From Carposina sasakii (taxonomy: Eukaryota > Arthropoda > Insecta > Lepidoptera > Carposinidae), in contig CP053170.1 in NCBI GenBank assembly GCA_014607495.2, positions 5,456,001-5,520,000 on the forward strand: a stretch of DNA of 64,000 nt, read 5' to 3'. Shown here piece by piece: positions 1-64,000 of this stretch (position 1 is the stretch's first letter; every line of letters begins with the position of its first letter). The position numbers were made by a program, and so were the translations under genes. The notes under the pieces were generated by a model, which had not been told where the DNA came from, searched no databases, and was given only the letters and a program-made list of their open reading frames with translations.

Positions 1-127
1 TAGTGTAATGTATAGTAATGTACTAATCTAAGAATCTAAGTGTCAACGACTGGAATTGTGAGGCACCTGAAGGTGCATCGAAACAGTTAGTATGATATTA
101 GAACTATGACATCTTATTCCTCTATGC
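1..127. repeat. Foldback family A, right half (cut by the window edge)
   Basis: Matches the right arm of the complete copies at 7400-7651 and 47825-48093, sharing AAGTGTCAACGACTGGAATT and ending CATCTTATTCCTCTATGC. Confidence 0.75.
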
Positions 128-149
128 CTCACCAACCACATCGTATTTT

Positions 150-790
150 TGGGGTGTATCACTGTAGTCTCCTCTGGCCGAAAAGTGCCCCCTGTGTCAC
201 TGGTGGAGGGGGCAACTCGAACTAAAATTTTTTGATGTCTTAAATCGTTGCTAGAAGTGACAAATAATAAAGCATTTATTCAGATAGTCATAATATACAG
301 ACAGTTCAGATATGACAAAGATTGTCTGAACAGAAACAGAAAAGTCAATCAGGGAATAATCATGTAAGTAGGTATTTATTTTATGTATAATGAAACAAGT
401 AAGTAGTCAATTTAAATGTTTTAATTAGAAATCAACAAATTGAATTTTTTTCACTAAAAATAAATACAAGAAATGTCCTACTTTCTTTTCTGATTATTCT
501 GATTAATTACTTACGTGATTATTCCCTAATTGATTTTTTGTTCCTATTTTAGTTCCAATCATCGTCATATCCGAATTACTGTATACAATATCTAACCACA
601 TGATTTGTCACTTTTAGCAACATTTTGTAGCAACGTCTCAAATGAGAGACTGGGAGACATTTAAAATTCAAGTCCCAGCTGTCCCCCGATTCAACGGTGG
701 AGGTGGCAACTGGGAGATTTTTGTAAACAAATCCTGTTTGCCCCCTGACGGGGGAAAGCCAGAGGTGGGTACTGGGATACACTCTAATTT
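150..790. repeat. Foldback element with ~200-bp inverted arms
   Basis: Left-arm segments (about 152-235 and 247-375) reappear inverted at about 504-622 and 660-786. Examples: TCAATCAGGGAATAATCATG (341) against its complement at 511-533, and GCTAGAAGTGACAAAT (250) against ATTTGTCACTTTTAGC (604). It could form one large hairpin. 790-1619 holds nothing I can assign beyond repeated GTCCCCA/CAGTCGTC motifs near 1228-1455. Confidence 0.7.
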
Positions 791-1619
791 TGCAGTTGTA
801 TAAGTTGTGGTGGCGTTGTCTAAAGAGGATAGGTTGTATGATAGGTTACGTAGTTGCCGACGTGTTTGAGATGTTGCCTGGCGCTAGTCGTAACCACCAG
901 TCACTGGGGAGTTACGACGTGAATGCAATGTTGTCGTGTATGTATGATGTAACGTTAGGACAAATCGATTGACGTAAGAAACATCAAAATCAGCTTACGC
1001 ATTTGGTCTCTGTGTCACAAAGGAACAAACATACCTAGACTGATAAACACATCATAACTTCTTCATAATGCGCAGCTGGGTAAAAGCACCTACTTAGGCT
1101 ACTTACTAAGCTTTACCGTTTCTTTTGGCTTTGCCGTATATACACCTAGTTAGGCTGGTATTTGTACCAAAAGTACTTAAATCTAACTTAAACTTTGTCC
1201 TCTTTCATGGAGTTTTTCCCGTTTATTCCCAGTCGTCCCCAACCTGTCGTCCCCACATGTCACTATTACCTTGGTCTTTTAAAATTATTTTCAATCAAAA
1301 ACATTGTTTAGGCCCTTCAGGCTTGCGCAGTAAGTCGTTATTAAAGCATTTTAACAATCCGTGAAGTCTCCTATTAAATAAAAAGTTCCAATCGTCAACA
1401 TTGCTGGGGACGAACGAATTTTTTTTCCTCACTCGTCCCCAGTGGGGACGACTGGGAATAAATGGTTTATCGCAATTGAGTTTAAAAACCTCCGCGCGTT
1501 AGATGTGATCCAAATAATGCATAAGAAATTACAAAAACCGATTTCCAATAACTTCATTAATCATTTTATTTGTATTAGGCATAATCTAAATGCTAATAAT
1601 TTAACTTTGTTTTTTCCAG

Positions 1620-4600
1620 ATGAGGAGGATCAAGAATCTGAAAATAACAGCTTCGAGAATAAGCAAGAGGAACCAGCTAATAATAATGTTTCAGCATTAT
1701 TAAAGAGGCTTCAGTCAACCGGTGCTCTTATAAAAAAGCCGAAACAAGAGTACTACTGCTTTACCTGTAAAGAAGATTATACAAGTTGGGCGAAATTAGA
1801 GAAGCATCTAATACAGCACGTTTCTCTGCCGTCAATAATACTTACCAAGCTGCCGTCCGACGACGAATACGAGCCCGGCTCGGGAGATGAAAACTGGTCC
1901 GAAGATGAAGAACTACCGCCTACTCCCAATAAAGAGGAACAGAAAACGCCGCAAAAGCTAAACATATCACAAATTCTGCAAAAAACTGGCTTGTCTATAA
2001 AAAAAACCGGAGATTCGCCTCAAAAAAGTAATGATTCCGCATTAAGCAAGCTGTCTGGTTTAGGGTTTACTATCAAGAAAAATTCTACACCTATAAAAGA
2101 AGAAAAGAAAGAACCCGAAAAGCCAAGTTCAGCTCAGGATCTTATGCAAAGGCTTGGAAAATTGGGAGGTATAAAATTAAAACTTAAATCAGATGGTAGT
2201 AATTCTAATAGCTTTCAAGTTGTAAATGGGTTAAGAGATTTTAAAACGTCTGACGATGAAGGCAGTGGAGATGAAGGTAAAGACGAAGAAGATGAGGAGC
2301 AGGACAAATCTGCAGAACAAGAAGAATTAGGCGAGCAAGACTCAGAAGATGAACTGAATACTACTTGTAAAAGCGAGGAAAGTGATGATAACATACCATT
2401 AGTGAAAACAAAGCAAGCTCAAGCTGTTAGCAAGAATCAAGCTCAAATAATACCTAAAACTGAGCCAGTTAAAACCCCTACAAAGATTGCAAATCCTCCG
2501 CCGCAACTTGTCAAACAACCAGGAAGGCCTGCTGTAAAACAAACACCTAAACGAATAACTACTATAGCAACGGCTCCTCAACAAGTTCGCGAATCACCCG
2601 TGGTGGCACAAACGGCTACAGCATCTAGATCTAATTCAGCATCAAATTCAAACGAGGCAACTTGTAATGTTGTGGTAAAACAGGAGCCTGAGCCAGAACC
2701 AGTAACGCAATCTTCCATACCACTTTTTTCTAATGTAATTAAGTCTGAGAGAGCTTCCCCTCCACTTGAAGAACGAACAACCCCAATAATTACTGTTGTC
2801 AAAACAGAGCCGGGAGCAGCGGCACCGTCTCAAACAGTATTCACGCATCAAGCTAATACATATTCTACTGGTCCATCTGTTCCACCGCCAAACCTTCTTC
2901 CTATTGCAAAGACAGAGGATACTACCACAACTATTATCGAAATTAATGGCGATTCCAATGATGAAGACGATGATTGCTGTGTAGTATCTGCCACACCGGC
3001 ACCTGATGTTAAACCTATTATTCCTAAAACTGAAATAAGTGCGCCCGCGTATCCTCCTCCCGCTTATTCTTCATCGTCCACTCAACCGACCTATCCAAGT
3101 GGAAACAGTGTGTTATCTGGTCGCTTGACCGCCGGATCAACAGAAAAACAGCATACTTTTAACTGGAATGCTCCAGATACAAAACCCCCAATTGATATGC
3201 TGGAAAAAAGTGCAGATGACATATTTGAAAGCCTCCTATCATCAACTAAAAAAGAAAATCTGGCCGACGCAAATGAATACATATCTCTGGATACACTGGG
3301 GCCCCAGCATTCTTGTGATGTCTGCAATACGAGATTTACTGATGTATCTCTCTTGGAAGACCACATTAGAATGACAGGCCATTCTAAAAGTATAATTTTG
3401 CCTTCAACTTCCTCGTTATTGCCGACTTCGGCGACATTACTGCCATATAATCCACAGTCGAATATTCTCTCGTCATTGCTGCCCGTTAAGCAACTAGCTG
3501 AACAAGTAGGAAAATTATCAACTATAGGCACCACTGGCGCTGGCTTTACACACCAACAGAATGTTATGATAAACATTCAAGCATACCCTGGGGCCGGAGG
3601 AGTCATGCCAGCACCTCATGGATACAACGCCTACGGCCAGGCGCAAAACCTGAATCAGAATTACAGCCAACCAAATAATATGTACAACCCTAATCAAGGC
3701 CAACAAATGCCAAATCAGTATCCTGGACAATCTTACATGGGACAGCAGCAGGTGTATAGCCAATATCAACCTCCCATGTCAAAGTATCCTGGAAATATAC
3801 CACAAAACACATTTACCAATACTCATACGCCATATTCTCAAGGAAATCCATTACAGAACATACAACAGGCTTACGGTGATCCGTCGGGCATGATGAATCA
3901 GCAACAGGGCCAAATGGGTCCCCCTATATCAGCAGCTAACCATCAGTTTATTCCATCTTCAAGTCCTAGCAACATGAAACCGTCTCCAAATATCAAAATA
4001 CAGAATGTCCAGACCTTCCAACCTGGGCAGTTGATGGGACCTCCGGGGCAACCATTGAGTGGCGTATCCGACATGGGTTCGGGACACGCCGCTCCCGGGC
4101 ATATAACTGCGCCTGGCCAGCCAATGGGCGGACAGATGCCTTCGCCAGCACCAATCAGAATGGCGCCAGGGGCCAACATAACTGGTAGCCGGCCACGCAT
4201 GTCGTCCATCAGAGGTCCCAGGCCGACTATAAGGCCGGGTATACAAGTACATGGTCAAGTGCGGGGTCAGAAACCAAGAATGCCGCTTAAAAGGCCAGCG
4301 GGCGCCCCAGCTGGTCCCGGGCTGAAGCGACGCCCTGACATGCTACTGCCCGGTAAGCATGACAACGAAGACTGTCAAGTGATGTCAATGCAGAAACAAC
4401 GCGACGGTCTGCCCCTGATCTCTAGTATCCAAGGTGCCAAAGACAAATTGAATCTCGGTAATCAACTCTCAATAACTAAGAAGACTGTGAACAAGGAGGC
4501 GAACGCTATGGCCAACGTTCTGGCGTCTCGCGGCATTAGTATCAAACAGAAACAGAAAAGTCGATCGCCAACTCCAGAACGACCTATCCCGCATATACCT

Positions 4601-5104
4601 AACCTTGGCGCAGGAGTTAGTATCAAGCACACGTCAAAATCGAGCAATTTCTCAATACCGGAAGCGAAAGTCGGTGGCAGTATGCTCTCATGTAAGATAT
4701 GTAAGAAAATGTTTATGAACTACAATTCGTTGTCCGTTCACATGAGCGCCGCACATCCACAGAACAAATTGCCGTTATTCAAATGCGAGGACTGCCCCGC
4801 GTCTTATCCAAAAATCCTTCAATTACAACACCATAAACGAGTGTTTCACAATGTCTCCGGACCGAATAGGGAGTTAGGGTTGCCTGTTGTTGACTTATCG
4901 CAAGAAGACAACTTGAAACGTTTGAGTAATTTAGGTATTTATAGTTTTATTCCTCTGGCGAGTAGGGATCAGGGCGGAGGATGTTTCGGCATCCCTGTGA
5001 TCTCAGTACATAATGCACAAAACGGAATGACCAGCAGTATGTTGGCTCTGGGTGCAGATGGCTTATTAAGTTTAGGCCCCATGAAACCTTTGCCTAACAC
5101 ATAG
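1620..5104 (+). CDS. C2H2 zinc-finger protein, large 3'-terminal exon (5' exons missing)
   Basis: The reading frame is open from 1442 to the stop at 5104, but a polypyrimidine tract and AG at 1605-1619 make a good acceptor, so the real exon probably starts at 1620 with the last two bases of an Asp codon (about 1161 codons). I did not recognise the family. C2H2 fingers are visible at about 1753-1821 (YYCFTCKEDY..H..H), 3310-3383 (HSCDVCNTRF..H..H), 4684-4755 (LSCKICKKMF..H..H) and 4780-4850 (FKCEDCPASY..H..H). Between them lie acidic Ser/Glu stretches (about 1855-1920, 2250-2390), Lys/Pro-rich linkers, a Gln/Asn/Pro/Gly/Met-rich region (about 3580-4260) and a basic Arg/Pro patch (4190-4340). 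The C-terminus is hydrophobic and glycine-rich. A short L..L...G.xIKK motif recurs (see findings). This composition suggests a nuclear, nucleic-acid-binding regulator; that is inference. A poly(A) signal follows at 5166. The ATG at 1442 is unlikely to be the start. Confidence 0.85.
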
Positions 5105-5165
5105 CATCTATATTTTATATTCGTAATTAGTAAGTGTACATGTGAGTTAAAATATTCTTTATATT

Positions 5166-5171
5166 AATAAA
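5166..5171 (+). promoter_or_regulatory. Candidate poly(A) signal of the zinc-finger gene
   Basis: AATAAA lies 62 bases after the TAG at 5102-5104. Further AATAAA-like hexamers occur to about 6770, so a longer 3' UTR is also possible. Confidence 0.6.
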
Positions 5172-7399
5172 ACTCTGGAGTCACAAAAATTCTATTTTGT
5201 CTTAGAAGTATATTATTTTTTACAGTATGAAGTGGACGTGAATAACTATCATTTGACTCTAAAAATAATGTAATGTTTTCAGTGTAACTGTTACATTATT
5301 GCTCTTATATTGTGATTATTAATTTAAGGTTTTGATAATTCTGACTTAACTACTTAAGTAATGTAATGCAGTTTAGAATATGTGTTTCCGACGCGCATTA
5401 CTACAATCTATAGTATGTATTAATTACTTCACATTCAGGAATAATTTGAGGGAGTACAAATGTTATGTCGCGAGTTATAAAACATTTCAAACTGTCGCAT
5501 GTCTAAATTAAAAATGTTAATCTATTGTAAAATGTTGCCAGCACTTATGTACTAACCTTGTGATCGGTCCGTCACGGTACAAAAGTAGTCAAGATACAGC
5601 ACGATATATCCAAAACCGTCATATCTTCGTATATACGAGTATCTGAAAACAAAATGGCGCATATTGCAGCTGCTTCTCTAGAAATTATCGAATCTAGAGA
5701 TTTTTTGTCCGAATATTAAGTAATAATTATTGTACTTCACTTTCGACGTTTCTCCTATCAATATGGAGGCAATTGTAGTTTTGTTTGACGGCCCTTATTT
5801 AAAGAGGGTAGCCCGAAATTTCCTTTGAACGCATTAGCAATATTTTACGCGTAGTCGGGCTTTTTTTCTTCTGACTTTTAAAGCCCAGTCCTTGATTTGA
5901 TTACTTACCAGGGCTTGCTGTTGGTGCTACAAGTGTGTAGTTAAGCATCGTTTTGCACGTCTCAGATAGCATACATAGATAAATCCAGCTAAACACTGTA
6001 AATTCTGTACGCATGCGGTTTCTGAATTGCTGATAAACTTCTAATATGTAATTTTAAAAAATTATCCAAAAAATGTTCTTAAAAATAGAAATACTTATTT
6101 GTGAAAGGCCGCATTAATGTACAGAAGCATGCAGGATTGTTTTCATTCTGGAAGCGAGATGTGAACTCGCTTTCAAATTGGAAATCATTATGCTTTAGTT
6201 TGTGGTTACCCGAAAACGATTGATTGCGGTCTGGTAACAATAATGTCGACAAAACTGCTGTTTTTATTTATGAAATGTATGTACTCGTAACTACTAAAGT
6301 ATGTATTCTAATGTAAACCTGTTTCTCTTGTCAACTATTCTTATTTTTAGGTAAACCAAATTGTAATGTAATATTTATAAGTGCAATACAGAGTTTATTT
6401 ACCACTTCATTATAATCGTTTGCAATAATATTTTTATCCCGAGCGGATAAACATTTTTTGTAATGGCGATATAATTACTACCGATCTAAATAAACGTGTA
6501 AGAATTTTATTAAAGTCTGTTTATTAAAATATAAGCTCCATCTGTTTTTTAGATGTAAAATGAATAATTTTTTATGAATTACAAAGACACTAGCTCCATC
6601 TATCAAGCGCCACCTCTAGGTCGTGTGTAAATCTAGATTTAATTTTAACTGACTTCTATCACATGCATTTTGCTGGAAGAGATCTCTGGTAGAGATAAGC
6701 TTGCCATTGTACATGCATCTCTTCTTTAATGTTGTATGCCATATTTCTTTTTGTGTATGTGCAATAAAGAATAAAGAATTTTCTGTTCATATCACAAAAG
6801 CAAGACGTCATGTGGTAGAGTCCGTTTCATAAAATAACTCCGAACTAATATTTTTGTATGTAGGTGTAGTAATACTGATAATGTAGTTATCAAAACACAT
6901 TAACGATTTCCTGAAACGCACTCTACTTAAAATCTAGTTACGCATTTGCTGCAAGTGGGGTCAAAACAAAAGACATTGAGATAGGTTTCATTCTACAGAG
7001 ATCCTTGACACATTAAGAAATATCAAGGCACCAGTGTCTATGAAATTTCAACTGTTTCATTTTAGCCTCTCATATTTAGTTAATATACTTATCCGCTTTC
7101 TCACGTATAAGACCTGTTGTAGATACCTATAGAGTCCGTTTCATAGAATAACTCCTGTGCATGGTTTGGGAACTAACAATTTTTTTTGTATGCAGTCACA
7201 AAGATAATGTTGTCACATAGTACGAGTAACTAGCGCCATCATTCAAAGGAACTATTTGGTGAAAGGAACTCTAACAAACTAAGTTAAATTAAAGACTTAA
7301 GTAGGTACCTAGCTACTTAAGTAATTGTATGAAGCCAAGAAGAGTCTCCCTAGAATTGCTTTTGTATGAGGCAGCTGCACTGCTATGTATATCTAATCA
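5172..7399. other. Intergenic AT-rich region, no gene seen
   Basis: No coding potential recognised. It may include a longer zinc-finger 3' UTR. A motif of about 30 bp beginning AGAGTCCGTTTCATA occurs at 6818 and again at 7131. 7652-8497 and 9240-11072 likewise show no gene or assignable repeat. Confidence 0.5.
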
Positions 7400-7651
7400 G
7401 AGGAATAATAGATGTCATAGGTGCTAATGTCATACTAACTGCCTCGATGCACCTTTAGACTTTTCGGTGCCTCACAATTCCAGTACTTGACACTTAGATT
7501 GCATTACAGCAATGTACTACATTACTAATGTACTGTAACATACAGTAATGCAATCTAAGTGTCAAGGACTGGAATTGTGAGGCATCGAAAAGTCTAAAGG
7601 TACATCGAGGCAGTTAGTATGACATTATCATTCTATAACATCTTATTCCTC
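7400..7651. repeat. Foldback family A, complete copy
   Basis: Two arms of about 110 bp in inverted orientation: GAGGAATAATAGATGTCAT at the left and ACATCTTATTCCTC at the right, with TGCCTCACAATTCCAGT against ACTGGAATTGTGAGGC inside. The centre is a palindromic AATGTA/TACATT run. Confidence 0.85.
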
Positions 7652-8497
7652 GATAGTAGGTAGATACATACTTCGAAATGTGTACTAGTTAATTTGATTA
7701 TATTTTGCTGGCGTTTTTCTGAAGACTTATTACCTAGTCAACGAGATTGACTTATTTAGGTACCTACATTGTTTTGTGGCTATGCAAAGTCTAGGCACGT
7801 CTGGACAGGGAAGCGCCTTTCCACCAGATATATCTACGAACCAGAAACGGCTCCCTTATTAGGTACCTAATTAGCAAAAGCAATGCGATAGCGAAAATTG
7901 TAAAAAAATCTCTGATTGCTTTTATAATTCGTAATAATGTAGGTACATGAAAGCAATCTTAAGGGCACACTGACATTTCAACGCGTATATTCTACAATTT
8001 TCGCTGTCACATTGCTTCTGTTTTGCTTTTGCAAGATACCTACGTAATCATCCTGCGGTATTCGTATTGCCTTGCCATAGTGTGTGTGCGAACCGCGTTG
8101 CTTCCAATAAAGGCATGTTACTACAGGTTCGCAGAATTTGGTCAATTTAACGAATAGTTTGAATACCTTCGATTATCCAAATAATCGTCTACTCCCTCAG
8201 AAGGACTATCTTCTTTTGGTGACAATATTTATCAGTGAAGTATGAGAATGTATAAGTTTCGAATTTCCACTAACATATCAAAGTAAGGGCTGGCTAAAAT
8301 TATATATTCTATTGTGAATCGACTCATTTAGTTATTTTTAAGTTCTTGAAAAATGTTTGTTCGCGCAATATAAAAGTTTAGGTATATTTCAATAGCTGTT
8401 TATTGTATGTTGAAATAGAAATATTTAAATTAAATACATTAATATAATTACTTTGGAATACGATATCTATATTTTATCTTCTATACTACCCAACGTA

Positions 8498-8974
8498 CAG
8501 GGTGTAAGTGACAACAAATAAATAAAATTCGGTATTATCCTAGCTGTTAACTTACACCTTGTAGGTATACATAAGTTTTTTTTATACAGGATACTGGTGA
8601 CATTAACATTATAAGACTCCGAAACATTAGTCCATGCTTCTGGGTGGATTTGGCGGATTTAGAAGGAGAGTTCGCGCAGGCAGGAAACCAGCCATAGAAC
8701 AATACCACGAATAGAAACCATATTACGCTGATCCCTAAAAATGGGATCCTATTCCCTGATGATCATCATTACTCAATATCAATTTTTGCGGTTTCTCTTC
8801 TTTTACCGAGACCAAATGACAGCCAATATGGCGCAGTTTTATTACAATTTTCCCGAATTGCTAACAAAATGGGCATGTTGAGCGAAATGCCATGAAAATA
8901 TGGACCCCTTGCAAATTTTCGGATAAGTGCTTAATTGTGGGCAATTTTCATAGCTTTCCCCTTGTAACACCCTG
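8498..8974. repeat. CAGGGTG-terminated element
   Basis: Begins CAGGGTGTAAGTGACAAC and ends GTAACACCCTG, the same termini as the other CAGGGTG families. The internal sequence is not otherwise seen in the window. A second CAGGATACTGGTGACA motif inside at 8587 suggests a nested or composite copy. Confidence 0.5.
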
Positions 8975-9097
8975 TATGAGGCTTGGCCAGAAGTAAGTAC
9001 GTTAACTAAATACTTAGGTGCCTACTCTACACCAGTCAGATTATCTTTAGTCCCGTTCTTCTGCAAATACAGTGAGTGCTTAGACAATTTAACATTG

Positions 9098-9238
9098 TTT
9101 GGCATCGACGTTCGTCACCGCCATGCCGATGCCGCCACCAACAAGTACTTGGCAGTAAGAGTTCATCAAGTGACTTGGCGAACGTACGAAAATGAAGGAT
9201 ACCTTTGGAGCAAACGTTTCAGTTACGAACAGTGGCGG
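9098..9238 (+). repeat. Dispersed repeat with TTTGGCATCGACGTTCGTCACC
   Basis: Shares TTGGCATCGAC.TTCGT, CGTGACTTG.CGAACG-like and GGAGCAAACGT segments with the reverse strand of 63600-63745, and CGTCGACGCCAAACGATG with 53684-53707. The small ORF at 9095 lies in it and is not considered a gene. Confidence 0.55.
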
Positions 9239-11185
9239 CTACTGAAATTTTTAGATGGGAGTTCACTTTTTTTTAATTTTAGCGCATGCAAAATTACAGT
9301 TTGGAAACACTATTCTCAACACAGAATATGCTCCAATCTTCATTGTTATTAAAATTTATTAACCTAGTCAGAGTAGTATATTCTTTGCACCTAAGTTTTC
9401 TCGCATACCTACTAACCCAATTATGGACTCTGTCTGAAATAAACAGTTTTATTTTCACCCCATTTATTTATAAAATTCAGATGACCCAATGAAACACATT
9501 AAAGACAACCATATCGCGTTCTAACTCGGACTAAGAGACATCTAGTGGCCGCATACGCACACTACGAATTAATGTGAGCGGCGCTCCAGAATAGGCTAAT
9601 TTTTCATACGAAATCTTCTGTTTCACGCGCTGGCCTATGTCAGTATGTCTCTTTCGTACTCATTGAATACAGTACTAGGAATCGTACCAAATTTCGTTTC
9701 ATTGGAGCGCGATCGCTAGCGCAACTACTTGACAACTTACTTGAGACCAGTGACGTGAGCTTGAGACGAACGCGTAGACACTATTGTAAAACATAGAAGA
9801 ATTGAAAGATAATTATAAATATAGAGAAATATAGATTGCCTTTGTAATCTTCGTGGGTGGGATTGCACTGCACAAGCGCTCTTTAGGACGAGCCGCCAGT
9901 GGTTACGAACCTCCATCTATTCTATCTAGGTGTTTCTGTTATTATGTTACCTACTAACGATAAAGGTCCCTAGTCGTAATTACAAGGACAATTGGTAGCA
10001 TGTTACTTTGGAAGGCGAGAAACGATGTCTAAGCACGAGGTAAATGACCCGAAGAAAGTAGGTGGTCCCGGAGTAAGCGTAGTACTCGGCGCTGGCAGCT
10101 GACCGCCTAGCAGCACGAGTAGTCTGCGGCTATGAAGCCTCGCAGGATGTAGATGGTGTTGATGGTTAGGTTTTTAGGCGTGTCTAGGTGCATGTAAGTA
10201 TATATATGCCACCCGTAAGATTCATAACTAATAGGTAGTAACTAGGTCCTGAAATACCTATCATTTGTCAGAATTCTCCGTACCTCATCATAACAGATGT
10301 TCAGCAGAACTGAATACGCCTACTCATTAAGGAAGTTAGACTGTGCATTCTTGGAAGATGACCTACTAAAGACTTGTAGCGACCTTGGCAATGTCGCCAG
10401 AGCACCAGTAACTAAAGTATTGTAGAATGAGAGACTCTCATCCCCAAGAACGAATATATTCTCATTTTATATGAAATAATTTCATTTGACGATTTAAGAT
10501 AGGTACCTACTCGTATGTTCAGAAGTTTATAAATTAGGGCCACGTTTCTTAACATTTTTCAAGCCTTTATAATAAACACACGAATAAGTAGGTACATATA
10601 GGACAATTTATTTTAGTAAGTAATGCATTTTTATTTGGTGCTGCTAGTCATAGATAAGATTGCGGACCCCTAGATCTACTCTCGCGAACCTGCAGGCGTC
10701 CGCGGACACAGGGACTACGTTGGGGAATTAGCTACATTTTGATTTAATGATGATTATAATGAAGATGAGTCATTACAAAGAACTGGCAGAAGAAGCAAGC
10801 TGCTTAGTCCCCCTAGTCCTCCCTAACCATTAACTACGTATACCTATCGATAACGAACGTCGCCAATGTAACATCATTTCGCATGTTACATTTTGGCTAA
10901 GCAACCAATAACATTTACAAACGGCCAATACACTCAAATAAATCTAGATTGATAGAGTACCTATCAAAATACCTAACAACCTAAATCTCAAACATGTGTT
11001 CCGACAATAACGAACGTTAAAAAGCCAGTCATACGCTTAAATAGTTGATACAGTGTTGTACCTACAGTGAAATCAGTGTTGCCCCCGGTCTATGCCAGCT
11101 AAGTGGTTTGCACGCGTCTCAGTCTATAGTGCGATGTGACCTACCGGAATCCAAAAAGGTTCAGGTTTATTTTGAAGAATTAACA

Positions 11186-13177
11186 ATGAGGAGCTTTGAT
11201 TTTTGGTAAGCCTCTTTTATGGTAGATATTTTAATTTTATGTTACCTAATTATGTGATTAGTAAATAGTTAAGTATTAGGTGATTTCATATTTTTCATGA
11301 TAGACGGGTAAACTTATTTTGGACACGATTACCAAGTCTTGCTAGCACGATCGTTTTAGCAATTTGTGTGAAACTAGGTAGCTGGACTGCGGTGTTAGCA
11401 TGAATGCAGGATTATTTCCACTGGGGAAGAAATGTCTCTACACTACTTAGGTATAGCACCATATCGTTTGAAAAATGGCAAGAATCCTACTTTAAAGTTC
11501 ATGATCTTATGACAGGATAGGTACAGAGATCGAGAGAGTTTTTAAAATAACATGACAATAATAACCTCATATACCTACTGAAAGAAACTTTGACTGCGTG
11601 TGACCTAGTGTTACTCTCGCGACTCGAATCTAATAACACTAGGCTTTCAAGCTCTAAAGCGGCATTAGGCTCAGAGCGAACCAATTTAACCAATAATTTG
11701 TACTAAAGTATAGAATGTATGTACACTGTGGTAGTACCTACTTATGGCTAGCTAGATAGCTACTAAGAAAACCTAGACACAAGTATGAACATATTTGTAT
11801 AACGCTACACGTGAGACCGAACTAAATTACGAATTACATCTCGACTTCTTAAGTATGAGTTATAGAATCCTGGAAACTACTAATTAGCGGTACAAAGATC
11901 TGGTATTTTCTAGATCGCGTCGTATACCTACACAGGGTAGGTATACCTACTACAGGCTATCTTTTAGCCAAGCGGGAGGCGTAAGTTCGATCCCAGTCAC
12001 GGGCTGTACCAATGAATTTATTTCATGTACAGATTTTAATGTTGCAAAAATTTTAATGTTACTTACGAGTAGCTCGTTGCTCGGTAAGCACGTAAAACCG
12101 TTGGTCCTGCGCCTGATCTCTCTCCGGTCGTGTCGGCTTTCCGTCCCATCGGACTATGAGAGTAACGGAATAGAGAGTGCCTCTGTGTTTGCGCACACAT
12201 TTTGTGCACTATAATATTTCCTGCGTACCTGGCCAATCTCTGTAGAGATTGGTCGCCTTGGCCAAAATATGATCCTGTGTTGGTTGATGCGGAACTTCAC
12301 TAGAAGCATTCACACAAGCAACAGTATCTCCTTTTGTGCATGTCGTAAGAGTCGACTGAGAAACTGAGAGGCGTTCTCTCAGGCGACAAGCCAGTAGGTT
12401 GTCAGAGGTCAATACGCTAAACGTGGCTGTAGGATCTCTCTTCGTATCCTGCAGTTTTGGAAACAGAGCTATGTGTATATGAATATAATTATCTATGTTA
12501 TTGGACTTAACATGGTTCATGTCTGATCGATGAGCGGTCTTCATAACATAACGACCTGATTGTCTCCTGAAGGTCATGCTGTAAGTGGACCGCGTCTGCC
12601 GGGTCTATTAATGCCTGTTCAATTCATTATTGGCCTTTGATCTGGAATCATCGATGTTCGATGAGGAAAGTGGGCCACGGACTGAATTGAGCTGTATTGC
12701 TTTCGTTACGGTCAATGTTAATATTAAGATGTTTCCTGATTTATTTAAAAATGTTATGTAAGTTTTATAAAATTCTACAGCTATTTTTCGACCTAGATAG
12801 TCCCTAAACGAGGGTTAACAGAGCTGTGGCACACGGCAATTTAGTACTATAAATATATATACGGCTCTGTTCCCAAAATGGGATAACCAGCACTGCAGGA
12901 TCGTAAGCGAGATCCTAAAGCCATAGTATAGCGGAGTATTAATGATCGATCAATGACAAGTTGATATACTCGTACTCGTAGCTTATCGCCTGAGAGAATT
13001 CCCGAGTTCCTCTCTTACGACTACATGCACGGATCAGCTGCATGCTGATGTACCTATTCTAGTAAAGCCTCGCATCAGCACGGGAAATGAGGTGAGGGAC
13101 ATAATATACATATTATTTTTAATTTTTCAGGTGTATCGTCGTGATATCATTATTTCCACTTTCTGTGCGATCGGAAG
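11186..13177 (+). CDS. Collagen exons 1-2: split signal peptide
   Basis: The start ATG at 11186 opens a 20-base coding exon (M-R-S-F-D-F plus two bases) ending at a GTAAG donor. After a 1.9 kb intron, exon 2 (13131-13177) supplies [16 protein letters not shown]. The hydrophobic core across the junction is a typical signal peptide, cleaved near residue 21-22 (inferred). Splitting the signal sequence over two tiny exons is why ORF scans miss it. Confidence 0.8.
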
Positions 13178-16100
13178 GTAATAAATAAATTACTCTTAGG
13201 ATAATATTAATTTTAAGTACTTCGCTTACCTTGCTAAAACTTGTGCTACGAGTATGTTGTCGTATCTTTCGATGCAATCAATCTATCTTTTTAAAAAAAT
13301 CTTTTATTTTATGCTAAGACTTTAGCTATGTGCGCTGTCGTGTTTTTATAATGAATAAAGAATAAATAAAAATAGGCCCAGATTATTAATTACTATGAAT
13401 TAATATATCCAAATATAAATGGAGCTTTTTACATCAGGTAAATCGACATACTTAATTTAATGTCGTTGATTTGTACTGTTGATACGTAGACATGTATAAC
13501 GTGGAAACCTTTTTATATTTCAGATAACGTAACAACAATCTCTCCCCTGTCAGTGCTGTCACCGTGTTCCCAGCTGAAACCTGGCCAGGATGACTTCCAG
13601 ACCGTGGACCTGATCGCGGTGTACCAGTTGGATAGGTCGAACACTACTGGTGTAACCCTGGTGCAGGGATCAACTGAGTTACAGAAGGCCTACAGGATTG
13701 GAGACGGTGCTCACTTAACCTTACCTTTAAGGTAACCTAATAGTGGATTTTATTATTTATACTATTACACCAACAGATAAATACAAGTATAAACTATGGA
13801 TATAATATCATAGATAGACGTAATTACTTATGTCTGAATATTTAAGCATTGGCCCCAGAGACAAACTATGGGGCACACCAAATATTTTTCAGAAGCATCA
13901 AATGAGTTGTGTATTCATCTTACAGACTTGAAAGGAATTCCCTCGTCTGTAAAATTTTATGATTTCGTTTCAGCTAGATTTATTAAACCTAGAAACAAAT
14001 AGTCAGTTTTAGCCGTCATAAATGAATCATCCTTTATTATATGATCGTATTCTTCTACGACCATAAAACGTTTGAAAAGCTTGGCTTGGATTATATTGGG
14101 TCTCATGGTCAACGTAGAACTAGTACCCTGCCTATAATACCATGACTAAAAAACGTCCTTTGACACACAATTTTACTGTCCACTTTATTGGCTAGACTAG
14201 ATATGAGTTCACAAATCATTCATAAATTTAATAATACAACTGCAATACAACGCTAAATCAAATTCGTGGCATTTACTGCATTTATAGAGCTCATATTCAC
14301 ATGATGTAATAAAACTTGTACTTACTAATAAGTACCTTAACCCTGTGCATATATCTTATGTTTTTCAGCAAAGTCTTTCCCGGTGGACTTCCACAATACT
14401 TCAGCATCGTTGGCACCTTCAACGCTCACAACCAGCGACGACCCTGGAGCATCGTCAGAGCTCGCTCGAGCAGCCTGGAGTTCTCTCTGACGTTGCTGCC
14501 CCACACCAAGAGATTAGCAGCCTATATACAAGGATCAAAGGTCTTCTATGAATCTGAGGAGGTATTTACTTAATTATTGTACCTACTTATTTCCGTGTAT
14601 TCCTTTAAATGGTTTAGATTGGAAGAACTTTGTCAATTTTTTTATCCGTGAATTCATCTACTTCACCAAATTTTAATACAAGTATACTATAAACTGTAAG
14701 TAAGCGGTGATAGTGTAGTGGTTAAGACGTGCGGCTTCCAAGCAAGGGGGTAAGTTTACTAAAATTGTCAATTAGCCATACCCGAGGAGGGTTGGCGTCG
14801 GACAGGCAGCCACAAATGCCAAATCTTTGGCAATGTGAGTTTCGAAAGAAACCATATTGCGCCGACCCCATAAATAATGGATAAGGGCAGGAAGATTTAT
14901 TTATTTATTATTATTATTAAGATGATGATGATGAAACTGTATCATTGATTGCTTCAAGGAAATCAAAGGAGTTAATTTTAATGCATTCGTTTGAACTCTT
15001 TAAAGTCTTCTACTTCTAAAATCGATCAGGTATTGGCAAACATACCTTCATCTTGCACAGATTATACATACATACCTACAGTTTAGGAAAATTAATGATT
15101 ATTTTAATTTACTTTCCAGTTGTTCCAACCAGGCTGGCACAAGATCCACGTGGCTATCACAAATGACACCTTGCACGTTGCCATTGACTGTTACGATGTG
15201 AGTAAAGTTGATGAATAGGGTCGTTTACAGTGTTTTTATTTGTATTTAATATTGTAGTTATATCGAAAGATCATAAAATAAAAGAAACATTTGCGAAAGA
15301 AAAACTTCGGTAGCGTGTAAACCTTTCGGGATATAACGATTACAAATTCACAATTTTAGACTTGCCAAAAAACGCTCCATACAAACGGCTACCACGACGT
15401 GACGTCACTCTTTAAGCAACTTGTATGCGCGTAAAAGAACTTTTGTTCTACAACTATATTAAATATTGCGTTTGTAAATATGGGCACAAAACAAAAGTTG
15501 CTGTAAATGATGCAGGTGGACATGTGATGTTGTAATTTTCAATTAATTTCACATTTGGAAAATGGACTTGCCCACTTAACTTTGAAGGCTTACTCGTATT
15601 ACTACCTCATTTGGACACATAATCAAATTGTAATTTTACAGATAGATATGATTTTGATTATTTATTCTGATAAGAATAACATTAAAATTCAGCCATAGGA
15701 AACTACCCCATTCAAAGAAAGAAACGTGTGATATACTGTAAATAAGTTCATATTTTGTCTGGTGGTGGTATCGCGGTAGTGTCTTAGTAAAGTTATGTTG
15801 ATAATTCTTAACATTATTCTTTGCAGTTAGAGCCGATAAATATTAGCAGTCATGACCTGAGTAATGCAACTACCTTCAACATTCTATCCAATGATGATGG
15901 GACTCCTGCCGCTGTAAGTACCTACAACCACTACTATCTATCTCCAGGGTTTCAGAGATGTCTGTCCAAGATGCATTCGGACCTTTATTATCAGAATCCT
16001 TTGAAACTTACCTACGGCTTGAGTGCAATTTCACGAGCAGAGAGGAAACGAATTGTACTTTTATTTGATTTTAGCATTTGTTTTCATCAGGGTGTAACAA

Positions 16101-19100
16101 AAAGGGTATGTTATGCGAAAAGATATATAAATATCCCACTATAGAGAACCTACTCAAAAAGTTTGAGACTAGAAATCACATGTTTATTTTTCTAGATAGT
16201 ATGGAGAATTCTTAAACATCTTAGGATTTTTCATAGAGTATTGAAAAATAAACTTGTGATTCAGAGTCTCAAATTTCGTGGATAGGTAGGTTCTCTATAG
16301 TGGGCTATTTACATAGCTTTTCGCTTAACATACCCTTTTTGTTTGTATAGTTTGTCTTGACTTGAGCTCTTTAAATAGGTTCTCATGGGTGAAATATTGA
16401 TGATGATTAAAATGTTTTACCTTTACTTTTCAGATAGACCTTCAGTGGCTTTCGCTAAGCTGTAACGTGTACAACATAACTGAAGACAGTTGTAATGAAA
16501 TAGTAAGTCATGTAGGTATAGTTTAAACTCTACAATCTAGAAAACTAATGGAACAGCGATTCATATTTGACATGAACAAGCAACCTTATTCCCATTTTAG
16601 ACCTTAGTAAAATCGGCACTTAGAAAATATCAATCTTTGAAAATATCAATGGGGAAGATTTATTATGTACCTATTGAGACTCTGGGACTGCGTAAGTAGG
16701 TAGGATACAAATCTTTTTTGTGATAACAGATATTACATTTTGAATTTACAGCAAAGCGCCGAACAGCTGACGGAAGCAACAAAACCTGTGAGTTAAAATC
16801 TAATTCATTCCGGGAATTTAGAAGCCTTAGAAAAACTTTTATCTAAAATAACTATGTTCTTGGAAAGGACGTGTAACTAAATTCCAATTCTAATTCCAAA
16901 CAAGTTCCAAACGATCAGTTCTATTCTAGAATTGTGTATTTTACTAAAGATTGAAATTGACAACAATTAATAACTTTTTACATTTCAGTTACGTCTCACG
17001 GTTGATACTGCATACTGCAATGCTACATGTCCGCCGGTAAGAAAAGATGCCTGACATTTATATACAATACATTCATACCCAAAGATTGGCATTAGATAGG
17101 CAGCCGGACATAAAAGTTTGCAAAATTCTACTAATCCTACTAATTTCTTGTGGCTATTGTAGGTAGTGCAAGTGCTTGTTTTCCCGGTTATGAGTTATCA
17201 GATCCGAGGGTCAGGTCAACCCATAGTGAATGTTCGAACTTCCGAATTGTAACGCCTAATATAATTTCATTTATAATCCTACTAATATTATAAACGCGAA
17301 AGTTTGTGAGTACGGATGGATGGATTTTTGTTACTCTTTCACGTAAAAACGGCTGAAGCGATTTTAATAAAATTTGGTATGGAGTTAGCTGACACCCTGG
17401 ATTAACACATAGGCTACTTTTTATCATGGAAAAATATTTTTATCCCGAATAATTTCGACATTTTGTTTTATCTGCAGTCCATGCGCACGAAGTCGCGGGC
17501 GTCTACTAGTTAGGTATCGATACATTTAATCTAATAATAAGCGTGTTCGTTAAATGAAGTGATGAGGTTTAAGCGCTATAATTCAAATATACCTTACTAT
17601 CTACCTACTGTCTGAGCCCCCTAATCATTATAGCTTTCGAAATCCTCTCTCGATATCATAAGAAATAAGAGTACAAAGATAAACTTAACTACTCAAGCTC
17701 AAGATAAACACTTGCTCAAGTGGATTTTTGATAGAGCCGCTAATATTTTCAAACTTGCGAGTAGCGATGTCATAACTTTACTCCTAGGTGTAGACTGACA
17801 TTCAAATCGGAGTAGGTGGTCGCTCGGCCCAAGCTCCTTCCGTGCGTGCATGTCGTAAGAGTCGACTAAGGAACTAGGGCATTCTCTTAGGACATAAGCT
17901 AGCAACTTATCCATTTGTCCCATGTTCTAAACCAGAGGTTTGCAAACTTATTTCGTCTAACGCTCACTTTGAAAATCAGTAGCGCCCCCATTTTTATTTC
18001 ACCTTAAAAATGTCAATCTCGGTTGCGCTATTTTTTTCTGAGGCCTTAACTGCCCACCTCTAGGCCTCCAACGCCCACTTTGGGAAAGACTGTGCTAAAC
18101 GATAATTTATGTGGGATCTCCCATATGATCCTGCAATTTTGTCTACCCCATTTCGGGCACAAAACCGTGCCCTGTATCATAAATTTCTTTTTTCCGATAT
18201 CTCTATTGCGGGGGCCTCCCGTGTGTGGAGGCCCCGGGGCAATCGCCCCGGTTGCCCTCCCCTAAATTGCCTTTATGTATTTCTATATGTTCATATCTAC
18301 GCGAGCGAAACCGAACACTACCCTTATGCAATACTCGTATTTAAGGAGTTTAATTTAATTTAGTTTAATTTAATAGCCTACCTATTTATAATTTTAGGGT
18401 CCCGAAGGTCCTCAAGGGTTGAAAGGGGATCCGGGAGCACCGGGGTTAGATGGCCTTGTGGTAAGTACCTACGTTTTCAAAATTTAAAACAGTAATAAAA
18501 AGTAATCATGAACCTATATTATACAGGATGTTTTTTTGTGGCCACCATTAACGAAGGGTACGTACTCTATACATCAAATTGTTTGTACCCGATTCATGGA
18601 TGTTTATATACTTATCTATGTATTTATATATACCGTTGCTTAGTACCCACGACACAAGACCTTAGGGATCTTAGTGTGGGACTAAGTCAATGTGTTGTGA
18701 AGTGTGTGAATATTTATTTATTATTATTATTTAAATAAAGTAAGTTTATGCCAAAAAAATGCTGGAATTTTTTTTTTTGATTTTTTATTTATTACTTCAT
18801 CAGGCGAAATTTATAGTGTCTAGTGTTTATATTAGTTTTTTATGACAGATATTAATTATTTCTCGTGAAAAAATCTTGCTACGCGCGTCTATGTGCATTT
18901 ATGCAGAAAAACGCTGTCTATTTACTCAACTTTGGACCCTAATATTTTGGAAACCAGACACTTCCCCGGTATGCTTCCATGGAGAAAAATGATCGTGATG
19001 ATGAGGAGATTCCGTAGTTTCGGGAACGTTGATGACCAAAAACATCCTGTTTAGTTTTAAATGAGGTAAATACTACAAGAGACCTGCTTTACGGGAACAT

Positions 19101-22100
19101 TGCTTTATAAAAAAATATTTCTCTAACCATTAAAAAGAAAAATAGAAAAGCCAGTGGGAAATAATTTTAAGGATGAAAACTTAAGTGCGCCAGCGCCTTT
19201 ACCTTATTCTACCCCTGAATTACAGTACTTACCTAGTATGTGAAACACTAGTACGCAAATTATATCAATATATTCTGTATAATTAGGGTCCAAGAGGCTA
19301 TCCTGGCGTCCAAGGTCCACAGGGTCTACAAGGCCCTAAAGGCGAGCGAGGGGAACCCGGAAAACCAGGCATATTTACCAATGTAAGTAAAGACATTTGA
19401 CGTAATTTTGATAATATTAATCTTATAATCGCATGACAGCACCAGTTTAGCAAAATTGTTATTTTGGTAAAAAAGTACCATGTTTATCCATGATAAATGA
19501 TGCATTAAGTAAAAAGCGGCTTTTAAAATATTTTATTGTATTATTATATTAGAGACGCTGCAATTTATCTAAATAACAGCAACTATAATTGCAATTAGCA
19601 ATAATTGTATTTTATGAATGAATTCCAGGTGTCAGTCATCCCAGGCCCAAGAGGACCACCTGGAGAAACGGGGCCTCGTGGACCCAGAGGTGAGAGCGGT
19701 CTGCCAGGGCAAAAAGGTAAGAACCGTTATCTGTTGTTAAAATAGGGTTCAAGAGAATAATAAGTTTCGAAAATTTGCTTCTTCTGAACCGAAGCTGAAT
19801 TTAAACATATTTTTAAAAATAAATTTTATAAATTATTTTACAGGCGCACCAGGAGATACAGGTTTACCAGGATTGGCTGGACGAAATGGCGTAGACGTAA
19901 GTACATAACTAGACTAATACATAACTAGTTAAATCTAAAGTACATAACTAGTTATTCTCAATCTGTAGTACATATATGATGATGATGATGATCTCCGACT
20001 GTATTTCGGTTAAGGCGACCAATCTCTACGGAGATTGGCCAGGTACGCAGGAGATATTATAGTGCACAAGTGTGTGCGCAAACACAGATGCACTCTCTTT
20101 TCCGTTACTCTCATAGCCCGATGGGACGGAAAGCCGACACGACCGGAGAGAGATCAGGCGCAGGACCACAGAGATCTATAGAGTGGCCGTGGGGGCGTGG
20201 GCGGTGTAATTGAACTATGAACAAAATAGGCAAACATCGCGAAAACGCAATCAGTCGGGACTTGATTGCCTAACGCGTCTCATGGGAGTGTTTTTTTATA
20301 ATGCCTGCTTGTTCAGTGGTTGTGTGCAAGAATCGAAGTGACCATAAACTTGAAGGGGTCACTTTTCATAGGTAAGTACAATAACAATTTTGTTTTCTAG
20401 CATTTATACCCAAATTTCATTTTATTTCGTTAAAATAATTTTCACTGAGTGACATATGTAACCTAACGATTGAACCTAATACATTGCTCGCTAAGTGTAG
20501 CGTGCCTGGTCTTGAAATCAGTTTGACCGAGTGATGATAATTGCGCATATTGAATCGGCCGCTCCCGCGCACGGCCGCTGCTAAGCGCTTTGACATAGAG
20601 TTGTACCTGTCATTTCTTGTTGTCGATACGTCACGTATCGAATAGTACCTACGAGTAATAACTAATGTTAAGTAGATAATTTTGAGAGTTTAAAAAATAT
20701 TATGTTTATGTAAAACAATGGTGAATTACTTGTTATTATTAGTGTAACAAAGTACCTAAATTAATGTAGATGTGTGCAAAGTCAACTTTCTTTATTTTTG
20801 TGTTTCTTATTAATAAATATTTTTTTAAATTATAATATAAAAAAATATTATTTAACTGTAAAATAGTTACTATAAAGTAGTTACTTACCTACTTTGTGTT
20901 ATCGAGTCTTAAATATTTCAGAATATTTTGTTAAATGTAGATAATAAATGACTACCAATAAGCATATTATTATAGTTTTTTATTTCCATCGAACATTTAC
21001 ATACCGTACTAATTTATTAAAGACTCCGCTACGAATTTACTTTATTCTTTATCCCTTCAAGAAAAATAACCTTTTATTTGTGACCTCATACTTTTGTGAC
21101 TGTGATGCAACTCAAAATCTAAGCTCAATCGGACAACGAGAAGTAGAAAAAGTAGGTTGAATTTTAAGATGAAGCTAAGTAAAAACATGTTTAAAATTGT
21201 ATTGTGACCAGCTACTAAAGCCTAAATTGTTCGCGATGTGCAACAACGCAAGTGCTCGATAACAAATTTATCGACAGTCAATCACTAGCGTACGTGTGAA
21301 ATTTGTTGAATGTATTTGCTATACTGGGGCGCGTACTAGGGTCTTTCTTCACTTTAGACAATATTTGCGCAAGTTTTTCATATGAATTTAAATTTCATGT
21401 TTATGAGATTTTGATCGTATTATGCTATTAAGAATCATTTTATCCAATGTATAGGTGAAAGGCACGTATATATTACATATATTGAAAGAGTTACAGTCAC
21501 TTAAAATATATGATAAGCTACGGTAATGAACCATGTGGTCGGTAATGATTTTTTGAGTACACGGTAATGAAATATAATGATAAGGTAATGATACAAAATA
21601 ATTTCAATTAAAATAATACACATTATAAATTGCAGTCTTCCTATCTCCTTTTATTAAATCTCTGATATTCGAAGTAAACTAATCTAATAGAAAAATAATC
21701 ATTTAAATATAAATCAACATAAAATAATGTTATTGTTCCATTATTTAAACATTTTGGTATCAATTCAAGTCTTATAATAATTATTTTAATCGAGTTCACT
21801 TAGAGAACTAAGTAATCAACTATGTGAAAATATTTGTTTTAAAAAATTATGTTTTCACTGTAAATTTTTCTTTTTTTTTATATTTTTTTCATATTATCAA
21901 ATCCACGTACGTCAACTACTTAAATTTATTAATCAACATGATCAACTATTAAAAATATTTTAATAAGGTATCTTGATCGTAGTAGGACTTTTTTGTATTT
22001 TTTTTTTATTTAATCATATTTACTAAAGTTTATTTATTTATTTAGTACTTTTCATATTAATTATTTAATTTCTGTCTGGTTATTATTTCCTTGGTCTTTT

Positions 22101-25100
22101 TTCCTACTCCCTTTCCTTTATATTTCCCCCGTTTACCCGTGTCTTGACCATCATTATCTACAATATTTTCTTTATTTTCTTCATCAGTGTCTTTGTATTT
22201 TTCTTTATCAAAAGCAGATTGACAGGGAGATAAGAATTTTTTAAAATTTTCACAATAAAATTTACTTTTAGAACCAACAAAAGTTGTGTTCTGCCAATCA
22301 CCTAGTTTTGGAAGAGCTGATAGAGCGTGAACCTTCTCCGGCGGTTTGCATCTTCCTGTTGAAGGTTTTCGGGGTAAGACAGAAAATATTTTTATGTCTC
22401 TGGCTAGCCCTTCCTGTTTTACCGGTATGTTTAAATGCTTCTTAAGCCCTTTACTTGAAAATTCACTTCGTATTAATTCTGGACCATAACTGCAAGAAGG
22501 TTGGGATATATCGACTGAAAAAATTGGTACGGCTAATGTAGTTCGTATTAATTCTGGACTATAACTTGAAGAAGGTTGGGATGCATCAACTAAAGAAATT
22601 TGCATGGCTGGCATTGGTAGGTAATGCTGACAGGTGTTCTCTTGACATATAAAACAGCTTCGCGTTCTCATCTCTAACCGATTGCTTTCACCACATCTCC
22701 AAATTACTTGATGGACAGCCATAGTACCTTTGAAAGTTGGAACAAACTTAGGTATCATATGTTCTTTTTCATCTATGTTTGTACTTGCAATCTCAAAAAT
22801 TTTTATATTGGATACATTGGCTCTAATAACTTCAACAAATTTAGTAAATGTCCCGACGTCTGTTCCTGAATTGACAATTCTGTTAGCGGTCCTTTTCACT
22901 ACTGCTCCCAGGCCATCTGGAGCACCTTTCCCATGGCCTACTTCCATATAATTCCAGGTTAATTTACGAAGTGCTACAAATTGCTTCTCTAATTGAGTAA
23001 AAATATAAAACATGTTTCGGTTTCGATATTGGCTGCTGGGGCTATCACTGTAGAAGTGCAGTGTATCAATAAATGGCGATAGGTCTGAAATATGAAGCAA
23101 AATTGGTTCCAAATGTGCCCAAATTGCAACAGCTGTATGCTTTAAATTTTCGGATACTGTGCAAACTGAGTGTGTCTTTAATTCAAGCGTTTCAGTGTCT
23201 TTCATATATATTACAACGGTGTGAATTGATACTTCTTGTCTACTACCACCAAAATGAAAAGACTGTATCTCTGTATGATGTTTGAAGCCGTAGTTCTCAC
23301 TAAAATCTAAATGCACAATAGCTTCGTTTATTTGAATATTATTTTTTAATTCTTTTAGAGTTTTATTTTGTACAACAACAGTGGCACAGTGTGGCAAAAA
23401 ATTCGTGATAACATTCTCTAGTTTTAGAATAACATCTGAAGGTGGTGCATAATTTTCAGTTTTAGCCCAAAGAATGTTATGTCTTATTTTTCCGTCCTGC
23501 TCATAAGTGTTAGATGTCCTACGCCATTCATAATATTTAATTTGAATATCATTACTGAATTCTAAGTATTCAATTACCTTATGTTCACATGTGGAACATT
23601 TACGGTCTAAACAGTTCTCATTATATCTATCACAGCAAAGCGTGTTCAAAAGGTCATTATTTGTTGTTATTTTAATAATCTCGGCTTTATGTAGAGCTTT
23701 GATTAAGAGATCTGAATTGCAGTGATACATACATTCACAGGTGTTTCTATTTTCTTTGGGAAATAACACCCAAAATGGTCTCAATTTACAAAAAAATGAA
23801 TATGAAACAGAAATGGTTTTATTTTCGGTGCAGAATTTGTTATATAAGTTTTTAAGGGTATCATTTATATACCTTTTTTGTTGTCTATTTTTATTTCTCG
23901 TTACAAACTCCTTTATTCCAGGAACCATTCTTGTATTTTCGTCTTCATTAAAAAAACACAGTATTTTTTTACGACTTCTTTCTCTTTCATGGTATTAAAA
24001 TGTTTCTGGACATTTTTATTACCAGTTTTCCTTACCTGTACATGTTCATTCTTATTAGTAGCTTTAGGATCTCTTATCACTTCTTTATATTTATTTAAAA
24101 GTCTCTTTAGCTCTTTGTTTTCCTTTTTTACATTACATAGTCTTTTTTTTAAATATTTTCATATCTTTGTCTCTTTGATAACGTAAATGTCTTATTTTTG
24201 CTCTTAACTTAAAATATTTATCCGTCTGATTTTCATATGTAGGTACGGTTTCCTTCATATCATGTGATAAACCTGATTGAAGGGGATCATGACGACCAAG
24301 TTCTCTAGGTTCGTCTTTGAATCTTTCGATGTCCAAAACAACATGTTCAATTTCTTTTCCGGCTCTCTTTTTATGTAAATATTTTTTGCTATTAGCTCTC
24401 CACTTTCTACGTCTATCTCTTTGAGCACGTGGTGTTAAATCTTTAATTCCAATAATTTTATTTTCAGCTTTCCTCGTCATGTATCTTCTTTTTTCTTTTT
24501 CTTTTTCAATATTATATAATTCTTGATTTTCTTTTAAAGCAGCATACCTTTTACGTTTAGCTAATCTTCTTCTAGCTAATATTTCTTCTTTTGTTTTCTT
24601 AGGACGCGCCATTTTTATCTAAAAATCAATCAATTGGAATAATCATTACCGTAATTTATTATTCATTACCGTAACCGCAAAAAGGTTACGGTAAACGACG
24701 GTAATGAAGGGCACGGTTATGAACTATAACCACTTTTAGGCAATTATACTTTTTTGTGTAAGTAGTACATGCTATCATCATATTTTAACAATAAGCTATC
24801 CCCTAACTTAATGAATTGTTCTAGCTGGAAGTTAACAATTTTAAATACTTCATAAGGTATAAGCGGACTTGTAATGAAATACAAACTGGACAAAACACTT
24901 CAACACAACACTTACCGTGATTTTTAGTTTAAAACCATGCGTACGTGTACTCGCCGTTACGCTTGCCGGCCAACTGAGGCGCAGGGGCCTCCCTCTACAA
25001 TATGTGGCGGGGCGGGATCAAAGGTTTTAGCCGCGGTTTATCGAATTCTTCTAAGGCCCTCCGCACATGGAGCTACTCAAAAGGAACTAATCACAAACTG

Positions 25101-32551: not shown

Positions 32552-35500
32552 CTGAAAGAGATGAGGTAATGAGCAATGAACGCAACTTGTCTTTGCTGAA
32601 TATTCAAGATGGTAAGAAGGAAAAAATCTATTCCTACCCATCTAGGGGAAAGTGGGGTATTTGGGAACACCTAACTTACAACCCTGTAAAATAATAAAAG
32701 AAAGTCATAAATGTAATCAACTTTTATTGCAACAGGAACGTTACTTATCCAGCTACAAAGAAATTAACTCAAAACTTTTAGAAATAAACTTTATAATAAT
32801 AAAAATTAAGAAAATAAAAAACATTGGTGTTCGTATTTATCCGATATCGTGTGGGGTAATTGAGATCAGTCCGCGGTGGAGACACGAACCATATGGGGTA
32901 ATTGCGAACGACATACTTAAGTCTTAATAAGTAGGTGCTATAATTATTTAGTTTAGCACAAATCACACGTAACGTAATTTATCATATTCCCAGGTATTGT
33001 AAAACTACTTGGAATTTATAAACTGATAGTACATGTAAGATGGCAACAAAATATTTTGTCATTAACCTCAAAAATATCCTTTTTGTGCTGATATTTACAT
33101 GCGACAAAAATTGTAACAAAATTACGTAAAATATTATTTGACTCACCGTGACGAAATGCGCACTTTTGCGGGCATACTAAGGGCTGGCAAGCGCATCAGC
33201 TTAGATGTGTGCGGGCGATGTAGTGCGGGAGGTTTATTTGATATTCAACTGTTCTCAATTACCCCACCTTCCCCTATACCTGACTTTATTTAGAAATAGA
33301 AAGAATCCGAAAGAACGAAATCAGGTTTTTTACTAGGCAAAGTTTTGTGTATTATTATCATCAATAGTTCCTAAAGAGTTTTCTACGCAATTCAATAGTA
33401 TCTACCCATATAAAGAGTTTGCACTATAAAAAACCTAAAGAAGCTGATTTCGCAAACACAAAACTGAATTTTTAGTAGGATACATCAATATAGAAAAACG
33501 TCAAACTTCACTCATATCTTACAAGTAGGTAGGTATGAGTGTTCCAATATTTACAAACAATGCTTCTTCGAAAACAAAATGGGATACTTATAGTTATGTA
33601 ACTGAAATACAGGAACTTTCATGTTTATAATTTATAATTCACCTATAACCAATTCACATCTTACTTCGCTATGCTTATCGTAACTGTGGTCTTGCAGGTC
33701 TGTCTACCCCATTCTGGAAATACAATCGTGTCCAACCACTTGGGGATTGTGATGATTTCGTACGTAGTTACGGCTCATTATAAAAGGTAAATAAAACTGA
33801 ACTGAGTGCAGGCTGTGCCTATCTTAATGATTGTTTAAAAAAAATACAGCATCAAATCAAATTCTCCAGATAAATAAACATCTGACTATTGTGAACAATC
33901 CGTTCCTAAAATTGAACTTTGTACTAACATCTATAGAAGGAGAAGTGTTTGTCCTTGGACTTGCCCAACATGAACTCCAAGCCGTCGACTCTGAACAGCG
34001 GCTCAGTTACCAGCGCCTTTGTCACTTTATCCAGGTGCTGCAAAACAATGGAAATTTAATATTATAAATACTTAGATAGATAGAAAAATTTTTATTGCAC
34101 TATAAAATTGTACAAAGGCGAACTTAATGCTCTCTTGCAGTTAAACAGTAGGTAGATACTGGTGGAGAACAGTTTAAAGGTAGCGCCCAAATATACAGGG
34201 TGTAACAAAAAGGGTATGTTAAGCGAAAAGCTACGTAAATAGCCCACTGTAGAGAACCTATCCATAAAATTTGAGACTTGAAATCACATGTTTATTTTTC
34301 AAGATTGTATGAAAATTCCTGAGATATTTAAAAATTCTCCATACTATCGGGAAAAATAAACATGCGATTTCGAGTCTCAAATTTTGTGGATAGGTTCTCT
34401 ACAGTGGGCTATTTACGTAGATTTTCGCTTAACATACCCTTTTTGTTACACCCTGTATATAAAATGAAAAATTATACATAATATGTATAAACTATATACA
34501 GGCAAGGAAGTTATAAAATAACGTTGGCAATGCGTGAATGCGACAAACGATGAAATCTGACTTGTAGTCTACCGTTAGGTATTGTATTTACGGTTGGGAA
34601 GCTAGCCGTGTTAGGCCTCTGTTTTAAATTTTGCACTCAAAGCGTGGCGCGTGAGTTCTGGAAACCAGCGAGCAGATCGCGCTATGCGGCACTAGCGGCG
34701 TAGTATTGTGTCGACGACATATCTGTTTTTGTTCGCGAACCAAATGTGTGAATAATTTTGAATTGTCACAGTTATAAATTGCATACACTATCAAAAATCA
34801 TTTTCACCGCTGAATTCGAGGCAGAGGCCTTGGTTTTACTTGTGCTCAAAAATAGAATAAGTTCTCTACTTTTAATAACCGCCGCAGATGATAATTCACT
34901 TCTAAAACCTTTAATCACGAAAGTAGAGGCATGCAAAAACAGGAGACATCTATAACTACCTATCTATAGTTAGTACTAGTGGGCGACCGCGACTCCGTCC
35001 GCGTGGACTACAGAAAAAACAAAATGTCGAAATTATCCGGGATAAAACATTTTTCCGGCATAAAAAGTAGCCTATATGTTAAGTGGGACCTATCACAATA
35101 TATTCCTGGAAACTGTATCGAAATCGGTTCCGTCGTTTCTGAGATTAGCGTGTACATACGCACTGACAATCCGACAAACAGACATAAAATCCGAAAGTCA
35201 TTCTTTTGGGTACTATTGCGTTGATAAAGGTCTCCTATAATATATTTTCTCATATATCTTTCATGTACAGACAGCGATCCGTTACATTTTTATTATATGC
35301 ATAGATAGGTATAGAAGATAGATAGACTACCTACCAAATAAAAATTGGGTACCCAGTCACGTACCTTCTCAGAAGAAAAGGCAATTTCGTCCCTCCGGAC
35401 TCCCACGCGCTGAATTATGTCCTATCAATATATTTGACCCTTTTGACTTATTTTTTATGGAAGCATTTTGTTAGCAATCGAGATTTTTTACTACGGTAGC

Positions 35501-38500
35501 TTTTTAAGTAGTTTTAGTAAGAAAGAAGCGGAGTAAAAAGACTTATCCAATGGTCAGATAGCCTATCTGAAGGATAAATTTGATGTTCTCTTTAGATATA
35601 GAGACAGCATAAAAATTTTTCTTCTAGCAATCTGATGTTTAGAAAAATCGGCCCTAAGGAACTCGGGCATTCTCTCAGGCGATAAAATACCAACTATACC
35701 TGCTATGCTAAACGTGGCTGTGTGATCTCCTTTATGATCCTGAAATGCTGGTTACCCTATTTCGGGAACACGGCCGTATGTATATATGTAACTATATCAC
35801 CTCAGGCGGCAGCTTCGGGTCCAGCATCCGGACCAGGCATCCGGCGACGGGCGCCAGCGCCACATAGTAGTGTACCCGGTCCGTGTCCGGCAAGCCCCGG
35901 GCCACCAGTCGGGCGAACCCCGCGCCGCCGCCGCCGCGCACGCACACCCGCGATATTACTGCCATGAGGATCTACGAATGGACGAATTACCTTTACTTAC
36001 CCATAATAATCACACGTACATCAGCATATGGAGTCCACTGCTGTATGTAAGCCTCCACAGCGCACGCGATAAGGCTGCTGCCATAGATGGGTTTTTGCCC
36101 ATAGTCACCACGTTAGTAGCGTATAGTGACCGGGGTATGATTTTCGGAATATGTTGTACCCGGAAATAATTACTCACCTACAAACGTGTAAGTTTGTGGG
36201 AACGTGAACTAGAGCGGACACCTACTTGGTTGGAGCTTTACATCAGAATAACACATATGTCATATTACAAGTGGGCGCTAGTATAATATAAAAGTGAAAG
36301 TTTGCGAGTACGAGTACGTAAACATTTTGTTGGACATTGGAACTCTTGTTGTTACTACTCTTACCCGTCAAAAACTACTGAACAGATTTCCATAATACTA
36401 TCACTATAAATCGTTTATTTACCATCAAATTTTGATTGCCTCAAAACCACCGTAACGCTATTAGGTACCTGACAAGTCCTGCCAAGCAGCAGCTCATTCT
36501 GGTTGTCGCACGCTTCTGCCTTGCTTAACAGACAGGGTCCCAGGTGGAGGGTCATCTCCAGGGCTCTCGCCAGGCCATGGTACAGGTCGAAGCAGGTAGC
36601 GCACAATTTGATCTGCCTTGACTCCAGCTGAGCATCCATGTTGACTCTGTCCATCTGAGAGAAGGGGAAATAGCTTTTTAGCTTAGGATAGGACGTCGGA
36701 AAATCTCTTTTATTTTTCTTTACAAATTGGTGGAAATATAGCATTAAGTAAAACTTCAAGTCAATGCTTGATAGGTAAATTAGTAACATTACCGCTTCTC
36801 TAATGTTGTTTTTCAAAATGAATATTTAAGGCTCGAGCACACCGGATGCGTATGCGTGCACGTAAGCGTAGACGTACACGTACCTTTGAGTTTAATGTAT
36901 AGAAATGTTACCGCTTGACGTCTATGCTTACGTCTACGCATACACATCCGGTCTGCCCGAGTCTATACAGTTCCATACATTACAACTCAGAGGTACGTAT
37001 ACGTCTACGCTTACGCGCACGCACACGCATCCGGTGTGCTCGAGCCTTTAATGAGTGATGTAATTAATTCACTAGAGAAGTCTTTAGATGGATGGAAACA
37101 CGTCTCGGAGCTGTATAGGTTTAGGACAAAAACCTTATTTCTTTTCAAATATACATACATACATGCAATCACGCCTTTATCCCTTATGGGGTAGGCAGAA
37201 CACCAAGGGCTGATAGAACCACATGGTGCCACTTTTGACCAATTTTGAGGGTATAGTTGAGATGTACAAGTTCGGTTAGTAGTGACAGGTGGTCAGCCCA
37301 TCACCTACAAAACACCAAGACCCTTTTCAAATAAATACTTCATTGCCAGTACCTCCTGCATCATGGTGATGAATTCCGAGAAAGCCCAGTTGAGTTGACT
37401 GAGGAGGGAGTTGAGGAATGATGCGGCCTCTTTGGGATGCGTCGCGAGGTAGTCCCTCACTCGGTGCTGGACCACGTCGGATGGACACGGGCCTATGGGC
37501 AGGACCTTAGATTTTTTAACAATTCAGCACATAACTTAGTAACTTACATGATATAGGTATATTCTAATACATAGAATGCCACAGGTACTAAAGAAAAACA
37601 AATTACTCAACCATCATGACTTATAAGAAACTATAAGACCTTTGATAAGTACCTACGCGACCTAGGTATATGAAGTAAACTGAGGAAGGATTCTATCGAA
37701 TTCTGAAAGCTCTGAGAGGATTCTCTAGGTATAATAACCTAAACTATCTTCTTTAACCTATAGTTTCTGACAAAAATTAAAGGCAAGCTGCCAAAAATAC
37801 ATGTTATATATTTACCGAAACACTGGCTCATCAATCCAGCGTCTACTTTAGCTCCCAAATTATTCACTGTGGGTTCTCTGTCACCATATCTGCAAAATTA
37901 TGTAATTAGGTATGTAATACCCACTATTTGGATAGCGGTTAATATTAATTTCAAATGGCAAGTTTACGTACTTGGCAGCCAAATGTGGCCACTGCCGATG
38001 CCTGAACCCGAAGCCGGTGCCATGCCAGAATCTCACCAGTACCCAGTTGGACTGCGCCCACGCACGATTCTGGTACGGCTTGAGTAATTCCTCGACCATC
38101 ACCATTTGTCTGTGGGAAACGGGATTTCGTATCAGATATGCTGGTGGTGGCTATGGAAGCAAACTACATAGTTCTCTCTTAGCTTCTTATAGTCAGAACT
38201 TATTTAAGAACTGCATAACATGACGATCACCTATATGGTGTGGGAGCTATCAGCGATAAAACTATGAGCACTTGCAACTTCCTAAATAACGTAATACCCA
38301 TTTAGCTTTCACCACATAGAATGAGCTGTAAACATTTTCCTAGGCTCGTTATATAATAAGGATTCTTCATTAGGTCACCAAATATAATGGAATGTATGTA
38401 CAAATCCTAAGGCTCTGCTTATTTTCGGATTCTTCATTATGTGTGGCCTAAAATGAGGTGTATGTCCTGTGACGTCGCATTGGTTAGTCCTCATTCTGTT

Positions 38501-41500
38501 ATCATGAGTAGGTATTCCGCGTTTCATGGCGTAAAAATGTAGAACTCTAAACCATCTACTACAGACAATGGGAAAAAAGTACTCACTGCTTAGCAGGTAC
38601 CTTCTCGATTGCCCGCATGGTAACTGGCTGCGTAGCAAACGACGCCAATGTTTGTACTAGAGACTCCCTAGTGCTGGCCAGAACTATCCTCTGGTCCGCA
38701 AACTCAGAGCAGAGAAATGCTGCACACGATACCACAAGCTCATCCCATTCTGGTGAGGAAGAATATGGGTAAATATATTATAAACTTGATCATCAGAGGC
38801 GTAACTACAGGGGGCAAGTCGCAAAAATTCTACAAGCACCAGGCCGTAAGGGGCTCCCAGTCAAAGGAAAATCCTAACTCCTAACATTATTTACAGGGGT
38901 ATCCGACGAATTTGCCACTGGCTTCAACCGGTATAATCACGCTTAACGAGGAATTTTCGTGTGAATTAGTTGCGGGCAGCTCGCAGTCCACTTGGGACCT
39001 ATGCGTTGTCACCGATTACTTGACAATATCCACCCATTTTATCCAATTAGTTAGAGTCCTACTCACGCTCGCCTTACTGTAAGATGGCTAGATAGAGCTC
39101 TCCATAACAAAACATTAGAGAATAACCCAGACCCTAACCTGGGACATGCTGTACCGGGACCGTAGGGTGCATGTACAGGCGCAGCGTATTGCAGAGCTCG
39201 AGCATGGCATCCACATGGTATTCCGGCACGAAGGCGAACAGGGAGTCTGGAAATTCGGGACCATTTGGTTCTGGAATGGCAAGGGAGCTTTGCAGAACTA
39301 CAGGTTGAATACAAAACTCAATAATATTTTATCTGTGCATACTACATGCAGCGGCTGGGTTCCGCCTCCGCCAGGTCTAACAGATATCTCATTCAGATCC
39401 TTAAAAACTAGATTTTTTATATTAAACAGGCTTACGCTCGACCACAACGCGCCTGATGGTAAGCACCGTTGCAGTCTAGGATGGAGCGCGCTTGTCTAAA
39501 AGAACTCTCGACTTGAAGACCGCAAGGTTATTAGTTCATGGGGAACAGGGATTCAGGCAGGGAATTCCACAGCTTGGCTGTTCGCACATGAATGTAGAAG
39601 CAAAACGCTTAGAGTACGAGTTTTCGGCACTTCAACTGTGAACCGGTGTCGCCTTGACGTTTCCCTGGTCATCCGGTGGTAGAATCGGTTGTTTTATAAA
39701 AAAGGAGATGTTTTGTTACTTGATATTATATGATAAGTTTGTAGAACCATACACTTGGCTAGGATTAGGTCAGTACCTACGTATGGAAAACGATTATTTA
39801 TAATGAAATGAAACTACAAAAGATCATTGAATATGCTTCTGGTTACGGAAGCGTAGTTATGCAGACAGGCAGCTGTAATTATTATCTATCTTCGAAACAC
39901 TGTCACCATATAAATAAGTAGACAGTTAACAGTCAGTAAAGGGTAGCTATTCTAGTTTCATGTCTATCTATTTACCTGAAAATATTATAAGTACCTAAAT
40001 GAAAATATTATTGTAAACAAACATACGGTTCGAAGGTCCACCCAGTTGTGTGTTGGAGCCAATTCGAGGAGTGACAGCTCTTGAGGTTGGGCTCGGCGGA
40101 CTGGGGAAAAGATACCGTATGTTATGTGTGATGATGCGCGGCTTCACTAAAATACATCGACTGCATCTCCTTCCGTGCTTGTCGTAGAAGTCGACTAAGG
40201 AACTCGAGGGCGTTCTCTCAGCAATAAGCTAGCAACTTGTCACTGATCTTATAAATAATTGCCCCGCTATGCAAAGCGTACCTATATGCGGGAGTTAAAT
40301 CGTGATTCTCATTTTGAGAACACACCAGCATAATAAATGGCATAACGGGCAAAACTAATGCAATATTATACAATCACATTGTCGCAAAAAACTAAAGCAT
40401 TTCTCATTTACATATTTCATGATTTTTAGTCTTGTGTTTTTTGTGGCATTTTTTTATCGGATGATGTAAATAAGATTAGTTCTGTTTATAATGATATCCG
40501 TCAAATTCATCAAAATTAAGTTTAGGATAATCAATTATAATCAATATGAGAATAATCAATTATGAGAAAAAAACGAAAATGCTTTTTGAGAATTTTCAGC
40601 ACATACCTCTGATCAGAACTAGAGGTATATTCGAGCTGGAGGGATGCATAGCTGACGCCGGTGCCCAGGAGAGAGCTCTTCCCAGGCAGGATTTCCTTGC
40701 TGGCTCCCTGGTAACAAAGGAATCATGGATCACGACATTGCCAATTATTGCATCATCATACCATCTGGGAAAATTAACATGTGATTTAGAGTCTAAAATT
40801 TTGTGAATAGGTCCTTTATAGTGGGTTATATAAGTACATGACATAGCCCTTCTGTTACACCCTGTATATGCTGCCGGTGTGTCATAATGTATTGGTGTTA
40901 TTTATGTCTTAACATTATTAGGTAATTTTTAAATTTATCCCCCCTGCTTTATTGACCCGCTGTCTGTCTGTCCCTATGTATGCTTAGATCTTTAAAACTA
41001 CGCAACGGATTTTGATGTAGTTTATTTTAATAGATAGTGTGATTTAAGAGGAAAGTTCATATGTATAACTAGCGACCCGCCTCGACTCTGCACGGGTGCA
41101 ATGCCCCTTCACGCGGACGAAGTCGTAGTGCACCGCTGGTTGATAATAAATCGCTAAACTGAGCATAATGTATCTCGAAGTAGTTTACCTGCATATGGTT
41201 GATGTAGTCAGGATCCGAAGCCAACCTCAGAGAATGCAGCACACCGGAGAAGTGCCTGGACAGCTCAGCTTGTCGCTGCTTAGTCCAGACTGCTCCGATC
41301 ACCCATGCCATTTGGAGAGAACTGGCGTCTAATTTTTCCTACAAATTACGACAGATATCATCACTTAGTACTAAAATATCACCATTTTGTGCCAGTAATA
41401 TACTCGAACTCGAAGCTCGAATTGACTATGGGGAAATACCCCCCATGGCAGTCCTGTGGCGTGCCCTAGGGGAGGCCTATGTCCAGCAGTGGACTGCAAT

Positions 41501-44500
41501 AGGCTGATGAAGATGATGAATATGCTCGAAATACGGCAGAAGGATCCTTACCTTGAGGTACATAGGTATGGAAAAATGGTAACCTAATAAAAAGGTGCGT
41601 AATATTTGACTTAATTTCAAATCATGAAAACTATTTCCATCATATTTTACCAGTTTAATTATAACTTTCGGTAAGGTAAATTATAACTAAATATCCTATC
41701 GGTTCTGTTTGGTAACTGTAGGTGGATATATGTAGGTATACATATATTTTTAAAATTATTCGTGTATGGCGCCTAAAGGTAGGTACAAAATTTGAGAATA
41801 CATACTATAAACCTTTATAAATTTAAGCATTTCCTTACTAGGGAATGCAAATCTCGCGAGATTGGGGCTCAAGCGAGATCTTGCGAGTTAATGAATGACT
41901 ATTAGAAATTACATATTAATTAACAAAATATACCAATCAAAAGAAAGATTTTTATGCTCGAGTGCAATCTCGTATAACTCGCGAGATCTCGCACTTTTTT
42001 CGTCGAGATCAATCTCGCTAAAAAAGGCCGAGATCTCGCGAGATCGAGATTGCATCCCCTATTCCTTACCTCGTATACACTTTTGGATCTTTCCAATTCT
42101 TTAAGTATATTCTCCATAATCTCCTTCTTAGCTGCATCTATTTCTGAATTCTTATCTTCTGGGTTTCCTTCTACGAGAAACAATAAAAACTATGGGTAGA
42201 ACAGTTAGTTATTACGGTACAGGGATTGATATGAAACATTAGAGAGTAAATAAATAACCTCATTTATTTAAAGAAAGATACCCGACTGCGTAAATATTTT
42301 GACCCAGTGTCACTCTTTCGACTAAGACTAATGACACCTCTTAAGTTCAAATCCGACATTCCGTTTAGGCTCTAGACTTCTAGAGCATGCCAAAGAAATA
42401 CAGGGTATGGGTGACAGCCAGGCAAATAGTGAAATGCTGAACAAGTACCATGTACGGTACATGATGTACCATTCTGCTGAGTTATACAACAGTGTTATTA
42501 CTCACAGGAAATGTATTTTTGATTTGATTATCAGTAATCTTTGCTCTCCGCGCCAATTGTATAATGGGCTTATTGGTTATTGTGTGACACATTGCTGTTT
42601 TTTGGATCACTTGTGACTCTCCATTAGGGTTGATCAGGTTTTAAACTTTTTTGAGGGCAAGTACTTTTTGAAGATCATCTTTTGGTTAAAATTTTATTTA
42701 AGTCATTATCTGAGGCCTAATTAAACGAACTAAACTATTTTTTTCCTGAACATATGAAAACAATGTCGGAAAATATTGGATTTTTACTGCGGAAAATTTT
42801 CAGTGTTTTTCACTTTAGAATCATGTTCTGAAGTCGTGATATCAATATTTGCCTGGTTGTCACAAACACCCTGTATACATAAAAACATACACTAGAGAAA
42901 CATAACCCTCCTTCTGGCGCAGTTGGGTAAAAATAAATAAATTTTCTTCAAAGTTTACACAAACGTACTTAAATAGACAGTTTTCGAGTTGATAATGGAA
43001 TAATTACCATCAGCTTTGGTCTCCATCTCCAGGGAAATGGCGGCCATCCGCTGCTCGATATCGTGCAGACAGTCGGCCATGTCCAGCTGATTATCCCTTA
43101 ACTCGCACAACTGGAGAAGAATTACAATCATTACATTACGAAAGCATAATATCGAAGTAGTCCAAGTAGCGGCCTCTAATATAAGTAGGTGCATATGAAT
43201 AATGGAGAATAAATTTTCACTATGGGATTTTTGTAATATTATATTACATATTGATATGTAAAATTTTATCGCTTTTACATACATTTGTATAAGACTATTC
43301 ACACTGTTGACTACCTAAGTAACAATGATGATGTGGATTGTAACATCTAATGTTAGTAATTAGCTCACCTTCTCAGCATATTTGATGGCAGCACCATGGT
43401 ACAGAGCCAGTAGCCCATCAATGAGTCTCAAGTATGCTGTCCTGAGGACTATGGAGCCGGCTCCAGGCATCACCGACCGAGTGCCTTTCAGAGCCAGGGC
43501 AGTTTCTCCTGTGGTCCTAAAAATGTTAAAAAATGAAACCTCTTGTTTTTTGTATCCGTCAGGTACTTCCGGGATGGCAGGAGAAGGCGAAAGATCGCGA
43601 GGTATGGTCTAAGAGTGGGCATGAGGTCTATACACAGCAAAGGGAAACTGTTGTTGCAAATATAAAAAATGTCCTGTGCTGATGCAGAATTTTTCTACAA
43701 TACACTCGTACGTACATCAGCTGCATCTCAATCCATGCACGTCGTAAGAGTCGACTAAGGATCTCAAGCATTCTCAGGCTATAAACTAGTAACATGTCAA
43801 TGATTATTTACATCTGTTCCCGCCACGCTAGACGTGGCTGTGGGCACTCCTTAATGATCCTGCAGTTCTGGCTACCCTATTTCGGGAACATAGCCGTGTG
43901 TGTATGTAAAAAATGACGACTACAACTTACTGTAAGACTTGAACATTTTTATGAACATTTTGGGAACACTATTGCGGTATGCCCATTCTCTATCTAACCT
44001 CATCAAAAGACAGAGCCATTTTACTTGTTACCTATTAGCAGCAATAGGCGGCATTGGGGGATGCATGAACCTCGCCATTGAGGAGATCACCTGCGGCAGT
44101 GTGGCTAGTCCTGGAGAACCGGCTGCCATGTCGCTCATACCTAATTACCAGGTTATAATAATGAATAACTTAACTGATCTTAGCATGAGATTCTACTGTC
44201 TTAATGTCTGAATCAAATCGTTGGTCTGATCATCTAACCTCGCACGCAGGCGCAGGCGCAATGTAACATCTCATTTTTTTAACAGGGTGCTAAGGCAATG
44301 TAAAATCGTCTCACATTGATGTTGTTGTTGTCGAAACATTTCCACCAATAGCGGTTAGCTTATATCACGTGAATAAACGAACGTTTTAACGCACGTTTTT
44401 TACCCCAATTCGGGAAACCGCCATATCACTGTGTGTATATTATGTATGTATGTATTAACCACCCGGGAGCATTCACTCTAGTTCGAAGACAAGAAAGATC

Positions 44501-47500
44501 AAACCACAAAGCACTCACCAATACCAATGCCCGTATCTATGCCGCCCGCTCTGTTGTAGTTAGGTTCGAAGCTCTGTATGAAGAGGTTGTCTTCACCCAA
44601 AACGTTGATGAGATCCTGCCTAAAATTAAATGCTAAATCATCATCATTATCATCAAGAGCTCTACATACTTTTACTTATCGTATTTCAGCTTATAGGTCA
44701 GAATAAGTCATTGACAACATGTATAGTTCACCGCCACGAGAACAGTCGCGGGCATCCGAGTAAAATATAAAAATAATTTCATTAAGTAACATATAAAAGT
44801 TAACTATCGATGTTTATCGATCTATCTACCGATGTCTTATCATAGGAAACATTCGATGGTTAGTTTTTATTTTACGGTGAATTTAATGTAACACCGCAAC
44901 CTATAACCTGAGGCCTATCCCTAACACTCCTAACCTACCAGAAAACATCAAAGCTAATGCGGCTTAAAACTAAGCTCGTAAAATTAAACCACACTCAGAG
45001 CGAAGGAAACATTAACACACTCCGAGAATATCCTCAAAATGCTAATTAGGTCCTTGCCATAAACAGAACCATGAAATTATGCGCTGAAATGAGTGGCGAG
45101 CGTTAATCCGGGAGGCGTTGTTACACAACTGTTAGTACTCAAAGATACTCATGGGGAAAGCCCATGTTCAGTAGTGGACTTCTCATGGCTAATATGATCG
45201 CTTAGAAATACATCTGCTTGATCTACTCGTATGTATAGAAAATATAAGTAATATTCACACACTTCGCGACACATTAACCTAGTCCCATAAAAGCATCTAT
45301 GACTCGGAACAAACTTCTATATTAAAATTCCTTAGGTCTTGTGTACCAAGCAACGTTTATTAATTTTGTCTAGACTTAGCGGAAATGCCGTATCCGCCGC
45401 CATAAATATTGCATAGATAACTGGCAATTCACAGATAAAATTGATCCAGGTGTGGCAAAAGTTTTCTAAAAGGGAGTTGTATTTACGAACCTTAACGTCC
45501 TGACCAGGAACGGAAGCACTCCACCTAACCGGTCCACGTTGTAGAAGTCCAGTTCACCATCTATAAAGGTCCTTGGAGGCAGATGAGGGGTAGGTCCACT
45601 GGAAATGTGGTAAAATCGATACTATACCTGCCCCCCTAGCATGACCACGCATCGTGGATATCGTATCGTCTCTATACAAAATTCAACATTGCGTCTATAT
45701 TTATCGTGTATTGACAGGCCAAATGTCGATAAATCGGTGTATCATATCGTGTTTCGCAGGTCATGCTAGACTTGCTGGTAAATTTAGTATCCGCCAGAAA
45801 GAGAAACAGGAGTCAAATGCTTGCCTATTCTAATAAAATTGACACTTGCATCATAGCAAGGAAGTCGGTGGCATAATGTTAATATACAGGATGATTTTTG
45901 GTCGTCAACGTTCCCGAAAACTACGGAATCTCCTCATCATCACGATCATTTTTCTCCATGGGAGCATACCTGGGAAGTGTCTGGTTTCCAAAATATTAGG
46001 GTCCAAAGTTGAGTAAATAGACTGCGTTTTTCTGCATAAATGCACATAGACGCGCGTAGCAGGATTTTTTTACGAAAAATAATTAATATCTGTCTATAAA
46101 AAACTAACATAAACACTAGACACTATAAATTTCGCACGATCAAGGAATTTAAAAAATTTTTCAAAAAAAAAAATTTTTTTCCCAGAATTTTTTTTGGCAT
46201 AAACTTACTTTATTTCATGTATAGAGTACGTACCCTTCGTAAAAGGTGGCCACAAAAAAACACCCTGTATAAGGCTTCAAGGACCTTCGACAACGTAACA
46301 ATTTATGAGTGACAGCATAGCGGGGACCGAAGTAAATTATCTGTGACAAGCTACTAGCTCATCGCTCGAGAGAATATCCGAGTTCCTTAGGTCGACTTTT
46401 ACGACATCGAGGGAAGAAGCATCATCTTCTACCATCAAAATAGATGTCAGTTCTATCTAAATAGAGGAAATAAGGAAAATGGATAAGCTCACCTGGATCC
46501 AAGAGGATTTTCTGCCCACAGCTTAAAGGTGGCTGTCAGGAGTCGAGCATGACAGCACCAAGATATCGCCGGGGAGTTTCGCGACACATTGAACAGCCTC
46601 TGTAAAAACAATCTCTGTCCACATTTCTTGACTGTCAATAGAAGCTGTGATGATGATGCCTAAAGTATGATTCAGTAACTTATAGTTCACTTATACCATA
46701 GAGGTTATAATACCTATGCTTATACAATTCAAATATGCTGGGAGTTTTCAAAATGTCATTCTGTCATTCCACAACAAGCAACATCGCAGATATTATGTAC
46801 TAAATCTGAGAATAATATAAGATTTGACATTTTATATAGGAAATATGAATTAGGTATATTAGATTAGTTTATGGAAGAAGATAGGAATGTACCTAATCGT
46901 TGTAAGATCAGTATTCTCTAACATAATCAAAGGGAGAAAATCATCGTGAAGTGAAGATTGAAGTGAGTTCAAATCTTACAAAGTCGATGAGCTGTACAAA
47001 TTTAATCTGATTCTCCTTCAATCCGAAGATCTGACTCCGAAAATCATGGCGATTGGGTCCTTACCATATCTAGAATACAGTTATCCATGACGTATCTCCT
47101 AAACTTCTCTAGGAAAATCTTCCGAGTCGAAGGGACCATGTTGGTGCCGTCCGTGTTGTCCAGGAGAATTAGGAGGAATTCCAGCTAAATCAAAAATATT
47201 TATGAATTTTTAAAATGATTTTTGTGAAAACATAATAAAAATCCTGTGCTGATCAGCAGCATCTCCTTCCGTGCATGGCATGAGAAATAAGGAACTCAGA
47301 GGCGTTCGCTCAGGTGATAAGCTAGCAACTTGTCACTGATCTTTCACGTATGCAAGCCTAGCATGACCTGCGAGTAACACGATATTTTAAACCGATTTAT
47401 CGACATTTAGCTTGTCAAAATACAATAGATATAGCCGCCATGTTGAATTTTGTATAAAGATGATACGATATACGATACGATATCCACGATGCGTGGTCTT

Positions 47501-50500
47501 GCCGGGGGGAGGGGGGGGCTGGTATGCTAAAACTCCATGTATTTAAAAAGACAACTTTTTGTGTGTTTATTTAAATTACCTGTATTTGCTCAAGAGGTGC
47601 GATGGCGGCGGTAATTTTGTTACAATCTTCCCGGTACTGAGCCTCCATAGCCGCGTCATCCGGCGGTTGGTGTTTGGACATCTTTTCTGCAGCATAAACG
47701 TCACGTAAAGGCACGTCACATATGCGTAAATACTTTTCATGTTAGAAAAGTGCTAACCTTTCGCAAATCTATGTAGTCAAACAGGGTATTTCTCAAGCAA
47801 GACGCATTTTTAATTCAACTGTGGGCATAGAGGAATAAGATGTAGACATAGAGTGCTAATGTCATACTAACAGTTTCGATGCACCATTAGACTTTTGGTG
47901 CCTCACAATTCCAGTCATTGACACTTAGATTGCGTTACTATACGTTACAATACATTAGTAATGTAGTACATTACTATACATTACATTAATAGAATCTAAG
48001 TAGGATTGGAATCGTGAGGCACCGAAAAGTCTAATGGTGCTTCGAAACAGTTAGTATGACATTAGCACTCTATGACATCTTAATCCTCTATGCTGTGGGG
48101 CAAGCAATTTGAGAATCTTTCGACACAGTCCGTCCGATTTTATTAGTACATAGGTACTCTGATTCCAATTTAGGAAGAATCCTATATTTTAAGCACACAG
48201 GATGTGGTGGATCGGAGAATTGGGGTTATTTTAAAACAGAAATAGAACACACAGCTTTTGATCGCTTTATCTAAAAATATCTCCATTGCAAAACTTCTAT
48301 ATGAATAAGTCTATTTTCATTTCAGTATACTCCAAAACATTTTTAAACCCCCTAAAAGTAGTTTTAAAAACTTACCACTAGTGGTTGGGGTGAAATGGGG
48401 GCGCCTTAGTGTACCCCTTTCCGCCATTTCTGGGGATGAAAAGAGCTTTTAGCACGGTTTGTTTTACAAGTACTAGAGCAGTGGAGAATGGTCCCCATGG
48501 AGGAAGCACAGACAGGATATGCGATATCAATGGGAATATGCGCCCGCCAATGAAAACTACGCATAGGCAATCGTCATACTAATCTACGCCAAAAGAGTAG
48601 GAACACATTTTTAGGGTAAGTAATTTAGTCAATTTAAATTATTGTTTGGAGTCGTGTCTATATGCCACTTCCTCATTGTCCCTCTTCCATGCAGAGAGGG
48701 TCACGAGTGAATAATTATAAGCGGTGAATATAGTCGGTGCTCCAGTTGTCTCATGTTAATGTGTTCATGTATTCAAGTTATGTCTAAAGTTTAGAACGAT
48801 GGCTTTTCAATAGCGGTGAATTAACCAATTCCATAATAAAGAAAAACCAAAATTGGTTTTATACAAAAAATTATACTTAAGGTTCTTTCTTGATGATAGA
48901 GTAAAAGCCTATTCACGGAACAGAAAGCCTAAATATACAGTGTATGGACATCCTGATATCCATAAAAATCTGTCGCTGAGACCAAGCAGTCGCCATAAAA
49001 GGTTACAAATAGAGAATACTTGATATTCTTAGCAGTAATTTTACTCACCCGTCATGGTGTTTATGTCTAGAATTACTCTTCTATGATTGAGTGTGATCGA
49101 GGTTTGAGTAAGCGATTATCGATATGGGTGAATGTCTGACGAGGTAGATGTACAGTTCAGTTAGGTTTATAACATTAGACTCACCAGCTATCCTAGGGTC
49201 GGTTTCCCCTTGGACTGGGGTGGGGCGCTGCCACCAAGACTTCTTGATAACAGTGCGCAGGACGGCGTCATCAGGGCATTTGATGTTCAGGAAATTATCG
49301 AACCTAAAGGAACAATACCCATTACAAGTTACCCAAAGTGCTATATTTAACGCTTGTGTTACGAACTGAACGAAGGAATGAATTAAATTATTTATTCGAC
49401 ATAAAAGCATACACAATACTGGGTGTAAAATTTTAAATCTATACTATTATATAATATTATTAATATTATAAAGCTGAAGAGTTTGTTTGTTTGGTTGTTT
49501 GAACGCGCTAATCTCAGGAACTACTGGTCTGATTTGAAAAATTCTTTCAGTGTAAAGGTGGGTTCCTACGGTCCGTGATATTGCGGACCGACGCGCACGA
49601 GCGCGCACCACGGACCGTGGGAAACAGAGCGTCCGTGGTAATGCAGACGCGTCCGTCTCGGTGCGTCTAGATCCGTGGTGATAAATGTAGGCGGACGCGG
49701 ACCAGCTCGCACCGACACGCACCGTGGGATAGGGTCGTCCGTGGTAATTGCAGACACGTCCGTGGCGGTGCGCCCGATCCATGGCGAATGGATAGCTCCA
49801 GACGCGGTGCGCGCTCGTGCGTGCTCGTGCGGAGATGTCTGTAGGCGACCACATAAAAATTTATGTCGACGGCTGCATGGATGCAATAGCGATTGTGGTA
49901 GTATAGTAGTCTAATGGCATTTTTGAATACTCGTACACTCGCCCTTGAATACACTTCTGAATTTTTTTAGTATTTGCTTTTTATACACTTCACAACACAT
50001 TAAAATTACACATTACAACTTGCATAAGCCTTTAACAGTAATTTACCTATACAGGGTGTTTGTGACAGCCAGGCAAATATTGATATGGCGACTTCAGACT
50101 ATGATTCTGAGGCGAAAACCACAGAAAATTTTCGCAGGAAAATTCGAAATTTTTCCGGCATTTTTTACATTTTTCAGGAAAAAATTGTGTAGCTCATTTA
50201 TGTAGGCCTTAGATAATGACTTAAAACAAAATTTAACCTATGGATGATTTTCGAAAAGAAAGTCCCAAAAATTTCAAAATACTAATGAACCCCATTAGAT
50301 AGTCACAAGTGATTTATAAAACAGCAATGTACTCGTATCACACAATAACCAAATAAGCTAATTTAAATAGTCACAGGATCACCCGATACAATTCGCGCGG
50401 AAAGCAAACTTTGCGGATAATCAAATTAAAAATATTTCCTGGGAGTAATAACACTGTCGTCATAACATTGGTACTTGTTCAGTGTTTCATTCAGTATTTG

Positions 50501-53500
50501 CCTGGCTGTCACACACACCTTGTATGTGGGTGATTTTTGGTCGTCAACGTTCCCGAAAACTACGGAATCTCATCATCACGATGATTTTTCTCCATGGAAG
50601 GCATACCTGGGAAATGTCTGGTTTGCATAATATTAGGGTCCAAAGTTAAGTAAATAGACTACGGTTTTCTGCATTAATGCACATTGACGCGTGTAGCAAG
50701 ATTTTTCACGAGAAATAATTAATATCTGTCTATGAAAAAATTAGTATAAACACTGGGCACTATAAATTTCGCCCGATCAAGTAATAAAAAAAATAAAAAA
50801 AATTTACATCGTTTCCCAGCATTTTTTTGGCATAAACTTACTTAATTTGATGTATAGATTACGTACCCTTCGTTAAGGGTGGCAACGAAAAAACATCCTG
50901 TATACAGGGTGTAACAAAAAGGTTATGTTAAGCGAAAAGCTATGTAAATAGCCCACTATAGAGAACCTATCCACAAAATTTGAGATCCGAAATCACATGT
51001 TTATTTTTCCCAATAGTATGGAGAATTTTTAAATATCTCAGGAATTTTCATACAATCTTGAAAAGGAGCTTATAGTCGTGCTTCAAACTATTTCGAGTCC
51101 GCTGTACAAAGTATGTACTGTAAACAAAAAACAACTTGTCCCAAGTTGTTAATAAGGTTTTTATAGAAATATTATCCTAGTTTTCTTAGACATAAAGAAC
51201 ATAAATGAAATTGTATAAGGCGTTACAATTCGGAAGTTCAAATATTCACTATGGGTGTGCCCACCACCGGGCCCTACACCCTCCACTGACCCACTGATCT
51301 GATAATTCATAACTGCGAAAACAGGCACTTGCACTAACTACAATCGCCAGTGCTCGGGTCTGGTTTCGCGTGGCCATTGTAATTAGTGCAAGTGCCTGTT
51401 TTCGCAGTTATGAGTTATCAGATCCGAGGGTCAGTGGAGGGTGTAGGGCCCGGTGGTGGGCGCATCCATAGTGAATAAAGAACATAATCGTGCTACAAAA
51501 TAAATACAAGTATTCCATGGGTTACCGGGCGCCGATGCCTAGGTACTAAAGTATTTCAGAGAAAATAGTCCTTATTTCAATAAGGCTGCGTGTTATAATC
51601 CCGCTGGCAAAAAAAATACTTTTTTCTTTGAAAGTATTTTCTTTCAGTTAGCGCGATTAATAACCTTAATAGATATAGCCTAAGGTTTAATTTATCACTA
51701 CGATACTTGTAACGTAAAGTCTTCCACGTATTTCGGCCCAGACTGCCGACGACCACGGACGGGCACGCACCGTGGGATAGTCTCGTCCGTGGTGCGCGTT
51801 CGTCCGTAGCCGTCGGCGCGTCCGCGTCCGTCTGCATCACGGACCGTACACAATACGTTTATCGAGGAAGTCTATAGGGTATATAGCAATCCGCCCCGGC
51901 TTCGCACGGGTGCAATGCCCCCTTTCGCGGACGAAGTCGTGGGCGACCGCTAGTAAATAAATAAATATTCAGACAACTTTGTTCTTTTAATACCTCGTAT
52001 TCTTTGTAACATCACTATCATTTTTTTCTATGAAAGCACCCCTGGGAAACCACGAGTTTCCAAGATATTGAAGTCCAAAGTTACATAAATATCAGCATTT
52101 TTTTAAATAAATCCATCTGGAAACAGTTAACAAACATTTATTTTAAAGATACCATATTAATATTTTAAAATGTTAGTATTGTAGGTATTTTATCAATGTA
52201 TTCGATTGACATTTGTCAATCGAATACATTGCTTGCAATAAAAAGAGATTTTAAAAAAAATTTTCGTTTCCCAGGGTTGGTTCCATAGAAAAAATGATCG
52301 TTACGTTACAAAGAATACGAGGTATTAAAATAACAACCTTGTCTTTTTACATCCTGTATATTTGTCGATTGTAATTTTTTAACATGTTACTTTCTATACT
52401 TGTTATGGTATATCAAGCATAAGTTGATGAACGTTTCAGGGCTTTATGGCCAACAATTCTAAAGTCAGTTCTCCTTTAACTAAAGGGATTTTTCAAGTTA
52501 CTGACGGGATATACTTCGGGATAATTTTATTACATGGGCATGACAATAAATTCCAGCGGAGTGTACAGTACAACCTTTAACATAGAACAGTGGCCCTTAG
52601 ACGGTAGTTCCTTTTAAGTTCTCACATATTTATCAATATCATTGCAGTTTACATAAATACCTATATGTTATGATCCGGTGGCTTAGTGGTTATAGCGGCT
52701 GGCACGGTTTGCAATGGTCGTGGGTTCGATTCCCACTCGGGTGAAGAATTTTTTCCATTTTCTTTATTAATAATTTTATAAGAAATATCTTACGTGATCT
52801 TGTTGAAGAACACGTATTTGACGAGATGATGCCTCGTATCGCGATGCTGCATGAGGCCACATAGTGTGTAGACTCCCTCTATCTGCTGAGTGAACTTCAT
52901 GTCCTAAAAAAATAGACTAATTCAGGGACCTAAGTCACTAAATCTTAGGTTAAAATGATGTACTAGATGAGTGCATAGCGCAGCATGGCAAGACCACGGT
53001 ATTTCCGACTGGTCGAAGTGGAGGTTATTGGGGGAGGCCTATGTTCAGCAGTGGACTTCCCGTGGTTGAAAATAATGATGATGAATGATGACTAGATGAG
53101 GCTATTTGCACCTTCAAAATCTACGAAAGATGCACTTGCCAGAAGCAATCTAAATGAAAATTTTCTTCACACAAGGCTAAGTACATAAGACGCGATATTA
53201 GAGTGATTTTGCAAGAAAAAAATAAAGTGTTGTTGAACCATTTACAAGTTACATAATGCACAAATGACTTTTTTTAACTGTTCCATAGGTAGTACGAAAT
53301 TCCAGTCTGTGCTGGTTTTAAGTTACCTGTGAAACCAGGTCAAAGAGCAAGCACTCTCTAACAATGCAGTGCTCAAAGATGTCACACAGAGCAGCCTCAT
53401 CCAAGAAGGTCCAGAGCAGGTCTAGCATGCTGCACAGGCGAGGCTGGGGCTGGAGCATCATCTTGCTTGCTAAACCCACCTGTAGGAAAAGGGTATCATT

Positions 53501-56500
53501 GCCAGACCATAGCTTTTTTGGACGTCAGAGTTCCTCGGATGGTATGATTAGAAGTTGAGGTTAAAATTTAGTTAAAATTTTTTGCGACACACATACCTGA
53601 ATCTACAGGGGCCTTATAAAAAGTAACATTATTCCTCGAATCAATAGAGGTTTATCACCATCGTTTGTTCCAAAAGAAAGCAACCAACGTCGACGCCAAA
53701 CGATGTTACATGGTCTAACCACCCTGGTTACTCACAAAATTGTTCTCTTTCATATGCCGGTAAAACTCCGCCGTAGCTGTGTCAGGTTGTACGGACGGTA
53801 TCTTAGTCTTCAGGCCTATATTCGCCCTGAACCGCGGTAGTAGTTCGGAGACCACGACGTAGGACAGACGTAGGACTGTACCCAGCTCAGATATGACCAG
53901 TCGGGAGAGTGACATGAGGAACGCCTGAAATCCAGATTTCTTCCTTAGATGTTTTTATTCTTTATTGGACACAAATAATCGTTCTTCCCATTCTGTCTGT
54001 AACTTATGCTATTGGCCTACCGACGATAAATATGATGGTCACAATGTATCAAACGCACTGCCATCGGAAGCTCATGGCCATTTAATATCCTGCTAATATT
54101 ATAAACGCGAAAGTTTGTAAGTATAGATGGATGGATGTGTGTTACTCTTTCAAGTAAAAACGGCTGGAGTAATTTTATTTAAATTTGGTATGGAGTTAGC
54201 TGACACCCTGGATTAACACATAAGCTACTTTTTATCCCGGGAAAATATTTTTATCCCGGATAATTTCGACGTTTTGTTTTTTTCTGCAGTCCACGCGGAC
54301 GAAGTCACGGGCGTCCACTAGTACTAAATAAATTAGATAGGAAGATTATTGCTGGGAGTGGTGACTATAGCTGCAAATTCTCAATATACTAAAAAAGCAT
54401 TGACTTGTTTGTTACCTATTTATCATTGTTATTAATCTGAGGATCTCTGCCTACCCACCAGGAAAGAGGCGTGATTTTTATGTATGTATGATGAGAACAT
54501 AATGAATAAAAAAATTGTAAATTGTTTTATGATCAATTAATAATAGACAAGAATACAGTGGAACAATTTACTCGGATTTCCCAATATACCTTTCTTGACA
54601 TCTTCTTGAAGTCAGAACTCTGCGTATCCACTATAGCATGAGGGGAGCTCCGCGGACTGTACATGGAGTTGGAGCTGTGTATTCGGAGGGCAACCTCCTC
54701 CTCACCAGCTCTCGAAGACTCCGATTTGGCCTAAACATACATTATCATCATTTTCAGTCATGAGTAGTCCACTGCGGAACTTGGGATCCATGGCATCCAG
54801 CAGGTACCCACGACTTTGGCTAGATTCATTCAAACACCGTGGAAATTTTTTAAATATAATAGCCCTTCTTGCATTGTTGTTAAAAAATCTTGAAAATCAC
54901 TTGACTAATAAATATAAAATTTGCTAGGAAGATAGATCTAGGAGGCTACGCTAAGAAACGAAAGGAATTCTAAAGTTTACACAGACGAAGTCGTACGACG
55001 ATAAAGCCGTTCCCTTGAACTCCTTTCGATATTTCTAGGTAGCTGCTGATCGTAAAATTGTTCCATTGTCTAAGTCATTGTCTACTGCGTCTTTTTCCTT
55101 TACTTTTAATCTAAGCAAGAGCACATAAGGTCTATCGTTTGACAGAACATATGAAAAATATAAACATCTTCTGTGCGGTTGAAGTACGCCTATGTGTACT
55201 TACTTTACTACTTTTAGTGCTAAGAGTCGTTTTGAGATCATTAAAACGAAACATCTCGTCTATCAGCGAATCCAGACATTTGAACAAAAGGGCAGCGCGT
55301 GCGCACTCTTTCGCTGGCGGCGTCTGTAGAGGATTGTAGCCTTCTACTGGGTACCTACAAGATGAAATAGAAATTATTCTTACTGAATAAAAGAGGTAAT
55401 AATAAAGATATATCAATATACTGATAGCTTTATTTCCAAAAAAAAGGAAGGCAGAATACTATAGGATCACGAAAGAGATGTAGTTAATTATAGCATAGTA
55501 ATTAATTAATTAATTAGCATATAAAGATATCTTCGGCTGAGAGAACAATTTTTTTAAATATACAGGGTGATTTTTGGTCGTCAACGTTCTCGAAAACTAC
55601 TGAATCTCCTCATCATCACGTTTTTCTGCATGGAAGCATACCAGGGAAGTGTCTGGTTCCCAAGATATTAGGGTCCAAAGTTGAGTAAATAGACAGCGTT
55701 TTTCTGCATAAATGCTCATAGACGCGCGTAGCAAGATTTTTTCGCAAGAAATAATTAATATCTGTCTGTGAAAAAATTTGCATAAATACTGGACACTATA
55801 AATTTCGCGCGATCATGTAATAAAAAAAAAAAACAAAAAATTTGCATCGTTTCCCAGCATTTTTTTGGCATTAAACTTACTTTATTTGATGTATAGAGTA
55901 CGTAAAGGGTGGCAACGAAAAAACATCCTGTATAGGTCACGTGATCTTTGGTTTACCATAGGTAGGAAGCGCAACAGCTATTAATATACCAAGAGTAGGT
56001 AATGCTGATAAAAATAAATAATTATTTTGGTGCTTCAATAAGTCAATATATTTTCGACATCTAGGATGTATTGTTGTAAGCTGCCAAGGCAATATCCACG
56101 ACTTATCATATATACACTATAGAAGAAAAATATAAATTAATACATTACACAAAAGGCACGTGACCAAAGTTGGCATACAGATGCTCCTGCATGGCCAATG
56201 ACACAGCCGGAAAGTAAGCCAGGCCGGTGCCGTGGGCCACCTTGTCAAAGGCTACTCCTAGAGTCACGCCGTTTCTGAAATACATGACAGGTCATCTTAC
56301 CCTTTTCCCAAAGACGAACTATCATTTTGTAGATTCGAGGCTACTAGGTACTACTAGGTAGGTATATGGAACTCTGATCGCCTATAGATTTGTAATACTA
56401 CCTAGCTAGTATTTTATTGCAGATAATAATACAGCCTTTATCGATTTTCCATGGGATGTTTGAAATAAACGTGGCTGTACGATCTTCTTCGTGATCCAGT

Positions 56501-59500
56501 AGTTCTGGCTAGTCCAAATTGAGCAACCAACCACGTATATTGGGAATATGTTTGAAAAATCCTTGAGAAATCAAAAACTGCAAAGGCTGTAGAGGTCAAC
56601 AACTGTAGAGGTCACTTAAAAAGCCGCAGCGCTGCATAGTGCGACGATGGGTATAACATATTTAATTGTATCAGGCGTCACTATTCGGAAGTTCAAATTT
56701 TCAATCGAGGGTTCGCCCACCACCGGGCCCTACACCCTCTGCTGACCCTCGGATCTGCTGACTCATGGTCACGAACACAAGACACTACAGTCGTAACTAG
56801 AAGCCAGATTCAAGCACCTAGCATGCAACCATAACTATTCGGCCAAGTAATCTGCACATCACCATGGAAATAAAATTCACCTGTAATACTCCAAAGTCCC
56901 CTTATCCAGATCAATACAGGACCCTATGACGTCACCAGGCAGCCAAGTCTGGCCGTACGGGGATGTAGCCACATTCCACTTGCGTACTCGCCCTCCGTCG
57001 TAGGCGTACGAGTGGGCTGTGTCCCCCACTCCTGTGTCCATTGAGAAGGTGCATGATGAGGTACACCAGCCGACCTGAGGAGGGGGTCCAAATATATTTT
57101 TTGCACCAACTATTAGTTGCACCTTTAAAACGTTATTATTATGCATGTAAGGTGCAGTTCGATCTCCACATAGGCAGATAGTATTGCTATTACTCTAAAT
57201 ACTTTTTCAAATGTCGATTGGTTGTTTCTTTGATATTTGGTAATTACCTAACCTGCTCAGACAAACAAAAGAAACTCATGAGTTTTGAAGAGAGTAAGTT
57301 TTATATAGGTGTGTATCTTATATTTACTGTTCAGAGGAAAGGAAGTTAAATATGCGGAAAAATACCAATTGCTTTCAGGCATAAATATCCAGTAAATTCC
57401 TTTACATTTCTCAAACTGAACAGTACATCATCAAAATCACGTAACTTCATAAATATTTAACTGTCAAATTCGCGAATTTTCTACGCATTCACAGCAAATT
57501 ATGGCGTCTTACAAAAAAGAATAAACACAATAACGTCTCGGGAATATAACCTTGTTATAAAGTCCGTGTTCACCATAAAGTAAGTACAAAGAAGATGTGA
57601 CTTAACCAGATTTTCTCATGAAAAATGACGTCATCATTGCGCCTGTGACAGTCGAGAGCATTAAACTATGGTTGGAGAACGTTACCCAGTGATTGGTACA
57701 CACTGCGCTGCATAGTCCACAATGGCAGTCACAGCCCTTTAATTCTATATTGAGGGATCGCCCGCCACCGGGCCCTATACCCTCCGCTGACCCTCGGATC
57801 TGCCTACTCATGATCACGAACACAAGACACTACAGTCGCAACGAGAAGCCAGATCCAAGCACCTAGCATGCAACCATAAATACATAGCTGCTAATCCGAA
57901 AACCAATTAAAATTTTAATCGACATATGTTTCGCCAACACCCGTGGCATCATCAGGATTACTTTTCCATGTTAGTTTAGTTTAGTTTGAGTTAGTTGGTT
58001 CGGTAGATAGAAGGGTATAGGGCCCGGTGGCGGGCGATCCCTCAATAGAGATTTGAACTTCCGAATAGTGACTCCTGATACAATTCAACCTTTAATTCTA
58101 GTTTATAGGCGTACAAAACTTAACCTTGCGATCTTCGCTATCGCTTGTTACAAAGGGAAAATTGTTTGATTAGTAATTTAAGCTTACTATTAGTTGAATA
58201 AATCTGTAATCTGTATCAATAAAACAATTTGGCCTAAGCCCCGTTTACATTGTTCGTATCTCCCGTTTGTCCCACCTTAATGTAGTTCACGTCTCAAAGG
58301 ATGGAGACAATCCTATAGCGCCGGAATGCTAATCAGGAGATTTGGATTCAGGCGACGGATGTGTACATAATGTACATTGTACATTTTATTTGTCGACGAA
58401 TGTGAGCTCAATCGAAAGATTTTGGGACGGATTCGCTTAGGACAATAGCAGAATACCATTGTATTCTGCTATTGCTTTTTAAAATTACCATGTTGTATGT
58501 GATGTTAATATTAACATAATAAATGTTTAGTAGGAGATATATTATAGCTGCCAATATTGCAGTTATTTGCTCTTTAATAACGGAAAATAAAAGAAGACCG
58601 ACGGAAATTCTTTTAATACATGTAACCTAGATAGATCTATCTGAAATAGATCTTGGTAAGTAAGCTATAAAAAAATTTCAATGTCAAAAATTTGTTCAGA
58701 GACGAAGAATGTTATGCCTTTTTTACTGTCATTTTGTTTAGCGACTTTTGAAAAGTGACGGTCACCTTACTTATGGCCTTTTATAATAATCTTTTAATTC
58801 TGGCACTTGCCATGTTGAGCGATTTAGATATAATACAATGTATAGCGATTTTGATAATTTAAAAGTGGTCATCAACTTTTGATGCTGACTGTACATGCAT
58901 TTCTTTTTTTAACTTGTAGGTAATTTTTATTTTTTGTGTGTGTACAATAAAAAATAAGAATAATATTCTAAGGACATATTTTTCGAAGTCTGTTTTTAAG
59001 ACTCACTGACTCATAATTTACTTTTTATCTTCGGAAAACGTCAGATCCTACCTGCATTATGCCCTTAGTGCCCAGCTGCACCTCGTACATCCATTTGCCG
59101 GCGTACACGCACGCCGTAGCTCTGATGGTGGCAAAGCTGGACAGACCCTGGACGCTCACTCGCTCGTCACCAACGAGGACCAGTCTACCAGTTCCTGAAG
59201 ATCAAGAAGAATAGATAGCTAACGGTCAGGAAGTAAGTGACTGTTTTGTAAGATAGCGTTGAGACGTTGCTTGAGATACGAGTAGACATATGTAATTTCA
59301 AATTAGACATTTACCAAAAAATATTGGCAACATGAGTTTCGAAACCATATTGCACTGTCCCCATAAATAAAATTCGATAAGAGCAGGAAGAAGATGATGA
59401 ACCAAAAAGATTTAAAATATTATGAACATACTTAAGTTAGTGTATTCATTGAGATAAATTATACTTACCAGTAGACGCATCAAACACTACAATTTTAGGA

Positions 59501-61421
59501 CCAAGTCGGCCATTTTTTTCCTCGCTAGGTTCAGTTACCTGAAAGTTGTACGTTTTCAGTTTCATAAATCTTTAAGAGTATTAGAAATCAGGTGTCTATC
59601 TTAACAAAACAGTATCGCTATGTATGATCTCAACCTTGGATGGCCCATATCTTCTTATTTACATGAAGTATTTGCTATAGGTCTCTACCTGGATGCTTGT
59701 GGCATTGACGTTCATTCTCGTGCCTTAACCACGTGAACAAGCATTAAAAAGCGGCCAAGTGCGAGTAGGACTCGCCCATGAAGGATTTCGTATGAAAGGT
59801 AAATTACACTTTGCGATTTATGACGTATTAAAAAAACTAATTACTAGATCTCGTTCACACCAATTTTCGGTGGAAATTTGCATGATGATGTACATCATAT
59901 ATTTTTTAGTTTTATCATTCTCCTAGATTAGAAGTTACAGGGGGTGGACACAGATTTTACCACTTTGGAAGTGTCTCTCGCGCAAAATATTCAGTGTAGA
60001 AAAAAAATGATATTAAAAACCTCAATATCATTTTTGAAGACCTATCCATAGATACACCACACGTATGAGTTTGATGAGAAAAAAAGTTTCAGTTCAAAGT
60101 ATGGGGACCCCCTTATTTTTTTTCTATTTTTGTATTAAAATCTTAATGCGGTTCACAGAATACATCTACTTACCAAGTTTCAACAGTGTAGTTTAAGAAT
60201 AGACAGATAGACAGACAAACATGACGAAACTATAAGGATTCCGTTTTTTGCCATTTGGCTACGAAACCCTAAAAAGAGTTATTGGAGGAAATATTGTCGA
60301 TGACAAGTTTACCCTTAATTAACCCTTAATAACCTAGAGTTTCAATTTTGATACCAATCTTTTAAACCGAATGTTCACATTACTATTAGTTTTTTTTTAT
60401 AGGTTGGCTGTTCGTATTTTGAAACGATGTCTACTTTCTCTATGCCCCTTGTATTCTTTAGCTGCTATACTTACTTCAGGGGTAGCTGATTGATGCTTCT
60501 TGTTGTTCTTCTTAGAGGACGTTAGCTTCAGATCCAGCATCTTAGGCAGGTTCTCTCTGACGTGGCTGACGTACTTGGTTCTTCTGTATTTACGAATTTA
60601 TTATGACTACGAATGGATCAGAAAGCATTTATCAAATAATAAGAGTATGGTATTTATGTTCAACCTGTCAAATCATTAAGGCCTGATTCCCACTATGCCG
60701 GACCGGTAGATCTGCCGGAAACCGAACCCCGGACAGAGTGTTCACATTACACTGGATCCCAAAAGAAAATCGAACTCAATGACAAAACGCTCGGTTAAAA
60801 ATGCCGGGTTCGGCAAAAATACCGGACTCGGGATAATGTGAACAGCTTTATACAAATAAATTGTAATACAGCCAGTAGCCCTTCCGGCAGTTTTACCGGC
60901 CCGGCAAATCTGCTGGTTCGGCGTAGTGTGAACCCGCACTTAAGACTCGTCTTGATTTTTCGACGGAGAACTAATTTAGCCAAGCCAGCTAATCAAAAAA
61001 GCAAAAGGGGCGAACGAATTGGCCTAAACGCGTCAAGCAGGCAAAGGCGTATACAAATATAGCATAACAAAAGCAAGCGAAGAGTTAGATATGGAAAGCT
61101 GCACTTTTGGTATCCATTGCAGGCATCAAAACAGCAGGCATCAGTTGTAGTAGCTATACATATAGGATAATGCGTACGCACTCACTTCGCTAACGATCTA
61201 CCTATAAATAGGCAATTACTACAGCAGACAATACGAGTGCTGGTAATACCATCCAAATGTCTAACTCTCCTTAGTCCTAGATGTTCGTCTTACTGGTTAT
61301 GCCGGTCGGTGTTGTCCTTCATAATCATATCGCTGCCGAACACCTTGCGGATGGTGTCGTGGACCTCTCCCTTCTCCCCTGAGGAGCTGCAGATACCAAA
61401 CATGGACCGGAGGACGTTCAT
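31872..61421 (-). CDS. RNF123: E3 ubiquitin-protein ligase RNF123 (KPC1) homologue, complete 34-exon gene
   Basis: Spliced CDS of 4389 nt (1462 codons plus stop). Exons in transcript order: 61421-61294, 60580-60475, 59538-59469, 59194-59052, 57074-56881, 56274-56149, 55354-55204, 54730-54590, 53924-53736, 53479-53327, 52903-52794, 49303-49185, 47686-47580, 47184-47065, 46599-46493, 45598-45491, 44619-44519, 44140-44032, 43516-43369, 43110-43008, 42170-42070, 41338-41189, 40707-40607, 40100-40027, 39297-39139, 38749-38587, 38109-37972, 37889-37816, 37492-37353, 36654-36469, 35971-35801, 34037-33929, 32551-32359, 31968-31872. All junctions are GT-AG and in frame. Landmarks shared with vertebrate RNF123 are GRLGP.., KWMYEV, VGWCT, YAYDGGRVRKWNV, AWAQSNWVLVRFW, LKLCATCFD-like IKLCATCFDL and the RING CTIC..CGHHSC..CFFC. 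In vertebrates RNF123 is the catalytic subunit of the cytosolic KPC complex (with KPC2/UBAC1), ubiquitinating p27Kip1 and processing NF-kappaB1 p105; an insect role is inference. An in-frame TAG lies four codons before the ATG. Confidence 0.95.
32145..32354 (+). repeat. LINE-like 3' end abutting an RNF123 splice donor
   Basis: TATCTGACCGCGGGTATCATAAAAGGCG, CAGCGTGAAAAAACCCCTATGGCAG, then GGGGGAGGACTACGTCCAGC and TGGACTGCAATAGGCTGATGA. Partial copies at 41434-41520, 45145-45190 and 52995-53095. Its end falls four bases from exon 32359-32551. Confidence 0.65.
32643..33278. repeat. TA-flanked inverted-repeat element with GGGGTAATTG motifs
   Basis: Left end TAGGGGAAAGTGGGGTATTTGGGAAC; right end, reverse-complemented, TAGGGGAAGGTGGGGTAATTGAGAAC. 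GGGGTAATTG recurs inside at 32853 and 32895. TA at both tips suggests a TA-targeting (Tc1/mariner-like) element, with no ORF left. Confidence 0.65.
34196..34455. repeat. Foldback family B, best-preserved copy
   Basis: A 260-bp near-perfect palindrome, CAGGGTGTAACAAAAAGGGT ... ACCCTTTTTGTTACACCCTG, flanked by TATA on both sides. Arms of ~120 bp share AGCCCACTGTAGAGAACCTATCCA and its complement. Confidence 0.9.
34975..35225 (-). mobile_element. Non-autonomous Helitron, reverse copy
   Basis: CTAGTGGGCGACCGCGACTCCG at the left is the complement of a ...CGGTCGCCCACTAG Helitron end. The body (AAATTATCCGGGATAAAA, GTAGCCTATATGTTAA, AATCGGTTCCGTCG) matches the reverse of the other copies. The distal TC end is not clear. 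Terminal fragments also occur at 36262-36400, 41068-41130 and 51886-51952. Confidence 0.6.
35645..35790 (+). repeat. Dispersed repeat S, next to RNF123 exon 31
   Basis: AACTCGGGCATTCTCTCAGGCG, TGCTAAACGTGGCTGTGTGATCTCC, TTTATGATCCTG and CCCTATTTCGGGAACACGGCCG. It ends within about 10-15 bp of the exon left edge at 35801. Confidence 0.65.
35801..53924 (-). CDS. RNF123: RNF123 exons 9-31: helical central region
   Basis: Residues 354-1330, the long alpha-helical middle. Recognisable blocks: LDLLWTFLDEAALCDIFEH (exon 10), KKSWWQRPTP (12), LEFLLILLDN..IFLEKFRRYVMDN (14), IDGELDFYNVDRLGGVLPFL (16), the KKEIMENILKELERSKSVYE helix (21), MAWVIGAVWTKQRQAELSRH (22), SLFAFVPEYHVDAM (25), ATQPVTMRAIEKVP (26), PYQNRAWAQSNWVLVRFW (27), FLNSLLSQLNWAFSEFI (29), IKLCATCFDLYHGLARALEM (30). 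Exons 23-24 (40707-40607, 40100-40027) encode a Ser/Pro-rich linker (SPPSPTSRAVTPRIG) much longer than in human RNF123. Exon 31 (35971-35801) is GC-rich, with an Arg/Gly run. Confidence 0.9.
36830..37046. repeat. 217-bp MITE with ~60-bp arms and TTTAA duplication
   Basis: GGCTCGAGCACACCGGATGC opens and GCATCCGGTGTGCTCGAGCC closes it, with TTTAA at 36825-36829 and 37047-37051. Arms are rich in alternating purine-pyrimidine (GCGTGCACGT, ACGTACACGTAC). No ORF. Confidence 0.88.
40128..40345 (+). repeat. Dispersed repeat S
   Basis: TGATGCGCGGCTTCACTAAAATACATCG, TTCCGTGCTTGTCG, CGTTCTCTCAGCAATAAGCTAGCAACTTG and GCAAAGCGTACC follow the family order. Confidence 0.6.
40764..40863. repeat. Foldback family B, right half
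   Basis: TTAACATGTGATTTAGAGTCTAAAATTTTGTG through CCCTTCTGTTACACCCTG matches the right arm of 34196-34455. Confidence 0.7.
41839..42061. mobile_element. hAT-type MITE inserted exactly at the donor of RNF123 exon 21
   Basis: Ends TAGGGAATGCAAATCTCGCG and, reverse-complemented, TAGGGGATGCAATCTCGATC, with repeated CGCGAGATC. Perfect 8-bp duplication TTCCTTAC at 41831-41838 and 42062-42069, the hAT signature. On the gene strand the duplication reads GTAAGGAA and is the first 8 nt of the intron after exon 42170-42070. Confidence 0.88.
42401..42873. repeat. Family D (CAGGGT..GTGACAGCCAGGC), full copy
   Basis: CAGGGTATGGGTGACAGCCAGGCAAAT at the left and ATTTGCCTGGTTGTCACAAACACCCTG at the right form terminal inverted repeats. 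Other copies: 50052-50521 and 26803-27195 (truncated). Confidence 0.8.
43674..43908 (+). repeat. Dispersed repeat S, full-length copy
   Basis: CTGTGCTGATGCAG.., CATGCACGTCGTAAGAGTCGACTAAGG, CCACGCTAGACGTGGCTGTGGGC, TTAATGATCCTGCAGTTCTGGC, CCCTATTTCGGGAACATAGCCGTGTG. Confidence 0.7.
45634..45769. repeat. MITE family E
   Basis: CCTAGCATGACCACGCATCGTGGATATC at the left and TTTCGCAGGTCATGCTAG at the right. Confidence 0.75.
45897..46267. repeat. Family C (CAGGATGATTTTTGGTCGTCAACG), full copy
   Basis: Left end CAGGATGATTTTTGGTCGTC; right end GGCCACAAAAAAACACCCTG. Diagnostic internal blocks: AAATATTAGGGTCCAAAGTTGAG and GACGCGCGTAGCA. Other copies: 50527-50900, 55563-55930, 18524-19049. Confidence 0.8.
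46300..46415 (-). repeat. Dispersed repeat S, reverse fragment
   Basis: AAATTATCTGTGACAAGCTACTAGC, GAGAGAATATCCGAGTTCCTTAG and GACTTTTACGACATCGAGGGAAG are the reverse of the family core. Another forward fragment is at 47243-47345. Confidence 0.55.
47357..47505. repeat. MITE family E, reverse copy
   Basis: CCTAGCATGACCTGCGAG at the left, ATCCACGATGCGTGGTC at the right, with the GTTGAATTTTGTAT and CGATATCC blocks reversed relative to 45634-45769. Confidence 0.7.
47825..48093. repeat. Foldback family A, complete copy with TGTGG duplication
   Basis: GCATAGAGGAATAAGATGT at the left pairs with ACATCTTAATCCTCTATGC at the right. TGTGG flanks both ends (47820-47824, 48094-48098). Arms of ~115 bp pair with few mismatches; the centre is an AATGTAGTACATT palindrome. 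Confidence 0.88.
49558..49872. repeat. GC-rich CGTCCGTGG repeat element
   Basis: Contrasts sharply with its AT-rich surroundings. CGGTCCGTG, GTCCGTGGTAAT.GCAGAC and CGCACCGTGGGATAG recur in direct and inverted order (GGACCGTGGG, CCGTGGCGGTGCG). A second member is at 51730-51850. The overlapping small ORFs are not genes. Confidence 0.65.
50052..50521. repeat. Family D, full copy
   Basis: CAGGGTGTTTGTGACAGCCAGGC at the left and GCCTGGCTGTCACACACACCTTG at the right. Confidence 0.75.
50527..50900. repeat. Family C copy, abutting a family D copy
   Basis: GGGTGATTTTTGGTCGTCAACG to GGCAACGAAAAAACATCCTG; only about 5 bp separate it from the family D copy on the left and 4 bp from a family B half on the right. 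Confidence 0.75.
50905..51062. repeat. Foldback family B, left half
   Basis: CAGGGTGTAACAAAAAGGTTATG through GGAATTTTCATACAATCTTGAAA; the right arm is absent. Confidence 0.7.
51210..51475. repeat. Large palindrome, family P
   Basis: Left arm CCCACCACCGGGCCCTACACCCTCCACTGA and TCATAACTGCGAAAACAGGCACTTGCACTAA; right arm is the complement (TTAGTGCAAGTGCCTGTTTTCGCAGTTATGA, GTGGAGGGTGTAGGGCCCGGTGGTGGG). Arms ~110 bp with a ~45-bp loop. Related single arms: 17165-17265, 56665-56835, 57735-57890, 58010-58090. Confidence 0.85.
51730..51850. repeat. GC-rich CGTCCGTGG repeat, second copy
   Basis: ACCACGGACGGGCACGCACCGTGGGATAG followed by CGTCCGTGGTGCGCG and GCATCACGGACCGT; the same motif set as 49558-49872. 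Confidence 0.6.
51970..52357. repeat. Family F (AGACAACTTTGTTC..ATACCTCGTATTC) copy
   Basis: AATACCTCGTATTCTTTGTAAC at the left is mirrored by GTTACAAAGAATACGAGGTATT at the right, ending CTTTTTACATCCTG. A second copy is at 62945-63376. The layout resembles family C (GGGAA..CC blocks, then ..TCCAAAGTT). Confidence 0.75.
52673..52746 (+). repeat. tRNA-like SINE head or tRNA relic
   Basis: GTGGCTTAGTGGTTATAGC (A-box-like) and GTGGGTTCGATTCCCAC (B box in a 5-bp T-stem). The acceptor and anticodon stems do not pair, so it is not a functional tRNA. No SINE body is recognisable downstream. Confidence 0.45.
54088..54321 (+). mobile_element. Non-autonomous Helitron
   Basis: A|TCCTGCTAATATTATAAACG ... 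GAAGTCACGGGCGTCCACTAG|T; nearly identical over its length to 17277-17509, including ATTTGGTATGGAGTTAGCTG. Confidence 0.82.
54590..54730 (-). CDS. RNF123: RNF123 exon 8: Ser-rich, not recognisable in vertebrate RNF123
   Basis: 47 codons, phase 0 on both sides, encoding AKSESSRAGEEE.. and SSNSMYSPRSSPH. The stretch is Ser/Pro-rich and probably disordered. I could not place it on the vertebrate protein. As a symmetric exon of 141 bases it could be skipped without a frame change. Confidence 0.8.
55204..61421 (-). CDS. RNF123: RNF123 exons 1-7: N-terminus and SPRY domain
   Basis: Residues 1-306. Exons 1-2 encode the N-terminus (MNVLRSMFG.. and YVSHVRENLPKMLDLKL, which resembles the vertebrate LPEHLDQLL segment). 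The SPRY domain runs from exon 3 (GRLGPKIVVFDAST, 59538-59469) through exons 4 (59194-59052), 5 (57074-56881), 6 (56274-56149) and 7 (55354-55204), about residues 86-275. It includes KWMYEVQLGTKGIMQ, VGWCTSSCTFSMDTGVGD, SYAYDGGRVRKWNV, DLDKGTLEYYR, GLAYFPAVS and YPVEGYNPLQTPP. SPRY domains bind protein partners or substrates. The exon 6 donor is GTAATG after ..PF-GT; it was chosen because it alone keeps the frame into exon 7. Confidence 0.93.
55563..55930. repeat. Family C, full copy
   Basis: CAGGGTGATTTTTGGTCGTCAACG to GGTGGCAACGAAAAAACATCCTG, flanked by TA. Confidence 0.8.
56665..56835. repeat. Palindrome family P, single arm
   Basis: ATTCGGAAGTTCAAATTTTCAATCG, CCCACCACCGGGCCCTACACCCTC, then AGAAGCCAGATTCAAGCACC. 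A closely similar arm is at 57735-57890 and an inverted one at 58010-58090, together forming a split palindrome around 57890-58010. Confidence 0.65.
57735..58090. repeat. Palindrome family P, two arms with a ~120-bp spacer
   Basis: Left arm: TTCTATATTGAGGGATCGCCCGCCACCGGGCCC; right arm: GGGCCCGGTGGCGGGCGATCCCTCAATAGAG. The spacer holds AAGCCAGATCCAAGCACCTAGCATGC and AATTAAAATTTTAATCGACATATG, then TTAGTTTAGTTTGAGTTAG. 58090-59050 contains nothing else I can assign. Confidence 0.7.
59751..60262 (+). repeat. GCGGCCAAGTGCGAGT-type dispersed element
   Basis: Starts AAAAGCGGCCAAGTGCGAGT, contains GACTCGCCCATGAAGGATTTCG, and ends ATTCCGTTTTTTGCCATTTGGCTACGAAACCCTAAAAA. Elements with GCGGCCAAGTGCGAGTCGGAC at one end and a TACGGAACCCTA end are widespread in arthropods (from memory); class not assigned. 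Confidence 0.6.
60679..60945. repeat. MITE with CCGG-rich inverted ends
   Basis: Left GGCCTGATTCCCACTATGCCGGACCGG; right, reverse-complemented, GTGCGGGTTCACACTACGCCGAACCAG. CCGGCAGTTTTACCGG/CCGGTAGATCTGCCGG lie inside. TAAG precedes the left end and CTTA follows the right. Confidence 0.65.
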
Positions 61422-61439
61422 TGGGCGCTCGTACTATCT

Positions 61440-62944
61440 ATAAGAATAATGTCATGAAATAGGGCATAAGTTACAGCTAAAGCTTTGGTCTTCTGGGATA
61501 GCGTTGCCGTCATGAAGCGCCTTTCAAGGAACATTTCTTTCCCATAATATACTACCATGAGGAAGGTCTAAGGGCGGGGAGGACTTTGGCAAGAAGTGGA
61601 AAACACTATAAACAGGCTATTAGAATACAAAACTTTGCAGAATATTATGTAGTCTCGATCTATTGTGTAGGAAATAGGCTGTATAATCAGATCTTCCTGC
61701 TTGAACTACATAAGCTCCAAATCATAGTCTAATTTTGATTCACTATTTTAAATCCTTTCTACTAATCAATTCGCATAACAATAAAACTACATAATAACAT
61801 ATAAATTACTTACAAAGCTGGTAATAAAATAAATAAACTTTCTAAAACAGCTCCGACATTTTCTGTCAGTGACACTAAATGACAATGACATACATTTGAC
61901 AGAATTATGTCATTCATTACAACTAGGCCAAAAGAATCTTTTGTTAAAGTTGTTATTAAACCCTCTTTGTGTTCAAAATATATAATACACACTATTCCCG
62001 AAAAGGGGATAACGAGTACTTCAGGATCAAAAAGGAGATCCCACAGGCACGTTTAGCATATCGGGGGCAGATGTAAATGATCAGTGACAAGTTAGCTAGT
62101 TAGCCTGAGAGAACGCCACTGAGTTCCTTCGTCGTCAGCCTATTGCAGGCCACTGCTGGACGTAGGCCTCCCCCAGTGTACGCCACATGGCTCGATCTCC
62201 CGTTTTTGCCATCCAGTCACTACCAGTCGTCCTCTTTAAGTCATCGGTCCATCTGGCCGGTAGGCGCCCAACGCTACGCTAGCCGAGGCGCGGTCTCCAT
62301 TCGAGAAACTGAGTTACTTAGTCAACGACAAATCGTACGACATGCATGGAAGGAGATGTAGCTGATGTATTATAGTAAGGAATATGTATGAGAATCTGCA
62401 AAAGCAGTGTAATTTCGATTGTCCCTTATATTTATGGTGTCTGTTATCATCACATTATAGGTACTTCCATGGAAATGTCTAAAGAATCGTAATAACAGTA
62501 GCAGCCTAGGTCACATGTAATCCCTAAGAAAATCGGCCACGTGCCATATTAAAAAGTAGTCAGAAAGATCTAGAAAAAGTTAGGTACTTACCTCAACGCA
62601 CTGAATTTTTTTTTAGTTAATAGAAAATTCATTCTGATATGTGTTGGTATAATAAATACCTATGTATGTAGTACAGACTAGTATTTATTTTTATGCTGAA
62701 GTATTCCTGTAAATATTTTGTTTTCAAGTGTTGTCGACGCGTCTAATAGTTTACAAACTGTCTGACCTTGGCACTACACTTTAGATGTTATTTGGACAAT
62801 CTAGATCTGTGATTCTCAAACTTTCCCTGAAAATATCTTGATTAGTAGATATCATTCAAGCTACTGTGACTAGTCAGGCAGGTACCTACTATATAGGTAA
62901 GTAAGCATATTTTCCAAAAATGCCCCGGGTGTCTATGACCTATA
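61440..62944. other. 5' flank of RNF123, no gene recognised
   Basis: Upstream of the RNF123 start. Contains repeat S in reverse (61988-62135), a LINE-like end (62133-62285), and otherwise nothing assignable. The 5' UTR exon and promoter could be here or beyond the window. No TATA box or CpG cluster stands out. Confidence 0.5.
62133..62285 (+). repeat. LINE-like 3' end
   Basis: CAGCCTATTGCAGGCCACTGCTGGACGTAGGCCTCCCCCAG, CATGGCTCGATCTCCCG, CATCTGGCCGGTAGGCG and CCAACGCTACGCT, matching 29513-29620 and, in reverse, 32300-32354. Confidence 0.6.
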
Positions 62945-63376
62945 CTAGGTGTAAAAAGACAACTTTGTTCGTTTAATACCTCGTATTCTTTGTAACACCA
63001 CGATCATTTTTTTCTATGGAAGCACCCCTGGGAAACCACGGGTTTCCATGATATTGAGGTCCAAAGTTACATTAATATTAGCATTTTTTTACATAAATCC
63101 ATCTGAAATCGGTTATTAAACATTTTTTTTTCAAAGATACCATGTCATAATGTTAAAATGTTAGTTTAGTAGGTACATTTGTACTTTGCGCATCGAACAA
63201 ATACATTGCTTGCCAGTGACGTGATTAAATTCATCTAAGTTGCTTGCAATAAATTTTCATTTTGTTTTCATAATTTTTTTGTCATTTCCCAGTGTTGGTT
63301 CCATAGAAAAAAATTATCGTTACCTTACAAAGAATACGAGGTATTAAAAAAACAACGTTGTCTTTTTACATCCTGT
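62945..63376. repeat. Family F, full copy
   Basis: TAAAAAGACAACTTTGTTCG at the left pairs with CAACGTTGTCTTTTTACATCCTG at the right; ATACCTCGTATTCTTTGTAAC and its complement lie inside. Confidence 0.75.
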
Positions 63377-63599
63377 ATACCTAACTTATACTATATCTAA
63401 ACACGTTGTAAGTAGGGTTCCCTCTATCTTGCTTTATAGCTCTGCCATTTTGAGAAGCTCTGGAAGTTATTTTTTCTAGTTTTAGGGTTCACAACAATAT
63501 CATGAAACAAAAGTTCGGCTATTGTTTGACCTAATAATTAAAATAGAGTATCTACAGTCTTACCAAGATCTCTATATTCTTCTCTAAGGACAAAGTATT

Positions 63600-63745
63600 T
63601 CTCGATCGAACCGACAGAGATTCGTTCGTCACCGACACGTTTGCTCCATCGACATTTTTGCGCGTTCGTCAAGTCACGTGATGAAGTCTGACCGTCTATT
63701 GATGGGGAGTGTTGCGACAACGAATGTCGATGCCAAACGATATTA
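63600..63745 (-). repeat. Dispersed repeat with TTTGGCATCGACATTCGT (reverse of 9098-9238 family)
   Basis: On the minus strand: TTTGGCATCGACATTCGT, CACGTGACTTGACGAACGCG, GATGGAGCAAACGTGTCGGTGACGAACG. It underlies most of an 83-codon ORF (63538-63789) that is therefore not called as a gene. 63377-63537 and 63746-64000 contain nothing recognised. Confidence 0.55.
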
Positions 63746-64000
63746 CGATTTCCAAGCACCCAGGACAAAGTTTGATACACGGAATTCATAGAAAATTCGC
63801 AATCTTTGCTTACATTCTGTGTAGTTGTGTAAATGTTTTACCCTTGACAGTTATTGCAGGGTCGGGTCTTCGTGAAAATTACAGACATAGACACTAACAA
63901 ACCTAATAAATATCCTTGTTTATTTAATTAAGTTCTCATGATTGACTAACATTAAAGGCGCACGATAACATAAGTCTTATACATATACGATTTCTATTAA

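What the first reader, a model, noticed from the sequence alone, without database searches (positions are those of the whole stretch)
41831..42170. A hAT-type MITE has duplicated an RNF123 splice donor
Exon 21 (42170-42070, minus strand) is followed by GTAAGGAA. Those 8 bases are exactly the target-site duplication of a 223-bp element (41839-42061) with TAGGG.ATGCAA ends, so the same GTAAGGAA recurs at 41838-41831, beyond the element. The transposon landed at the first base of the intron and the gene now has two identical donors. Use of the distal one would add 231 bases of element plus duplication to the mRNA: 77 codons with no length-based frame change, though possibly with internal stops. 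This is a natural case of transposition creating tandem donors without destroying splicing.
Basis: seen in the sequence. Interest (0 to 1): 0.75.

Follow-up and report, generated by a model that had tools for sequence, protein, structure and literature searches.

The report
Transposon duplicated a moth splice donor
In a moth or butterfly, a small piece of mobile DNA landed exactly on the first base of an intron in the RNF123 gene and copied the splice signal there; the original signal is intact and clearly the stronger, so the insertion is probably harmless, but it shows how this kind of transposon can duplicate a splice site without breaking it.

Summary
On the minus strand, RNF123 exon 21 (42170-42070) is followed by GTAAGGAA (42069-42062), a 223-bp element with imperfect TAGGG.ATGCAA inverted ends (42061-41839), and a second GTAAGGAA (41838-41831). 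Lepidopteran RNF123 proteins place the exon end there. The window's own genome (399 Mb) holds at least 38 other places with this element; 17 independent ones have 8-bp target duplications, so this is a real hAT-type family, and the window copy has lost about 600 internal bases.

The two donors agree only on the intron side (GAG|GTAAGGAA against CTA|GTAAGGAA). The near one scores 10.5 bits, with U1 pairing of -10.1 kcal/mol; the far one 6.7 bits and -5.0. Using the far donor would not add 77 codons: translation stops after 49, 81 nt before the junction. Most likely the near donor does the splicing and the element is an intronic passenger.

Splice sites taken from target duplications are known from Introners. 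The fresher lead: 7 of the 17 relatives have target duplications starting with GT (5.7% expected), so the family's target choice and the donor's GT coincide in register. A genome-wide test was asked for and not answered.

The parts
42070..42170 (-).
   Evidence: tblastn of lepidopteran RNF123, splice model, translation
42062..42069 (-). near copy of target-site duplication GTAAGGAA = donor of intron 21 (GAG|GTAAGGAA)
   Evidence: donor score 10.53 bits, against 0.8-10.6 for 26 other donors of the gene
41839..42061 (-). 223-bp hAT-type non-autonomous element, internally deleted copy (about 603 consensus bases missing after element position 164)
   Evidence: 96.4% identical to the majority sequence of 19 other copies
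42045..42061 (-). 5' end TAGGGGATGCAATCTCG; G at element position 6 is A in all 19 other aligned rows
41839..41862 (+). 3' end, read outward: TAGGGAATGCAAATCTCGCGAGAT
41831..41838 (-). far copy of target-site duplication GTAAGGAA = second, weaker donor-like site (CTA|GTAAGGAA)
   Evidence: score 6.73 bits, U1 duplex -5.0 kcal/mol
41920..41922 (-). first in-frame stop if the near donor is skipped, after 49 codons of duplication and element
41339..42069 (-). intron 21 as it stands, 731 bp (500 bp without element and one duplication copy)
41189..41338 (-). exon 22, tag|GAA..., EKLDASSLQMAW...
42034..42043 (+). palindrome TCTCGCGAGA, subterminal at the element's 5' end
41852..41861 (+). palindrome TCTCGCGAGA, subterminal at the element's 3' end

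Best explanation
A hAT-type non-autonomous transposon inserted across the first eight bases of RNF123 intron 21. Repair of the 8-bp staggered cut copied GTAAGGAA to both sides, so exon 21 kept its complete donor (-3 to +8) while the element and the second GTAAGGAA came to lie in the intron. The near donor remains the working donor; element and far donor are removed with the intron. The far donor is a weak cryptic site; if used, it gives a transcript with a stop after 49 codons, 81 nt upstream of the junction, expected to be degraded or to encode a truncated protein. Shown: sequence, element family, duplication, stop; exon boundary by homology. Inferred: which donor is used, and the fate of the transcript.
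For: Exact sequence. Exon end and phase fitted by lepidopteran proteins. Family with 8-bp duplications in the own genome: 17 independent other copies at 7/8 or 8/8, out of 38 fetched places. Near donor 10.53 bits against 6.73 for the far one, with 26 reference donors of the gene from 0.8 to 10.6; U1 duplex -10.1 against -5.0 kcal/mol. Readthrough is stopped. The near donor is not buried by the element's hairpin (mean unpaired probability over nine positions 0.65, against 0.50 for the empty site and 0.52 for the far donor).
Against: No RNA reads. No orthologous intron without the element could be fetched, so the empty site is inferred from the duplication. The far donor score lies inside the range of real donors of this gene, so some use cannot be excluded. 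The element forms a very stable foldback (-91.1 kcal/mol for the 269-nt stretch, z -6.2) with the two donors at its foot and unknown effect. The donor matrix rests on 26 sites from one gene. Exon 21 itself is weakly conserved.
Confidence: 0.87

Rival explanations
1. Functional alternative splicing: both donors are used, and the far donor makes a regulated, non-productive RNF123 transcript (poison extension) that tunes protein level.
For: Far donor scores 6.73 bits, within the range of 26 real donors of the gene (0.8-10.6); only 3.3% of minus-strand GTs in the window score as high. The extension has an in-frame stop 81 nt before the junction.
Against: Near donor is 3.8 bits and about 5 kcal/mol better; another intronic site, 41551 AAG|GTAAGGAT at 9.87 bits, outscores the far donor, so a good score alone does not show use. 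No RNA evidence.
Confidence: 0.07
2. Introner-like or stwintron-like splicing: the element end plus the G of the second duplication forms an acceptor (CCCTAG|TAAGGAA), so the element is removed as its own intron before the rest.
For: The arrangement GTAAGG...CCCTAG|TAAGG has the layout of a donor split between its first and second base (sequence).
Against: The acceptor scores 2.27 bits, below each of 28 reference acceptors of the gene (4.6-13.3), and 18.8% of AGs on the minus strand of the window do as well or better; two-step removal would lose one base, shift frame and stop after ...VYEKN.
Confidence: 0.03
3. The repeated GTAAGGAA is chance or an assembly artefact, and no duplication occurred.
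For: GTAAGGAA occurs five times in the window against 2.6 expected, so the 8-mer alone is not rare.
Against: The two copies exactly flank an inverted-repeat element whose relatives also have 8-bp duplications; chance identity of two 8-mers about 2e-5.
Confidence: 0.02

Closest known systems
hAT superfamily non-autonomous elements / MITEs (Ac/Ds and Hermes relatives)
   Same: 8-bp target duplications, TAGGG-type inverted ends, subterminal repeats; target GTAAGGAA fits the Hermes pattern nTnnnnAn (PMC2803484: passages and section 6; PMC10368747: passages). The Ac end TAGGGATGAAA is recalled, from no call.
   Different: No transposase was tied to it; the search for hAT transposases in the genome did not complete.
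Introners (DNA transposons that make introns; PMC9860276, passages)
   Same: A splice site is supplied through the target-site duplication.
   Different: Here the duplicated site is the donor of an intron that works without help from the element; the element's end makes only a weak acceptor.
Maize Ds1 exonization (PMC5432752, passages)
   Same: A hAT element at an intron offers extra donors that could lengthen an exon and bring premature stops.
   Different: In Ds1 the extra donors lie inside the element; here the extra donor is the host's own, copied by the duplication.
[D1,2] stwintrons (PMC12403724, passages)
   Same: Layout of an intron-like stretch splitting a donor between bases 1 and 2.
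   Different: Internal acceptor weak and product frameshifted here; that paper reports no target duplication at its stwintrons.

Membership tests
hAT superfamily, non-autonomous | 8-bp target-site duplication | tested here: met
   8/8 in the window; 7/8 or 8/8 in 17 independent other copies out of 38 fetched places. A stricter pass that also asks for 30 well-matched bases at both ends flags 12 of 38 places, 11 of them independent
hAT superfamily, non-autonomous | short terminal inverted repeats of TAGGG/CAGGG type | tested here: met
   TAGGG.ATGCAA at both ends and in the majority sequence of the copies; that this end type is typical of hAT is recalled
hAT superfamily, non-autonomous | target pattern nTnnnnAn (as Hermes) | tested here: inconclusive
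   window target fits; of 17 targets including the window's (L019 not counted), T at 2 in 11, A at 7 in 10, both in 7
hAT superfamily, non-autonomous | mobilised by a hAT transposase with matching ends | not tested
   genome search for PF05699 not answered
MITE | short, repeated, foldback | tested here: met
   223 bp; 39 places counting the window; fold z -6.2. 14 of the 17 relatives with duplications are 640-933 bp, so the window copy is a deletion derivative
MITE | no coding capacity | not tested
   only short reading frames listed in the window copy and in L019; none scanned against a family library for transposase
Introner | element carries a usable splice site and makes an intron | tested here: not met
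   element-end acceptor 2.27 bits, below each of 28 reference acceptors; product frameshifted. Whether the intron is older than the element was not tested on other genomes
[D1,2] stwintron | two consecutive splicing steps restore the reading frame | tested here: not met
   loses one base, stop after ...VYEKN
Alternative tandem donors | both donors used in RNA | not testable with these tools
   no RNA data held
RNF123 orthologue | SPRY domain, collinear exons and RING end in one gene | tested here: met
   SPRY PF00622 E 3.1e-13 in one of seven ORFs scanned; exons from 61421 down to 31875 in the order of lepidopteran RNF123, three proteins printed that together span it, with CTICYARPADTAFVPCGHHSC near the end

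The most novel reading that the evidence does not exclude
The target preference of this hAT family (duplications starting GT, often with A at position 7) coincides in register with the 5' splice site, so these transposons duplicate splice donors again and again, at exactly intron +1, and leave the exon edge intact. Such insertions would be both frequent and tolerated, a standing source of reserve donors.
Probability: 0.2. Interest if true: 0.6.

Novelty: new member of a known kind. Interest (0 to 1): 0.36.

Why it matters
It is a clean natural example of why a transposon hit on a splice donor need not be harmful: an 8-bp duplication starting at intron +1 gives back the whole donor. It also points to a testable rule, that transposons whose preferred targets begin with GT should hit donors in this exact register more often than a random inserter would, which would tie target-site chemistry to the making of spare splice sites. 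For RNF123 itself no effect is shown.

Tried and rejected
Rejected: 77-codon in-frame insertion (stop after 49 codons). Rejected: element as a self-spliced intron or stwintron (weak acceptor, frameshift). Rejected: equal donors.

Led nowhere: scans of viral contigs for the element ends gave two matches each for two patterns and none for a third; the parts read show no element beyond the matched letters, and I take them for chance. In the window the 3' end has no second match at up to three mismatches. Two papers on lepidopteran MITEs (PMC2997013, PMC9033116) do not print TAGGG or CAGGG in their main text (find only); PMC6522560 and PMC13326754 gave nothing on donor duplication (find only).

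Against the novel case: with a matrix from 16 targets of the family, the 26 donors of this gene score no better than random GT-starting 8-mers of the window (38.8% of 1000 random sets do as well with the forward matrix, 96.5% with the strand-symmetric one); register -3 fits the donors as well as or better than register 0 (z 5.8 against 5.4 forward, 7.5 against 2.3 symmetric); and 3.1% (forward) or 14.8% (symmetric) of all 8-mers in the window score as high as GTAAGGAA. So the link rests on the GT.

Rows dropped before counts: of the introns modelled, numbers 12, 16, 17, 18 and 21 and the automatic choice for 20 were left out of the donor matrix, and 20 was put in by hand at 43008, giving 26; introns 1 and 33 were not resolved. 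For acceptors 12, 17, 21 and the automatic 20 were left out and 20 put in by hand, giving 28. Of the 38 fetched places, 19 had a duplication of at least 6/8; L037 (6/8) was dropped, and L025 and L040 were dropped as copies of L021 and L039 (same duplication, nearly the same length), leaving 16; L019 was added. In one search the best-matching pair among one to three candidate ends was taken, which favours matches slightly.

Papers: the titles and abstract starts listed by my ten searches show no paper on a transposon duplicating an existing donor. The lists were capped (15 of 878, 20 of 364, 30 of 105, 25 of 33), asked another question, and the library holds open-licence papers only; Huff et al. 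2016 is not held and is known here only through citing passages.

Full report
WHAT IS THERE. Read on the minus strand, exon 21 of RNF123 ends ...GTGTATACGAG, then GTAAGGAA (42069-42062), a 223-bp element (42061-41839), GTAAGGAA again (41838-41831), then ATGC. The element's ends are TAGGGGATGCAA and, read outward from the other side, TAGGGAATGCAA.

THE GENE. A string of window exon translations found lepidopteran RNF123 proteins at the top of 159 hits (Pectinophora, Leptosia, Papilio, Choristoneura and others; 120 listed). Seven of them were aligned to the window and three printed; together these three cover exons in order from 61421 to 31875 on the minus strand. Exon 21 is weakly conserved: it is matched by two of the three, one ending exactly at 42070 and one running on weakly into the element to 42037. 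The best splice model gives SKSVYE|EKLDASS, phase 0, donor 42070|42069 and acceptor 41339|41338; 13 lepidopteran proteins among the 120 listed hits read VYE-EK or, in Pectinophora, VYE-K there, without an insert. Two other lepidopteran models, P0031 and P0077, depart from this before or just after VYE and do not bear on it. The junction of exons 20 and 21 was set by hand (donor 43008, acceptor 42170), because the automatic choice there was poor.

THE ELEMENT FAMILY. The window lies in a 399-Mb genome of 31 contigs. The element has 71 matches at E <= 0.001 there, which I group into 39 places counting the window itself; the tool calls such counts lower bounds. I fetched the 38 others. Sixteen independent ones have both ends and an 8-bp duplication matching at 7 or 8 of 8; one more, L019, came from a second pass, giving 17. 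Fourteen of the 17 are 640-933 bp long; the others are 161, 229 and 1668 bp. A stricter pass flags 12 of the 38 (11 independent). Against the majority sequence of the 19 aligned copies, the window copy lacks about 603 bases after its position 164 and is 96.4% identical over the rest, with eight differences. It is an internal-deletion derivative, not brand-new. Ends, duplication length and repeat structure are those of hAT elements; no transposase was linked.

THE TWO DONORS. A donor matrix from 26 other donors of this gene gives 10.53 bits to the near site (GAG|GTAAGGAA) and 6.73 to the far site (CTA|GTAAGGAA); the 26 range from 0.8 to 10.6. Computed pairing with U1 is -10.1 and -5.0 kcal/mol. 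The difference comes from the exon side, which the duplication did not copy. Another GT in the intron, 41551 (AAG|GTAAGGAT), scores 9.87, so strong sites of unknown use exist here anyway.

THE FAR-DONOR PRODUCT. It would add 231 nt. In the frame of exon 21 it reads 49 codons and then a stop at 41922-41920, 81 nt before the junction; three more stops follow. So there is no 77-codon insert; a truncated protein or RNA decay is expected (the decay rule is recalled, from no call).

STRUCTURE. The stretch folds very stably as RNA (-91.1 kcal/mol; shuffles -61.9, sd 4.7; z -6.2), with the two ends pairing and the two donors at the foot of the hairpin. The near donor stays fairly open (mean unpaired 0.65 over nine positions), the far one less so (0.52); the empty site gives 0.50.

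WHY EXACTLY THERE. Hermes, a hAT element, prefers targets nTnnnnAn (PMC10368747 and PMC2803484, passages). In table 6 of PMC2803484 (section 6 read), 13 of 62 distinct targets start GT. In this family 7 of 17 other targets start GT, against a GT frequency of 5.7% in the window (binomial 2.4e-5; 7 of 16, 1.5e-5). In the stricter set it is 6 of 11. Donors begin GT, and 11 of 26 donors of the gene also have A at +7, so 42% fit nTnnnnAn against 9.9% of 8-mers in the window, the highest count of the 33 registers tried (next 7 of 26). Most of that excess is simply the T of GT. Thus the family's taste and the donor agree in register. But donors score no better than other GT 8-mers, and register -3 fits at least as well; so the claim is only that GT-loving elements will hit donors at +1 more than a random inserter would. 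Whether they do so genome-wide was not tested.

KNOWN OR NEW. Splice sites taken from target duplications are established for Introners (PMC9860276, passages). Extra donors from hAT elements are known for Ds1 (PMC5432752, passages). A hAT copy that duplicates the donor of a standing intron is a tidy instance of the same principle. I saw no description of such a case in the capped listings of ten searches, which cover open-licence papers only.

VERDICT. Observation confirmed; mechanism of insertion well supported; functional doubling of the donor not supported by sequence and untested in RNA. Probably without effect on the protein, but a good example of the principle.

Noticed in passing
window 41852-41861 and 42034-42043: Two exact TCTCGCGAGA palindromes, the only ones in the window (none in 100 shuffles), sit near both ends of the element. 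TCTCGCGAGA is the vertebrate 'CGCG element' (PMC6192621, start of abstract in the listing) and BANP motif; the element end GCAAATCTCG equals the first ten bases of the oligo that the human BANP BEN domain bound at 1 uM (PMC10206803, passages). Possibly transposase-binding repeats that resemble a host factor site; binding here is untested.
   Followed up: partly
window 41423-41521: A second dispersed repeat in the same intron, with copies near 32274, 29566, 36107, 53031 and 62187; reading frames end GEAYVQQW.AIG, which looks like the end of a retroelement gene (recalled).
   Followed up: no
window 41551, minus strand: AAG|GTAAGGAT inside intron 21 scores 9.87 bits, better than the duplicated far donor; a possible cryptic donor.
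   Followed up: no
P0001 (Pectinophora RNF123), at the junction of exons 21 and 22: This protein model reads VYEKLEAG where 12 other lepidopteran ones read VYEEKL; one residue less, unexplained.
   Followed up: no
window 52672-52744: Rfam tRNA match (33.2 bits) not called by ARAGORN, perhaps a tRNA-derived SINE.
   Followed up: no
L019 1481-3148: The longest fetched copy of the family, 1668 bp, with 8-bp duplication ATTATCAC and no reading frame over 104 aa among those listed; may hold a nested insert.
   Followed up: partly
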